Assembly (NCBI RefSeq): GCF_000826525.2
Contig: NZ_LN651330.1
Location: 497,857-561,856 of the forward strand
Source of the DNA: Mobilicoccus massiliensis
GTDB lineage: Bacteria; Actinomycetota; Actinomycetes; Actinomycetales; Dermatophilaceae
Length of the DNA stretch: 64,000 nucleotides
Direction: 5' to 3'
Position 1 is the first letter of the stretch. Each line of letters opens with the position of its first letter. The position numbers and the translations under genes were made by a program. The notes beneath the pieces were generated by a model. That model was not told where the DNA came from and searched no databases. It saw only the letters and a program-made list of their open reading frames with translations. Positions 1-64,000 of this stretch are shown piece after piece.

Positions 1-1092
1 GGATTCGGCGCGTCGTTTGAGTGCCCGGCCGGCGGCTGTGGCGCGCTGACGATCGGCCTCGGCTGCGGCGACGGCCTTCGCGACGCCGGCGACGTCGGTG
101 ACGTAGTCGGCGTCGGGCCCGGCGACCTCGCGGTTGAACACCACGTCATAGGCGATGGTGTGAGCGCCCGCACCCATCGCACGCAACAACGACGGGTTGG
201 TGCCACCCACCGAATGGCCGTGGAGGTACGTGAGGGAGTTGGCGTACAGCTGGTCGAGAAGCGCTTGATCCCACACCCCGCCGACGAGATGCACCTTGTC
301 GGACCTCGCGGCGAGCGCCTCCAACCTCGCGACGTAGGTATCGCTGTACGGCGAAGAGCCGACGACGACGAGCGGATCCTCGGCCCCGCTCTCGAGGTAG
401 CCCTCGATCATGAGGTGGACGTGGTTCTCGGGTTCGAACCGGGCGACGACGAGGTGATAGCGGCGGGGTTTCAGGTCGAACTCGGCCAGTTTGTCGGAGC
501 CCGGATCGAGAATCGGCGCCCCATAGGCGATGCCGTCGGTGATCGCACCGAACTCGTCGTGGTAATAGCACTGGATGCCGAAGGCGTCGGCGATGAGGGC
601 GTCGGCCCATCGCACCGACAGTGACTCCGCGATGCGGTAGTACCGCTGGCCGACAGGCCCCCACTTCGACCGGCGCCACTCCAGCCCGTCGACGTGCACC
701 GCGATCGGCGTGCCCTTGAGGCGCAGCAGCGGAAGGACGGGTGAATTGGCCGCGTTGCAGAGAACGTAGGCGTCGTAACGGCGCTGGAAAAGCAGGTGCA
801 GAGCCGTGAAGAAGGTGTGGCTCAGTGTTTCCAGCGAGGACTTCCTCACCGCTGGCAGATGCACCAGCTTCATGCCGAGGTGCTCCGCAGGCTCGGGAGT
901 CTGGCTCGAATTGCCGGTTCTGCAGTACACCGTCACGTCATGACCCGCTTCGACGAGGCGCCGACCCACCTCTTCCACCGCCGTTTCGAAGCCGCCGTAC
1001 CGCGCGGGGACTCCCCGCGTTCCCAGCAGTGCGACACGTAGGGACGACGTGGGCCGCTTGCGGTGTCGCCCCCGAATCAAGGTGAGCGGCAT
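1..1092 (-). CDS. DUF1972-type glycosyltransferase (partial, C-terminus outside window)
   Basis: Partial gene: 364 codons are visible and the reading frame stays open to the window edge. Residues about 19-45 carry the block GTRGVPARYGGFETAVEEVG, which is typical of the DUF1972 rhamnosyltransferase-like GT4 glycosyltransferases; a Rossmann-type second half follows (VVARFEPENH, VVVGSSPYS). The ATG start at 1092 is preceded by AGGAG at a normal distance, and the N-terminus is short and basic with no signal peptide, so a cytoplasmic or membrane-peripheral enzyme is expected. The gene lies just downstream of the dTDP-rhamnose genes on the same strand, so transfer of rhamnose or another sugar to a polyprenyl-linked glycan is a reasonable inference. 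The exact donor and acceptor cannot be read from sequence. Confidence 0.85.
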   Translation of the reverse strand, partial: MPLTLIRGRHRKRPTSSLRVALLGTRGVPARYGGFETAVEEVGRRLVEAGHDVTVYCRTGNSSQTPEPAEHLGMKLVHLPAVRKSSLETLSHTFFTALHLLFQRRYDAYVLCNAANSPVLPLLRLKGTPIAVHVDGLEWRRSKWGPVGQRYYRIAESLSVRWADALIADAFGIQCYYHDEFGAITDGIAYGAPILDPGSDKLAEFDLKPRRYHLVVARFEPENHVHLMIEGYLESGAEDPLVVVGSSPYSDTYVARLEALAARSDKVHLVGGVWDQALLDQLYANSLTYLHGHSVGGTNPSLLRAMGAGAHTIAYDVVFNREVAGPDADYVTDVAGVAKAVAAAEADRQRATAAGRALKRRAES

Positions 1093-1167
1093 GGTGACTC
1101 CTGGTGTGCTCGGCTGTTCGCGCCCCCGACGCAGCGCCGTGGCCGTGTTGGGCGAGCGTCCTGGACG

Positions 1168-1195
1168 AGCGTATGCGATAACTCCCGGTGAGCAA
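1168..1195 (-). promoter_or_regulatory. Possible promoter of the DUF1972 glycosyltransferase
   Basis: In the 171-bp gap between the RmlC-RmlD stop and the glycosyltransferase start the base composition drops to relatively AT-rich. On the minus strand TTGCTC and TACGCT are separated by 16 bp, a loose match to a housekeeping -35/-10 pair about 75 bp before the ATG. No experimental support; many such matches occur by chance. Confidence 0.25.
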
Positions 1196-1263
1196 CCTGA
1201 AAATGCACACAACGGGGTCACATTTTGAGAACGGCTCTCTGCAAGGGTCGGCGGCGGGGAGCT

Positions 1264-2649
1264 TCAGCGCGCGAGGAACCGGGTGAGGCGTTCCCTTGCA
1301 TCCGCCGGAGCGAACCCCATCGCGGTGATCTTCGCGAGGTCCAACGTGCTGTGCCGTGGGCGCGGAGCCATGTGCTTGCCGGCGCCGTACTCCTCGGTGC
1401 TCACGCGGCCGACGTCGTCGCGGGAGCGTCCGCAGAGTTCGAACACGTCGGCGGCGATGTCGGCCCACGTCTTGGTGGGTCCCGAGTTCGTGAGGTCGTA
1501 CGTGCCGTAGGGGGCGCGGGTGCGCAGGAGGTGGACGATGCCCGCGGCGATGTCCTCGGTGAAGCTCAGACGGCCGTGCTGGTCGTCGACGACCGAGGGG
1601 GAGATGCCCTTCTCCGCCAGCATCCTCATGGTCGCGACGAAGTTCTTTCCGTCGCCGACGACCCAGCTCGTGCGCACGATGTAGTGCTGTTCCCACGTGG
1701 CGACCAGGGCGTCTCCGGCTGCCTTCGTCTGCCCGTAGACGCCGAGCGGGGAGAACGGTTCGTCCTCGTCGTGCACCTCACGAACACCGTCGAAGACATA
1801 GTCGGACGAGACGTGCACGAGCGGGATGCGGTGACGGCGGGCGAGTTCGACCAGATGAAGGACCCCCGTGACGTTCGTGGCCCACGCCTCGCGTCGGCCT
1901 TCCTCGGTCTCCGCGGCGTCGACGGCCGTGTAGGCCGCGGCGTTGACGACGGCATCGACATCGCGCCAGTCGATCGCGTCGAGGGTCTCCGGTTTCGCGA
2001 GGTCGGCCTCGGCGCGGGGGAGGGCGATCGCGTCGGGCATCGCTTGCGCGAGCGCCGTGCCGAGCTGACCACCGGCGCCGAGGATCAGGGTGCGCCGCGG
2101 CCGGGCCGGTCGCGACTCCGCCAGCACGGGGTGGTTCTGGTCGGCCTCGGACAGCGTGGCCCGCTCGAGGGGTATCGGCCATTCGATGCCGAGCGCCGGG
2201 TCGCCGAGCTGCACGAACGTGTACTGCTCCTTGGCCTCGGGGCTCCAGTGGTCGTTGACGAGGTAGGCGTAGGCGGTGTTCGGGGCGAGGGTCTGATAGG
2301 CGTTTCCGACGCCCCGGGGCACGAACACCGCCTTCTCCGGACCCATCTCGACCGTCACGACCCGGCCGCGGCTCTCGCCCTTACGGAGGTCGACCCACGC
2401 GCCGAAGATGCGCCCGGTCGCGACCGAGACGAACTTGTCCCACGGCTCGGCGTGGATGCCTCGCGTCACGCCGACCTCGTCGTTGAACGAGACGTTCTGT
2501 TGGACGGGCCCGAAGTCGGGCAGGCCGAGCGCGGTCATCTTCGCGCGCTGCCAGTTCTCCTTGAACCAGCCGCGGTTGTCGCCGTGAACGGGCAGGTCGA
2601 CGATCAGCAGGCCGGGGATCTCGGTGGCACGCACGGCGAGGTCGCTCAC
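1264..2649 (-). CDS. Fused dTDP-4-dehydrorhamnose 3,5-epimerase / dTDP-4-dehydrorhamnose reductase (RmlC-RmlD)
   Basis: This 461-residue protein carries out the last two steps of dTDP-L-rhamnose synthesis. Residues 1-185 form an RmlC-like cupin with the RG(I)H block at 63-66 holding the likely catalytic histidine. Residues 188-461 form an RmlD-type short-chain reductase with the nucleotide-binding GAGGQLG at 191-197, SSDYVFDG at 281-288 and the catalytic YGQTK (Tyr305, Lys309). I chose the GTG at 2649 because it follows GAGGAG and begins exactly at the cupin; upstream in-frame codons show no homology. The gene is co-directional with rmlB, 56 bp downstream of it, so the two are probably co-transcribed. 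Such fusions are known in some actinobacteria. Cytoplasmic. Confidence 0.93.
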   Translation of the reverse strand: MSDLAVRATEIPGLLIVDLPVHGDNRGWFKENWQRAKMTALGLPDFGPVQQNVSFNDEVGVTRGIHAEPWDKFVSVATGRIFGAWVDLRKGESRGRVVTVEMGPEKAVFVPRGVGNAYQTLAPNTAYAYLVNDHWSPEAKEQYTFVQLGDPALGIEWPIPLERATLSEADQNHPVLAESRPARPRRTLILGAGGQLGTALAQAMPDAIALPRAEADLAKPETLDAIDWRDVDAVVNAAAYTAVDAAETEEGRREAWATNVTGVLHLVELARRHRIPLVHVSSDYVFDGVREVHDEDEPFSPLGVYGQTKAAGDALVATWEQHYIVRTSWVVGDGKNFVATMRMLAEKGISPSVVDDQHGRLSFTEDIAAGIVHLLRTRAPYGTYDLTNSGPTKTWADIAADVFELCGRSRDDVGRVSTEEYGAGKHMAPRPRHSTLDLAKITAMGFAPADARERLTRFLAR

Positions 2650-2705
2650 GTCGGGTTCTCCTCGTGGGCTCGGAGGGCGGATGTTCTGTTGGCGAAATGC
2701 GTCAG

Positions 2706-3869
<1,164 letters not shown>

Positions 3870-3871
3870 TC

Positions 3872-4741
3872 ATGCGCGGCATCATCCTTGCCGGGGGGAC
3901 CGGCTCTCGTCTGCATCCGATCACTCAGGGCATCAGCAAACAGCTCGTGCCCGTCTACGACAAGCCGATGGTCTACTACCCGCTGACGACGCTCATCCTC
4001 TCGGGCATTCGCGAGATCCTCGTCATCACGACCCCGCACGAGGCAGAAGGTTTTCGCCGGTTGCTCGGCGACGGCTCGCAGTTCGGCATCGCGATCACCT
4101 ACGCGCAGCAGCCGTCGCCCGATGGTCTCGCGCAGGCCTTCACCATCGGAGCCGAGTTCATCGGCGACGAGGAGGTCTGCCTCGTCCTCGGCGACAACGT
4201 CTTCTACGGCCACGGTCTCGGCACCCAACTCGCGCGCATGCGCGGCCTCACCGGTGGCATGGTCTTCGCGTACTGGGTCGCCGACCCGAGCGCCTACGGC
4301 GTCGTCGAGTTCGACGGCGACGGCAAGGTGCTCGGCATCGAGGAGAAGCCCGCCAAACCCAAGTCGCACTACGCCGTTCCCGGGCTCTACTACTACGACA
4401 ACGACGTCGTCGAGATCGCACGCGGACTCACACCGTCGGCGCGCGGCGAATACGAGATCACCGACGTCAACAAGGCCTACCTCGACCGCGGTGACCTGCG
4501 CGTGGAGGTGCTGCCCCGCGGCACCGCGTGGCTCGATACCGGCACGTTCGACGCCCTCAACGACGCGAGCAACTTCGTGCGCACGATGCAGGCGAGGCAG
4601 GGCCTGCAGGTCGGCTGCCCCGAGGAATCTGCCTGGCGCATGGGCTTTCTCGACGACGACGACCTGCTCGCCCGCGCCGACGCGCTCGCCAAGTCGGGCT
4701 ACGGCGACTATCTGCGAGGGCTCGTCGAAGAAGGGCGCTGA
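3872..4741 (+). CDS. rmlA: Glucose-1-phosphate thymidylyltransferase
   Basis: This 289-residue nucleotidyltransferase makes dTDP-glucose from dTTP and glucose-1-phosphate, the entry step to dTDP-rhamnose. The N-terminus [18 protein letters not shown] contains the Gly-rich pyrophosphorylase signature, followed by [11 protein letters not shown] and [10 protein letters not shown], both typical of RmlA. I chose the ATG at 3872 because it begins exactly at the family start; no good ribosome-binding site precedes it, and a CAAGAT -10-like hexamer ends 6 bp before it, so a leaderless message is possible. It is divergent from rmlB and convergent with the asparagine-synthetase-like gene, with only 16 bp between stops. 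Confidence 0.95.
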
Positions 4742-4757
4742 GGATCTCACCCGCACC

Positions 4758-6656
4758 TCAGCCCTGACCCAACACCCCGAGCGACGCGGCGAAGGTGAGC
4801 AGCTCGGACTCGGCCTCGCTGCACGTGCCGGCCGCGCGGATCGCGTCGATGCGCGTGCGCAGGGCGGCGCGATCGACGAGGTCGTCCGGGCAGCCGAGGG
4901 CGAAGCCGGCGAGTCGATCGAATTGCTCCGGCTCGCGCACGACGAACGCGACGTCGACACGGAACGCGGCCTTCGCGAAGCCCAGACCCGCGAGGGCCGG
5001 CCGCTGCTGCGCGAGGCGGGGGAGGAGCGCCCGGATCGGGGTCTTGCCCTCGGAGATCCGCACGAACTCGCGTACGTCGCGCGACAGTGCCCAGTCGGCC
5101 ACGGGGGAGGCGAGATACGGCGGCCGGAGCTCGACACGCTCCTCCATCCACGCGTGATCGCCCTGCACCGTGAGCAGATACCCACCGAGCAGATGTGCGA
5201 GATCGACCTGGCGACGGGCCTCCAGCGGGTCCGCCGCCGGCGAATGTTCGTCGGGTCGGGTCGGTGCCGCTCCGAGCACGGCGTCGCGTAGCGGTGAGCG
5301 CAGCAGATCGTTGACGGGTCGCAGGATGTCGAGCCGCCGCGAGCCCGCGCTCGCCGAGAACGAGACGAGCCCGCGCCAGTACGACCGCGCCCACACCGCG
5401 CCACGACCTGCACCGAATTCCGGGACACCGAACTGCGCCCACGGCAGCCGCCGGGGATCGCCGAAGCGGCCCTCGCGGGCGGCGAGAATCCGGTAGGAGT
5501 CGTAGCCGGCGAACAGCTCGTCCGCGCCCTCACCCGAGAGAACGCCGCTGATCCCTTCGGCTCTGGCCCGCCGTGCGAGCGCCGTCATGCCGACCGGACC
5601 GAGCCGCACGAGCGGCATCCGTCGTGTGCGCACGTACGCCTCGAAGGTGTCGACGACCTCGCGGGGAACGAGCTGGTGTTGGACCAAGTCGATGCCGAGC
5701 GCCTCGGCGACCTCCCGCTGCCGCCCGGCGACGAGATCGTCCCCTTCGAGAGCCAGCGCGAGCCCCAGAGAAGCGCCTTCATCGCGGGCGATCGCGCCGA
5801 TGATCGTCGAGTCGATGCCTCCCGAGAGCAGGCACGCGACGCGACCGGTCGACCGCATCCGCGCCCGCACGGATTCCCGCACCGCGGCCTCGAGCTGGAC
5901 GATCTCGTCCTCCGACGGCGAGGCAGACGCCGAGGGCTTGAGGGCCGACACCGGTGTCGGCGCCCACCGCTCGTCGGAGACGACCCGCGGTGTCCCGGCG
6001 TCCGTCGCGACGGTGACGATGTGACCCGGGCGGACCTGGTGCACCCCGGCGTACGGCGTCAGCGAACCCGTCGGCGCCCAGTCGGCGAGAATCGAGACGA
6101 GGCCGTCGTGATCGAAGCGCGTCCCCGTGCCCGATCGCGGATCGCCGCGTAACGCCGGCACGGCCGGGAGGTTGGACCCCGCCGCGACGCCGGTCGCCGT
6201 CGGCGCCCAGTACAGCGGCGCGATGCCGAAGCGATCGCGCGCCAGCAGCACGGGGCCGCCTGCCGAACACCGTGCGACGAGCGCGAACTGGCCGTCGACG
6301 CGACGCAGGAACCCGGGGCCGTGCTCACACAGACCCGCGAGCAGTACCTCCACCTCCGAGGCGCCGGGGCGGCCGACCTCCCCCTGCAACTCGCCGAGGT
6401 TGAACACCACGCCATCGAACGCCGCGGCCGCCCCATCGGGTTCGACGTACGGCTGCCCCGGTGCACCCTCGTCCCCGTGTGCGAGGCGGGAACAGACGAG
6501 CAGCAGCGTGTCGTCGGCCCACCTCGTCACCCCGTTCGGACCTCGTCGAGTCAGGGCTCTCGCAGTTGTATCGATACAAGAGTTGTCGACGGCGTCGACT
6601 TGGGTCGCACTGCGGTCTGCGGGCGGCGCACCGACGAAGGCCGCCACCCCGCCCAC
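4758..6656 (-). CDS. Asparagine-synthetase-like protein with glutaminase cysteine missing
   Basis: This 632-residue protein has the two-domain layout of AsnB. The class II amidotransferase-like domain (about 1-210) retains RGPNG (39-43) and DGVVFN (81-86), but begins M-G-G-V-A-A-F-V-G where AsnB has M-C-G-I, so the N-terminal nucleophilic Cys is a Gly. The ATP-pyrophosphatase half is intact, with SGGIDS at 278-283 and SGEGADELF at 374-382. A beta-lactam-synthetase-like or ammonia-dependent acyl-adenylate reaction is therefore more likely than glutamine-dependent asparagine synthesis. The GTG start lies directly after the acyl-carrier-protein stop (1-bp gap), so translation is probably coupled and the substrate may be ACP-bound. 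Last gene of the five-gene module. Confidence 0.85.
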   Translation of the reverse strand: MGGVAAFVGAPPADRSATQVDAVDNSCIDTTARALTRRGPNGVTRWADDTLLLVCSRLAHGDEGAPGQPYVEPDGAAAAFDGVVFNLGELQGEVGRPGASEVEVLLAGLCEHGPGFLRRVDGQFALVARCSAGGPVLLARDRFGIAPLYWAPTATGVAAGSNLPAVPALRGDPRSGTGTRFDHDGLVSILADWAPTGSLTPYAGVHQVRPGHIVTVATDAGTPRVVSDERWAPTPVSALKPSASASPSEDEIVQLEAAVRESVRARMRSTGRVACLLSGGIDSTIIGAIARDEGASLGLALALEGDDLVAGRQREVAEALGIDLVQHQLVPREVVDTFEAYVRTRRMPLVRLGPVGMTALARRARAEGISGVLSGEGADELFAGYDSYRILAAREGRFGDPRRLPWAQFGVPEFGAGRGAVWARSYWRGLVSFSASAGSRRLDILRPVNDLLRSPLRDAVLGAAPTRPDEHSPAADPLEARRQVDLAHLLGGYLLTVQGDHAWMEERVELRPPYLASPVADWALSRDVREFVRISEGKTPIRALLPRLAQQRPALAGLGFAKAAFRVDVAFVVREPEQFDRLAGFALGCPDDLVDRAALRTRIDAIRAAGTCSEAESELLTFAASLGVLGQG

Positions 6657-6657
6657 G

Positions 6658-6906
6658 TCAGGCCCGCTCGTAGAGGGCGCGGATCGTGGCGAGGTTGCGG
6701 AAGTCGCCGGCCTCGGCCGACTCGAACGCCTCCTCGTCGTCGGTCGCGTCGATCAGCGTCTCGAGAATGGCGACGATCGACAGCGAGTCGAGCATTCCCT
6801 CCTTCGCGAGATCCTCGGATGCGCGGACCTTCTCCGCGTCGTGCACGTAGAAGACGTTGTCGAGCAGATCGCTCTCGACCTCGCTCCATGCAGGCTTGTC
6901 ACTCAT
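6658..6906 (-). CDS. Acyl carrier protein
   Basis: This 82-residue acidic protein has the phosphopantetheine attachment motif DSLS, with Ser41 the expected modified residue. It is divergent from the fatty-acid AcpP (which normally has DSLD or DSLE), so it is a dedicated carrier. The ATG at 6906 follows an AGGGGG ribosome-binding site. The gene sits between the NadE-like gene (101-bp gap) and the asparagine-synthetase-like gene (1-bp gap) in a module that also encodes an acyl-AMP ligase, which suggests that the ligase loads this carrier. A phosphopantetheinyl transferase (acpS, 40.8 kb) is in the same window. Confidence 0.85.
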   Translation of the reverse strand: MSDKPAWSEVESDLLDNVFYVHDAEKVRASEDLAKEGMLDSLSIVAILETLIDATDDEEAFESAEAGDFRNLATIRALYERA

Positions 6907-7007
6907 GTTCGTTTCCCCCTGTGGTGTGTGTCGGATGCGCGTGTGCGCGGTTGGCGAGATCGGCGCCCGCCGAGCGGTGAGGCTCGACGACGGCTCGGTG
7001 AAGGTGG

Positions 7008-8003
7008 TCAGTGCTGCCCGGCGACGGCCGGCTCGGAGCCGGGCCGCAGGCTGCGGGTGCGCTGGTAGCGCAGGGTGGCGAGCAGGCCGTTCGCGACCTG
7101 ACGCAGCGCCCGCTCGCTCCAGCCGGGGCAGTCGGCGAGGAACGGCGCGAGGTCGAGCTCGTCCAGCCCGGAGACGTCGGCGGCGAGCACGAGTCGACGC
7201 AGCACGTCGGCCGGAAGGGCGTAGTAGTAGTCCTCCTGGGTCTGCTTGAGCGCGTACGTGTCGGTCGTCGGCGGCCGGGCGATGATCTCCTGCGGCACCC
7301 CGAGCTCGCGGGCGAACTCGTAGACGACCGGCTTGGGCAGGTCACCGATCGCGCAGAGGTCGGCAGCATCGTCGCCGTACTTGACGACGAACCCCGTGTC
7401 GAGCTCGCTGCCGTTGCTCGCGCCGACGACGGCGAGGTTGTCCTTCTCGGCCTCGGCGTAGGCGAAGAGCATGCGGGTGCGCTGCTTGCGGTTCTGATAG
7501 GCGATGACCGCGCGCAGGTCGTCGACCGACGTCGACAGCGTCGTCGTCGGCTCGCCGTGCCGCGGCCCGATCGAGATGCGGTAGACGAGGGTGCCGAGGC
7601 GCTTGGCCAGCGACGGCACCGCGTTGACGGCATAGGCGTCCGTCGCCGGGTCGTAGTCGGGTGCGTACCGGCGGATGATCTCGGTGATCTGCGCGAGCGG
7701 CTGCTGCGCCTCGATGGCCGCACCGATGGGCCGCTCGACCAGGCGCACCCCCGCGTTGTCCACGGCCGCATCGACGAAACCGCGGGTCTCCTCGCCCGTG
7801 CTCGCCTCGTCGGGCAGGTAGAGCGCCGTGACGTTCTCGGCTCCGAGCGCCCTGGCGCACAGGTGCACGACCACGGTCGAATCGATGCCCCCCGAGAGCT
7901 GCACGAGCGCCCCCTTCTTGCCCAGCCCGTGCACGTGATCGGCGATCCAGGCGCAGCGCGCCTCGACCTGTTCTCTGACGTCGGTGATGTCCTGACCTGT
8001 CAT
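7008..8003 (-). CDS. NadE-like ammonia-dependent ATP pyrophosphatase
   Basis: This 331-residue protein belongs to the NAD synthetase family of the adenine nucleotide alpha-hydrolases. SGGIDS at 37-42 is the PP-loop, and later blocks (ASNGSELDTGFVVKYGDDAADL and PPTTDT) match the NadE ammonia-dependent type. No nitrilase/glutaminase domain is present. It is somewhat longer than the 275-residue E. coli NadE. It could supply NAD from nicotinate adenine dinucleotide, but its place inside the ligase/ACP/amidotransferase-like module suggests a repurposed amidation or adenylation. The ATG at 8003 overlaps the stop of the upstream ligase as ATGA, indicating translational coupling. Confidence 0.85.
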   Translation of the reverse strand: MTGQDITDVREQVEARCAWIADHVHGLGKKGALVQLSGGIDSTVVVHLCARALGAENVTALYLPDEASTGEETRGFVDAAVDNAGVRLVERPIGAAIEAQQPLAQITEIIRRYAPDYDPATDAYAVNAVPSLAKRLGTLVYRISIGPRHGEPTTTLSTSVDDLRAVIAYQNRKQRTRMLFAYAEAEKDNLAVVGASNGSELDTGFVVKYGDDAADLCAIGDLPKPVVYEFARELGVPQEIIARPPTTDTYALKQTQEDYYYALPADVLRRLVLAADVSGLDELDLAPFLADCPGWSERALRQVANGLLATLRYQRTRSLRPGSEPAVAGQH

Positions 8004-9205
8004 TTTCCGCTTTCCCCCACTTCGAGTCGGTCGACGATTCTGATGTCGCACAGGGCCGCCACCGAGCCGATCTCGGCGTGCAGCACCCTGCGCACGGCAC
8101 CCGAGCGCACCGCGTCGGCGCCCGGGACGATCTGGATGACGGGCACGGTGTCGCCGCCCACCCGCGCCGCCCGGGCATCGACCCGCACGACGAGCGGCGC
8201 GAACGTGCGCTCGATGAGCGCTCGCACGAGCTGGGCGTCGATCTTGGTGCCCGCGACGTTGAGCATGTGGTCGGCACGGCCGTGGTGGCGCAACGTGCCG
8301 TCGGGCAACAGCTCCCCGCGGTCCCGGGTGGCGACGAACTCCCCGCGCGGGCCGGGACGGACCTCGTCGTACGGCGCTGTGATGTATCGGTACATCGAGT
8401 GCGGAGTACGTGCATGGATCTCGCCCTCGACGATGCGCACGTCGACGCCCGGCATCGGTCGTCCGATCGTGCCCTCGGCGAAGTCCCGCATCGGCCCGCG
8501 CCACGTCGTCAGCCGCGGGCCGAGCTCGGCCTGCCCGTACATGTTCGTCAACTGCGCGCCCGGAAACCGGTCCGCGAGAGACTGCGCGGCCGAACCCGAG
8601 AGGCGTCCGCCCGCGACGATGACGTGCCGCACCGCCGAGGCGGCGAGTCCGGAGGAGAGCAGCAGCGGCGCGTGCTGCGGCAGTGCGTAGATCGCGAGCG
8701 GCACGTCACCGAGAGCGTCGAGTTCGGTCAGGCCCCACTGCGCGTCGACGAAGCGCACCGGCACACCCGAGACATGGTGGCTGTGCACGATGCTCAGGCC
8801 GTACGCGTAACCGGGCGGTGGCAGCGCGACGTACGCACAGTCGTGCCCGAGCTCGAGGCGTGCGGCGATGGCGCGAGCATGGGCGTTGACGATGCTGCGG
8901 CGGTAGACGACGCACTTGGGCCGACCGGTCGACCCGGAGGTGTGGAACGCGAGCAACGGCTCGTCGATGCGTCGATCTTCGGGTGCGCGCGGATCGCCGC
9001 CCTTCTCGCTCACCTCGAACCGCTGCGACGTCCCGCGCAGATCGGTGACGAGCAGCGGACGGCTGGAGAGACGGGCGACGTGCCCGACGACCACATCGAG
9101 GCCGTCGAAGGCCGTGACGGGCCGCACAAGTACCGAGTCACCGGCGTCGACGGCCGCCGCATAGGCGGTGAGCGCGTCCGTCGAAAGGCCGGCCACCTGG
9201 GTCAC
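8000..9205 (-). CDS. Short acyl-AMP ligase (ANL superfamily)
   Basis: This 401-residue AMP-binding protein has the P-loop TSGSTGRPK (89-97), an A5-like YGQAELGPR, and an A8-like block (LRHHGRADHMLNVAGTKID). It is shorter than usual acyl-CoA ligases because the region before the P-loop is only about 88 residues. It ends in E-S-G-K, so the final residue may be the catalytic A10 lysine. It probably activates an acyl or amino-acyl group for the nearby ACP. The GTG at 9205 overlaps the stop of the upstream hydrolase as GTGA; another GTG lies two codons earlier. It resembles the AMP-forming ligases found with exosortase/EPS loci, from memory of that family. Confidence 0.85.
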   Translation of the reverse strand: MTQVAGLSTDALTAYAAAVDAGDSVLVRPVTAFDGLDVVVGHVARLSSRPLLVTDLRGTSQRFEVSEKGGDPRAPEDRRIDEPLLAFHTSGSTGRPKCVVYRRSIVNAHARAIAARLELGHDCAYVALPPPGYAYGLSIVHSHHVSGVPVRFVDAQWGLTELDALGDVPLAIYALPQHAPLLLSSGLAASAVRHVIVAGGRLSGSAAQSLADRFPGAQLTNMYGQAELGPRLTTWRGPMRDFAEGTIGRPMPGVDVRIVEGEIHARTPHSMYRYITAPYDEVRPGPRGEFVATRDRGELLPDGTLRHHGRADHMLNVAGTKIDAQLVRALIERTFAPLVVRVDARAARVGGDTVPVIQIVPGADAVRSGAVRRVLHAEIGSVAALCDIRIVDRLEVGESGK

Positions 9206-10989
9206 GACCACGCCCCCGACGTGAGCCGGTCTACGAGTAATTGCACGGTGCGCTCGCGACCGGCTCGCGAGAAGAGGCTGTGATCGACGACGGGGTCGTG
9301 CTCGACGGTGATGTCGAGACCGCGCCTGCGCGCCGCCGCGACCGCCCGCCGACCGCCCTTGCCGGCGAAGATGTCGTACTCCTCGGTGCCGAAGAGCAGG
9401 TGCACCGACAATGGTGCGTGCAGCGGGCGCATGAGCATGCCGACGAGATCGAGCGGCACGTCGGGCCGCAGGAACGAACGCACTCGCGGGTGGTGGATGG
9501 CGAGGTGTTTGCTCGTCGTCGCGACAAGCCTGCGGGCCCGGAGTTCGAGCGATGCCCATTCCCTCTCGAGGTGCAAACGGTCGGCGAGCCCGCCGAACCC
9601 CTGCGCACGCGGCGGCACGGAGGAACTCGACGGCCCGCTCGGACCGGTCGGCGCCGCCGGTGCCGAATCGGCGTGGTAATACGCGTAGAACGCCTCGTCG
9701 AAGACGCCGGAGTCGGGGTTCCAGTGCACGGAGTTGACGGCGACGACCCCGTCGAGACGTCCCTGCGCGGCCGCGCGCAGCAGCGACCAGGCGCCCGCAC
9801 ACACGCCGACACCGACGACCGGCAGACCGAGACTGCGGACGTGGTCGGCGATCACGGCCACGTCGCTCACGTTCTCGTCGGTGTACGGCCGCGGCTCGTC
9901 GACCTCGGCCGGGCCGGTGTCGTCACCGAGACGAGAGCGGTCGGCTCGCACCGAATAGACGCCCAGGGGAGCGAGCCGGCGCGCCGCGTCCGCCCAGGCC
10001 CGGCCCGGCCCTGCCTTGATCTCCGAGCCCATCGCCGTGAACGTCGCACCGACGTGGGGTGTGACCCCGGGACTGGTCGTGACGACGACCGGCAGGCCAT
10101 CGATCGTCGTCAGGGTCTCGATGACGCCGGTCCCGTCGGGCAGCGTCAGCTCCGTCGTCGTCGGACCGTCCCACGCGGCCAGGTTGCGAGCCGGGCCCCG
10201 TTCGAGCCCGTCGACGATGCGACGGATCGAGTCGAGGGGGACATGCGCGAAGTAGGGAGCGCCGAGGGTCATCCGGAGCGCGGCACGACGGTCGGCCTCC
10301 ACGACGATCTCCGGACCACGCCTCGGGGCGCGCAGCCGTGAGAGCGAGGCGACCTGGGCGTCGCTCAACCAGAGCCCCTCGAGCTCGGTGCCGTCGTCGT
10401 CCACGGGGACGGGCACGGAGTCGCGGCGGATGATCGCGTGGTTGCGCACGAAGCTCCGACCGGAGACCGGCTCCCACAACACGCGTGCCCCCGGCCCGGT
10501 GAGCGGGAGGGAGTCGACGACGCAGGCTCCGACCCGCAGACCGACGACGTGAACGGGCAGGTCACGGCCGACATGGGCGCGGGCCTGCGCGACGACGGCG
10601 CCGAGGTCGGCGATCCAGGCCTCTGCGAGGTCGTCGTCGGGGCCCAGGTCCGCCGAGTCTCCCTCCCCGGAGAACGAGAAGGAGAACGCGACGAACCCGG
10701 CCGACGCGGCGGCGAGCGCGAGCGCGGCCGTCGTGCGCATTCCGACCACGGCCTCCCGACCGATGGGCGGCGCGACGACGAGGGCGCCGCGAGTCATGGC
10801 CCGCGGGTGATCGACGTGGACGGCCAACGGGCGTCCCTGCGAGGTGACCCATCCGAGCCGCCGCAGCCGTCGTCGATCGGCCTCGTTCGGCCGAGCTCCG
10901 GCCGTGAACGTGGGCGCCTGAGCGCTCTTGCCCGGCGCGATAGGCGCCCACCAGGCGCCTGCCGTCTTCTCTGCGTAGCCGAGAGACAT
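9202..10989 (-). CDS. Tandem alpha/beta-hydrolase-fold protein
   Basis: This 595-residue protein appears to contain two hydrolase-fold domains. The first (about 65-260) has APPIGREAVVGMR, an elbow GLRVG at 150-154 with Arg where the nucleophile should be, and LWEPVSGRSF. The second (about 285-595) has an elbow GVCAG at 395-399, so Cys397 replaces the usual Ser, and a late VVDHSLF with a likely catalytic His. These elbows match my memory of the paired hydrolase 2 and hydrolase 1 families of exosortase-associated loci, here fused. No signal peptide. The ATG at 10989 follows GAGGGGGAA. It is the first gene of the five-gene minus-strand module and probably carries its promoter. Confidence 0.75.
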   Translation of the reverse strand: MSLGYAEKTAGAWWAPIAPGKSAQAPTFTAGARPNEADRRRLRRLGWVTSQGRPLAVHVDHPRAMTRGALVVAPPIGREAVVGMRTTAALALAAASAGFVAFSFSFSGEGDSADLGPDDDLAEAWIADLGAVVAQARAHVGRDLPVHVVGLRVGACVVDSLPLTGPGARVLWEPVSGRSFVRNHAIIRRDSVPVPVDDDGTELEGLWLSDAQVASLSRLRAPRRGPEIVVEADRRAALRMTLGAPYFAHVPLDSIRRIVDGLERGPARNLAAWDGPTTTELTLPDGTGVIETLTTIDGLPVVVTTSPGVTPHVGATFTAMGSEIKAGPGRAWADAARRLAPLGVYSVRADRSRLGDDTGPAEVDEPRPYTDENVSDVAVIADHVRSLGLPVVGVGVCAGAWSLLRAAAQGRLDGVVAVNSVHWNPDSGVFDEAFYAYYHADSAPAAPTGPSGPSSSSVPPRAQGFGGLADRLHLEREWASLELRARRLVATTSKHLAIHHPRVRSFLRPDVPLDLVGMLMRPLHAPLSVHLLFGTEEYDIFAGKGGRRAVAAARRRGLDITVEHDPVVDHSLFSRAGRERTVQLLVDRLTSGAWS

Positions 10990-11380
10990 GCTTCCCCCTC
11001 TACGACCCCCGACCCCGGGGCCGAAATCGGCCGCCGATCGCATCCCCGGTGGGGCCCCAAGCCCACGCGATCGTGCGGCATGAACGATGCTACCCACGAT
11101 CTGGACGAGTGTCCGGTTCGCAACCGGATCGTTGCGTGGGGGCGGGTCGAGGCGGCAGCCAGATCGGTTGTCAGGGCGGGACGCTGAGCCCCGCCGACCG
11201 CAGCCGCGTCGGGAGGAGCGCCGCAGGTCACGGCGCTGACGGCGCCGGTGACGAGCCCCGTGGGCGGCGGGACCGGAATGGGTGTCGGAGACGGGTTCTA
11301 CGCTGGTTGCCGGGTGATGAACGCGTCCCTGCAGTCGTGACCCACCCGTTCCGCCTGCCCTCAGCCAGAGAGATCCCGCC
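10990..11380. other. Divergent intergenic region between hydrolase module and mfd
   Basis: This 391-bp stretch has no convincing gene in either strand. It must hold the promoters of the five-gene module (minus) and of mfd (plus). A 7+7 bp inverted repeat with a 3-base loop (TCCGGTT / AACCGGA, 11112-11128) is the clearest structure. TTCTACGCT around 11297 could contain a -10 element for mfd. Nothing else is recognised. Confidence 0.4.
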
Positions 11381-15115
<3,735 letters not shown>

Positions 15116-15180
15116 CGGGTCACAATGGGGGCATCGCCGCGCTCGAGACGTCGTGCACGTCACGTCGAAAGGACACGTTC

Positions 15181-15822
15181 GTGAAGTCCCACCGCCGCCG
15201 CGCCGTCACGGCCGGAGCCGCCCTGGTGCTCTCGCTCACCCTCGCCGGATGCGGAGGGGTCGATCCGCAGGCCGCCGCCCGATACGGCGACCGGGTCGTG
15301 TCCGAATCCGACGTCGCCACCGCGGTCGCCCAGCTCAACGAGCTCCAACTGCCGCAGCCCGCCGACGCCCGGGCCGTCACCCAGTACCTCGCGCTGGGGC
15401 CGGTGCTTCTCGACGACATGCAGCAGGCCGGGTTCCCCATCACCGAGGCGGCGGCCCGGCAGGGGTTGCAGGACAAGCGCGCCCGTCTCGCGCCGCCGAC
15501 GGTCGACGTGTTGCGCACGATGACCGCCGTTCAGCTCATGCAGCAGGCCGGCACGGTCGCGCAGCAGCCCGGCCAGAGCAAGGAGCAGCAGGCCGAACTC
15601 CAACGCCTCTTCCAGGCCAACGAGCAGTTCTCGCAAGAGGTGCAGAAGGCCATCGACGACGGCAGCTTCGTCGTCAACCCCAAGTACGGCAAGCAGCAGG
15701 TGAACTGGATCTCCCAGGACGCCGAGACGCAGATGCCCGAGGGCCACGGTGAGCAGCAGCCGGAGGGGCAGGACCAGGCGCCGCCGGAGGCTCCCGAGCA
15801 GCAGCAGTCGCCCACGCAGTGA
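15181..15822 (+). CDS. SurA N-terminal-like lipoprotein
   Basis: This 213-residue protein has a basic n-region, a hydrophobic segment and the lipobox LAGC (Cys24), so it is exported and lipid-anchored on the outer face of the membrane. The body is helical, with the sequence ARYGDRVVSESDVATAVAQLN resembling the SurA/PrsA chaperone N-domain; no parvulin domain is present. The C-terminus is a Gln/Glu/Pro-rich tail. The GTG at 15181 follows AAAGGA. It lies 65 bp after mfd and overlaps mazG by GTGA. Homologues occupy the same place in other actinobacteria; the client is unknown. Confidence 0.8.
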   Translation: MKSHRRRAVTAGAALVLSLTLAGCGGVDPQAAARYGDRVVSESDVATAVAQLNELQLPQPADARAVTQYLALGPVLLDDMQQAGFPITEAAARQGLQDKRARLAPPTVDVLRTMTAVQLMQQAGTVAQQPGQSKEQQAELQRLFQANEQFSQEVQKAIDDGSFVVNPKYGKQQVNWISQDAETQMPEGHGEQQPEGQDQAPPEAPEQQQSPTQ

Positions 15823-16544
15823 TCACGCCCGACTCGACGCGCGAGGAGCCGGCCGGCACGCCGGCTCCGCAGGCCCCCTCGACCCCCGCTGCGGCGCGCC
15901 GCGGAGAGCGGGTGCTCGAACTCGTCGAGGTCATGGACCGGTTGCGCTCGCCGGGCGGATGCCCGTGGGACGCCGAGCAGACCCACGCCTCGCTCGCCCC
16001 GTACGCGGTGGAGGAGGCCTACGAGCTCGCCGACGCCATCGAGCACGGCACGACGACCGACGTCGTCGACGAGCTCGGCGATGTGCTGCTCCAGGTCGTC
16101 TTTCACGCCCGGGTCGGGGAGGAGGGCGAACAGCCCTTCGACATCGACGACGTCGCCACCGCGATCGTCACCAAGCTGCGCCGCCGCCACCCGCACGTCT
16201 TCGCCGGCCTCGTCGTCGACGGAGCCGCCGACGTCGTCACCAACTGGGACGCGATCAAGGCTGCGGAAAAGCCCGAGCGGGTGGGTCCGCTCGACGGCAT
16301 TCCCGCCGGGATGCCCCCGCTGGAGCGCGCGACCAAGGTCGTCTCCCGGCTCGACCGGGCGGGGCTCCTGACCGACCGGCCGCAACCGGCAGCAGCCACC
16401 CTCGGAGACCGGCTGCTCGACCTCGTGGTCGAAGCCCGTCGTTCGGGGGTCGATCTCGCCGCAGAGCTCCGCGCCGCCACCGCGCGACTCGAGGCCGCGG
16501 CCGTCACGGATGCGAAGGCGACGGCGCGGCCCGAGAGTGAGTGA
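15819..16544 (+). CDS. mazG: Nucleoside triphosphate pyrophosphohydrolase
   Basis: This 241-residue MazG hydrolyses canonical or damaged NTPs to NMP and PPi. The signature GGCPWDAEQTHASLAPYAVEEAYEL, the metal-binding EEAYE/DELGD acidic residues (about 64-92) and KLRRRHPHVF are all present. The N-terminal 30 residues are Pro/Ala-rich and not conserved. The GTG start overlaps the lipoprotein stop as GTGA. In mycobacteria mazG likewise lies just before the eno region. Confidence 0.93.
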   Translation: MITPDSTREEPAGTPAPQAPSTPAAARRGERVLELVEVMDRLRSPGGCPWDAEQTHASLAPYAVEEAYELADAIEHGTTTDVVDELGDVLLQVVFHARVGEEGEQPFDIDDVATAIVTKLRRRHPHVFAGLVVDGAADVVTNWDAIKAAEKPERVGPLDGIPAGMPPLERATKVVSRLDRAGLLTDRPQPAAATLGDRLLDLVVEARRSGVDLAAELRAATARLEAAAVTDAKATARPESE

Positions 16545-16619
16545 CGACCGGATGTCGAGGCCTCGCCTCTCGCCGTTCGACGCCCCCGCGAAGACCGCCC
16601 GGCGAAGGTCCTGCCCGGG

Positions 16620-17980
<1,361 letters not shown>

Positions 17981-17982
17981 CC

Positions 17983-18672
17983 TTGGCCACCACCGGACCC
18001 CGCCGCCGCTCACCTCAGGGATCGTCGGGCAACCCCCGTCGCTCCCCGAGGACGCGATGCGCGACCACCGGACGCGGTGCGTCCGGCGATCGGTCGCGCC
18101 CGGCGGGGTCCGCGCCTCGGCCCGCGGCCAGACGCACCACCGGTGGCGCACGCCGAGTGACCATGCCGGGCGCGTTCGCCCGGCGCTCGACCCGCCGGCT
18201 CGCGATGCTCGGCGGGGTTTTCGTCCTGCTCGCCGTCATGCTCGTCCCGCCCCTGCGCGCCTACCTCGTGCAGCAGCAGGAGTACCGCGACCTGCAGACC
18301 TCCGTCGCCCAGCAGCAGGCCACCGTCGCCGAACTCGCCAAGCGCAAGGCCCAGTGGAACGATCCGGCCTACGTCGAACAACAGAGTCGCCGCCGGCTGC
18401 GTTATGTCCGCCCCGGTGAGACGGCCTACGTCGTCGTCGGCGCCGACTCGCTGCGCGACCACCGCCCCCATGGCAGCCTCTCGGTCCTCGACCCGACCCG
18501 CAGCACCGGCCCGCAGGCCTGGTACGCGAAGGTCTGGGAGTCGATCCACACCGGCGACACCATGGGCACCGATCCCGAGGGCGCGCCCGTCAGCCGCCTC
18601 GACGGCGACACTGCCGAACATCCCTCCGACGTGACGACCGGCGCACCCGTCGCGCCGTCGACGCTCCCCTGA
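17983..18672 (+). CDS. FtsB/DivIC-like septum formation protein
   Basis: This 229-residue protein has a long basic Arg/Ser/Pro-rich cytoplasmic head (1-65), one membrane helix (about 70-90, AMLGGVFVLLAVMLVPPL) and a short coiled coil (LVQQQEYRDLQTSVAQQQATV) outside, as in DivIC/FtsB of the division complex with FtsL and FtsQ. The WNDPAYVEQQSRRRLRYVRPGE block is the conserved C-terminal part. The TTG at 17983 is the first possible start after eno; a later start (GTG 18157 or ATG 18163) would still keep the membrane segment. Position after eno is conserved in actinobacteria. Confidence 0.85.
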   Translation: MATTGPRRRSPQGSSGNPRRSPRTRCATTGRGASGDRSRPAGSAPRPAARRTTGGARRVTMPGAFARRSTRRLAMLGGVFVLLAVMLVPPLRAYLVQQQEYRDLQTSVAQQQATVAELAKRKAQWNDPAYVEQQSRRRLRYVRPGETAYVVVGADSLRDHRPHGSLSVLDPTRSTGPQAWYAKVWESIHTGDTMGTDPEGAPVSRLDGDTAEHPSDVTTGAPVAPSTLP

Positions 18673-18679
18673 GAAGGTC

Positions 18680-19303
18680 ATGACCGAATCACCCGAGGCC
18701 TCCCCGGAGGCCGGCCCCGCCGAGCCCTCCGAATCTCGCGCGCACGTCGACGCCGCCGACCTCGCGGCGATCGCCCGACAGCTCGGCCGAGAACCCCGTG
18801 GCGTCGTCGCGGTCGCCCACCGGTGCGCGTGCGGTGACCCCGACGTGGTCGCCACCGCCCCGCGCCTGCCCGACGGAACCCCCTTCCCGACGACGTTCTA
18901 CGCGACGTGCCCCCGCCTCACCGGCGCGACGAGCACGCTGGAGTCCTCCGGGCTGATGAGGCAGATGAGCGAGCGGCTCGCCGGCGACCCCGAGCTCGCT
19001 GCCGCCTATCGCGGGGCGCACGAGGATTATCTGCGGCGCCGCGCCGCCCTCGGCGAGGTTCCCGAGATCGCCGGCATCTCCGCCGGTGGGATGCCCGACC
19101 GGGTCAAGTGCCTCCACGTGCTCGCCGCTCACGCCCTCGCCGCCGGTCCCGGCGTCAACCCCCTCGGCGACGAGACGCTCGCCGCCCTCCCGGCGTGGGG
19201 AGAGGACGGGCCGTGCATGGTGGCCTCCGACGGTGAGACGCCACGGACGGACCGACGAGAGTCGGCCGGTGCCGCCACCGACGCGGCGCAGGGCGGCCGT
19301 TGA
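18680..19303 (+). CDS. DUF501 family protein
   Basis: This 207-residue protein of unknown function belongs to the DUF501 family, found after divIC in most actinobacteria. Conserved features include PTTFYATCPRLT, a helical middle section and DRVKCLHVLAAHALA with Cys and two His that could bind a metal. The N- and C-terminal 20-30 residues are low-complexity. ATG 18680 lies 7 bp after the divIC stop and the stop TGA shares one base with the ppx start, so the genes form one operon. Confidence 0.85.
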   Translation: MTESPEASPEAGPAEPSESRAHVDAADLAAIARQLGREPRGVVAVAHRCACGDPDVVATAPRLPDGTPFPTTFYATCPRLTGATSTLESSGLMRQMSERLAGDPELAAAYRGAHEDYLRRRAALGEVPEIAGISAGGMPDRVKCLHVLAAHALAAGPGVNPLGDETLAALPAWGEDGPCMVASDGETPRTDRRESAGAATDAAQGGR

Positions 19304-20295
19304 TGCGGGTCGGGGTCGTCGACTGCGGTACGAACTCCCTGCGTCTGCTCGTGGCCGACGTCGAGGGAGCCCGGTTGCGGGAGGTGAGCCGCCACAACGA
19401 GATCGTGCGGCTCGGGCAAGGGGTCGACGCGACCGGCCGCATCAACGCCGACGCGATGACCAGGGCGTTCGCCGTTCTCGACGGGTACGCCGACGTATGC
19501 CGGGACGCCGGGGTCGAGCGCATGCGGTTCGCCGCCACCTCCGCCTCCCGGGACGCGGCCAATGCCGCGGTGTTCTTCGAGGGCGTGCGCGCCCGACTGG
19601 CCGGGGTCGAGCCCGAGGTGATCACCGGACTGGAGGAGGCGGATCTGTCGTTCGTCGGCGCGACCTCCGCGCTCGTGGGCGCTGGCGCCCGCCCCTCTGA
19701 TGCCGGTGGCACGCACGCAGGGGTGGAGACCCCCGGTCTCGGCCGTACGATCGTCGCCGACCTCGGCGGGGGCTCGACGGAGTTCGTTCTCGGTCGGGCG
19801 GATCCGGCCGAGATCGCGGCGGAGTCGTCGATCAGCGTCGACCTCGGTTCGGTGCGTCTCACCGAGCGTCTGCTGCACGGCGACCCGCCCGACCACGACA
19901 CGATCGCTCTCGCAGCGAGAGAGGTCGACGCGCGTCTGGACGAGGCGGAGAGTGCCGTGCCGTTCACCGGTGTCGACACGCTCGTCGGGGTCGCAGGCAC
20001 GGTGACGACGCTCACCGCCCACGCGTTGCGGCTCGACTCCTACGACCGGACCCGCATCGACGGGGCCCGGGTCGACGTGGGCGTCATGCTCGGTGCCTGC
20101 GACGACATGCTCTACGCGCCGACCTCCCGGCGGGAGCGCATGCCCTACCTGCACCCCGGCCGGATCGACGTCATCGGGGCCGGGGCGCTCATCTGGTCGC
20201 GGATCGTCCGGCGCCTGGTGATCGCCTCACCCGACGTCGTGCTGCGGACCTCCGAGAGCGACATCCTCGACGGCATGGCACTGAGGCTGGCATGA
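19303..20295 (+). CDS. ppx: Ppx/GppA family exopolyphosphatase
   Basis: This 330-residue ASKHA-fold phosphatase starts [20 protein letters not shown], the phosphate-1 motif of the Ppx/GppA family, and has [12 protein letters not shown] and GVAGTVTTL as later nucleotide/phosphate loops. It hydrolyses polyphosphate or the pppGpp 5-prime phosphate; the short single-domain length matches the mycobacterial Ppx forms. The ATG shares one base with the DUF501 stop (TGATG), and its own stop overlaps the next start as ATGA. Confidence 0.92.
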
Positions 20296-21134
20296 GAGCG
20301 CATCCGATCACCGGGCAGGAGTTCGACTCGCCAGTGCCCCCGGGTCTGGGATGGCCGGGCGACCCCGCCGACGCCTCGACCCCCGTCGCCCACGACGGCG
20401 CCGACGTCGAACGGCTCGCCGCGACCGCGTCGTTGGCGGAGATCGACGCCCGCAGCTCGGTGTGCCGGGCCTGCCCGCGTCTGGTGGCCTGGCGCGAGCT
20501 CGTCGCCGAGGAGAAGCGCGCCGCGTTCCTCACCGAGCCGTACTGGGGTCGGCCGGTCGCCTCGCTCGGCGACCCCGAACCGCGGCTGCTCGTCGTGGGT
20601 CTCGCGCCCGCCGCACACGGCGCCAACCGCACCGGCCGCATGTTCACCGGCGACCGCAGCGGCGACTGGATCCACGCCGCGCTCTACCGGGCCGGGTTCT
20701 CGACACAGCCGCACAGCGTGCACGCCGGCGACGGCCTCGAACTCAGCGGCGTCCGTATCGTCGCGCCGGTGCGGTGTGCGCCGCCCGCGAACGCCCCCAC
20801 CACCGAGGAGAAGCACACGTGCGCACCCTGGCTCGACCGTGAACTCGAACTCGTCGCGCCCTCGCTCACGGGCATCCTCGCGCTCGGCGGGATCGGGTGG
20901 GCGGCCACGCTCGTCGCGGCCAGACGCGTGGGCTGGGAGGTTCCGCGGCGTCCGACGCCGAAGTTCGGGCACGGCGCGGAGGCGCAGCTCGGCACCCCGC
21001 ACGGCCCGGTCCGCCTCGTCGGCTCCTACCACGTGAGCCAGCAGAACACCTTCACCGGCAAGCTCACCGAGCCCATGCTCGACGCCGCCCTCGCCCGCGC
21101 CGCCGGCATCGACGAGCCGGGCTCCGACGGCTGA
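20292..21134 (+). CDS. Uracil-DNA glycosylase, family 5 (UdgB-like)
   Basis: This 280-residue protein removes uracil (and possibly hypoxanthine) from DNA. The active-site block [19 protein letters not shown] and the [17 protein letters not shown] block are those of family 5 rather than family 4 enzymes. Four cysteines for a 4Fe-4S cluster are visible: C-x2-C in SSVCRACPR, then VRCAPP and EKHTC. The ATG overlaps the ppx stop as ATGA, so it belongs to the divIC-DUF501-ppx run. The tRNA gene begins 54 bp after its stop. Confidence 0.93.
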
Positions 21135-21188
21135 CAGCGCCCGCCGTCAGACGCCGAACGCGATCGGATCGCCGTCTACGCTGGTGGC

Positions 21189-21261
21189 GCCCCCGTAGCC
21201 CAATGGCAGAGGCAAGCCACTTAAAATGGCCCGAGTGCGGGTTCGAATCCCGTCGGGGGCA
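21189..21261 (+). tRNA. tRNA with UAA anticodon (leucine UUA codon), short variable arm
   Basis: A 73-nt cloverleaf is readable: acceptor GCCCCCG (21189-21195) pairs with CGGGGGC (21254-21260), the T-arm has GCGGG-TTCGAAT-CCCGT, and the anticodon loop is CTTAAAA, giving UAA. The variable region is only 5 nt (CGAGT), so this is a class I fold, although leucine tRNAs normally carry a long variable arm. The anticodon stem has an A-C mismatch at its outer pair and the D-stem one mismatch. No CCA is encoded after the discriminator A. The position after ppx/UDG is one where actinobacteria commonly carry a tRNA-Leu. Confidence 0.85.
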
Positions 21262-21280
21262 CATCCGCGCGCTTTCGTCC

Positions 21281-21362
21281 GCCGAGACAGCCGACGTCTC
21301 CGGCGCTCGACCGGGCCCGGCCCGCTGACCGGCCCCGGGCGCCGCAAGTCACGGCTGTCTCG
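21281..21362. repeat. Degenerate member of repeat family A (inverted repeat)
   Basis: GCCGAGACAGCCGACG begins the left arm and ACGGCTGTCTCG ends the right arm. The outer 10-12 bp pair well, the inner part has decayed. It lies between the tRNA and the Bax-inhibitor-1 gene and may end tRNA transcription. Compare 22630, 36514 and 50008. Confidence 0.6.
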
Positions 21363-21436
21363 ATGGACAGGGAACACCGGGGCGTTCACGATCGTTGACG
21401 ACACCGACACGTCTCTCCACCGGAAGGCATTCCGAC

Positions 21437-22327
21437 ATGAGCAACCCGGTCTTCAACCGGATCGACCAGGAGTCCCGTCGCGGCTACGCCGGGTTCGGTG
21501 ACGGCCGGCCGACCCAGTCCTACGGACAGCCCTACGGCGCCCCGCAGGGCTACCAGACCCAGCGTGGCCCCGTCGACATGAACGCGAGCCAGCTCGACGA
21601 CCTCTACAACGCCCCCTCGGCCGGCCCGGTTCAGAGCCGCCGACTCACCCTCGACGACGTGCTCATGAAGTCGGGGCTGCTGTTCGGCATCATGCTCCTC
21701 GTCGCGGGCGGCACCTGGGCCGCCACCATGGCGACGATGTCGACGGCGGGTTACGGCCTCGCCTCGTTGGCCACGCTCACCGGCGCCATCGTGACGCTCG
21801 TGCTCGGCCTGATCGTCGCGTTCAGCAAGAAGATCCGCCCGGCGCTCATCGTCACCTTCGCGGTGTTCGAAGGGCTCATGGTCGGCGGCATCAGCACCGT
21901 GTTCGCCCAGGCGTACGACGGTGTGGTGACCACGGCGATCGTGGCGACCCTCTCGGTGTTCGTCGCGATGTTCCTCGGCTGGAAGACCAACCTCATCCGG
22001 GTCACCTCGCGCAGCCGCCGCATCTTCGGCATGGCGATCTTCGGCTACTTCATCTTCATGCTCGTCAACTTCGGCTTCGCCCTCTTCGGCGCGAACAGCG
22101 GCTGGGGCATCTTTGCCGGCGGTTCGACCCTCGGCATCCTCGTCTCGGTCTTCGCCGTGGGCCTCGCCTCCTACTCTCTCGCCATCGACTTCGACTCGAT
22201 CGACCGGGCCGTGCGCGCGGGCGCGCCGGAGAAGTACTCGTGGCTCCTGGCGCACGGCCTGCTCGTCACGGTCGTGTGGCTGTACATCGAGATGCTGCGC
22301 CTGCTCGGCCACCTGCAGCAGCGCTGA
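21437..22327 (+). CDS. Bax inhibitor-1 / YccA family membrane protein
   Basis: This 296-residue protein has a soluble N-terminus (about 70 residues, Gly/Gln/Tyr-rich) and then seven hydrophobic segments. ITLTLG-type loops, the SRRIFGMAIFGYFIF segment and the last DFDSIDRAVRAGAPEKYSWLLAHGLLVTVVWLYIEMLRLL block are characteristic of the BI-1/YccA family, in which two Asp residues near the last helices act as a pH sensor of a proton/calcium leak. The ATG 21437 follows GGAAGG. Its stop shares one base with the next small gene. Confidence 0.93.
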   Translation: MSNPVFNRIDQESRRGYAGFGDGRPTQSYGQPYGAPQGYQTQRGPVDMNASQLDDLYNAPSAGPVQSRRLTLDDVLMKSGLLFGIMLLVAGGTWAATMATMSTAGYGLASLATLTGAIVTLVLGLIVAFSKKIRPALIVTFAVFEGLMVGGISTVFAQAYDGVVTTAIVATLSVFVAMFLGWKTNLIRVTSRSRRIFGMAIFGYFIFMLVNFGFALFGANSGWGIFAGGSTLGILVSVFAVGLASYSLAIDFDSIDRAVRAGAPEKYSWLLAHGLLVTVVWLYIEMLRLLGHLQQR

Positions 22328-22608
22328 TGAGCCGCGCGCACGATCCCGTCGGGGAGTCGGCGCGCGTCGAACTCGACCGACTGGCCCACCGGTGGCACAC
22401 GCTGCCGGTGGGCCAGGCGCGTTCTGCGGCCGAGTCGGCGCGGGCACTGGCCGGCGAGTTCCTCGACGCCGAGCTCGACGACCTCGGCCCGGCGACGGCA
22501 CTCGACCAACTGCGGGTCGGCGTCTACGAGGCCGCCCGCGCCGGCGTGTCGGACGACGACCTGGGGACGCGCCTCGCCGACCTCCGCCGAGCCATCAACG
22601 CCGAGTAG
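22327..22608 (+). CDS. Small helical hypothetical protein
   Basis: This 93-residue acidic protein has no recognised family. It looks all-helical with no membrane segment (LDRLAHRWHTLPVGQARSAA, then DDLGTRLADLRRAINAE). The ATG shares a base with the upstream stop (TGATG), so it is translated with the Bax-inhibitor-1 protein. A long hairpin begins 22 bp after its stop. Codon use is like its neighbours. Confidence 0.7.
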   Translation: MSRAHDPVGESARVELDRLAHRWHTLPVGQARSAAESARALAGEFLDAELDDLGPATALDQLRVGVYEAARAGVSDDDLGTRLADLRRAINAE

Positions 22609-22629
22609 GCCCCGAGCGACGAGGGAGAA

Positions 22630-22716
22630 CGCCGAGACAGCCGTCGTTTCCGGTTCGGACGGGTGCGCGGGTGGACGCCGGGGGAGTACGCGCCGGAAAC
22701 GACGGCTGTCTCGGCG
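22630..22716. terminator. Family A hairpin, probable bidirectional terminator
   Basis: Two 24-bp arms (22630-22653 and 22693-22716) are perfectly complementary and flank a 39-nt loop; the left arm begins CGCCGAGACAGCCGTCG. The element lies between two convergent genes (stops at 22608 and 22731), the natural place for a terminator shared by both strands. There is no T-run, as is usual in this GC range. Confidence 0.7.
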
Positions 22717-22730
22717 TGCTGTGTGCGGGC

Positions 22731-23786
22731 TCAGGGGGTGGAGTCGGAGCCTTCGTCGTCGGTGTCGTCGGTGTCGTCGATGTCGTCGATGTCGTCGTGT
22801 TCGGGTGGGCCGTCGGGACGGCGGCGGCGGAGAAGGACGGCGAGACCGCGGCGGCCTCGGCCGGTGCCCTTCTCGGAATCCGCGCTCTTGACCTCCGTGC
22901 CGGGGCGGCGGGCGGCGTGGGCGGCGGTCTCCTCGACGGTTCCGACGCGTTCGCCCCGCAGGCGGTCGGGGCCGCGGCTCGCCTCGCCGGCCCAGAGCCC
23001 GAGCGCCGCGCACAGGGTGGGCAGCAACGCGGCCGCCGCCCGGGCGTACCCCGCGGGGGAGGGGTGGAACCGGTCCACGCTGAACATGTGCTCCGGGGCG
23101 GAGAGGAAGTCGGGACGCAGCAGGTCGCCGAGCGAGACCGTGCGACCGCCGGCCTCGACGACGGCCACCGTCTGGGCGGTGGCGAGATCGCGACTCCAGC
23201 GCTTGGTGAGCGTGCGCAGCGGTTGGGGAAGCGGCTCGATGGTGCCGAGATCGGGGCAGGTTCCGACGACGACCTCGGCCCCGGTCTTGCGAAGCTCGAG
23301 CACGGCGTGCCGCAGATGGCTCACCGAGACCGCGGTGGGTATGCGGTGGGTGACGTCGTTGCCGCCGATGCTGATGAGCACGACGTCGGGCCGGGGTACG
23401 GCCTCGATCGCGCGCTGGACCTGGCCGTTCAGCCACGGGCTCTCGGCCCCGACCTCCGCGACGTTCGTGAGCTGCACGGGACGTCCGGCCAGCGCCGAGA
23501 TGCCCGTCGCGAGAACGCCACCCATGGTCTGGAAGCGAGAATCCGCACCGAGCCCGGCAGCGAGGCTGTCACCGAGCACGACGAGCTGGATGGGGGCGCC
23601 GAGACCCGCGCCGTAGATGTTCGTGTCGTCGGGGGAGGCGTCGAAGGGCTTGCCGATCGTGCGTCGCGCGAGCTTGGCCTCGACCTTGAGTAGGCCGTAG
23701 CTCACCAGGCCGGCCGTGCCGAGGCCGGCGAGGCCTGCACCGCCACCGATGGCGGCACTCGCGAGCATCGTGCGTGCCCGGCTCAT
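22731..23786 (-). CDS. SGNH/GDSL-type hydrolase, membrane-anchored
   Basis: This 351-residue esterase/lipase-like protein has an N-terminal hydrophobic segment (about 5-30) that probably anchors it. The SGNH blocks are VVLGDSLAAGLGA (nucleophile Ser), the Gly in NVAEVGAES, GGNDVTHRIP (Asn) and SVDRFHPSPAGY (Asp/His). The C-terminal 100 residues are charged and end in an Asp-rich run DDIDDIDDTDDTDDEGSD, encoded by imperfect 9-bp repeats. The ATG at 23786 follows GGAGGGAA. Substrate unknown; cell-envelope ester hydrolysis is plausible. Confidence 0.88.
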   Translation of the reverse strand: MSRARTMLASAAIGGGAGLAGLGTAGLVSYGLLKVEAKLARRTIGKPFDASPDDTNIYGAGLGAPIQLVVLGDSLAAGLGADSRFQTMGGVLATGISALAGRPVQLTNVAEVGAESPWLNGQVQRAIEAVPRPDVVLISIGGNDVTHRIPTAVSVSHLRHAVLELRKTGAEVVVGTCPDLGTIEPLPQPLRTLTKRWSRDLATAQTVAVVEAGGRTVSLGDLLRPDFLSAPEHMFSVDRFHPSPAGYARAAAALLPTLCAALGLWAGEASRGPDRLRGERVGTVEETAAHAARRPGTEVKSADSEKGTGRGRRGLAVLLRRRRPDGPPEHDDIDDIDDTDDTDDEGSDSTP

Positions 23787-24126
23787 GCGGTTCCCTCCGT
23801 CTGCTGCCCGCGGTCTGCCTGCGACCCACGGTACCGGCGGCACCCCTGACGGGCGCCTCCTGACCAGGGTTGAACGAACGACTCGTGGCGAGGGTTTCGA
23901 TGCCTGCGTCGACAGGGGTGACCCCATCGCCGTGCGCGCGAGCCGGTCTCGTCCGCTCGATCGTCAGCAGGGTGCTCGGGGTGCTTCCGGCGCGCCGGGT
24001 CACCCCCGCGTTCGATGCCCCTCGCCGATCCCTGAGGTCCTCAAGGCGAGGAGCCTGCCGCCGAAAGGGACGAGGAGGAGACGGCTCGTCTCCCGCGGCC
24101 AGGACGGCCGCCCCTGCGACTCACGG
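23787..24126. other. Intergenic region between SGNH hydrolase and 938-residue orphan
   Basis: This 340-bp stretch lies between divergent genes and should contain both promoters. No coding signal is convincing. A 6+6 bp inverted repeat GAGACG-GCT-CGTCTC (24078-24092) lies 35 bp before the 24127 ATG. No clear ribosome-binding site precedes that ATG. Confidence 0.35.
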
Positions 24127-26943
24127 ATGAGTGTCATGACGACGATGCCCGACCTGCCCGCCCCCGGCCTGGGCGTGGCCGTGCCGGTCACCGGCACCCC
24201 GACGACCCGTTCGACGACGCCGGCTCGGCCCGTGGAAGCACCGCGGCTCGAGCCCGAGGTGATCGACACCGCCGCCAGCCGCGCGGAGAGCCGTCGCCTC
24301 GCCGCCGAACGTTCCGAGCTCGAGACGCGGGCCCGCACCGCCGAGGGTCTCAAGGACGCCCTGAACCAGACGGAACGCGAGGTGAAGCCGCAGGTTGCGG
24401 ACCTGCGCCGCCTGTACGACGAGCCCCCTCGCACCCGGGCCGAGGAGAACCGGGTGCTCGAGGAGGAGAAGTTGGCCGCAGCCGCCAACGCGGCCACGCG
24501 CACCCGCCAGGCCGCCGCCCGCCTCACGGCCATGCGCATCGCGCAGCAGGAGAAGGCTGCTCGTACGGCCGAGGACGTCCGTTCCGACGCCGCCCAGCTC
24601 GCGGACCTCAACCGCGAGGCGCTCACGGCCCCGACCGCATCGCGCCGCACCGTTCTCGAGGCACAGCGGCTGGCCGACGACCTCGTCGCCGCGACCGGCG
24701 GCACGGCCACCGAGAACCCCGACGGCACGGTGGACGTCGTGGTCGGAGGACGGCCGCTCGTCGACGGGGTCGATGTCGACACGTTGGAAGTCGTGGGGGA
24801 ACCCGCGCCAGGGAAGGCGCCGGAGACCCCGGCGCCGGATGCACGCCCGGTCGCTGCGAGCCCGGCGGCGCCGACACCCGACCGGACCACGTCCCCGCTC
24901 GAGACCACCCCCGACTCGCCGATCGTCACCCCGCCCGCGGTCCGCGACTCCGCACCCACCCGACAGACGCCCGATCCCGCATCTTCGACGCCCGCTCGAC
25001 CCGGCGACTCCGCGGCGGACCTCGACGCGGTGTCCGCAGACGCCCCCTCTCGAGCGGTCACCACGAACCTGCCCGAGCTGCAGGTGAGATGGAGCGACGG
25101 CACGCCGGCCGCGGTCGGCGGGACGCTCGGCGGGTACGTCACCGCCGACCGCACGTTGCTGCGCCCGGCGGCCGAGGGCCTGGACCGGATGGCCGTCGCG
25201 ATCCGCCACTCGGTGAGCGCCGCGCAGGCTGCCGGACGCACGTCGGCCGGCCTCCCGGGGCCGGCACTGCTCGCGGGTGACTCCGCGTGGGATCTGCGCC
25301 TGGCCGATGGCATCGGCACCGTCGATGTCGCCGCGGGCGCCGGCATGCCCGTCACCGAGACCACGACCGAGGTCGCCGCGTCGGTCGACCCGGCTCCGGA
25401 CTCTCCGGAGGCGGCGCTGCTCGACGTGCAGGCACAGCTCGCGACGGCCACCACCTCGTTGAACCGTCGTGCGGGGGTGACGAGCGCGTTCGACGTCGCG
25501 CTCGGCCTGGCCTCGGCGCGGATCGGCCAGAACGTGTCGATCGCCCTGGGGGCGGTCGGTGACGTGGCCCGCAACGATGTCGTCGCCGCGTTGCACCAGG
25601 CCAACGCGGCGATGGTGTTCGCCGGCGCGGCGGCGCGACAGGCGGTCGCGACCGGGATCCCGCTGATCGTCGGGTCGAGCGATCCCTCGGTGGCGACGGC
25701 CTCGGGGATCGCCCCGGTCGCGGGTCCCGCCGGTGGTGTGCTCAACATGACCGTCGTGTCGGTGGCCGGCGCAACGGCGCCGCTCACGGACTCGCTTCCA
25801 GCATCGGTCGCATCGGCCGCGCCGATGGCGCCGGCCGCGTCACCCGGCCCGGGTCAGGCGCCGGGGACGCCGGAAGAGGGCCTGACGGTCGGTTTGCCCG
25901 GCCCCGCCGATCAGATCGGAGCCGGGCTTCCGGTCGGTGGCACGCCGAGCACGGGCGTGCCTGTGGGCGTGCCGGTCGACGGGCAGCCGTTCCCCGCCGC
26001 GACGCCGGAGGCCTCCGCCGGGCCCGGCGCGTCCGACCCGGCCGCGGGAGTGGGCGTCGTGCCCGGTGTCTCACCCGGGCAGTCCTCGCTCGCGTCGATT
26101 CCGCCGGCCGGCGACGCGACGGTCCTCCCGGCAGTTCCGGCTCCCGGCTCGCCGTTGCCGCAGGCAGCCACCGACGCAGCGGCGCTTCGGACCTTCGCTC
26201 GCATCGGCGAGGAGGAGTTCTCCTCACCGACCGGCACGCTGATCGGCGTGCGTCCCGGCCTCGACGTCGCCGTGCGTGCCCCCGGTCAGGTGGTTCTCGC
26301 GGCGACGCCCGATCCCGGGCCGGCGCTCGCCCGGGTACAGACGCTCGTCGACGCGGTCGGCACGGTCACCGCGGCCGCCGGCGCCGCCGCGGCTCCCGCA
26401 CAGGTGGCCGCGCGGCCGGGCTCGAACTCGTCGATGTCCGCCCTCGCTTCGATGTGGTCGTCGGTCTCGTCGTTCGCCTCGTCCTTCTCCTCGAGCGCGC
26501 CGGTGCCGAGTGGTCACGTCTCCGAAGTGCTCTCCGCGGTCGCCGCTCCACTCGCGTCGACGATCGCCGAGGCGTTCGTCGACCCCTCGGGACGCCCGGT
26601 CGTTCCTGGCACCTCGATCCATAAGGGTCGTGTCGCGCTCGATCGCGAGGCTTTCGCTCACGAGTACGTCAAGGACGCCGTGGGCGTCGAGGGCGCGATC
26701 GCCGCCGTCGCACGCTCGGTGGCCGCGACCTCGGAGGCGGCCTCGGATCCGAAGGTCGGGGCGCTGGCTGTGCGCATCCAGTCGGAGATCGCCCCGCAGG
26801 GGGAGTACTCGATCGACGAGGCCGCGACCGATCAGCGCCTCGACGCCCGCCGCAACGACCTCGACCGCAAGGCCGGGGCGCTGCAGTCGCTGCTCGAACA
26901 CCTCGAGGATCAGTCCGGATGGTTGGGAGCGCACCTGCGCTGA
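24127..26943 (+). CDS. Large orphan protein with N-terminal coiled coil
   Basis: I do not recognise this 938-residue protein. Residues about 45-195 are highly charged and helical (ESRRLAAERSELETRARTAEG onward), probably coiled coil. A Pro/Thr/Ser-rich linker spans about 220-320, followed by alternating helical segments and Ala/Gly/Pro-rich linkers (for example 560-690), and a charged helical C-terminus (about 820-938). There is no signal peptide or membrane segment, so a cytoplasmic scaffold or filament-like role is a guess. The start is uncertain: ATGs at 24127, 24136 and 24145 are all in frame and no ribosome-binding site is clear. Confidence 0.7.
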   Translation: MSVMTTMPDLPAPGLGVAVPVTGTPTTRSTTPARPVEAPRLEPEVIDTAASRAESRRLAAERSELETRARTAEGLKDALNQTEREVKPQVADLRRLYDEPPRTRAEENRVLEEEKLAAAANAATRTRQAAARLTAMRIAQQEKAARTAEDVRSDAAQLADLNREALTAPTASRRTVLEAQRLADDLVAATGGTATENPDGTVDVVVGGRPLVDGVDVDTLEVVGEPAPGKAPETPAPDARPVAASPAAPTPDRTTSPLETTPDSPIVTPPAVRDSAPTRQTPDPASSTPARPGDSAADLDAVSADAPSRAVTTNLPELQVRWSDGTPAAVGGTLGGYVTADRTLLRPAAEGLDRMAVAIRHSVSAAQAAGRTSAGLPGPALLAGDSAWDLRLADGIGTVDVAAGAGMPVTETTTEVAASVDPAPDSPEAALLDVQAQLATATTSLNRRAGVTSAFDVALGLASARIGQNVSIALGAVGDVARNDVVAALHQANAAMVFAGAAARQAVATGIPLIVGSSDPSVATASGIAPVAGPAGGVLNMTVVSVAGATAPLTDSLPASVASAAPMAPAASPGPGQAPGTPEEGLTVGLPGPADQIGAGLPVGGTPSTGVPVGVPVDGQPFPAATPEASAGPGASDPAAGVGVVPGVSPGQSSLASIPPAGDATVLPAVPAPGSPLPQAATDAAALRTFARIGEEEFSSPTGTLIGVRPGLDVAVRAPGQVVLAATPDPGPALARVQTLVDAVGTVTAAAGAAAAPAQVAARPGSNSSMSALASMWSSVSSFASSFSSSAPVPSGHVSEVLSAVAAPLASTIAEAFVDPSGRPVVPGTSIHKGRVALDREAFAHEYVKDAVGVEGAIAAVARSVAATSEAASDPKVGALAVRIQSEIAPQGEYSIDEAATDQRLDARRNDLDRKAGALQSLLEHLEDQSGWLGAHLR

Positions 26944-26998
26944 CCTGCGACGACCAGGGCGTCTGAGTCGAGGGTGGGCACAGAGTCGGTGCTGCCGG

Positions 26999-27928
26999 TC
27001 AGTCCGGCTCTTCCCCGAGCATCGTGCGCAGCCCTCCGGTGGAGGCGAGGGTGACGCGGCCGTCGTCGCCTTCCACCGTGAGCACGTCGACCTTGCCGTC
27101 CTGCCAGAAGTAGAGCTCGGGGCTCACGGGCCCGGCGCCCTCGTCGAACGCGGTGCCGGCGAATCGGCGCAGAGTGCGCACGACCCCCGGGACGACGGCG
27201 GCGTCTCGCGGCAGGTGGTAGACGATCTGCTGGGCGGTCGGCACGGCGAAGACGACGCCCCGGGAGAGGTCGGCCTCGGTGTCGACCCGGCGCACGACGT
27301 CGGGGAGGAACAGGGCGAACGTCGCAGTGAACCCGGACTCTGCGAACACGGCCCGCACGGTCGTGTCACCTTCGCCGAGCGTCTGACTCGCGAGCTCGGA
27401 ACGGTCGAACAGGGCGCGGGTGTTGCGTTCGGCTGCCGCCTGCAGATCGGCCGACCCCGGGTGGTCGGTGACGGCGTCGGCCGGGAGGGCGGTCACCGAC
27501 GTCTCGGTCTCGACGACGAGGTGACGCACGATCCCCGGCGCGAACGGCTCGATGCCGGCGGGGCGGGTGGGCATGCCGCGGACGTAGGCCTCCTCGGCGA
27601 GCCGCACGCGCACGGCGGCGAGCAGATCCTCGGCCGTCATGTCCGCCGGCGTCCGCGGCTCGGAGACCGTGAGCAGGCCCGTGACGTGCTCGGTGACGAG
27701 CGCCGGCCACGCCTCGCGCTCCGCGGCTCCGCAGACGGTGGCGATGTTCCACAGGCCGAACCCGGCGCCGTCGGCGGCCTCGACGGTGCCGTCGGTGATC
27801 GTCGCCTCGATGCCGTGCTCGGCGAGGGTCGTGAGGACGAGATCGCGCAGGTGGTCGGCCTCTTCGACCGTCATGAACGTGAGGTCCGGATCCATCGGGT
27901 CGTGGCGGCGCCTGCTGAACAGTCCCAT
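26999..27928 (-). CDS. Hypothetical protein, 309 residues
   Basis: No family is recognised. The protein begins MGLFSRRRH, then helix-forming sequence with a repeated alternation of strands and helices and no membrane segment or signal peptide. The pattern (LYFWQDGKVDVLTVEGDDGRVTL near the end) suggests a soluble alpha/beta protein. The ATG at 27928 follows AGGATGA. It is convergent with the 938-residue orphan (55 bp between stops) and upstream of msrA-greA on the same strand but separated by the terminator-like hairpin. Confidence 0.7.
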   Translation of the reverse strand: MGLFSRRRHDPMDPDLTFMTVEEADHLRDLVLTTLAEHGIEATITDGTVEAADGAGFGLWNIATVCGAAEREAWPALVTEHVTGLLTVSEPRTPADMTAEDLLAAVRVRLAEEAYVRGMPTRPAGIEPFAPGIVRHLVVETETSVTALPADAVTDHPGSADLQAAAERNTRALFDRSELASQTLGEGDTTVRAVFAESGFTATFALFLPDVVRRVDTEADLSRGVVFAVPTAQQIVYHLPRDAAVVPGVVRTLRRFAGTAFDEGAGPVSPELYFWQDGKVDVLTVEGDDGRVTLASTGGLRTMLGEEPD

Positions 27929-27979
27929 GGAGTCATCCTGCCAGCGGCACGTCACACCTCAGGCGCCCGGGCACGACAG

Positions 27980-28019
27980 CGGCCCGGCACCACGCGAACA
28001 TCGCGCGGGCACCGGGCCG
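27980..28019 (-). terminator. Hairpin after msrA
   Basis: CGGCCCGG (27980) pairs with CCGGGCCG (28012-28019), extended inward by an imperfect CACCACGCG / CGCGCGGGC stem around a 5-nt loop. It lies 15 bp past the msrA stop and would end the greA-msrA transcript. No T-tract follows. Confidence 0.55.
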
Positions 28020-28034
28020 TCGGGGCGAATCGAC

Positions 28035-28724
28035 CTACTTCGGAGGCAGGACGTCGGTCTGGGCCGGGGCATCGACCAGGCCCACGGGGCAGGTGTAACC
28101 GTGCGGCCCGTGGTTGCAGTACCCGTTCGGGTTGCGGTGGAGGTACTGCTGGTGGAAGTCCTCGGCGTAGTAGAACGGGCCCGTGTCGTCGGCCATGCGG
28201 ATCTCGGTGGTGATCGCACCGTGACCCGCCTTGGTGAGCACCTTCTGAAAGGCCTCGCGAGCCGCGAGAGCGATGCGCTCCTGCTGCGGTGTGGTGCAGT
28301 AGATGGCCGAGCGGTACTGGGTGCCGACATCGTTGCCCTGGCGGTTCGGCGTCGTCGGGTCGTGGTTCTCGAAGAACGTCGCGACGATGCGGTCGGTGTC
28401 GATCTTCTGCGGGTCGTAGGCGACCATCACCGCCTCGGCGTGACCGGTGCGGCCCGTGCAGGCCTCCTCGTACGTGGGGTTGGGCGTGAACCCGCCCATG
28501 TACCCCGCAGCCGTGGAGACCACCCCGTCCACGCGCCAGAAGATCCGCTCGATGCCCCAGAAGCACCCGCCGGCCAGGTAGATGACCTCGATGCCCTCAC
28601 CGAACGGCGGCTTGAGGGGCGTGCCGAGGACGAGGTGCTTCTCGGGCACCCCGGCCATCGGCGTCGAACGCCCGGGCAGGGCCTCGCTCTCGGCGACCAT
28701 CACCGGTGCCGGACGGGAGAACAT
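28035..28724 (-). CDS. msrA: Peptide-methionine (S)-S-oxide reductase
   Basis: This 229-residue enzyme reduces methionine-S-sulfoxide in proteins. The catalytic GCFWG (Cys54) is present, with DFHQQYLHRNPNGYCNH and a late Cys (HGYTCPVG) available for recycling by thioredoxin. The first 45 residues (SRPAPVMVAESEALPGRS onward) match the extended MsrA form common in actinobacteria and enterobacteria. The ATG shares one base with the greA stop (TGATG); a GTG one codon earlier is also possible. Cytoplasmic. Confidence 0.96.
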   Translation of the reverse strand: MFSRPAPVMVAESEALPGRSTPMAGVPEKHLVLGTPLKPPFGEGIEVIYLAGGCFWGIERIFWRVDGVVSTAAGYMGGFTPNPTYEEACTGRTGHAEAVMVAYDPQKIDTDRIVATFFENHDPTTPNRQGNDVGTQYRSAIYCTTPQQERIALAAREAFQKVLTKAGHGAITTEIRMADDTGPFYYAEDFHQQYLHRNPNGYCNHGPHGYTCPVGLVDAPAQTDVLPPK

Positions 28725-29218
28725 CACGCCGCGTACGGCTTCGCGGCCGTGATCTTGACCGTGATGTTCTTGCCGTTGGGCGCGGCGTACGTGGCCTCCT
28801 GGCCGACCTTCTTGCCGTTGATGGCCTCGCCGAGCGGCGACTTCTCCGAGTACACGTCGATGTCGTCGTTGTCGCCCTTGATCTCACGGCTGCCCAGCAG
28901 GAACGTGAGGTCGTCACCGAACATGTCGACCGTGACCACCATGCCGGGCTCCACCACACCGTCGTCGGGCGGGGTCTCGCCCACGACCGCCGTCTGCAGC
29001 AGCTGCGTGAGCTGGCGGATGCGGGCCTCCATCTTGCCCTGCTCCTCCTTGGCGGCGTGGTAGCCACCGTTCTCACGAAGGTCACCCTCGTCGCGAGCCG
29101 CCTCGATGCGCTTGCTGATGTCGGAGCGGCCCTCGCTCGAGAGGTACTGGAGCTCTGCCTCGAGTCGGTCGTAGGCCTCCTGGGTGAGGTAACTGGCCTG
29201 CGTGGTGGTGTCGGACAC
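28724..29218 (-). CDS. greA: Transcription elongation factor GreA
   Basis: At 164 residues this is the usual size for actinobacterial GreA, which enters the RNA polymerase secondary channel and stimulates cleavage of backtracked transcripts. The N-terminal coiled coil (about 10-80) carries the acidic tip DEGDLRENGGYHAAKEEQ, and the C-terminal FKBP-like domain has SPLGEAINGKKVGQEATY. The GTG at 29218 follows AAGGAGC. It is co-transcribed with msrA. Confidence 0.97.
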   Translation of the reverse strand: MSDTTTQASYLTQEAYDRLEAELQYLSSEGRSDISKRIEAARDEGDLRENGGYHAAKEEQGKMEARIRQLTQLLQTAVVGETPPDDGVVEPGMVVTVDMFGDDLTFLLGSREIKGDNDDIDVYSEKSPLGEAINGKKVGQEATYAAPNGKNITVKITAAKPYAA

Positions 29219-29465
29219 GTCAGTGCTCCTTGCTCATCGGTCACCCGGGCACGGGCGAGGATCGGCGGTGGGTCGGTTGGGCCTGCCCGGAGAGACTGCG
29301 GTCGCAAACCCCCGGTAGACCGAACGGCCCGCCGGAGGGGCAGGCCGTGAATAAGTCATCCATCCTAACGCGCGACGCGAGGATTGACGATTCCTTACCT
29401 CACACCACCCCGCCCACAGGCGAGGCGTGCGTCACATCAGGCGCGGGTACGGAGCGACGGTGCGC

Positions 29466-29843
29466 TCACTGTGCGCGACACTGGCGCACCTCGCCCATGA
29501 CCGCCTTGCTCGTCGTGCGGACCTCGACATCGCGCACCAGGCGCGGCTCACCCCCGGGCGGGATGACGTCGTCGACGCGGCCGACCGTCGCGTGGTTCAT
29601 GTCCTTGGCGAACACCGAGCACACGACCGTGCGGTCGGTGGGGCGCGTGAGTTGGTAGGTGACGACCGTGTGTCGTGCGTCGCGCACGTCGTACCCGAGA
29701 TTTCCCCAGACCGGCTTGCCGATGCTCGCGGCCAGACCGAACCAGACGGCGAGGCCGATTCCCACGAGGATCGCGATCGGCCCGACGACCCACAACACCC
29801 GCTGATGACGAGGAAGGGTGCGGTAGCGCGTGAGGACGGACAC
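29466..29843 (-). CDS. DUF4307 membrane protein
   Basis: This 125-residue protein has one membrane helix (about 17-40) and a beta-rich extracytoplasmic domain with conserved VTYQLTRPTDRTVVCSVFAKD and a second Cys at the C-terminus. It belongs to DUF4307, which lies divergent from mca in many actinobacteria, as here. Function unknown. GTG start at 29843; a weak ribosome-binding site precedes it. Confidence 0.85.
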   Translation of the reverse strand: MSVLTRYRTLPRHQRVLWVVGPIAILVGIGLAVWFGLAASIGKPVWGNLGYDVRDARHTVVTYQLTRPTDRTVVCSVFAKDMNHATVGRVDDVIPPGGEPRLVRDVEVRTTSKAVMGEVRQCRAQ

Positions 29844-30008
29844 GGCCCCAGGTTACGTGGCCGCCGTCGTCGCCCGGGGCCGGGTCACGCCACCCGTCGA
29901 CGGGGCCCGAGCCGCCCGCACGCGACGGTGCGACAATGCTGCGAGAACGATGCGCGGCGCGGACCTCGTTCCGGCGCCCGCCCGACCCGAGCATTCCCGA
30001 GGACTTTC

Positions 30009-30980
30009 GTGACCGAACCCTTCCGTCTACTGGCCGTGCACGCCCATCCCGACGACGAGTCGAGCAAGGGCGCAGCGACCATGGCCCGGTACCGCGCCCG
30101 CGGAGATCGCGTGCGCGTCGTCTCCTGCACCGGCGGTGAACGTGGCGACATCCTCAACCCGCGCCTCGCCGACGACCCCGACGTGCTGCGCGACCTGCCG
30201 GCCTTCCGTCGTCGTGAGATGAAGCGTGCGCAGGAGATCCTCGACGTCGAGCACACGTGGCTGGGCTTCGTCGACTCCGGCCTGCCCGAGGGCGACCCCA
30301 AGCCGGCCCTGCCGGCGGGCTGTTTTGCCCTCGAGCCCGTCTCGATCACCGCCGAGGCCCTCGTGCGCGTCATCCGGGAGTTCCGGCCCCACGTCATGAC
30401 GACGTACGACGAGGTCGGCGGCTACCCACATCCGGATCACATCATGACCCACGTCGTCTCCGTCGAGGCCTTTCGCGCGGCCGGCGACCCGAAGGCCTAC
30501 CCACACGCCGGTGAGCCGTGGCAGCCGCTCAAGCTCTACTACAACCAGACCATCGGCGTGGAGCGCATCCGCGCCTTCCACGCGGCGATGACCGAGCGCG
30601 GCATGGAGTCGCCGTTCGCCGAGTGGATGGAGCGCTGGGCCGACCGGCCGGTGCGTCCGGTCACGACCCGTATCCCGGTCGGGGAGTTCTTCGAGCAGCG
30701 CAACGCCGCTCTGCTCGCCCACGCCACCCAGATCGACCCCGACTCGTGGTGGTTCGGCATCCCGCTCGAGCTCGAGCGCGAGGTCTGGCCCACCGAGGAC
30801 TTCGAGCTCGCGGCTTCCTACGTGCCTCATGAGGAGGGGGAGTCCGACCTGTTCGCCGGGCTCACCTCCCCGCACGAGGCCGACCGCCTCTCCCGCCGTG
30901 CCGTGGCGGGCGAGGCCTCGCTGGTCCTCGACGACATCGTCGTCGATGACGAGATCCTGCAGACCCTGAAGGGGGAGTGA
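30009..30980 (+). CDS. mca: Mycothiol S-conjugate amidase
   Basis: This 323-residue zinc amidase cleaves mycothiol S-conjugates to release mercapturic acids for export, a detoxification step. The zinc site AHPDDES (His13, Asp16) and the second block GYPHPDHIMTH are present, and KLYYNQ and the C-terminal region match Mca more than the deacetylase MshB. The GTG at 30009 begins at the family N-terminus. The gene implies that this organism makes mycothiol, consistent with an actinobacterium. Its stop overlaps the next start (TGATG). Confidence 0.95.
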   Translation: MTEPFRLLAVHAHPDDESSKGAATMARYRARGDRVRVVSCTGGERGDILNPRLADDPDVLRDLPAFRRREMKRAQEILDVEHTWLGFVDSGLPEGDPKPALPAGCFALEPVSITAEALVRVIREFRPHVMTTYDEVGGYPHPDHIMTHVVSVEAFRAAGDPKAYPHAGEPWQPLKLYYNQTIGVERIRAFHAAMTERGMESPFAEWMERWADRPVRPVTTRIPVGEFFEQRNAALLAHATQIDPDSWWFGIPLELEREVWPTEDFELAASYVPHEEGESDLFAGLTSPHEADRLSRRAVAGEASLVLDDIVVDDEILQTLKGE

Positions 30981-31330
30981 TGGGCGGAGCAAACCAGGCG
31001 ATCTCCGCGGGCGTCGGCGGATTCCTCGCGTTCTTCCTGCTCGCCGTCGCACTGTGGCTGCTCATGCGCAACATGAGCACCCGGCTGCGCAACGTGCGCT
31101 TCGCCGAGGAGCAGGAGGACGCACGTCGCGCCGCCGAAGCCGGCGACGACGTCGTCGTACGACCCGCCCGGCGTCAGGTCTTCCTTCCCGTCCGCGACGA
31201 TGTGGTCCCCACGTCGGCCTCCTCGGATTCGAGCGGGAACGCCGTCTCGAGCTCCGATGCGAAGGAGCGGGGTCGCGACGACGCTTCCTCCCCGCCTGCC
31301 GCCTCCCCGCCCAACGCCTCCGAGGGATGA
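30980..31330 (+). CDS. Small single-pass membrane protein linked to mca
   Basis: This 116-residue protein has one membrane helix (about 8-30, VGGFLAFFLLAVALWLLMRNM) followed by a basic/acidic cytoplasmic-type tail rich in Ser, Ala and Pro. The ATG shares a base with the mca stop, so translation is coupled. A similar small membrane protein follows mca in mycobacteria (the Rv1082-Rv1083 pair). Function unknown. Confidence 0.8.
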   Translation: MGGANQAISAGVGGFLAFFLLAVALWLLMRNMSTRLRNVRFAEEQEDARRAAEAGDDVVVRPARRQVFLPVRDDVVPTSASSDSSGNAVSSSDAKERGRDDASSPPAASPPNASEG

Positions 31331-31336
31331 TCCGGT

Positions 31337-31500
31337 CGCTCGAACAGGCGTGTCGAGCCCGCGAAGGCGGTGAAAACGCCTGTTCGAGCGTGAAGGAGCG
31401 GGTGAAAGCGCCTGTTCGAGCGTGAGGGGGCGGGTGGAAACGCCTGTTCGAGCGTGAGGGGCGGATGGAAGGGCCTGTTCGGGCGTGAGGGAGCGGGTGG
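31337..31500. repeat. Family B repeat cluster: inverted arm plus four 32-bp direct repeats
   Basis: CGCTCGAACAGGCG at 31337-31350 is followed by its complement CGCCTGTTCGAGCG at 31377, 31409 and 31441, and a variant at 31472. The right arms are spaced 32, 32 and 31 bp apart and share flanking GTGAAA and GTGAGGG. The block fills the gap between two convergent genes, so termination is one likely role. There are no unique spacers, so it is not a CRISPR array. Confidence 0.8.
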
Positions 31501-32337
31501 TCAGGCCGCGCTCGGGCTCGCCAGGGCCATGGCGACCGCGACGGCGTGAGTACCGAAGGCCGCGATCGTGAACGCGTGGAAGACCTCGTGGAAACCGAAC
31601 CATCGCGGTGAGGGGTCGGGACGCTTGAGGCCGTAGACGAGCGCGCCGACGGTGTAGAGCACGCCGCCGGCCGCGATGAGCGCGACGATCACCGGCCCGC
31701 CGCCCGCGTAGAGCGGTCCCAGGTAGAACACGGCCACCCAGCCGAGCGCGACGTAGATCGCGGTGGTGAGCCAGCGCGGCGCGCCGAGCCACACGACACG
31801 CAGGAACACCCCGGCCGCGGCTCCGATCCAGATGGTCCAGAGCAGGGTTCGAGCCTGCCCCTCGGGCAGGAGGCTGAGGGCGAACGCGGTGTAGGTGCCC
31901 GCGATGGCGATGAAGATGTTGGCGTGATCCAACCGGCCCAGCAGCCGCTTGACCGGCGGGGACCATCGGCCCCGGTGGTAGAGCGCCGAGATGCCGAAGA
32001 GCAGGGCCGCCGCGGCGACGAACACCGCCGCGCCCGTGCGCGCCCGCAGACCGGGGGTGAGGGTCACCAGCGTCAGTCCACCGAGGATGACCAGGGGGAA
32101 CGCGCCGGCATGGAGCCACCCTCGCAGTCGCGGGGGAACGAACTCGCCCAGGTCGGCCAGGCTCTCGCGCAACGGGTGCCGGTCCTGCCCGTCCTGCCTG
32201 CTCTGTTCGTCCTGCCTGTCCAGTCGCGTAGGGCTCCGGTCGGGTTCGACACGCCGGGCACCGGAGTGCGCCGCCGAGCCCGCGACCAGGTGTTCCGCAC
32301 GCGGCGTCTCCGGCGGGCGCGGTGTGGGTTCCGACAT
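31501..32337 (-). CDS. trhA: Hemolysin III / TrhA (PAQR) family membrane protein
   Basis: This 278-residue protein has a hydrophilic N-terminal extension of about 70 residues and then seven hydrophobic helices. PAQR family features are ALYHRGRWSP with the first conserved His after helix 2, the middle LDHANIFIAIAGTYTAF and the C-terminal WFGFHEVFHAFTIAAFGTHAVAV with paired His residues that bind zinc. Bacterial members are linked to membrane-energetics homeostasis. The ATG at 32337 follows GGAGGAGG. It is divergent from a prenyltransferase, as in mycobacteria. Confidence 0.93.
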   Translation of the reverse strand: MSEPTPRPPETPRAEHLVAGSAAHSGARRVEPDRSPTRLDRQDEQSRQDGQDRHPLRESLADLGEFVPPRLRGWLHAGAFPLVILGGLTLVTLTPGLRARTGAAVFVAAAALLFGISALYHRGRWSPPVKRLLGRLDHANIFIAIAGTYTAFALSLLPEGQARTLLWTIWIGAAAGVFLRVVWLGAPRWLTTAIYVALGWVAVFYLGPLYAGGGPVIVALIAAGGVLYTVGALVYGLKRPDPSPRWFGFHEVFHAFTIAAFGTHAVAVAMALASPSAA

Positions 32338-32357
32338 GTGACCTCCTCCGAATCGCG

Positions 32358-32377
32358 AACCTACGCAAACGTAGGTT
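32358..32377. promoter_or_regulatory. 8+8 bp palindrome, probable operator between trhA and the prenyltransferase gene
   Basis: AACCTACG-CAAA-CGTAGGTT is a perfect inverted repeat with a 4-base centre. It lies 21 bp before the trhA start and 84 bp before the prenyltransferase start in a locally AT-richer stretch. The shape fits a dimeric TetR- or MarR-type repressor site. Confidence 0.5.
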
Positions 32378-32460
32378 ACGGCATCGTAGCCACGGATCCG
32401 ACCCGGCCGCCGCGCCTCGGGACGCTACCTTTGGTGCGTACCCGATCGACTGGAGCCGCT

Positions 32461-33222
32461 GTGGACGTGAGTGATCTGCTCTACGGGGCGTACGAGCGCA
32501 AACTCGTCGCGCAGCTGCCGACGGAGCGCCTGCCCAGACACGTCGCGGTGATGCTCGACGGCAACCGCCGCTGGGCCCGTCTCAAGGGTGCCGACACGGC
32601 CGACGGTCACCGGGCCGGTGCCGACAACGTCGTCCCCTTCCTCACGTGGAGTGAGGAGGTGGGCATCGAGGTCGTCACGCTGTGGCTGCTCTCGACCGAC
32701 AACCTCAAGCGGGACCAGGCCGAGCTCGCCCCGCTGCTGCAGATCATCGAGGACGTCGTCGGTGAGATCGCGACGACGCATCGCTGGCGGGTCAACCCCG
32801 TCGGGGCGCTCGACCTGCTCCCCTCTGGCACTCGCGCGAAGCTCGAGGATGCGGCGGTGAGCACGGCCGACATCGACGGCATGGTCGTCAACGTGGCCGT
32901 GGGGTACGGCGGCCGTCAGGAGATCGCCGACGCCGTCCGCGACCTGCTCAAGGAGGCCGCGGCCCAGGGGCGCACCATCGAGGACGTCATCGAGACACTC
33001 GACGTCGAGTCCATCGCACGTCACCTGTACACCAAGGGCCAACCCGATCCCGATCTTGTCATCCGCACGTCGGGCGAGCAGCGCATCGGCGGGTTCCTGC
33101 TGTGGCAGAGCACGCACAGCGAGTTCTACTTCTGCGAGGCGTACTGGCCCGACTTCCGTCGCGTCGACTTCCTGCGTGCACTGCGGGCGTTCGCCGAACG
33201 GGAACGGCGGTTCGGGTCCTGA
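32461..33222 (+). CDS. Cis-prenyltransferase (isoprenyl diphosphate synthase)
   Basis: This 253-residue protein is a UppS-family enzyme that extends prenyl diphosphates in cis. The catalytic block is RHVAVMLDGNRRWAR, and later NVAVGYGGRQEIADAVR, DPDLVIRTSGEQRIGGFLLWQ and SEFYFCEAYWPDF are canonical. By position next to trhA it matches the short-chain Z-farnesyl diphosphate synthase of mycobacteria rather than the decaprenyl enzyme, but chain length cannot be read from sequence. GTG 32461 is chosen because GGAG lies 5 bp upstream; a GTG two codons later is less well placed. Confidence 0.93.
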   Translation: MDVSDLLYGAYERKLVAQLPTERLPRHVAVMLDGNRRWARLKGADTADGHRAGADNVVPFLTWSEEVGIEVVTLWLLSTDNLKRDQAELAPLLQIIEDVVGEIATTHRWRVNPVGALDLLPSGTRAKLEDAAVSTADIDGMVVNVAVGYGGRQEIADAVRDLLKEAAAQGRTIEDVIETLDVESIARHLYTKGQPDPDLVIRTSGEQRIGGFLLWQSTHSEFYFCEAYWPDFRRVDFLRALRAFAERERRFGS

Positions 33223-33427
33223 TCAGCGGGCCTTCCGATGGGCCGCGACCGGGCGTCGTAGGGCGCGGGCGTCGGGTCGGATCGAGTGACTTTCAGGAAC
33301 TTCACAGGGGCCGCTGCCACGCTGGCCACTTGTGTTCGTGTCGGATCGACCGACGAAACGAATCTGCGGGACAATCGTCCTGAACGCCGGGTCCGCCCGG
33401 GCCCGTGACGAGGCGAGGGGAGCCGTG

Positions 33428-35053
33428 ATGACGACGGCGCGTGAGCGGATCGGTGTCGACGCACCGAACGATTCCGTCATCCGCGCGACCCTCGCTCACG
33501 CCCGTGCTCTTCTCGCGGAGGCTCGCGCCGACCTCGCCGAGGCCTGGGCCTGGCCGCTGGTGCGTCAGGGCCTCCTCGCGATGGCCCTCATCGCGTTCGG
33601 AGCCTTCTCTCCGGCGTTCGTCGCCGCCGACGCGCCGTTGTACGAGAACGGTTTCTTCGCCCGTCTCCTCAGCGAGCCTGCCCGTTTCGCCGCCACGGCG
33701 ATCGTGCTCGTCGGGCTCCTTCGGCTCTTCGACGTGTGGTTGGGGCTGAGGCCCACCGAGGGCGTGCCCACGGCGCCGGTCGCCGCGTGGGCCTGGTGGA
33801 GCCTGCCGGTCGCGTTCGTGCCCCCGCTGTTCAGCCGGGACGCGTACAGCTACGCCGCCCAGGGGCTCGTCGTCACCCGTGGCATGGACCCGTACCAGAC
33901 CGGCCCCATCGCGGTGCCGGGCCCGTACGCCGACCAGGTCGATCCCATCTGGCTCTACACCCCCGCCCCATACGGTCCGATCGCGCTGCAGGTGCAGCGG
34001 ACGGTCGTCGACCTCACCGGTGGGGACGCCATGCTCGCCGCCATCGCCATGCGCCTGCCCGCGCTCCTCGCGGTCGGGGTCATCGCCTACGCGCTGCCCC
34101 GTCTCGCCGAGCGCATGGGGGTCTCTCGCGACCAGGCGGTCTGGCTCGGTGTGCTCAACCCGCTCGTGCTCATGCACCTCGTCGGCGGCATGCACAACGA
34201 CGCGATGATGCTCGCCCTCGTCGTCGTCGGCCTGCTGCTCGCCTCCGACGGCAGGTGGGTCACCGCGTCGGTGGCGGTCGCCGCGGGAGCGGGGTTCAAG
34301 CAGACCGCCGTTCTCGCTCTCGTCGGCGTCGCCGGTCTCGCCTACCGCCACGCGCGCGGCGAGCGGGGGGAGGCGCGGCTCGTCTCCGCGGTCGACCAGT
34401 GGGCCTACGTACGCGTCGCGGCGCGGGTGGGGGTCGTCGCGCTCGCGGCGTTCACCGGGTTCACGGTGCTCACGGGCATGGGCTGGGGCTGGGTCGCCAA
34501 CCTCGGTGTGCCCGGCTCTGTGCTCTCGTTGCTCTCGCCGGTCTCCATGGCCGGGGCAGGAGTTGCGGGGGCCCTCGCGCTCATCGGAGTACCGGGGGAG
34601 TGGACCGGCGGCATCGTCCCCGGATTCCAGGCCCTCGGTCTTCTCGCCGTGCTCGCGGCCCTCGCGTGGATCACGTGGGTGCTCGCGCCGCGTCGTCCGG
34701 TGGCGGCGGCCGCGTGGGCGCTCCTTGTCTTCACGGTCGGCGGACCGACCGTCTACCCCTGGTACGTCGTGTGGGGAGTCCTCCTCCTCGGCGCCACGTA
34801 CACCGACAGGCGCGTCGTGCAGGCGCTCTGCTGGGTGACCGGCTGGCTCGTCGCGTACTCCATGCTCGACGTCGCCGTGGTGAACGGCGCCTCGATGGTC
34901 GGCATCGCCGCGGTGACCTGGGGTGGATGGAGCCTCTGGCGTCGGCGTGGCGAGCTGGATGTGCCGCTGCCCGCGGTGACGCCCGGTGACAGCGCGCAGA
35001 CCGACACGGCTCCGGCCCGAGGGAGCCTCACCGCCCTGCTCGCGCGGGTCTGA
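33428..35053 (+). CDS. MptB-like polyprenol-phosphate-mannose-dependent mannosyltransferase
   Basis: This 541-residue integral membrane protein has about 12-13 hydrophobic helices. Family signatures of the GT-C fold MptA/MptB group are FSRDAYSYAAQGLVVTRGMDPY, with the catalytic-loop Asp after the first helices, PAPYGPIALQ and NPLVLMHLVGGMHNDAMML. Such enzymes add alpha-1,6-mannose from polyprenyl-phosphate-mannose to lipomannan or related glycans outside the membrane. The ATG at 33428 follows GAGGGGAG. It is monocistronic or the first of a run with phoH (150-bp gap). Confidence 0.9.
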   Translation: MTTARERIGVDAPNDSVIRATLAHARALLAEARADLAEAWAWPLVRQGLLAMALIAFGAFSPAFVAADAPLYENGFFARLLSEPARFAATAIVLVGLLRLFDVWLGLRPTEGVPTAPVAAWAWWSLPVAFVPPLFSRDAYSYAAQGLVVTRGMDPYQTGPIAVPGPYADQVDPIWLYTPAPYGPIALQVQRTVVDLTGGDAMLAAIAMRLPALLAVGVIAYALPRLAERMGVSRDQAVWLGVLNPLVLMHLVGGMHNDAMMLALVVVGLLLASDGRWVTASVAVAAGAGFKQTAVLALVGVAGLAYRHARGERGEARLVSAVDQWAYVRVAARVGVVALAAFTGFTVLTGMGWGWVANLGVPGSVLSLLSPVSMAGAGVAGALALIGVPGEWTGGIVPGFQALGLLAVLAALAWITWVLAPRRPVAAAAWALLVFTVGGPTVYPWYVVWGVLLLGATYTDRRVVQALCWVTGWLVAYSMLDVAVVNGASMVGIAAVTWGGWSLWRRRGELDVPLPAVTPGDSAQTDTAPARGSLTALLARV

Positions 35054-35203
35054 GATGCGCCCGGCCGAGACTCGCGGAGGCGGGTTGCCGCCGGGTGAAC
35101 AGTGGGCGATCCGGCCACGTGGGCCAGGACATCCAGCCTCGACCCACGTAGCGTCGACACGAACGGACGGCAGCCGGCCGTCCACCGACCCCGGGAGTGG
35201 CCC

Positions 35204-36505
35204 GTGAGCGATTCACGCCGGACGTACGTGTTGGACACCTCGGTCCTCCTCTCCGATCCCGGAGCGTTGCACCGGTTCGGAGAACACGAGATCGTCCTGC
35301 CGGTCGTCGTCATCACGGAGCTCGAGGCCAAACGCCACCATCCCGAGATCGGCTACTTCGCCCGCAAGGCGCTGCGCACGCTCGACGAGATCCGGGTGCG
35401 TCACGGCCGCCTCGACGTGCCTGTTCCGGTGGGCGACGAGGGTGGCACCATCCACTGCGAGCTCAACCACGTCGACCTGGCCAACCTCCCGCCGGTCTTC
35501 CGTCTCGGCGACAACGACACGCGCATCCTCGCGGTGGCCAAGAACCTCGCCGACGAGGGGCGCCATGTCACGGTCGTCAGCAAGGACCTCCCCATGCGTA
35601 TCAAGGCGAGCGCCATGGGTGTGGAGGCCGAGGAGTACCGCGCCGAGATGGCTCCCGTCGACTCGGGGTGGACGGGACTGGCCGAGCTCGACCTCACGAC
35701 CGAGCAGATGGACGAGCTCTACGACTCCGGCCGCCTCGAACACGAGGGGGCCCGGGACCTGCCCTGCCACACCGGCCTCGTGCTGCACTCGCCCCGCGGC
35801 AGCGGGCTCGGGCGCGTGGGGGTCGACTCCTCGATCCGGCACGTCCGCGGTGACCGCGACGCGTTCGGGGTGCACGGCCGTAGCGCCGAACAGCGCATCG
35901 CCCTCGACCTGCTGCTCGACCCCGACATCGGCATCGTCAGCCTCGGTGGCCGCGCCGGCACCGGCAAGAGCGCACTCGCGATGTGCGCCGGCCTGGAGAC
36001 CGTGCTCGAACGTCGCCAGCACCGCCGGGTCATCATCTTCCGCCCGCTCTACGCCGTCGGCGGCCAGGATCTCGGCTACCTGCCCGGCACCGAGGCCGAG
36101 AAGATGGGGCCGTGGGGGCAGGCCGTGTTCGACACGCTCGGTGCGCTCGTGTCGAGCGAGGTCGTCGAGGAGATCCTCGATCGCGGGATGCTCGAAGTGC
36201 TTCCGCTCACGCACATCCGCGGGCGCTCTCTGCACGACGCGTTCGTCATCGTCGACGAGGCCCAGTCGCTGGAACGCAACGTGCTGCTCACCGTGCTCTC
36301 GCGCATCGGGCAGAACTCCCGCGTCGTGCTCACCCACGACGTCGCCCAGCGCGACAACCTCCGCGTCGGTCGGTTCGACGGCGTGGCCGCCGTCATCGAG
36401 ATCCTCAAGGGCAATCCGCTCTTCGCCCACATGACCCTCAACCGCAGCGAACGCAGCCCCATCGCCGCGCTGGTCACCGACCTGCTGGAGGGTCCCGGCC
36501 TCTGA
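35204..36505 (+). CDS. PIN-PhoH fusion ATPase
   Basis: This 433-residue protein joins an N-terminal PIN ribonuclease-like domain (about 1-150: [36 protein letters not shown] with the acidic metal residues) to a C-terminal PhoH ATPase (about 230-433: Walker A GRAGTGKS at 249-256, Walker B VIVDEAQ near 350, [10 protein letters not shown]). The fusion is the PhoH2 type, with RNA helicase and ribonuclease activity in characterised relatives. The GTG at 35204 matches the PIN start, and GGGAG precedes it. A family A hairpin follows 9 bp after the stop. Confidence 0.93.
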
Positions 36506-36513
36506 GGCGTCCT

Positions 36514-36602
36514 GCGCCGAGACAGCCGGCGTTTCCGGCCTCGGTGGGCTGCGCGCCGGGACGAGGGTGAGTCGAGGCCGGAAACGGCGGTTGTCTCGGC
36601 GC
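36514..36602. terminator. Family A hairpin after phoH
   Basis: Arms of 30 bp (36514-36543 and 36573-36602) pair at 28 of 30 positions around a 29-nt loop; the left arm begins GCGCCGAGACAGCCGGCG. It starts 9 bp after the phoH stop. Probable terminator, related to the copies at 22630 and 50008. Confidence 0.7.
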
Positions 36603-36917
36603 TGCAGCAGTGGCGTCGCTGCATGACTGCACCTCCGGCCTGCCGTGACGCCCCTGATGTGATGCCCGGGCCGCGATTGCGAGGAGTTGCGTCGGCGCTG
36701 TCCGTCTCCGGGGCGTCCCAGGCCGACGGGCGCCCACCGGGCTCTGGGCGGTGCGCGAGGGACGAGGTGGCGAGGATCGGGTGACGAGACGGTGACGCCC
36801 GGCGTGTCGAGTTGCGGATTCGGTCGGGATTTGATCGGACGTCCGACCAGTGGCATCGTACGGTCACGAAATCGTCAAGATGAGGTCAATGAACGATCTC
36901 GGAAGTGGGTTCATCCC
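36603..36917. other. Long leader/intergenic region before the lysozyme-like gene
   Basis: This 315-bp region has no gene I trust. It contains a 12-bp perfect palindrome TCGGACGTCCGA (36835-36846), 72 bp before the GTG, and a CAAGAT element around 36879 that could be a -10 box. I looked for a c-di-AMP (ydaO) riboswitch, common before such genes, and could not recognise one. Confidence 0.4.
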
Positions 36918-37571
36918 GTGCCACAACCACTGCCCGTGACCCGCCGGCTCCTGCGCTTCTCCGGAGTTCTCGGCGCTGCCGTCGCACTTCTCGGCTCCAC
37001 CCTTCCGGCAGCAGCCGCTCCGGCCCCCGGTGCGCCGGCCGGCCAGGCCGCGAGCGTGCCGGCGATGGCGACTCTGGCGGCCCGGGGCGCGCACCTCGGC
37101 TCGGTCGCCTCCGTCGCCGCGGCGCACATGATCCCGGGGGTGTCGATGACCGCGTTCGCCGTCGCGCCGCGGGTCGTGCAGTCGGCCCAGCAGGCGGCGC
37201 TCGCCCGCCCGGCCGTCGCCACGAAGCGCGCCACGACCGCACGGGCGTCCCGGGCCAAGGCTCGGGTGTCGGGCTCGCCTCGCGACATCGGCCGCGCACT
37301 GTCGTCGGCGCGCGGGTGGGGCGGCCGGCAGTTCGCGTGCCTCGACGCGTTGTGGAGCAAGGAATCCGACTGGCTCGTGACCGCCGACAACCCCACGTCG
37401 AGCGCGTACGGCATCCCGCAGGCGCTGCCGGGCAGGAAGATGCGCACGCATGGCGACGACTGGCGCACGAATCCCGCCACGCAGATCCGCTGGGGCCTCG
37501 ACTACATCGACGACGTCTACGGCACCCCGTGCAAGGCGTGGTCACACTCCCGCGCCCACAACTGGTACTGA
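36918..37571 (+). CDS. Secreted lysozyme/transglycosylase-like protein
   Basis: This 217-residue protein has a signal peptide (basic VTRRLLRF, then a hydrophobic run to APAAAAP, about residue 38). A low-complexity Ala-rich section follows, and the last 90 residues form a lysozyme-like domain: FACLDALWSKESDWLVTADNPTSSAYGIPQALPG, with the Glu of KESDW as likely catalytic residue, then TNPATQIRWGLDYIDDVYGTPCKAW. This arrangement is common in actinobacterial peptidoglycan-cleaving secreted proteins. Start uncertain: GTG 36918 fits a GGAAGTGGG site, GTG 36936 is possible. Probably monocistronic. Confidence 0.88.
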   Translation: MPQPLPVTRRLLRFSGVLGAAVALLGSTLPAAAAPAPGAPAGQAASVPAMATLAARGAHLGSVASVAAAHMIPGVSMTAFAVAPRVVQSAQQAALARPAVATKRATTARASRAKARVSGSPRDIGRALSSARGWGGRQFACLDALWSKESDWLVTADNPTSSAYGIPQALPGRKMRTHGDDWRTNPATQIRWGLDYIDDVYGTPCKAWSHSRAHNWY

Positions 37572-37587
37572 TCCACCCCGCCCGAAC

Positions 37588-37673
37588 CGCTCGAACAGGC
37601 GTCTTCACCGGCCGAGTCCGCTCGAACAGGCGTTCTGAGGGGGCGTGGTTGGGTGAAAGGGCCTGTTTGAGCG
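37588..37673. repeat. Family B repeat copy with two left arms and one right arm
   Basis: CGCTCGAACAGGCG occurs at 37588-37601 and again at 37619-37632; a complementary GGCCTGTTTGAGCG is at 37660-37673 after GTGAAA. Same family as 31337-31500 and, like it, between two convergent genes. Confidence 0.75.
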
Positions 37674-37702
37674 TTCTGGGGGTGTGGCGACTCCGGCGGA
37701 GT

Positions 37703-37742
37703 CGGGCGTTCGGGCGTTCGGGCGTTCGGGCGTTCGGGCGTG
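37703..37742. repeat. Five tandem copies of an 8-bp unit
   Basis: CGGGCGTT is repeated at 37703, 37711, 37719 and 37727, and with one change at 37735. It ends 6 bp before the coaA stop codon. A slippage-prone simple repeat. Confidence 0.85.
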
Positions 37743-37748
37743 CGGGGG

Positions 37749-38711
37749 TCAGAGCTTGCGGAGCCGGATCCGACGCACGTCGTGGTCGGGGCCCTTGGTG
37801 AGGACGAGGGTGGCGCGGCCGCGGGTGGTCTCGACGTTCTCGCGCAGGTTGGGCTCGTTGATCGTGCGCCAGATGTGGTCGGCCGTGGCGCGTGCCTCGT
37901 CGTCGGACAGAGAGGCGTACCGGTGGAAGTAGGACTCGGGGTGGGCGAACGCCGTCTTGCGCAGACGCAGGAACCGTTCGACGTACCAGCGGTGGATGAG
38001 GTCGACGTGCGCGTCGACGTAGACGGAGAAGTCGAAGAAGTCGCTGAGCGCCAGACCGACCCGGCCGTCGGCCCGCATCCGCGGCGGCTGCAGCACGTTG
38101 AGGCCCTCGACGATGAGCACGTCGGGGCGGCGGACGACGATCTGCTCGCCGGGAACGATGTCGTAGGTCAGGTGGCTGTAGACGGGGGAGCGGACCTCGT
38201 CGGCCCCGCCCTTGACGTCGGCGACGAAGCGCAGCAGTGAGCGTTGGTCGTAGGACTCCGGAAATCCCTTGCGGTGCAGGATGCCTCGACGTTCGAGCAC
38301 GGCGTTGGGGTAGAGGAACCCGTCGGTCGTGACGAGTTCGACCTTGGGGGTGTGCGGCCAGCGCGCCATGAGCTCGCGCAGGATGCGGGCCGTCGTGGAC
38401 TTGCCCACCGCGACCGAACCCGCGATGCCGATGACGAACGGAGTGCGCTCCGGGCGTTCGCCGAGGAACCCCGAGGTGAGCCGGTGCAGGTGCGTCGCGC
38501 CTTCCACGTAGAAGCTCAGCAGTCGCGACAGCGGCAGGTAGACCTGCTCGACCTCGACGAGGTCGAGGCGCTCCCCGACACCCCGCAGCCGTTCGACGTC
38601 GTGATCGCTGAGGCTCAGCGGATGTGTGCGGCGCAACCGTGCCCAGTCCTCGCGATCGAGGTGGACGTACGGCGAGGGGTGCGCGCGCGACGGTGAGGAC
38701 ACGGCGCCCAT
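37749..38711 (-). CDS. coaA: Type I pantothenate kinase
   Basis: This 320-residue kinase phosphorylates pantothenate, the first and regulated step of coenzyme A synthesis. The P-loop is GSVAVGKST (98-106); [34 protein letters not shown] and [10 protein letters not shown] are the family blocks. Length is typical. The ATG at 38711 matches the family start (upstream in-frame sequence is unrelated), though the ribosome-binding site is weak. It is divergent from glmS with 106 bp between starts. Confidence 0.97.
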
Positions 38712-38804
38712 TGTTGCCCACGGCACGCCCACGAGGTGCGACACGGCAGGTCCGATGCGAAGAGCACGGATTTCCGGCGTACGGGGTTGCGGCCGACCGT
38801 CGAG

Positions 38805-38810
38805 TAATCT
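38805..38810 (+). promoter_or_regulatory. Possible -10 element of a leaderless glmS transcript
   Basis: TAATCT ends 7 bp before the glmS ATG, and no ribosome-binding site lies between. This spacing places the transcription start at or near the ATG, the arrangement of leaderless actinobacterial messages. No good -35 element at 16-18 bp. Confidence 0.4.
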
Positions 38811-38817
38811 GGGCCGC

Positions 38818-40677
38818 ATGTGTGGAATCGTGGGATACGTCGGGCCGGACTCCAACCAGCGGGCGCTCGACGTCATCGTGGAGGGCCTCTCTCGCCTGGA
38901 GTACCGGGGATATGACTCGGCGGGCGTCGCGCTCGTCGCCGACGGTGAGATCGCGTGGCGCAAGAAGGCCGGCAAGCTCGCCAACCTGCGTTCGGACATC
39001 GAGGCCCACCCCATGCCGCCGTCGACCACCGGCATCGGACACACGCGGTGGGCCACCCACGGCGGACCGACCGATCAGAACGCCCACCCCCACCTCGGTG
39101 GCGAGGACGACAAGGTCGCCCTCATCCACAACGGCATCGTCGAGAACTTCCACGTGCTCAAGACCGAGCTGCTCGCCGAGGGCGTGACGTTCCGCTCGGA
39201 GACCGACACCGAGGTGGCCGCCCAGCTGCTCGCCCGTGCCTACGGCGAGACCGGTGATCTGACCGAGGCGATGCGGGTCGTCTGCAACCGTCTCGAGGGC
39301 GCGTTCACGCTGCTCGCGGTGCACGCCGACCTGCCGGGCACCGTGGTGGCGGCCCGCCGCAACTCGCCGCTGGTCATCGGCCTCGGCGACGGCGAGAACT
39401 TCCTCGGCTCCGACGTGGCGGCGTTCATCGGCCACACCAAGTCGGCGATGGAGGTCGACCAGGACCAGATCGTCACGATCACCAAGGACTCCGTCGACGT
39501 CGTGGGCTTCGACGGCACCCCGGCCGAGGGCAAGCGCTTCGAGGTGACGTGGGATGCCGCGCAGGCCGAGAAGGGCGGGCACAGCTCGTTCATGGTCAAG
39601 GAGATCCTCGAGCAGCCCGCCGCCATCAACGACACGTTGCTCGGTCGCACCAACGAGGCCGGTGAGCTCGTGCTCGACGAGATGCGCATCGACCCCGCGC
39701 GGCTCGCCGCCATCGACGAGATCGTCATCGTCGCCTGCGGCACGGCGTTCTACTCGGGGCTCACCGCCAAGTACGCGATCGAGCACTGGACCCGCATCCC
39801 GTGCGCCGTCGAGCTCGCGCACGAGTTCCGGTACTGCGACCCCGTCGTCGACGAGCGCACCCTCGTGGTCTCGATCAGCCAGTCGGGCGAGACGATGGAC
39901 ACGCTCATGGCCGTCAAGCACGCCCGGGAGCTCGGGGCGCTGACGATCTCGATCTGCAACACGCACGGCGCGACGATCCCGCGGGAGTCCGACGCGGCGC
40001 TCTACACGCACGCCGGTCCCGAGATCGCCGTCGCCTCGACCAAGGCGTTCACCGCTCAGATCGCCGCCTGCTACGTGCTGGGCCTCTACCTCGCGCAACT
40101 GCGCGGTGGCTCCCAGGCCGAGGCGGCCCAGCAGGTCATGCGCGAGCTGCACGAGGTGCCGGCCAAGGTCGACACGCTGCTCGGTTCGATGGACCGGGTG
40201 CGCGAGATCGCCCGGTTCATGGCCGACACCCGTTCCGTGCTGTTCCTCGGTCGCCACGTCGGTTACCCGATCGCGCTCGAGGGCGCGCTCAAGCTCAAGG
40301 AGATCGCGTACATCCACGCCGAGGGCTTCGCCGCCGGCGAACTCAAGCACGGTCCCATCGCGCTCATCGAGCCGGGGCAGCCGGTGTTCATCGTCGTGCC
40401 CTCGCCGAGCACGCCGCACAACCTGCACGACAAGGTGGTCTCCAACATCCAGGAGATCCGCGCCCGCGGCGCCCGCACGCTCGTCATCGCCGAGGAGGGT
40501 GACGAGTCGGTCGTGCCGTTCGCCGACGAGGTCATCCGTGTTCCGGCGACCTCCCCGCTGCTCGCGCCGCTGTTGACGATCGTCCCCCTTCAGGTCTTCG
40601 CGGCCGAGCTCGCCGCCGCCAAGGGGTTGGATGTGGATCAGCCGAGGAACCTCGCGAAGAGCGTCACGGTCGAGTGA
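38818..40677 (+). CDS. glmS: Glutamine-fructose-6-phosphate aminotransferase (isomerizing)
   Basis: This 619-residue enzyme makes glucosamine-6-phosphate for peptidoglycan and, in actinobacteria, mycothiol precursors. It starts MCGIVGYVG with catalytic Cys2 of the class II amidotransferase (domain 1-230), then two SIS isomerase domains (about 300-440 and 470-600: [65 protein letters not shown]). The C-terminal KSVTVE is canonical. It is followed by the 81-bp repeats and acpS. Confidence 0.98.
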
Positions 40678-40832
40678 CGACGAAGGCGTGAGGACACGAG
40701 GGAGCGAAGCGAGTGAGGCCCGGAGCGCCGAGGAGTCACGACCATCGGATTCGAGTGACGACGAGAGCGTGAGGACACGAGGGAGCGAAGCGAGTGAGGC
40801 CCGGAGCGTCGAGGAGTCACGACCATCGGACT
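40671..40832 (+). repeat. 81-bp tandem duplication between glmS and acpS
   Basis: Two 81-bp units (40671-40751 and 40752-40832) differ at only a few positions; a third begins at 40833 with CGAGTGA but diverges at once. The unit is a multiple of three and contains GAGGGAGCGAAGCGAGTGAG. The first unit begins in the last codons of glmS. Confidence 0.9.
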
Positions 40833-40843
40833 CGAGTGAAACC

Positions 40844-41203
40844 GTGATCGTCGGGATCGGGATCGACGTGGTCGACGTCGAGCGGTTCGCGGCGGTGTTG
40901 TCGCGGACTCCGGCGTTGCGGCAGCGGTTGTTCACCGAGGCCGAGCGTGAGTTGTCGGCGGAGTCGCTCGCGGGGCGGTTCGCGGTGAAGGAGGCGCTCG
41001 CCAAGGCGCTCGGTGCGCCCGGTGGTCTGGCGTGGACGGACGCGGAGGTGCTGCGCGGGGAGCACGGTGCGCCGCGACTGGTCGTCAGCGGTACTGTCGC
41101 GGAGTGTGCGGCTCGGCGTGGGGCGGACGATCTGCTCGTGTCGATCTCCCACGACGGGGGGATCGCGACGGCGATCGTCCTGGCCCAGTCGTCGGGCGCG
41201 TGA
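40844..41203 (+). CDS. acpS: Holo-[acyl-carrier-protein] synthase
   Basis: This 119-residue 4-prime-phosphopantetheinyl transferase activates carrier proteins. [12 protein letters not shown] (metal-binding Asp8), FTEAERELS and [14 protein letters not shown] match AcpS. The GTG at 40844 begins exactly at the family start; the open frame continues upstream through the 81-bp repeats, so an extended form is formally possible but lacks homology. It could modify the ACP encoded at 6.7 kb as well as fatty-acid ACP. Confidence 0.93.
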
Positions 41204-41252
41204 CCGGCGGGCCCGGGGGCCTGCACACCAGAGACGAGCAAGGAGCACGAGC

Positions 41253-42905
41253 GTGATCGCAGCCTGGAGTGTCGCCGATGTGCGTGCCGCGGAGGAGCGG
41301 GCGATGAGCGAGCTGCCCGACGGCGAGCTCATGGCGCGGGCCTCGAAGGGGCTGGCCAAGGTGGTGGCGGCGCGGATCGACGACATCGATCATCCGCGGG
41401 TCGTCGGCATCGTCGGCTCCGGTGGCAACGGGGGCGACACGCTGTTCGCGCTGGCGAGGCTGGCGCGGCTCGACGAGCGGCGGGGTGGGGTGGCCGGCCT
41501 CGCGGCCGTGCTGGTCTCCGATCACGGAGCGCACGAGGCGGGTCTGGCCGCGGCACGCAAGGTCGGGGTGACGATCGTCGACCTCGCGTCCGCCGGAACG
41601 GGTGACGAAGGTGCGAGTGACCAAGACACGAGCGGCGACGACGCGAACGACGAAGGCGCGAACGGCGACGACACGAACGGCGACGCGACGAACAGTGAAG
41701 AAGCGCTCGCCCACGCGTGCGACCTGGTCGCTGAGGCCGACGTCCTCCTCGACGGGATCACGGGCATCGGCGGATCGCCGGGGTGGAGCGGCTCGTCTGC
41801 CGCGCGTTGCCGGGTGTTGCTCGATGCGGTCGACGACGACGCGTATGTCATCGCGGTCGATCTGCCGAGCGGCGCGGACCCGGCGGGGATCGTCCTGGAC
41901 TCCGAGGGCGTGTGGGCCGACGAGACCGTGACGTTCGGGGTGGCCAAGCCCGTGCATCTGCTCGGTACCGCCGCGCGCTGCGGCCTGCTCACGCTCGTCG
42001 ACATCGGCCTGGAGATGACGACCGCTCCCGTGGTCGAACGTCTCGACCACGACGACGTCGCCGCGTTGTGGCCGGTGCCCGGCCCCGACGACGACAAGTA
42101 CTCCCGAGGTGTACTGGGAGTCGTCGCGGGCGGCGAATCCTTCACGGGCGCACCGATTCTCACGGTGACCGCGGCAGTGAGCGCAGGGGTCGGCATGGTG
42201 CGCTACCTCGGTCCGCCGACGCCGACGTCGCTCGTGCGGGCGGCGGTGCCCGAGGCGGTCCACGGTCTCGGCCGGGTCCAGGCCTGGGTCGTCGGCCCCG
42301 GTCTCGACACGAGCGTCGAGAACGACGACGGCGACGACACCGACGCGAACGCCGACGACGTCGCGCAGGTGACGACCGCGCGCGAGGCGCTGGACTCCGG
42401 TCAGCCGTGTCTCGTCGACGCCGGTGGTCTCGACCTGCTCGACGGCCGGCGCCCGCGTGCGGGCGCCCGCACGCTGCTCACCCCGCACGCGGGCGAGCTG
42501 GCCCGGCTGCTCTCCCGGGTCGAGGACGAGGACGTGACGCGCGAGGCGGTGGAGGCCGATCCGGTCGGGCACGCTCGCCGCGCGGCCAATCTGCTGCACG
42601 CGACCGTGCTGCTCAAGGGGTCGACGACGTACGTCGTGCCGCCGGAGGTGAGCGGGATTCCCGTGCGCGCCTGCGCCGACGCCCCGACGTGGATGGGCAC
42701 CGCCGGCTCCGGCGATGTGCTCGCCGGTCTCGCCGGCACGCTGCTCGCGAGCGGTCTCGACCCGTACGACGCGGGCAGCGTCGCGGCCGTGGTGCACGGG
42801 CTCGCCGGCCACGAGGCCAACCCCGGCGGGCCGGTGCGTGCGCTCGACGTCGCGCACGCCATCCCGCGCGTCGTCGCCGGGCTGCTGCGCCACGCCGCGG
42901 CGTGA
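41253..42905 (+). CDS. nnr: Bifunctional NAD(P)H-hydrate epimerase / ADP-dependent dehydratase
   Basis: This 550-residue protein repairs damaged NAD(P)H hydrates. The N-terminal epimerase domain has VRAAEERAM and GSGGNGGDTLFALARL; the C-terminal dehydratase (about 280-550) has KYSRGVLGVVAGGESFTGAP, LTPHAGELARLL and the catalytic GTAGSGDVLAGLAG. An acidic low-complexity insert, GDEGASDQDTSGDDANDEGA and onward (about 112-150), interrupts the first domain, and a second, NDDGDDTDANADD, lies in the second. GTG 41253 follows AAGGAG. In many relatives an alanine racemase gene follows; here it does not. Confidence 0.94.
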   Translation: MIAAWSVADVRAAEERAMSELPDGELMARASKGLAKVVAARIDDIDHPRVVGIVGSGGNGGDTLFALARLARLDERRGGVAGLAAVLVSDHGAHEAGLAAARKVGVTIVDLASAGTGDEGASDQDTSGDDANDEGANGDDTNGDATNSEEALAHACDLVAEADVLLDGITGIGGSPGWSGSSAARCRVLLDAVDDDAYVIAVDLPSGADPAGIVLDSEGVWADETVTFGVAKPVHLLGTAARCGLLTLVDIGLEMTTAPVVERLDHDDVAALWPVPGPDDDKYSRGVLGVVAGGESFTGAPILTVTAAVSAGVGMVRYLGPPTPTSLVRAAVPEAVHGLGRVQAWVVGPGLDTSVENDDGDDTDANADDVAQVTTAREALDSGQPCLVDAGGLDLLDGRRPRAGARTLLTPHAGELARLLSRVEDEDVTREAVEADPVGHARRAANLLHATVLLKGSTTYVVPPEVSGIPVRACADAPTWMGTAGSGDVLAGLAGTLLASGLDPYDAGSVAAVVHGLAGHEANPGGPVRALDVAHAIPRVVAGLLRHAAA

Positions 42906-43010
42906 GAAGAGCCCTGGCGTGAGAGAAGCTGGAACGACGGGCGAAAGGACCCCTTGGGCGTGTGAGCGTGCCGCGCGGGTCCACGTGTGGCCCGCGGGAG
43001 GAGGTCCGAG

Positions 43011-44264
43011 ATGACGACGTCTCCCCGTGGCGTGCCCCGACTGCCCGAGGTCTCCGGTCGTAGCGGGGTCTCGCTCGGCCGGTCCGCGCTCGGTGTCGGT
43101 CTGGGGCTCGCGGCCGCGGGTATCACGGCCGCCGCGGGAATGGCCGCCGACCGGCTCAGCCGCGACCGGCGGACCGCCGTGGCCCTCGACGCCGGCGTGG
43201 CCGACCCGCGCTACCACGAGACTCCGGACTCCGAGCTCGTCGTCACCGCCACCGACGGGGTCGAGCTCCACGTCGAGATCGACGAGCCGCGCCGCGAGGC
43301 GAACGACGACGGGAACGACGACGCGGCGACCCGACCCACCGTCGTGCTCTCGCACGGTTACTGCCTCAACCTCACGTCGTGGGTGTTCCAGCGTCGGGCG
43401 TTGCGCGAGGCCGGCTACCGGGTCGTGCTCTGGGACCAGCGTGGCCACGGGCTCTCGGGGATGGGGGACAGGGAGTCGATCTCGATCGAGCAGCTCGGTG
43501 ACGACCTGTACCGGGTGGTCGAGGAGGTCGTGCCGGAGGGGCCGATCGTGCTCGTCGGGCACTCGATGGGCGGCATGTCGATGATGGCGCTCGCTCTCGA
43601 GCACGAGGATTTCGTCAAGAAGCGGGTGGTCGGGGCGGCGTTCGTCGCGACCAGCCCGGGCAACCTCTCCGGTGTCTCCTACGGGCTCGGTCGTCTCGGT
43701 GGCCACCTCGTCCGGCGGCTCACGCCCTGGACCTCATCGGTGCTCGCCCCTCGTCAGAACCTCGTCGACCGAGGCCTGCGCCAGGCCCGCGACGTCGTCG
43801 ACTTCTTCGTCGACTTCGGCTCGTTCGGCTCCCCGGTGCCGCTCTCGATCGCGCAGCTGACGACCGACATGATCTTCGGCACCCGCATGGAGGTCATCTC
43901 CGCGTTCTTCCCCTTGTTCGACCAGCACGACAAGCGTGAGGCGCTCGCCGCGTTCGACGGGGTCGAGACGCTCGTCATCAGCGGTACCGCCGACCGCCTC
44001 ACGCCACCCGAGCACAGCGAGGAGATCGTGCGGCTCATCCCCGGCGCCGAGCACGTGCTCGTCGAGGACGCCGGGCACGTCATCATGCTCGAGCACCCCG
44101 AGATCCTCGACGAGTACCTGCTCGAGCTCGTCGCCCGATCCTGCCGTGCCGGCGACGGGCGCAGACCCGTGCGGGTGCGACGGCAGGTGAAGGACGTCGC
44201 CGGACGCCGCGCCGCGCGTCGAGCCCGACGCCCGAAGGAGAATCGTGACGCCGCCTCAGCCTGA
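43011..44264 (+). CDS. Alpha/beta hydrolase, membrane-anchored
   Basis: This 417-residue protein has an N-terminal hydrophobic segment (about 24-44), then an alpha/beta-hydrolase fold with the nucleophile elbow GHSMGG (183-188, Ser185), ISGTADRLTPPEHSEEI and a catalytic His in EDAGHVIMLEHPE. The C-terminal 35 residues are Arg-rich. A short acidic insert (EANDDGNDD) sits near residue 100. The ATG follows GGGAGGAGG. Its end overlaps tsaE by 20 bp, a conserved arrangement in actinobacteria. Substrate unknown. Confidence 0.9.
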   Translation: MTTSPRGVPRLPEVSGRSGVSLGRSALGVGLGLAAAGITAAAGMAADRLSRDRRTAVALDAGVADPRYHETPDSELVVTATDGVELHVEIDEPRREANDDGNDDAATRPTVVLSHGYCLNLTSWVFQRRALREAGYRVVLWDQRGHGLSGMGDRESISIEQLGDDLYRVVEEVVPEGPIVLVGHSMGGMSMMALALEHEDFVKKRVVGAAFVATSPGNLSGVSYGLGRLGGHLVRRLTPWTSSVLAPRQNLVDRGLRQARDVVDFFVDFGSFGSPVPLSIAQLTTDMIFGTRMEVISAFFPLFDQHDKREALAAFDGVETLVISGTADRLTPPEHSEEIVRLIPGAEHVLVEDAGHVIMLEHPEILDEYLLELVARSCRAGDGRRPVRVRRQVKDVAGRRAARRARRPKENRDAASA

Positions 44265-44790
44265 CGTCCTGCTCGAGACCGACCTCGCCACCGCTGACGA
44301 CACCCGCCGGGCGGGGCGCGTACTCGGCGGGCAACTCCGGGCCGGTGACGTGCTCGTGCTCGTCGGCGAGCTCGGCGCGGGCAAGACGACGTTCACCCAG
44401 GGCCTCGCCGACGGGCTGGGCGTCCGCGGCCCGATCACGTCGCCGACGTTCGTCATCTCCCGGGTGCACCCGTCGGAGGTCGGCGGTCCCGCGCTCGTCC
44501 ACGTCGACGCCTACCGCCTCGGCGACGCCGCGGAACTGGAGGACATCGACCTCGACCTCACCCTCGACACGTCGGTCACGGTCGTCGAGTGGGGCGCCGG
44601 GATGGCCGAGCAGCTCAGCGACTCCTATCTCGTCGTCGATCTCGTTCGTGGCGCGGGCCTGGAGGCGGCGGCCGACGGCGGAGTCCGCGACAGCGACGAT
44701 GACGGGGGCGACGAGCACGACGACCCCCGGGCGATCCGTATCGTCGGCGTCGGTCCGCGGTGGACCGGGGCCGAACGCCTGCAGCTCTGA
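44245..44790 (+). CDS. tsaE: tRNA threonylcarbamoyladenosine biosynthesis ATPase TsaE
   Basis: This 181-residue P-loop ATPase supports the TsaB-TsaD complex that makes t6A37 in tRNAs. Walker A is GELGAGKTTF (41-50), with TSPTFVISRVH, HVDAYRL and VEWGAGMAE as family blocks. The C-terminal tail has an acidic insert (DSDDDGGDEHDD) not usual in the family. GTG 44245 follows GAAGGAG and lies inside the upstream gene. Confidence 0.96.
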   Translation: MTPPQPDVLLETDLATADDTRRAGRVLGGQLRAGDVLVLVGELGAGKTTFTQGLADGLGVRGPITSPTFVISRVHPSEVGGPALVHVDAYRLGDAAELEDIDLDLTLDTSVTVVEWGAGMAEQLSDSYLVVDLVRGAGLEAAADGGVRDSDDDGGDEHDDPRAIRIVGVGPRWTGAERLQL

Positions 44791-44888
44791 GGCGGGCGTA
44801 CTCGGTCGTCGTCGGCCAGGTCCCGCGATGGGGCGCACGCCGAGCAGCGGCGTCAGGGGTTGTCGGAGGGCTGGAATACCCTGGTTCG

Positions 44889-45572
44889 GTGCTGCTGCTC
44901 GCCCTCGACACCTCCACCTCCGCCTGCTCGGTCGCCCTCTGGGACGACTCGGGGCAGCTCGCGACCTCCCACGTCGTCGACCCGCAGGCACACGGCGAGC
45001 TCCTCGCACCCGGCATCGAGGCCGTCTTCACCCAGGCCGGAAGACGCCCGGCCGAGCTCACGCACATCGTCGTCGGCGTGGGGCCGGGTCCGTTCACGGG
45101 ATTGCGGGTCGGCATCGTCAGCGCGCTCACCCTCGGTTATGTCGTCGGTGTCACCGCACAGGGCCTGAGCAGCCTCGACGCGCTCGCCGAGCGGGCGTGG
45201 ACCTCGGGGGTGCGCGGGCGCATCCTCGTCGCCACCGATGCCCGCCGCAAGGAGGTCTACTGGGCCACCTACGCCCTCGACGGCACCGGCATCCACGCCG
45301 AGGACGGGCCGGCGGTGTCCCGTGCGGCCGATCTTCCCGAGGACGTGCGCGCCCTGCCCAACGTCGGTCGCGGTGGGTTGCTGTACGCCGCCGACCTGCC
45401 CAACCGCGTTCTCGTCTGTGAGGACGCGATCGACGTCGACGCCGGTGACCTCGCCGATCTCGCGATCCGTCGGCTCGCCGCCGGGGAATCGCTGCTGCCC
45501 GCCCAACCGCTCTACCTGCGCCGCCCCGACGCGGTGCCTTCGGCGAGCGTCAAGTCGGTGCTGCCGCGGTGA
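44889..45572 (+). CDS. tsaB: tRNA threonylcarbamoyladenosine biosynthesis protein TsaB
   Basis: This 227-residue ASKHA-fold protein is the TsaD partner. LLALDTSTSACSVAL, GVGPGPFTGLRVGI and DARRKEVYWATY are typical. I chose GTG 44889, which starts at the family N-terminus. TACCCT ends 6 bp before it without a well-placed ribosome-binding site, so a leaderless transcript may start here in addition to readthrough from tsaE (98-bp gap). Its stop overlaps rimI as GTGA. Confidence 0.95.
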   Translation: MLLLALDTSTSACSVALWDDSGQLATSHVVDPQAHGELLAPGIEAVFTQAGRRPAELTHIVVGVGPGPFTGLRVGIVSALTLGYVVGVTAQGLSSLDALAERAWTSGVRGRILVATDARRKEVYWATYALDGTGIHAEDGPAVSRAADLPEDVRALPNVGRGGLLYAADLPNRVLVCEDAIDVDAGDLADLAIRRLAAGESLLPAQPLYLRRPDAVPSASVKSVLPR

Positions 45573-46117
45573 CGGTCGACGAGGCCGGCGTCGTGCGTGC
45601 GGTGTCGAGCGGAGCGTCGGCGCAGGTGGGCGCAGGCGCGCGCCTGCGTGAGATGGCGTGGACCGACATCCCCAGGCTCGTCGAGCTCGAGCGCGAGCTG
45701 TTCGCCGACGACGCCTGGTCGGAGCAGTCGTGGTGGGCGGAGCTCGCGGGCCGTCCGCGGCGCGAGTACGTCGTCGTGGTCGATGAGGGGAGCGGTGCCG
45801 GCGACGACCGAGTGGAGGACTTGCTCGGATACGCCGGGCTCGACCACGGCGGAGAGGTGGCCGACGTCATGACCATCGCCGTCGCGCCGTCGGGCCGCCG
45901 ACGTGGACTGGGCACGCTGCTGCTCGACGCGCTCGCCGACCTCGCGCGAGCCCGTGGGGAGCAACACCTGCTGCTCGAGGTCCGCGCCGACAACGCCGCC
46001 GCTCTCGCCCTCTACGAACGCGCCGGGTTCCGCACCCTGTCCACCCGCCGCCGCTACTACCCCGGAGACGTCGACGCCCACGTCATGCGTCTCACCCTGG
46101 AAGGACCCCGCCCGTGA
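45569..46117 (+). CDS. rimI: Ribosomal-protein-alanine N-acetyltransferase RimI-like
   Basis: This 182-residue GNAT acetyltransferase has the acetyl-CoA loop [17 protein letters not shown] and the C-terminal [27 protein letters not shown] block that typify RimI. The N-terminal 25 residues are a non-conserved extension. The GTG overlaps the tsaB stop, and its own stop overlaps the tsaD GTG (both GTGA). In this conserved neighbourhood it acetylates N-termini of ribosomal or other proteins. Confidence 0.93.
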
Positions 46118-47214
46118 CCAGCAGCGACACCGCCCCGCAGACCGTCCCCGCCACCACCGCCGCCATCGTCGCCGACGCCCCGCTCGTCCTCGGCATCGAG
46201 TCCTCGTGCGACGAGACGGGTGTCGCGATCGTGCGCGGTCACGAGCTCATCGGTGACGTCGTCGCGAGCAGCGTCGACGAACACGCCCGGTTCGGGGGCG
46301 TCATCCCCGAGATCGCCTCGCGGGCCCACCTCGAGGCGATGGTCCCGACCCTCGACGCGGCGTGCGAGCAGGCGGGAATCCGCCTCACCGACCTCGACGC
46401 GATCGCGGTGACGAGCGGACCGGGTCTCGCGGGCGCGCTGCTCGTCGGCGTCGCCGCCGCGAAGACCCTCGCGTTCGCGCTCGACAAGCCGCTGTACGGC
46501 ATCAACCACCTCGTCGCCCACGTCGGCGTCGACGTCCTCGACCACGGCACGCTGCCCACGCCGATGGTCGCGTTGCTCGTCTCGGGCGGGCACACCAACC
46601 TGCTGCTCGTCCGCGACATCGGCAGCGACGTCGTCTCGCTGGGGCAGACGATCGACGACGCGGCCGGGGAGGCCTACGACAAGGTCGCGCGCCTGCTCGA
46701 TCTGCCCTACCCGGGCGGCCCGCACATCGATCGTCTTGCCCAACAGGGCGATCCGCGCGCCATCGCGTTTCCGCGCGGTCTCACCTCGGGTCGGGACATG
46801 CAGCGTCACCGGTTCGACTTCTCGTTCTCGGGGCTCAAGACGGCCGTCGCTCGCTGGGTCGAGACCCGCCGCGCGGCCGGCGAGCCGATTCCCGTCGCCG
46901 ACGTCGCAGCGAGCTTTCAGGAGGCCGTCGCCGACGTGCTCACCCGCAAGGCGGTTCTCGCCTGCCAGGAGCACGGCGCGACCCACCTGCTCATCGGCGG
47001 CGGCGTCGCGGCCAACCGGCGGCTGCGCGAACTCGCCGAGGAACGGTGTGCCGCAGCCGGAATCACGCTGCGGGTTCCGCGGCCGCGGTTGTGCACCGAC
47101 AACGGCGCCATGGTCGCGGCCCTCGGCGCCCAACTCGTCATGGCCGGCGCCGAGCCCTCGGCCCTCGACCTGCCCACCGACTCCTCGATGCCGGTCGAAC
47201 GCGTTCACGTCTGA
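46114..47214 (+). CDS. tsaD: tRNA N6-adenosine threonylcarbamoyltransferase
   Basis: This 366-residue catalytic subunit transfers threonylcarbamoyl to A37 of ANN-decoding tRNAs. [15 protein letters not shown], the iron-binding HLVAH (His132, His136), [22 protein letters not shown] and [11 protein letters not shown] are all present. The first 20 residues are an Ala/Thr-rich extension. The GTG start overlaps the rimI stop. It ends the tsaE-tsaB-rimI-tsaD operon. Confidence 0.97.
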
Positions 47215-47355
47215 CGGCGCGTGCTGTCGCATCGTGGAGGTGGCGGCCGTTGCGGTCGTCGGGGTCTTCACGGACGTGGTGAGGCGCGCCGGCGACGCAC
47301 TGGCCTACCGTGGAACGAACCACCTCCCGCGGGGGCGCCGGGAACATGGCCACTC

Positions 47356-47400
47356 GTTCGTCCCGACCGTCTTCGTCCCGACCGTGTTCATCCCGACTGT
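47356..47400 (+). repeat. Three tandem 15-bp repeats in the leader of the GH3 lipoprotein
   Basis: The unit (G/C)TTCGTCCCGACCGT occurs three times in a row, the third with two changes, ending 15 bp before the ATG at 47416. A fourth begins GTTCAGGAGA and becomes the ribosome-binding site. It could affect initiation or be simple slippage. Confidence 0.85.
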
Positions 47401-47415
47401 GTTCAGGAGACCCCG

Positions 47416-49113
47416 ATGACCCCACGCACACGACGACCCGCGCGGCGTCCGGTCGTCACCTCATTGGTCACGGTTGGCGCGCTCGCGCTCACCGGCTGCG
47501 CGTCGGATGCCGGGCGTGACGCCGGCTCCGCCGACACGTCGACCTCGCCCGATGGGGCTGCCGCCGTGAGCGAGAAGAGCGGGGCGACCGGCGCGAACGC
47601 CGCCTCCACCACGGCGGAGACGGCCAGGGAGACCGCCCGGGCACGCGCCGAGGTGAAGAAGCTCGGCACGAGAAGGCTCGCGGCACAACTCGTCGTGCCG
47701 GATTCCGGATCGGTCGACGCGGGCGTGCGGGGCATCAGCGGCGGGTACGGCGGCGTGGTCGTCATGCGCTCGGCCCTCACTCGGGGCTCTTCGGTCGCGA
47801 GCGACGCCAAGAAGGCCAACGGCCGCTACTCCGCCGCGATGCGTTCGAGCGGGCGCGCCTGGCCGGCGTTCATCGCGATCGATCAGGAGGGCGGCCCCGT
47901 CACGCGTATCGACGCTCCGCTGACCCGGTTCCCCGCGGCGATGGCACTCGGAGCGGTCAAGGATTCGGGACTGGCCACGCACGTCGGCCGCGCCTCGGGG
48001 GCCGAACTGGCCGGGTTGGGCTTCACGGTCGTCATGGCGCCGGACGCCGACGTGACCACGCCAGGCGACCCGACCATCGGGGTGCGCTCGCCCGGCTCCG
48101 ACCCCGCTCGGGTCGCGCGTACCGCTCTCGCCTACGTGGCGGGGTACCGCCAGGCCGGAATCGTGCCGGTCGTCAAGCACTTTCCCGGTCACGGCGCCGT
48201 CGCCGCCGACACCCACAAGGGCACGGCGGTGCTCACGGCGAGCAAGGCGGCGCTCGAGAAGCGGGATCTCGTGCCGTTCCGCGAGGCCGCAGCGGCGAAG
48301 GTGCCGGCGGTGATGACCGCGCACATCGTCACCAAGGCCGTCGACCGGACGCGTCCGGCGTCGCAGTCGCGCGCCGTCACCACCGGGTTGTTGCGCCGGC
48401 AGCTGGGGTTCTCGGGGCTGATCGTCACCGACGCCCTCAACATGGGGGCGGCCACGGCCGGTCTGCGGCCCGGCGAGGAGACCGTGCGAGCGATCGAGGC
48501 AGGGGCCGACGTCGCGCTCATGCCCCCCGATCCGGCCGCCGCGGTCACCGCGCTCGAGAAGGCGGTGTCGTCGGGGCGTCTGTCGCGTGGGCGGCTCGAG
48601 GAATCCGCGGTGCGCATGATCGTCGCCCTGCGTGCGCGCAAGCCCGCCGTTCCCGCGGCGGCACCGGGCTCGAACCACGCCGTCGCTCGCCGGGTCGCGG
48701 CTGCGTCGATCACGCAGATCGGTGGCACGTGCGGAGGCCGGCTCGTCGGTAAGGCCGTCACCGTCAGTGGCGGCACTCCCGCCGACCGCGCCGAGTTCAC
48801 CCGCGCCGTCCGCTCACGCGGAGTGCGGGTGGGCGGCGCCGGAGCGACCCGCGTCGCGCTGCTGGGAGGCGGCGCATACCGGGCCGGCTCGGGCAGCGCC
48901 TCGGGTCGGCGCACCGGCACGGGTGACGTGCTCGTCGCGCTCGACGTTCCCTACGGGTTGGCGTCGGGTACCGCGAAGGCCCGCCTCGCCACGTACGGAC
49001 GGACTCCGGCGACGTTCGACGCCCTGGCCGACGTGCTCGTCGGCAAGGCCAAGGCGCCCGGGCGGCTGCCGGTTGCCGTCGGGTCGTCGAAGATCGGCGC
49101 CGGGTGTGGCTGA
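47416..49113 (+). CDS. Glycoside hydrolase family 3 lipoprotein (NagZ-like)
   Basis: This 565-residue protein has a signal sequence with lipobox LTGC (Cys28), then a low-complexity Ser/Ala/Thr linker, and a GH3 catalytic domain: FIAIDQEGGPVTRID, VVKHFPGHGAVAADTHKG (the His/Asp acid-base loop of beta-N-acetylhexosaminidases) and LIVTDALNMGA with the nucleophile Asp near residue 338. A C-terminal domain (about 430-565) follows. It would act outside the membrane on peptidoglycan-derived sugars. The ATG follows CAGGAGA. Confidence 0.92.
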   Translation: MTPRTRRPARRPVVTSLVTVGALALTGCASDAGRDAGSADTSTSPDGAAAVSEKSGATGANAASTTAETARETARARAEVKKLGTRRLAAQLVVPDSGSVDAGVRGISGGYGGVVVMRSALTRGSSVASDAKKANGRYSAAMRSSGRAWPAFIAIDQEGGPVTRIDAPLTRFPAAMALGAVKDSGLATHVGRASGAELAGLGFTVVMAPDADVTTPGDPTIGVRSPGSDPARVARTALAYVAGYRQAGIVPVVKHFPGHGAVAADTHKGTAVLTASKAALEKRDLVPFREAAAAKVPAVMTAHIVTKAVDRTRPASQSRAVTTGLLRRQLGFSGLIVTDALNMGAATAGLRPGEETVRAIEAGADVALMPPDPAAAVTALEKAVSSGRLSRGRLEESAVRMIVALRARKPAVPAAAPGSNHAVARRVAAASITQIGGTCGGRLVGKAVTVSGGTPADRAEFTRAVRSRGVRVGGAGATRVALLGGGAYRAGSGSASGRRTGTGDVLVALDVPYGLASGTAKARLATYGRTPATFDALADVLVGKAKAPGRLPVAVGSSKIGAGCG

Positions 49114-49999
49114 GGCGCGAGTTCTCGTCGCGGGCGCGATCCTGCGGCGGCGCGTGCTGACGATGACCTCCAGCGCTCCGGGCTGTCGCCTCGCGGTCGA
49201 GAGCCGTGACGAGCTCGGCGGAGCCGGTGCGCTCGCTGCGCTCGCGGCCGCCGAGGCGAGGACGGACGCCCCCAACGCGGTCACCCTCGTGGGCCGGGTG
49301 GGGGAGGACCCCGCGGGCCACCGCTGCCGAGCCGACCTCGATCGTCCGAGGCTCGAGACGGCCCTCACCTGGCGCGGCGGCACCGACGAATTGCTCGTCC
49401 TCGACCCGAGCGACGGCGCGTCCGAGCTGGTCTGGGTGCAGCGGGACGAAGGCGCCCACGGCGCTGAGGTGATCTCGGGTGGAGCAGGCGCCGGTCCCCG
49501 GCCGACCGATTCACGGGATGAGCTGGAGGTCTCTCTCGAGCAGCTCGCGCGGTGCCGTCCTGGCGACGTGCTGCTGCTCGACGCGCTCGCCCTCGGGCGG
49601 TGTCGCGGACTCGTGCAGGCGGCGTACGACGCCGACGTGCAGGTCGTGCTGGATCTCGACCCGTCGTTCTCCGTGAACCACGAGGAGATGGCGCTGGTCG
49701 ACGTGGCCGTGGTCGACGGGGCGGGCGCCATAGCCATCGCCGATGCCGCGTGGGCGCCACGATCCCTCGCCGTCCACGCCGGGTCGCTCGGCGTGTGGTG
49801 GGACGAGTTTCGGGTCGAGGGTGCCGGCGTCGACGAGGCACGCGATGCGGAGGGCGGTACCGAGAACGGTGTCGCGGGCAGGGCAGGTCGGCACCACGAT
49901 GCGGTGCACCGCTTCGCCGGCACACTCGCGGCCGCGCTCGCCACCGGCATGGATCGCCCGGAGGCCTTCGACCTCGCCGCTCAGGCCTCCCGGCCCTGA
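49106..49999 (+). CDS. Degenerate PfkB-like (ribokinase-fold) protein
   Basis: This 297-residue protein resembles ribokinase-family sugar kinases: VTLVGRVGEDPAGHRC, LLLDALALGR and the last FAGTLAAALATG block. Where active kinases have GAGDxF it has DAVHRF, so the catalytic Asp is missing, and the N-terminal substrate-binding GG/N motif is also altered. It may be an inactive or changed-function member. The GTG at 49106 overlaps the last codons of the GH3 gene by 8 bp, implying coupled translation. A family A hairpin follows. Confidence 0.7.
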   Translation: MAEARVLVAGAILRRRVLTMTSSAPGCRLAVESRDELGGAGALAALAAAEARTDAPNAVTLVGRVGEDPAGHRCRADLDRPRLETALTWRGGTDELLVLDPSDGASELVWVQRDEGAHGAEVISGGAGAGPRPTDSRDELEVSLEQLARCRPGDVLLLDALALGRCRGLVQAAYDADVQVVLDLDPSFSVNHEEMALVDVAVVDGAGAIAIADAAWAPRSLAVHAGSLGVWWDEFRVEGAGVDEARDAEGGTENGVAGRAGRHHDAVHRFAGTLAAALATGMDRPEAFDLAAQASRP

Positions 50000-50007
50000 C
50001 CCACACG

Positions 50008-50093
50008 CGCCGAGACAGCCGCCGTTTCCGGCATCCCCCTCCGCCGTTCGACCGTCACGCTCACCTCGGCCGGAAACGGCGGCTGTCTCGGCG
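50008..50093. terminator. Family A hairpin between the PfkB-like gene and menD
   Basis: Arms of 25 bp (50008-50032 and 50069-50093) are perfectly complementary around a 36-nt loop; the left arm begins CGCCGAGACAGCCGCCG. It begins 9 bp after the PfkB-like stop and ends 28 bp before the menD ATG. Probable terminator. Confidence 0.7.
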
Positions 50094-50120
50094 TTCGAGG
50101 CGACCGGGCAGAATCGAGGG

Positions 50121-52070
50121 ATGAATCCCCAGCAGGCGCTCGCGGAGGTCGTCGTCGACGAACTCGTCCGGCTCGGTGTGCGCGAGGTGGTCCTCGCACC
50201 CGGTTCGCGCTCGGCGCCCCTGGCATACGCGCTGCACGACGCCGACTCGGCGGGACGGCTGCGGCTGCACGTGCGGGTCGACGAGCGGTCGGCGGCGTTC
50301 CTCGCGCTGGGGCTGGCCAAGGCCACCGGGATCCCGGCACCCGTGGTGACGACCTCGGGCACCGCGGTGGCCAACCTCACGCCGGCCGTGCTCGAGGCAC
50401 ACGAGTCCGGAGTCCCGATGCTGCTGCTCACGGCCGATCGCCCGCCCGAACTGCGCGGCACCCGCGCGAACCAGACCACCGATCAGCTCGCGTTCTTCGG
50501 CCGCAACGTGCGCTGGTTCCACGATCTCGGTGTGCCCGAGCCGCGCCCCGGGGCAGCGTGGCGCACCGCGATCGACCGTGCCGTCGCCGCGACCACGGGC
50601 GCGACGGGGGGCGATCCGGGACCGGTGCACGTCAACGTCCCGCTGCGCGACCCGCTCGTGCCGGACCTTTGCTCGGCGCACCCTCATGGCCACGAGGGCC
50701 GCGAGACTCACGAGGCCCACGCCGCCTCCGACGGCCACGACGACCTCGAGCCCGGCGCGTGGGTCCGATCGTTGGCGGGCAGGACGGACGGGGCGCCGTG
50801 GACGTCGATTTCACGCCGCACCGCGTCCTGGGGTTCACCGCCGTTGCGCGAGATCCCCCGGACTCTCGTCGTGCTCGGTGACGCGCCGACGCCGTTGCTC
50901 GCGACCGCCGTCGAGTGGGCGGCGCGTCGGTGCCATCCGGTCATCGGGGAGCCGTTCGGGCCGGCGTCGTGCGGTGGCGCCGTCGGGCGCCTGCCGCACG
51001 GAGTCCGCCTGGCCGGGTACGCGGAGGAGGCCGAGCTCAGGCCAGACCGCATCATCGTCGTCGGCCGCCTCACGTTGTCGCGCAGCCTCGCTCGGCTCCT
51101 ACGGCTGCCGGACGTGCGGGTCGACCTCGTGACGGGCGACCGGAGTTGGGCCGACCCAGGGCACGTCGTCACCGCGGTCCACGATCCCGGCGCGTTCGGC
51201 GCGGCACACCTGCACCTCGGGGCGGGTCTCGCGGGGACGAGCGCGCTCGAGCACACCGCGAGGACATCGACGGGGGGTGCCGATGAGCACCCCTCGCAGA
51301 CCACGTCCGGTGCGGCCACCGTCGCGGCGACGGAGGACGGGGACCCGGCCGGCAGCAGCGCAGGACTGCACGACGCAGACCCGCAGGGCGCGACGCTGGG
51401 AGGCTCCGACGGCTCACCGCGCGGTGGCAGCGTCTCGGAGGAGGCGCAGACGCATCGGGCGGCGTGGACCCGCGCGGCCGCGGAGATCTCGGCCGAGATC
51501 GAGGCCTCCCTGAGATGGCCGAGCGGCCCGGCATTGGCGTCGACGCTGCTCGACGCGGTGCCCGAGGGCGCGGTGGTCTTCCTCGGGTCGAGCAACGGGG
51601 TGCGCCACGTCGACCTCGTCCGCGGCCTCCACGGCTCCGACCACGCCGAGGTCGTCGCGAGCCGCGGCCTCGCCGGGATCGATGGCTGCGTCTCGACGGC
51701 CGTCGGAATCGCGCTCGGCAGCGGCCGGCCCACGTACGCGCTGCTCGGCGATCTGACCTTCCTCCACGACGCGAACGGCCTCCTCATCGGGCCGGATGAA
51801 CCGATCCCCGACCTCACGATCGTCGTGGGCAACGACGACGGCGGTGCGATCTTCGGCGATCTCGAATACGGGCGGGCCGAGGTCCGCGAGGCGCTCCCCG
51901 GCAGCTACGAGCGACTCTTTCGCACGCCGACCGCCACCCGACTCGACGCGCTCTGCGCCGCGCACGGGGTGCGGCACGTCCTCGCGCGGAGTCCCGAAGC
52001 GCTCGTCGCCGTTCTCGCCGAACGGCCGTCGGGACTCACCGTCGTCGAGGTGACGTTGCCGGCCGCCTGA
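50121..52070 (+). CDS. menD: 2-succinyl-5-enolpyruvyl-6-hydroxy-3-cyclohexene-1-carboxylate synthase
   Basis: This 649-residue thiamine-diphosphate enzyme condenses isochorismate with 2-oxoglutarate in menaquinone synthesis. APGSRSAPLAYAL, the HVRVDERSAAFLALG catalytic-Glu block, DRPPELRGTRANQTTDQ and, near the end, GDLTFLHDANGL and VGNDDGGAIFGDL are canonical. It is about 100 residues longer than usual because of low-complexity inserts near 185-212 (His/Glu/Asp-rich) and 363-443 (Ser/Thr/Gly/Asp-rich). CAGAAT ends 6 bp before the ATG, so the transcript may be leaderless. Confidence 0.96.
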   Translation: MNPQQALAEVVVDELVRLGVREVVLAPGSRSAPLAYALHDADSAGRLRLHVRVDERSAAFLALGLAKATGIPAPVVTTSGTAVANLTPAVLEAHESGVPMLLLTADRPPELRGTRANQTTDQLAFFGRNVRWFHDLGVPEPRPGAAWRTAIDRAVAATTGATGGDPGPVHVNVPLRDPLVPDLCSAHPHGHEGRETHEAHAASDGHDDLEPGAWVRSLAGRTDGAPWTSISRRTASWGSPPLREIPRTLVVLGDAPTPLLATAVEWAARRCHPVIGEPFGPASCGGAVGRLPHGVRLAGYAEEAELRPDRIIVVGRLTLSRSLARLLRLPDVRVDLVTGDRSWADPGHVVTAVHDPGAFGAAHLHLGAGLAGTSALEHTARTSTGGADEHPSQTTSGAATVAATEDGDPAGSSAGLHDADPQGATLGGSDGSPRGGSVSEEAQTHRAAWTRAAAEISAEIEASLRWPSGPALASTLLDAVPEGAVVFLGSSNGVRHVDLVRGLHGSDHAEVVASRGLAGIDGCVSTAVGIALGSGRPTYALLGDLTFLHDANGLLIGPDEPIPDLTIVVGNDDGGAIFGDLEYGRAEVREALPGSYERLFRTPTATRLDALCAAHGVRHVLARSPEALVAVLAERPSGLTVVEVTLPAA

Positions 52071-52126
52071 CGCGCCGGCGCGAAATCGCGTTGACGCGAG
52101 GACGAGGCTCCCGAGAGGGTGGGCCG

Positions 52127-53395
52127 GTGATCACGATCCGCCAGTTGACCTCGGCCGATGCCGAGGCGGCCGACACCCTCGACACCTACGCCTTCGTCGG
52201 CGACCCTTCGCTGGAGACCGCGGAGCACAACACCTCCGAGCTCGACTGGGACCGGACGTTCGGTGCCGAACATCCCGACCTGCCGGGGCGTCTCGCGGGC
52301 CTCTACACGTCCTACGATCTGCGGGTCCGCGTACCGGGCGCGTCCTGTGACGGCGGCACCCGCGCGGTCCCCGTCGACGGCCTGAGCTGGGTGGCGGTGC
52401 ATCCCGACGTGCGCCGACGCGGAGTGCTCGCCGCGATGATCCGCCGCCACCTGGAGACGGCGCGGGAGCGCGGAGCGGCGATCGCCGGCCTGCACGCGTC
52501 GGAATCCGGGATCTACGGCCGCTTCGGGTACGGCGTCGCGAGCCACGACATCTCCTACACCCTCGGCCGCGGTACGGAGTTCTCCGTGCCGGAGTCGGTC
52601 TCCGCCGAGGCCGATCGCACGACCACGCACCTGCTTCTCGACGTCGACGACGACGAGATCGCCCGGCGCGCCTGCGACGTCGACGCGGCGTCCTCGATGC
52701 TGGGCGAGGTCGCCCTGCCCTACCGGCTCGCGCGCCGGTACCTCCGCGACACCCCCGAGGGCCGCAGAGGCCGGGAGCCGATGCGCGGCCTCGTCGCCGT
52801 CCGTGACGGTCGTGACGTGGGGATGACGTTCTTCAGCCGCAAGACGTCGTGGGGGGATGACGCCGGCCCCGGCGGCACCGTCACCGTTCACCACCTGTGC
52901 GCCGTCGACCCCGCGGCGATGCTCGCCCTCGGGCGCCGCCTCGTCGACATGGACCTCATGGCCCGCACCGAGTTCGCCGGCCGCGGACTCGACGACCTGC
53001 TGCTCGTGTGGGCGGGCTCGGTCCGCTCGCGCAAGGTCCGGGTCAGGGACGCGCTGTGGCTGCGCCCGGTCGACGTCGGGTCGATGCTCGCCGCGCGCGG
53101 GTACGCCGCCGCGCTCGACGTCGTGCTCGAGGTGACCGACCCGACGTGCGAATGGAACCGCGGCGCATGGCGCCTCGTCGTCGACGAACACGGGGAGGCG
53201 ACGTGCGAACGCACCCGGCGGGAGGCGGGCGTGCACCTCGACGTCGACGTGCTCGGAGAGATGTTCCTCGGCCTGCGCGGCCCGGCCGCTCTCGCCGCGT
53301 CCGGCCGCCTGCGCGAACACACGCTCGGCGCCGTCGCCGCCATGACCCGTGCCTTCGCCACGGGCGTCCTCCCGATCGGCGGCGTCGGATTCTGA
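52127..53395 (+). CDS. Eis-like GNAT acetyltransferase
   Basis: This 422-residue protein has the three-part layout of the Eis family: an N-terminal GNAT domain with SWVAVHPDVRRRGVLAAMI and ESGIYGRFGYG (Tyr of the active site), a second degenerate GNAT-like domain, and a C-terminal sterol-carrier-like domain. Family members acetylate amine groups of proteins or aminoglycosides; the substrate here is unknown. The GTG at 52127 follows GAGAGGG. It stands between menD and menF without obvious metabolic link. Confidence 0.9.
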   Translation: MITIRQLTSADAEAADTLDTYAFVGDPSLETAEHNTSELDWDRTFGAEHPDLPGRLAGLYTSYDLRVRVPGASCDGGTRAVPVDGLSWVAVHPDVRRRGVLAAMIRRHLETARERGAAIAGLHASESGIYGRFGYGVASHDISYTLGRGTEFSVPESVSAEADRTTTHLLLDVDDDEIARRACDVDAASSMLGEVALPYRLARRYLRDTPEGRRGREPMRGLVAVRDGRDVGMTFFSRKTSWGDDAGPGGTVTVHHLCAVDPAAMLALGRRLVDMDLMARTEFAGRGLDDLLLVWAGSVRSRKVRVRDALWLRPVDVGSMLAARGYAAALDVVLEVTDPTCEWNRGAWRLVVDEHGEATCERTRREAGVHLDVDVLGEMFLGLRGPAALAASGRLREHTLGAVAAMTRAFATGVLPIGGVGF

Positions 53396-53424
53396 CGCCT
53401 GCCGGGCGGTCCCGGCCCGCCCCG

Positions 53425-53533
53425 CGCAACAAAGACCGGTCAGTCTGAGGGCGTTCGACGTGGTCGGCCAGCTGACCAGGGGGAACAGCGAATCGGTCGC
53501 GTGACGACGCCACGGTGACCGGTCTTTGTTGCG
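53425..53533. repeat. Family C inverted repeat with long loop
   Basis: CGCAACAAAGACCGGTCA (53425-53442) and its exact complement (53516-53533) flank a 73-nt loop. It lies 30 bp after the acetyltransferase stop and may terminate it. The AT-rich inner part (ACAAAGA) differs from families A and B. Confidence 0.75.
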
Positions 53534-53558
53534 TGAGATTCCCGGGGCACCCTGGGGG

Positions 53559-53578
53559 TGAAAGGGCCTGTCCGAGCG
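53559..53578. repeat. Single family B half-element
   Basis: GTGAAAGGGCCTGTCCGAGC matches the right-arm unit of the family B repeats at 31.4 and 37.6 kb; no left arm is present. It lies between the family C hairpin and the menF promoter region. Confidence 0.6.
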
Positions 53579-53619
53579 GGGTGGGTGGCGCGGGTGACCG
53601 ACAGGTAGGGTGATCCGCT

Positions 53620-54930
53620 GTGACTTCCGACGCACCCGCCCACCTCATCGCGCGTACGCGCGAGGTCGGCGACGTCGCCTCGCTGCTCGCCCTGCTGCCC
53701 GCCGATGCGCCGTCGCGAGAGTTGTGCTCGTGGGTGCGCGGGGGCGACGGGATCGTCGGCTGGGGCCGCGCGGCGGGCATCGCCACCTGCGGGGAGTCGC
53801 GCTTCGACGACGCGGAGACGTGGTGGCGACACGTCACCGAGGACGCCGAGGTCGACGACGAGGTGGGCCTCGTCGGGACCGGGCTGGTGGCCTTCGGGTC
53901 GTTCGCGTACTCCCCGGCTTCACGCGAGGAATCGCTGCTGGTCGTGCCACGGGTCATCCTCGGCCGACGCGACGGCCGCAGCTTCGTCACGACGATCTCG
54001 TGGTCGGTCGGCGCACACGACGACGCAGAGGTTCCGTCGTCCCAACCCGCGCCGCGGTCGCCCGGCGAGGTGAGCTTCTTCGACGGGGCGCTCGCGGGCC
54101 CCGCCTGGCAGACCGCGGTCGCCGAGGCCGTGCGCCGCATCGGTGAGGGCGACCTCGACAAGGTCGTCCTCGCCCGCGACCTCGTCGCCGAGGCCGAGCA
54201 GCCGATCGACCCTCGCTACCTGTTGCGGTGGCTGGCCGACGCCTACGCCAACACCTGGGTGTTCTCGGTCGACGGACTCCTCGGCGCGACCCCCGAGATG
54301 CTCGTGCGACTCGAACGCGGTCTCGTCACCTCCCGCGTGCTCGCCGGCACCATCCGGCGCACCGGCGACGACGAACGTGACCTCGCGCTCGCGGCCTCGC
54401 TCGCCCGCTCGAGCAAGGACCTCGAGGAGCACGAGTACGCGGTGGCCTCCGTCGCCGACGTCATCGCCCGGTACTGCACCTCGGTGAACACTCCCGAGAC
54501 GCCGTTCGTGCTGCACCTGCCGAACGTCATGCACCTGGCCACCGACGTCGCCGGGCGCCTCACCAACGGCGCCTCCTCGCTCACCCTCGCGCGGGCGCTG
54601 CACCCCTCGGCCGCGGTCTGTGGCACACCAAAGGCACACGCCGACGCGGTGATCTCCGAGCTCGAGCACATGGACCGCGGGCGTTACGCCGGCCCGGTGG
54701 GCTGGATCGACGCCCGCGGCGACGGCGAATGGGGGATCGCCTTGCGCACCGGCGCTCTCGATCCGGCCGACCCGCGGCGCATGCGCCTCTTCGCCGGATG
54801 CGGCATCGTCGCCGGCTCCGACCCGGCCGCCGAACTCGCCGAGTCCGACGCCAAACTCGTGCCCATCCGCACGGCCCTCGCCGACCCCGGCCGCTCCGAG
54901 CGTCCTGGAGACCGCGCGAGCCGCATGTGA
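53620..54930 (+). CDS. menF: Isochorismate synthase
   Basis: This 436-residue chorismate-binding enzyme makes isochorismate, the substrate of MenD. LDKVVLARDLVAEAEQ, LLGATPEMLVRLERG, LAGTIRRTGDDERD, SSKDLEEHEYAV (with the general acid/metal Glu), LHPSAAVCGTPK and YAGPVGWIDARGDGEWGIALRT are all typical. The GTG at 53620 is 8 bp after TAGGGT, again suggesting a start with little or no leader. It could instead feed siderophore synthesis, but its place between menD and menG favours menaquinone. Confidence 0.94.
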   Translation: MTSDAPAHLIARTREVGDVASLLALLPADAPSRELCSWVRGGDGIVGWGRAAGIATCGESRFDDAETWWRHVTEDAEVDDEVGLVGTGLVAFGSFAYSPASREESLLVVPRVILGRRDGRSFVTTISWSVGAHDDAEVPSSQPAPRSPGEVSFFDGALAGPAWQTAVAEAVRRIGEGDLDKVVLARDLVAEAEQPIDPRYLLRWLADAYANTWVFSVDGLLGATPEMLVRLERGLVTSRVLAGTIRRTGDDERDLALAASLARSSKDLEEHEYAVASVADVIARYCTSVNTPETPFVLHLPNVMHLATDVAGRLTNGASSLTLARALHPSAAVCGTPKAHADAVISELEHMDRGRYAGPVGWIDARGDGEWGIALRTGALDPADPRRMRLFAGCGIVAGSDPAAELAESDAKLVPIRTALADPGRSERPGDRASRM

Positions 54931-55128
54931 GCGTCATTCACGCCGCCGCCCGAGCGGATCGGGCCGAGCACGCGCATCCGCCTACGAAGGCGACACCCGA
55001 CGACTCGGGCCCGCACCTCGCCGCCGTAGCCGCCGCCCGAGGCGCCACCACACTCCCCGCCCCGGCCACCCCGCAGACGCGGACGAGGCCACGCAGCAGC
55101 GGTGAGAGCCGATGAGAGGATGGGGATC

Positions 55129-55818
55129 ATGATGCGCGCAGGCCTGGACAAGGAGCCCTCGGACGTCGCCCGGATGTTCGACGCGGTGGCCGCCCGATAC
55201 GACCTCACCAACGACTTCATGACCGGTGGTCTCGTGCGGTACTGGCGCCGGGTCGTCACCGACGCGGTCGGGGCTCAGCCCGGAGAGGTCGTCCTCGACA
55301 TCGCCTCCGGCACGGGCACCTCGAGCGTCCCGTTCGAGCGTGCGGGCGCGCACGTCATCTCGGCCGACTTCTCCCTCGGCATGCTGCGCGAGGGCGCGCG
55401 CCGCTACCCCGACCTCTCGTTCGTCGCCGCCGACGCCACCCGGCTGCCGTTCGCCGACGACTCCGTCGACGTGGTCACGATGTCGTACGGTCTGCGCAAC
55501 GTGCGCGAGTACGCCGCCGCCCTCGCGGAGTTCCGTCGTGTCACGCGCCCGGGCGGCCGCCTCGTGATCTGCGAGTTCAGCTCGCCGACCACGCCCGCGT
55601 TCCGCGAGCTCTACACGCGCTACATCATGGGTTCGCTGCCGGCGATCGCGCGGGCCGTGAGCTCGGACCCGGAGTCCTACGTCTACCTCGCCGAGTCGAT
55701 CCGCGACTGGCCCGATCAGCAGCGTCTGGCCACGACCATCGGCGGCGCGGGTTGGCGCGGGGTGGAGTGGCGCAACCTGCTCGGCGGCATCGTCGCGATC
55801 CACCGCGCCCGCGCCTGA
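55129..55818 (+). CDS. menG: Demethylmenaquinone methyltransferase
   Basis: This 229-residue SAM-dependent methyltransferase of the UbiE/MenG family performs the last methylation of menaquinone. Motif I is [13 protein letters not shown] (54-66), and [38 protein letters not shown] and CEFSSP are the family blocks. The start is uncertain: ATG at 55129 (AGGA 8 bp before), ATG 55132 and GTG/ATG further upstream are in frame. A 198-bp gap separates it from menF. Confidence 0.95.
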
Positions 55819-55874
55819 TCCACCGGCATGCGTGACCCCAGCCAGCCGCGCGACCCCAGCCAGACAGGAGTGAC

Positions 55875-57188
55875 GTGAGTTCCCACAACGCCGACTCCCG
55901 GACCGCGGACGTCGTCGTCGTCGGCGCGGGCCCGGCCGGTGCCACGGCGGCCGCCTACCTCGCGGCCGACGGTCTCGACGTGGTCCTGCTCGAGAAGGCG
56001 ACGTTCCCGCGCGACAAGATCTGCGGCGACGGCCTCACCCCGCGGGCGGTCAAGGAGCTGGTCTCCCTCGGCGTGCCCCATCCGGCCGAGGAGGGGTGGA
56101 TCCGCAACCGCGGCCTGCGTCTCATCGGCGGCGGGCACCTCGTCGAGGTCGACTGGCCCGACGTGGCCGAGTACCCGGCGTACGGGCTCGCGATGCCGCG
56201 CACCGGCTTCGACCACGCCCTCGCCCGCCACGCGGTGTCCCGCGGGGCCCGGCTCGTCGAGGGTGCGTCGGTCACCGGTCCCATCCACGACTCGGGCGGC
56301 CGGGTCACGGGGGTTCGGGTCAAGGGGGTCGACGCGCGCGGCCGGGCCACGGGGGAGCGGTTCGAGTACCGGGCTCCCGTCGTACTGGCCGCCGACGGCA
56401 ACAGCGCCCGCCTCGGCGTGGCCGAGGGCCGACGCCGGCGGGACGATCGTCCCATGGGCGTCGGGGTGCGCACGTACTACGAGACCCCACGTAGCAACGA
56501 CGACTACATGGAGTCGTGGATGGAGCTGTGGGTCGACAAGGATCCGAAGGATCCCTCGGCCGGACGCATCCTCCTGCCCGGCTACGGCTGGATCTTCGCC
56601 CTCGGCGACGGCGCGAGCAACGTCGGCCTCGGCATCCTCGACACCTCGCCCGCCTTCGGCACGGTCGACTACAAGGACGTGCTGCGGCGGTGGGTCGCCA
56701 CGTTGCCGCCCGAGTGGACCTTCGACGAGGAACACCGCAACGGGCAGGTACGCGGTGCCGCCCTGCCGATGGCCCTGGGGCGGGTGCCGCACTACGCCGA
56801 CGGGCTGCTGCTGCTCGGCGACGCCGGCGGCATGATCAGCCCCTTCAACGGCGAGGGCATCGCCCACGCGATGGAGGCCGCGCGCCTGTCGGCCGAGATC
56901 GTCGCGCAGGCGATGACCCGGCCCGACGCCGCGGCGCGAGACCGCGTCCTCGCCCGCTATCCCGCCGCCGTCCGCGAGGAGATGGGCGGCTACTTCCGCC
57001 TCGGCACGGTCTTCGCCTCGCTCATCGGACACCCCGAGGTGATGCGTCTGGCCGTCCGGTACGGTCTGCCGCGGCGGACCCTCATGCGGTTCGTCGTCAA
57101 GATCATGGCGGGCCTCGCCGAACCCCACGGCGGGGGTCTCGACGATCGCGTCATCTCGACCCTGGCGCGCTTGACCCCTTCGGCCTGA
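55875..57188 (+). CDS. Geranylgeranyl-reductase-family oxidoreductase, MenJ-like
   Basis: This 437-residue FAD protein has GAGPAG (17-22) in the dinucleotide fold, KICGDGLTPRAVKEL, and LLGDAGGMISPFNGEGIAHAMEAARL of the geranylgeranyl reductase family. In mycobacteria MenJ saturates one isoprene unit of menaquinone, and it too lies near a menG gene, so the same role is likely: producing MK(H2)-type quinones. The GTG at 55875 follows CAGGAG. The NADH dehydrogenase genes follow after 116 bp. Confidence 0.88.
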   Translation: MSSHNADSRTADVVVVGAGPAGATAAAYLAADGLDVVLLEKATFPRDKICGDGLTPRAVKELVSLGVPHPAEEGWIRNRGLRLIGGGHLVEVDWPDVAEYPAYGLAMPRTGFDHALARHAVSRGARLVEGASVTGPIHDSGGRVTGVRVKGVDARGRATGERFEYRAPVVLAADGNSARLGVAEGRRRRDDRPMGVGVRTYYETPRSNDDYMESWMELWVDKDPKDPSAGRILLPGYGWIFALGDGASNVGLGILDTSPAFGTVDYKDVLRRWVATLPPEWTFDEEHRNGQVRGAALPMALGRVPHYADGLLLLGDAGGMISPFNGEGIAHAMEAARLSAEIVAQAMTRPDAAARDRVLARYPAAVREEMGGYFRLGTVFASLIGHPEVMRLAVRYGLPRRTLMRFVVKIMAGLAEPHGGGLDDRVISTLARLTPSA

Positions 57189-57205
57189 GAGCGCGGGTCA
57201 TTCAC

Positions 57206-57211
57206 TAGACT
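57206..57211 (+). promoter_or_regulatory. Possible -10 element of the nuo operon
   Basis: TAGACT lies 93 bp before the nuoA ATG in the 116-bp gap after the reductase gene. It fits the TAnnnT pattern; no convincing -35 is visible at 16-18 bp. This is the only gap in the run from 57189 onward large enough for a promoter. Confidence 0.4.
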
Positions 57212-57304
57212 GTTGGCGATGCCACGGGCCGGCGCGCCCGCGGCCTCGATTCGGGACACCGAGCCGGACCGTCGCACCATCAACCGAAAGGGGAGCGCGT
57301 CGAG

Positions 57305-57673
57305 ATGACCAGCCCCTATCTGCCGATCCTGATCTTCTTCGCCTGTGGCATCGGCTTCGCCGCCCTGTCGGTGTTCGGCCTGGGCCTCGTGCTGGGGCCC
57401 AAGCGGTACAACTCCGCCAAGGTCATGGCGTACGAGTGCGGCATCCAGCCCTCCCCGCGCGCGGAGGCGGGCGGGCGGTTCCCGGTCAAGTACGCCACGA
57501 CGGCGATGCTCTTCATCATCTTCGACATCGAGGCGCTCTTCCTCCTGCCGTTCGCGGTCACGTTCGACCAGCTCGGCCTGTACGGACTCCTCGCGATGAC
57601 GCTCTTCCTCGTCAACGCGTTCTTCATCGCCGACGCCTACGTGTGGCGCCGCGGCGGATTGGATTGGGACTGA
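57305..57673 (+). CDS. nuoA: NADH-quinone oxidoreductase subunit A
   Basis: This 122-residue membrane subunit of complex I has three helices. [20 protein letters not shown] (with the Cys of the moving loop) and [13 protein letters not shown] with conserved acidic residues in helix 2 identify it. GAAAGGGGAG lies upstream of the ATG with a long spacing. nuoB follows after 1 bp. Confidence 0.97.
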
Positions 57674-57674
57674 C

Positions 57675-58247
57675 ATGACGAACTCCGAATACGCCTTCGA
57701 CCCCGAGGCGCTGCCCTCGGGCGTGATGACGGCCAAGATCAACGAGCTCGCCGGGTTCCTGCTCAAGACCTCCGTCTGGCCGGCCACGTTCGGGCTCGCG
57801 TGCTGCGCGATCGAGATGATGGTCACGGTCTCGCCCGACAACGACATCGCGCGGTTCGGCATGGAGCGCTTCTGCGCCACGCCGCGCCAGGCCGACCTCA
57901 TGATCGTCGCCGGTCGGGTCAGCCAGAAGATGGCCCCGGTCGTGCGTCAGGTCTACGACCAGATGCCCGAGCCCAAGTGGGTCGTCTCCATGGGCGTCTG
58001 CGCGAGCTCCGGCGGCATGTTCAACAACTACGCGATCGTGCAGGGGGTCGACCACATCGTGCCGGTCGACGTCTATCTGCCCGGATGTCCACCGCGACCA
58101 CAGATGCTCATCAACGCCTTCCTCAAGCTGCACGAGCAGATCCAGAAGTCGCCGCACATCTTCGACCGCAAGGCGATCGCGCGTGAGGTCGAGCGGGCCG
58201 CGATGGCCGAGGTGCCGCTCATCGAGTCGAAGGGGCTGCTGGCGTGA
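57675..58247 (+). CDS. nuoB: NADH-quinone oxidoreductase subunit B
   Basis: This 190-residue peripheral-arm subunit binds the terminal 4Fe-4S cluster N2 that reduces menaquinone. The four ligands are visible: adjacent Cys43-Cys44 ([10 protein letters not shown]), Cys109 (GVCASSGG) and Cys138 (YLPGCPPRP). The C-terminus is a little longer than average. Its stop overlaps nuoC as GTGA. Confidence 0.98.
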
Positions 58248-58996
58248 GTGAGAACACCCCCGGGTCCTCCGGACCCCAGACGCAGGGCACGGGTGGCCAC
58301 CTTCCCGCGGCGCCGGGTACCCACCCCGACCCCGTCGTCGTCGGCGAGCGCCAGGGCATGTTCGGCGCGACCCGCGGTCAGGACACCACCGGTTACGGCG
58401 GCCTCGTCACCCGCACGCTCTTCCCCGGTGCGTCGGTGCGCCCCTACGGCGGCTACTTCGACGAGATCGCCGACGAGCTCGAGGCGGCGCTCGCCCGACG
58501 CGGCGGCCCGACCATGGAGCAGGCCGTCGAGCGGGTCGTCATCGACCGCGGCGAGATGACCCTGCACGTGCGGCGCGAGCACTTGCCCGCCGTCTGCTGG
58601 GCCCTGCGCGACGAGCCCGCGCTGCGCTTCGAGATGTTCTCGGGTGTCTCCGGCGTGCACTACCCCCAGATGGAGGGGGAGGAGTTGCACGCCTGCTACC
58701 ACCTGCTCTCGATCACCCACCACTCGCGCCGCCTCCGCCTGGAGGTGAGCTGCCCCGAGGAGGACCCGCACATCCCCTCGGTGGTCGAGTGCTATCCCGG
58801 CGCCAACTGGCACGAACGGGAGACCTGGGACTTCTTCGGCATCATCTTCGACGGGCACCCCGCGCTCACGCGCATCCTCATGCCCGACGACTGGCCGGGG
58901 CACCCCCAGCGCAAGGATTACCCCCTCGGCGGAATCCCGGTGGAGTACAAGGGCGCCACCGTGCCGCCGCCGGACCAGCGGAGGGCCTACAACTGA
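58244..58996 (+). CDS. nuoC: NADH-quinone oxidoreductase subunit C
   Basis: This 250-residue 30-kDa subunit of complex I has a non-conserved N-terminus (about 70 residues) and the conserved [33 protein letters not shown] and [29 protein letters not shown] blocks. The GTG overlaps nuoB's stop, and its stop shares one base with nuoD (TGATG). Confidence 0.97.
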
Positions 58997-60369
58997 TGAG
59001 CGCCAACACCGATCACACCGCCACCGGCGCGCACGCCGGGGCCACGGCCACCGAGGGCACCCTCCCGGCCGACGAGGCGCTGCGCTCGTTCACCACCACC
59101 GGTGGCGACTTCGACGCCATCGCGGCCGAGGCCATCGAGCACAGCGACGAGCGCATCGTCGTCAACATGGGCCCGCAGCACCCGTCCACGCACGGCGTGC
59201 TCCGCCTCATCCTCGAGCTCGACGGCGAGCACGTCACCGAGGGCCGCGCCGGCATCGGGTACCTGCACACCGGCATCGAGAAGAACATGGAGTACCGCAC
59301 CTGGACCCAGGGCGTGACGTTCTGCACCCGCATGGACTACCTCACGCCGATGTTCCAGGAAGCGGCGTACTGCATGGGCATCGAGAAGCTCCTCGGTGTC
59401 ACCGACGAGATCCCCGAGCGGGCGCAGATCATCCGGGTGCTCATGATGGAGCTCACCCGCATCAGCTCCCACCTCATCTGCCTCGGCACCGGCAACATGG
59501 AGCTCGGCGCCACGACGGTGTTCACCACCGCCGCCCAGCAGCGTGAGCGCATCTTCCGGTTCATCGAGGCCGCGACCGGTCTGCGCATGAACAACGCCTA
59601 CATCCGCCCCGGCGGTGTGGCGCAGGATCTGCCCGCGGGGTGGAAGGACCTGCTCGACGAGCAGCTTCCGCTGCTGCGCCAGGGCGTGAAGCAGATGGAG
59701 GCGCTCGTCATCGAGAACCCCATCGCCAAGGGGCGCCTCTGCGACGTCGGCTACCTCGACCTCACCGGCTGCATGGCGCTCGGCATCACGGGTCCGATGC
59801 TGCGGGCCACCGGGTTCCCGCACGACCTGCGCAAGTCCGACCCCTACTGCGGCTACGAGACGTACGAGTTCGACGTCTGCACGTGGGACACCCCCGACGC
59901 GTACGGCCGTCTGCGGGTGCGGTTCAACGAGATCTGGCAGTCGCTGCGCATCGTCGACCAGTGCATCGAGCGGCTCGCGAGCAGCTCCGGCCCGGTCATG
60001 CACCCCGACCCCAAGATCGGGTGGCCGGCCCAGCTCGCCATCGGCGGCGACGGCATGGGCAACAGCCTCGACCACATCCGCCACATCATGGGCACCTCCA
60101 TGGAGGCGCTCATCCACCACTTCAAGATCGTCACGGAGGGCTTCCGGGTGCCGCCCGGCCAGGCCTACCAGGCCGTCGAGTCGGCCAAGGGCGAGCTGGC
60201 CTGCCACGTCGTCTCCGACGGCGGCACGCGGCCATACCGTGCGCACTTCAAGGACCCCTCGTTCCACAACCTCCAGTCGGTCGCGGCCGTCGTCGAGGGC
60301 GGCAACGTCGCCGACGTCGTCGTCGCGGTCGCCTCGATCGACCCGGTGATGGGCGGCGTGGACCGATGA
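58996..60369 (+). CDS. nuoD: NADH-quinone oxidoreductase subunit D
   Basis: This 457-residue 49-kDa subunit forms the quinone pocket with Nuo[17 protein letters not shown] (the loop with the quinone-site His), [18 protein letters not shown] and [11 protein letters not shown] are diagnostic. The first 45 residues are a Thr/Ala/Gly-rich extension. Its stop overlaps a 20-codon open frame as ATGA. Confidence 0.98.
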
Positions 60370-60428
60370 CGAACCACCTCGCCGCGAGGGATGCGGCCAC
60401 GAGCGAGACCGAGGAGCAGGGCGCATGA
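60366..60428 (+). CDS. Putative 20-residue ORF bridging nuoD and nuoE
   Basis: An ATG overlaps the nuoD stop (ATGA), and after 20 codons its stop overlaps the nuoE ATG (ATGA), so the gap of 55 bp is exactly filled by an open frame: [20 protein letters not shown]. It contains the nuoE ribosome-binding site (GAGGAG). It may be a coupling cistron rather than a functional peptide. Confidence 0.4.
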
Positions 60429-61261
60429 GCGGGCATCACGACCGCCCCAACTACGGCACCGAGCCGGCGCGGCCCACCCAGCCGTACACGGCCGAGCAGT
60501 TCGAGCGCCTGCGGGGCGAGGCCGAGCAGATCATCGCGCGTTACCCGCAGCGGCAGTCGGCGCTGCTGCCGCTGCTGCACCTGGTGCAGAGCGAGGACGC
60601 CTACATCTCCCCGCGCGGCATCGAGTTCTGCGCCCAGATGATCGGCATCCCCGCAGCCCAGGTCAGTGGCGTGGCGACCTTCTACACGCAGTACAAGCGG
60701 TTCCCCAACGGCGACTACACGGTCGGCGTGTGCACGAACACGCTCTGCGGGATCATGGGCGGCGACGCGATCTGGAAGGCGGTCTCCGATCACCTCGGCG
60801 TCGGCCACGACGAGACGACCGCCGACGGCCGCATCACCCTCGAGCGGCTCGAGTGCAACGCGGCGTGCGACTACGCCCCGGTGGTCATGGCCAACTGGGA
60901 GTTCTTCGACAACCAGACGCCGGAGTCCACGATCGCGCTGGTCGACGCGCTGCGTGCCGGGCAGGACGTGCGGCCCAGCCGCGGGCCCGACAAGGTCCAC
61001 ACGTTCAAGCAGATCGCGCACGTGCTCGCCGGGTTCCCCGACGGCCACGTCGACGAGGGCCCCGGAGCCGGCCCGGCGTCGTTGGCCGGGCTCGTCCTCG
61101 CCGACGAGGAGGGCTGGACGGCCCCCGTTCCCGAGCGGCCCGTGGCCACCGAGTCCACCGCCCCGGCCGAACAGGGCATGTCTCCCGGCAGCCACAGCTC
61201 GGTGGACACCCCCGCCAACGCCCCCGACGAGAAGCCGGGCGACGGAAAGGTCGACGCATGA
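60425..61261 (+). CDS. nuoE: NADH-quinone oxidoreductase subunit E
   Basis: This 278-residue subunit carries the 2Fe-2S cluster N1a in a thioredoxin-like fold; ligands are Cys103, Cys108, Cys144 and Cys148 (GVCTNTLCG and ECNAACDYAP). The N-terminal helical part (20-80) matches the family. The C-terminal 80 residues are low-complexity and longer than in most NuoE proteins. ATG 60425 follows GAGGAG. Confidence 0.97.
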   Translation: MSGHHDRPNYGTEPARPTQPYTAEQFERLRGEAEQIIARYPQRQSALLPLLHLVQSEDAYISPRGIEFCAQMIGIPAAQVSGVATFYTQYKRFPNGDYTVGVCTNTLCGIMGGDAIWKAVSDHLGVGHDETTADGRITLERLECNAACDYAPVVMANWEFFDNQTPESTIALVDALRAGQDVRPSRGPDKVHTFKQIAHVLAGFPDGHVDEGPGAGPASLAGLVLADEEGWTAPVPERPVATESTAPAEQGMSPGSHSSVDTPANAPDEKPGDGKVDA

Positions 61262-61296
61262 GCATCCACCAGTCGCCGAAGGGAGTGCGCCCATGA
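61258..61296 (+). CDS. Putative 12-residue ORF bridging nuoE and nuoF
   Basis: A second bridging frame, [12 protein letters not shown], begins in the nuoE stop (ATGA) and ends in the nuoF start (ATGA). It includes the nuoF ribosome-binding site AAGGGAG. Same arrangement as the nuoD-nuoE bridge. Confidence 0.4.
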   Translation: MSIHQSPKGVRP

Positions 61297-62603
61297 CTCA
61301 GCTCACACCGATCCTCACCAAGCCGTGGGGTGCCGAGCGCTCGTGGAGGCTCGAGACGTACGAGGCCTTCGACGGCTACCAGGCGCTGCGCAAGGCGCTG
61401 ACGATGTCGCCGGACGAGGTCGTGCAGCAGGCCAAGGACTCCGGCCTGCGCGGCCGCGGCGGCGCGGGCTTCCCCACCGGCATGAAGTGGGGGTTCCTGC
61501 CCCCGCCCGACGGCGGTCCCCGCTACCTCGTCGTCAACGCCGACGAATCCGAGCCGGGCACCTGCAAGGACATCCCGCTGCTCATGGCCAGCCCGCAGAC
61601 CCTCATCGAGGGCATGGTCATCACGAGCTACGCGATCGGCTGCAACCACGCGTTCGTGTACCTGCGCGGCGAGGTCGTCCACGTCTACCGCCGCCTCATG
61701 GAGGCCGTGCGCGAGGCCCGCGAGGCCGGCTACATCGGCACGAACATCCTCGGCAGCGGCTTCGATCTCGAGATCACCGTCCACGCCGGTGCGGGCGCCT
61801 ACATCTGTGGTGAGGAGACCGCGCTGCTCGACTCCCTCGAGGGTCGTCGCGGCCAGCCCCGTCTCAAGCCGCCGTTCCCCGCCGTCGCGGGTCTGTACGC
61901 GCGGCCGACCGTCGTCAACAACGTCGAGTCGATCTCCTCGGTCCCCGCGATCGTCCTCGGCGGCGCCGACTGGTTCGCGGGCATGGGCACCGAACGCTCC
62001 AAGGGCTTTGGCATCTTCAGCCTGTCGGGCCACGTCGAGGTCCCCGGCCAGTACGAGGCGCCGCTCGGCATCACGCTGCGCGAGCTGCTCGACATGGCGG
62101 GCGGCGTCCGCGCCGGTCACCGCCTGAAGTTCTGGACCCCGGGTGGTTCGTCCACGCCGCTGTTCACCGAGGAACACCTCGACGTGCCGCTGGACTTCGA
62201 GTCCGTCGCGGCCGCCGGCTCGATGCTCGGCACGCGTGCGCTGCAGATCTTCGACGAGACGGTCTCGGTCGTGAAGGCGGTCTCGCGCTGGATCGACTTT
62301 TACGCGCACGAGTCCTGCGGCAAGTGCACACCCTGCCGTGAGGGCACGTACTGGCTGCGTGAGATCTACACCCGCCTCGAGCAGGGGCAGGGCCGCGACG
62401 GCGACATCGAGAAGCTCGCCGACATCGCGGCCAACATCCTCGGCCGCGCGTTCTGCGCGCTCGGTGACGGTGCCACCAGCCCCGTCAGCTCGAGCATCAA
62501 GTACTTCCGCGAGGAGTACGAGCAGGCCATGACGACGCCGGTCGACGTGTCGTTCCCGCCGGAGAGATCGGTGCTGTTCGCGAAGGAGAGCGTGACCTCA
62601 TGA
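61293..62603 (+). CDS. nuoF: NADH-quinone oxidoreductase subunit F
   Basis: This 436-residue subunit binds NADH, FMN and the 4Fe-4S cluster N3. The NADH-binding [19 protein letters not shown]-binding [26 protein letters not shown], and the cluster motif [12 protein letters not shown] (Cys342, Cys345, Cys348) with a fourth Cys in RAFCALGDG are visible. Its stop overlaps nuoG as ATGA. Confidence 0.98.
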
Positions 62604-64000
62604 CCGTCCCGACCAGTCCCGCGTCGGGTGCCAACCCGACCTCCCAGGGCGGCGACGCGACGATTCCGCCGCCCGTGGAGATGGTCGAGGCCAAGATCGA
62701 CGGCATCCCCGTGAGCGTCCCCAAGGGCACGCTCATCATCCGGGCCGCCGAGCAGCTCGGCATCGAGATCCCGCGCTTCTGCGACCACCCGTTGCTGGAG
62801 CCGGCCGGCGCCTGTCGGCAGTGCCTCGTCGACGTCGCCATGCCGGGCCGCGACGGCAAGCTCGCGAAGATGCCCAAGCCCCAGGCCTCGTGCACGATGA
62901 CCGTCTCGCCGGGCATGGAGGTGGAGACCCAGCTCACCTCGCCCGTCGCCGAGAAGGCGCAGCGCGGCATCATGGAGTTCCTCCTCATCAACCACCCGCT
63001 GGACTGCCCGGTCTGCGACAAGGGCGGCGAGTGCCCCCTGCAGAACCAGGCGATGAGCCACGGGCAGGGCGAGACCCGCTTCACCGACGTCAAGCGCACC
63101 TACCCCAAGCCGGTGAACGTCTCCACCCAGGTGCTGCTCGACCGCGAGCGGTGCGTGCTCTGCCAGCGCTGCACCCGGTTCTCCGACCAGGTCGCGGGCG
63201 ACCCGTTCATCTCGCTCACCGAGCGTGGCGCGAACAGCCAGATCGGCATCTTCCAGGACAAGCCGTTCCAGTCCTACTTCTCGGGCAACACCGTGCAGAT
63301 CTGCCCGGTCGGCGCCCTCACGAGCGCGACCTACCGGTTCCGGTCCCGCCCGTTCGACCTCGTCTCGACGCCCGGCATCTGCGAGCACTGCTCGGCGGGC
63401 TGTCATCAGCGCACCGACCACCGCCGCGGCGTCACGCTGCGTCGCATGGTCACGAACGCTCCCGAGGTCAACGAGGAGTGGAACTGCGACAAGGGCCGCT
63501 GGGCGTTCACGTACCAGACCCAGCCCGACCGGTACGCCGCACCGCGCGTTCGCGGCGCCGACGGCACGCTGCGCGTCGCCTCCTGGCCCGAGGCCCTCGA
63601 GGCCGCGGCCCGGGGACTCGCCGCCGCGGGTGTGGGCGGTGTCGGTGTGCTCACCGGCGGTCGCCTGACTTCCGAGGACGCGTACGCGTACAGCAAGTTC
63701 GCGCGAGTCGTGCTCGGCACCAACGACATCGACTTCCGCGCCCGGCCGCACTCGGAGGAGGAGGAGGCGTTCCTCGCCTCTCGGGTCGTCGCGACCGCCC
63801 CTCAGGGCGGTGCGGTCACGTTCGAGGCGTTGGAGAGCGCGAAGTCGGTCCTCCTCGTGGGCTTCGAGCCCGAGGAGGAGAACCCCATGGTGTTCCTGCG
63901 GCTGCGCAAGGCGGCCCGCAAGAACAAGACCAAGGTCTTCACCATCGCGCCCTATGCGAGCTCCGGTCTGACCAAGCTCATGGGCACCCTCGTGCAGGCC
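62600..64000 (+). CDS. nuoG: NADH-quinone oxidoreductase subunit G (partial, C-terminus outside window)
   Basis: 467 codons are visible before the window ends. The N-terminal ferredoxin-like domain (about 27-105) has the 2Fe-2S ligands in [19 protein letters not shown], then the His/Cys 4Fe-4S motif ([18 protein letters not shown]), the [11 protein letters not shown] cluster and a further Cys set in [18 protein letters not shown]. The molybdopterin-oxidoreductase-like body begins near residue 255 and continues past the end. ATG 62600 overlaps the nuoF stop. Confidence 0.98.

Follow-up and report, generated by a model that had tools for sequence, protein, structure and literature searches.

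An acyl-activation, carrier and ATP-pyrophosphatase module beside surface-glycan genes in Dermatophilaceae is a new form of a PRK00876-type cassette

The five-gene module described here is a new form of a partly known PRK00876-type cassette, with one striking species-specific change. It is real, and a few related genera have inherited it as one unit. It is marked by its gene set and linkage, by the fold families and conserved catalytic residues of its products, by its place in a glycan locus and by a loss of glutaminase residues in its AsnB-like protein. The window (the whole 64,000-nucleotide stretch that was analysed) comes from a Dermatophilaceae-group genome of 3.84 Mb that lies close to Mobilicoccus pelagius. 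We tentatively read the module as a pathway for acyl-ACP amidation and transfer of the product to a surface glycan.

The open reading frames for a hydrolase-fold protein (HYD), a ligase (LIG), a NadE-like protein, a carrier protein (ACP) and an AsnB-like protein all lie on the minus strand, between 4758 and 10,989, as initially annotated. Three of the four junctions are tight when read directly from the sequence: HYD and LIG share a GTGA overlap, LIG and the NadE-like gene share an ATGA overlap, and ACP and the AsnB-like gene are spaced by 1 bp (TGA-C-GTG). The NadE-like and ACP genes are separated by a gap of ∼100 bp. Scans for promoters and terminators gave no signal above chance. Pairwise dN/dS against M. 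pelagius is 0.19–0.33 for all five genes, which are under purifying selection; values for the NadE-like gene against L052 came from a bad frame and were excluded.

Features of the module and its neighbours in the window
Feature	Coordinates	Strand	Basis or remark
HYD, didomain alpha/beta-hydrolase-fold protein	9202..10989	-	ORF, model, motif alignment; start uncertain
LIG, short adenylate-forming ligase, 401 aa	8000..9205	-	PF00501; alternative start 9211
NadE-like ATP pyrophosphatase, nearest PRK00876	7008..8003	-	PF02540, PRK00876 218 bits
Acyl/aminoacyl carrier protein (ACP), Ser41 putative phosphopantetheine site	6658..6906	-	Invariant D-S, structure model
AsnB-like protein, glutaminase-type and synthetase domains	4758..6656	-	PF00733, GATase_7, alignment
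RmlA, glucose-1-phosphate thymidylyltransferase	3818..4741	+	Neighbour, convergent with module
RmlB, dTDP-glucose 4,6-dehydratase	2706..3803	-	Neighbour
RmlC-RmlD fusion	1264..2649	-	Neighbour
Glycosyltransferase	1..1092	-	Start of glycan locus continuing upstream of window (L009, L010)

The close clade of NadE-like proteins occurs in 11 of 188 family genomes, and LIG occurs in exactly the same 11. If the two were independent, the chance of this match would be ∼5e-18 by genome or 3e-7 by genus, both uncorrected for kinship. ACP and the AsnB-like protein are present in every locus with LIG and the NadE-like protein, and the order LIG-NadE-ACP-AsnB is identical in all readable loci. Because this order is kept and dN/dS is low, the module is more than a chance grouping. 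HYD is an optional member, present in five of the eight loci with a readable flank (absent in G016, G072 and G085).

The same contig upstream of the window encodes an initiating sugar transferase, GT4 and GT2 proteins, a flippase, a Wzy-like protein, two beta-helix proteins, a C-methyltransferase, a PIG-L deacetylase and a nucleotidyltransferase. The module stands at the end of this Wzx/Wzy-type glycan locus. Together with gene order and a co-occurrence above chance, the upstream genes bear out the initial annotation, which had proposed a linked acyl-activation, ACP and ATP-pyrophosphatase module beside surface-glycan genes. An RmlA ortholog adjoins the module in L013, L015 and L050, and RmlC and RmlD are joined in a single protein in the window and likewise in related loci. 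The opposite flank carries a large plus-strand gene at 11,381, read as mfd. The initiating transferase is on the contig of the module in seven of eight genomes, a ninth being too fragmented to judge. Dermatophilus keeps LIG-NadE-ACP-AsnB and the initiating transferase, and has lost HYD and the other glycan genes of the locus, so the core can do without HYD and without this glycan. The Dermatophilus transferase beside the module lies at 13866-14516 in L016 and 14205-15659 in L049; the match covers only the C-terminal part in G016 and is nearly full length in G072.

LIG matches PF00501 (2e-23) and many ligase models, none near cut-off. Its signature residues are largely invariant in the alignment, including NMYGQAE, GR-D and the C-terminal Lys401; the P-loop-like motif is weaker in L051. 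ACP has no match in Pfam or NCBIfam, and a sequence search of the PDB returned chance matches only. Its D40-S41 pair is invariant in 21 sequences, and the model (pLDDT 93) shows the four helices of a carrier protein. The top structural matches are mostly carrier proteins, D-alanyl and glycyl carriers among them, none significant by E-value. With this predicted fold and the D-S motif, ACP is classed as an acyl carrier protein.

HYD has no Pfam match; compared with PDB structures, its model (pLDDT 72) resembles alpha/beta hydrolases. The first 39 residues are unstructured in the model, which makes the start uncertain. In the alignment, the first domain has G-L-R-V-G at the nucleophile elbow, with Arg in place of the nucleophile. 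The second domain contains G-V-C397-A-G and D569-H570, and the Cys and the D-H pair are invariant. A Cys nucleophile would fit acyl transfer better than hydrolysis.

The NadE-like protein matches PF02540 (7e-40), and its SGG-DS and GD motifs are invariant in the alignment. It could be taken for a second NAD synthetase in a cluster grouped by chance, as it scores 127 bits against TIGR00552, above the cut-off of 64. We find this scarcely credible. PRK00876 is the best of all NadE models (218 bits, cut-off 313), the stretch between its two motif blocks is ∼60 residues longer than in archaeal NadE, and its co-occurrence with LIG is perfect. A canonical NadE is also encoded elsewhere in the genome, so one outcome that the initial annotation had named as fatal to its own reading, an NadE-like protein that is the only NAD synthetase of the genome, is not what is found; nor is the other, co-occurrence at chance level. 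In a phage record from human faeces (MT835800.1, 11509-12090), one encoded stretch shares 29% identity with the NadE-like protein.

The most conspicuous feature of the module is in the AsnB-like protein, which matches PF00733 (1.6e-40) and GATase_7. Its N-terminus reads M-G-G in the window and M-C-G in ten orthologs; the start region is GTG GGC GGG, compared with GTG TGC GGG in M. pelagius. RGPN replaces RGPD, and DGV replaces the glutamine-binding N-G-E that the ten orthologs keep, both changes being visible also against E. coli AsnB (1ct9). The E. coli AsnB row of the ortholog alignment serves for orientation only. The substitutions are C2G, D41N, N81D and E83V, together with W61G. Thus the N-terminal Cys and the glutamine-binding Asn and Glu expected of a glutamine-dependent AsnB are all replaced (C2G, N81D, E83V).

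The losses are confined to one half of the protein. Of the sites at which all other members, close and distant, agree, the window sequence differs at 4 of the 28 in the glutaminase half (C2, D41, N81, E83) and at none of the 43 in the synthetase half (Fisher p = 0.02), where the domain looks intact and SGGIDST is present. Sister sequences show zero or one break each at 24–25 such glutaminase-half sites. The window protein alone has lost exactly its glutaminase residues, with no general relaxation. A pseudogene reading of the N-domain is rejected, since dN/dS against M. pelagius is 0.32 there and 0.27 in the synthetase half and there is no frameshift. Judged on the assembled sequence, sequencing error is unlikely, as it would have to account for five independent changes, all at conserved positions within a single domain.

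The search of the genome for AsnB-family places found no other than this gene, so asparagine synthesis probably follows a different route. A role as a second AsnB is likewise rejected, the glutaminase residues of this sole family member being gone. Because of their loss, glutamine-fed amidation is not to be assumed in this species. The initial annotation had missed this loss.

AsnB-family enzymes amidate uronic acids in some O-antigens, and the AsnB-like protein might similarly form a uronamide on the glycan, independently of the ACP genes. A literature search found no paper supporting this precedent. We regard such a role as very improbable: the glutaminase residues are lost here, the glycan locus has no UDP-sugar dehydrogenase (both genome copies are on other contigs), and the AsnB-like protein co-occurs strictly with the ACP genes.

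PRK00876 members are found in further Actinomycetota and in Alphaproteobacteria (Sinorhizobium, Mesorhizobium, Azospirillum), next to genes for an AsnB-like protein, an ACP and a ligase of full length. Adjacent AsnB-like, ACP, ANL ligase and NadE-like genes, by which a PRK00876 cassette is recognized, are present in the window. That the composition is shared is established, whereas common ancestry of the complete set is not. In the NadE tree and likewise in that of AsnB, each rooted, with some uncertainty, on one distant outgroup, the window clade stands apart on a long branch of its own. A search with the S. medicae ligase returned 18 places in the window's genome, LIG not among them, and LIG is neither orthologous nor close to the cassette ligase. 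Our literature search found no paper on this gene combination.

A GNAT of ∼360 aa is frequent with PRK00876 cassettes, from which HYD is absent, and is homologous across phyla. Members of this family (∼350-370 aa) have little or no Pfam score; examples are at 22046-23161 in L084 and 8970-10085 in L090, with more of the same cassette family at 7741-8805 in L095, 10045-11100 in L097 and 10840-11895 in L046. An HMM search with working positive controls found none in ten Dermatophilaceae stretches, and a hidden GNAT in the window clade is rejected. Near four distant cassettes within the same bacterial family there are AcpS-like phosphopantetheinyl transferases (L042, 6038-6487; L043, 17263-17655; L044, 900-1301; L047, 458-844), the L043 copy matching AcpS models, as if the carrier needed a dedicated enzyme to activate it.

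The S. meliloti 1021 pSymB record contains a cassette at 1450588-1453554. This is most likely the SMb20650/SMb20651 operon; the record carries no annotation, and the two are equated because replicon, pairing and description agree. The ligase SMb20650 is cotranscribed with the ACP SMb20651 and acylates holo-SMb20651 in E. coli (PMC7232532); the role of SMb20651 was left open in a further study (PMC5686131). Megablast with the DNA of the S. meliloti cassette also finds two plasmid records from Streptomyces.

The S. meliloti ligase is annotated as a long-chain acyl-CoA ligase, and its activity on the ACP raises the alternative that a longer chain is carried on ACP and that the product, as in the pathways for ornithine lipids or lipid A, is a lipid derivative or a glycan linked to lipid. 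The S. medicae ACP also matches the OlsHI ACP model, below cut-off (56 versus 130 bits). This fatty-acyl chemistry is improbable in our view, as SMb20650 does not stand in for FadD (PMC7232532), D-alanyl and glycyl carrier proteins are, weakly, among the structural neighbours of the window ACP, and plain fatty acylation offers no obvious task for a pair of ATP pyrophosphatases.

Under the amidation and glycan-transfer reading that we tentatively prefer, the five genes would form one pathway module of the surface-polysaccharide locus. LIG would adenylate a small carboxylic acid and load it onto Ser41 of holo-ACP. The two N-type ATP pyrophosphatases would activate carboxylates with ATP for attack by an amine or ammonia, leaving an amide (or amidine-type) group on the acyl unit. 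The Cys-His domain of HYD would then take the acyl group from ACP as a thioester and hand it on to the glycan repeat at an amine or hydroxyl, possibly on an amino sugar that the locus's own PIG-L deacetylase has exposed. The nature of the acid, the order of the steps and the acyl transfer to glycan are what we infer. In this species, the AsnB-like protein may use free ammonia or another amine, or mainly act as a partner of the NadE-like protein, because it no longer splits glutamine. A more specific version, in which the AsnB-like protein has switched from glutamine-derived ammonia to another amine to give a different end group and HYD transfers the amidated acyl unit to the glycan through its Cys nucleophile, is unlikely as a whole.

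The exact co-occurrence of LIG and the NadE-like protein, the invariant catalytic residues and purifying selection argue for acyl-ACP amidation with glycan transfer, and the Wzx/Wzy-type locus upstream, with its PIG-L deacetylase and initiating transferase, adds to this. The core pathway is further supported by its recurring composition in Alphaproteobacteria and other Actinomycetota and by the acylation of SMb20651 by SMb20650 (PMC7232532). The distance of LIG from the cassette ligases weakens the case. The glycan link itself is favoured by position in most loci and by the deacetylase, and is weakened by the stripped Dermatophilus locus and by rhizobial cassettes, which stand alone outside EPS operons.

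These last two observations, a four-gene core that survives without the rest of the glycan locus and stand-alone four-gene operons on rhizobial megaplasmids, suggest instead that the product of the module is a small amidated metabolite, secreted or intracellular, built on the carrier, with the glycan genes as mere neighbours. We consider this somewhat unlikely given the glycan context of most Dermatophilaceae loci and of L042-L047 and L087, and given the conserved block, which has no transporter or resistance gene.

The four-part core spans at least two phyla and is annotated merely as 'asparagine synthase', 'NAD(+) synthase', 'acyl carrier protein' and 'acyl-CoA ligase'. Such labels hide the pathway and probably cause false NAD and asparagine annotations. 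The natural loss in one species offers a clean comparison with the intact sister M. pelagius for the nucleophile of the AsnB-like synthetase.

The module resembles several known systems. Like the exosortase-A-associated set, it places a ligase, two hydrolase domains and an AsnB-like protein beside glycan genes, and the initial annotation had sought its kin among exosortase/EPS accessory families. The halves of HYD match exclusively the exosortase-A-associated models TIGR03101 and TIGR03100, weakly, as they do in five of five orthologs. However, all four TIGRFAM models score far below cut-off, and membership of these families is rejected: LIG reaches 49 bits against TIGR03098 (cut-off 592), HYD 30 against TIGR03100 (168) and 27 against TIGR03101 (203), and the AsnB-like protein 100 against TIGR03108 (817). 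The module also differs in its fused hydrolases and added NadE-like protein. No exosortase scores above cut-off in the genome (best PF09721 match 15.5 bits, cut-off 25.7), and the exosortase link is abandoned. The closest relatives are the PRK00876 cassettes, which that annotation had missed.

DltA/DltC-type pairs share with LIG and ACP a stand-alone ligase and a small carrier with a D-S motif, but LIG scores 26 bits against the DltA cut-off of 560, and its FAYGLS stretch seems to lack the Asp that binds an alpha-amino group. Beta-lactam synthetase, a glutaminase-less AsnB relative, likewise combines the AsnB fold with a replaced N-terminal Cys. In the module, by contrast, the loss is limited to this species, all orthologs keeping Cys2, and ring closure is unsupported. 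The rhizobial cassette differs in gene order, in its ligase of ∼515 aa, in carrying a GNAT instead of HYD and in an intact AsnB Cys2. It has the same four protein kinds in adjacent genes, a ligase/carrier pair and a NadE-like protein that is also nearest PRK00876 and ∼29-32% identical to that of the window.
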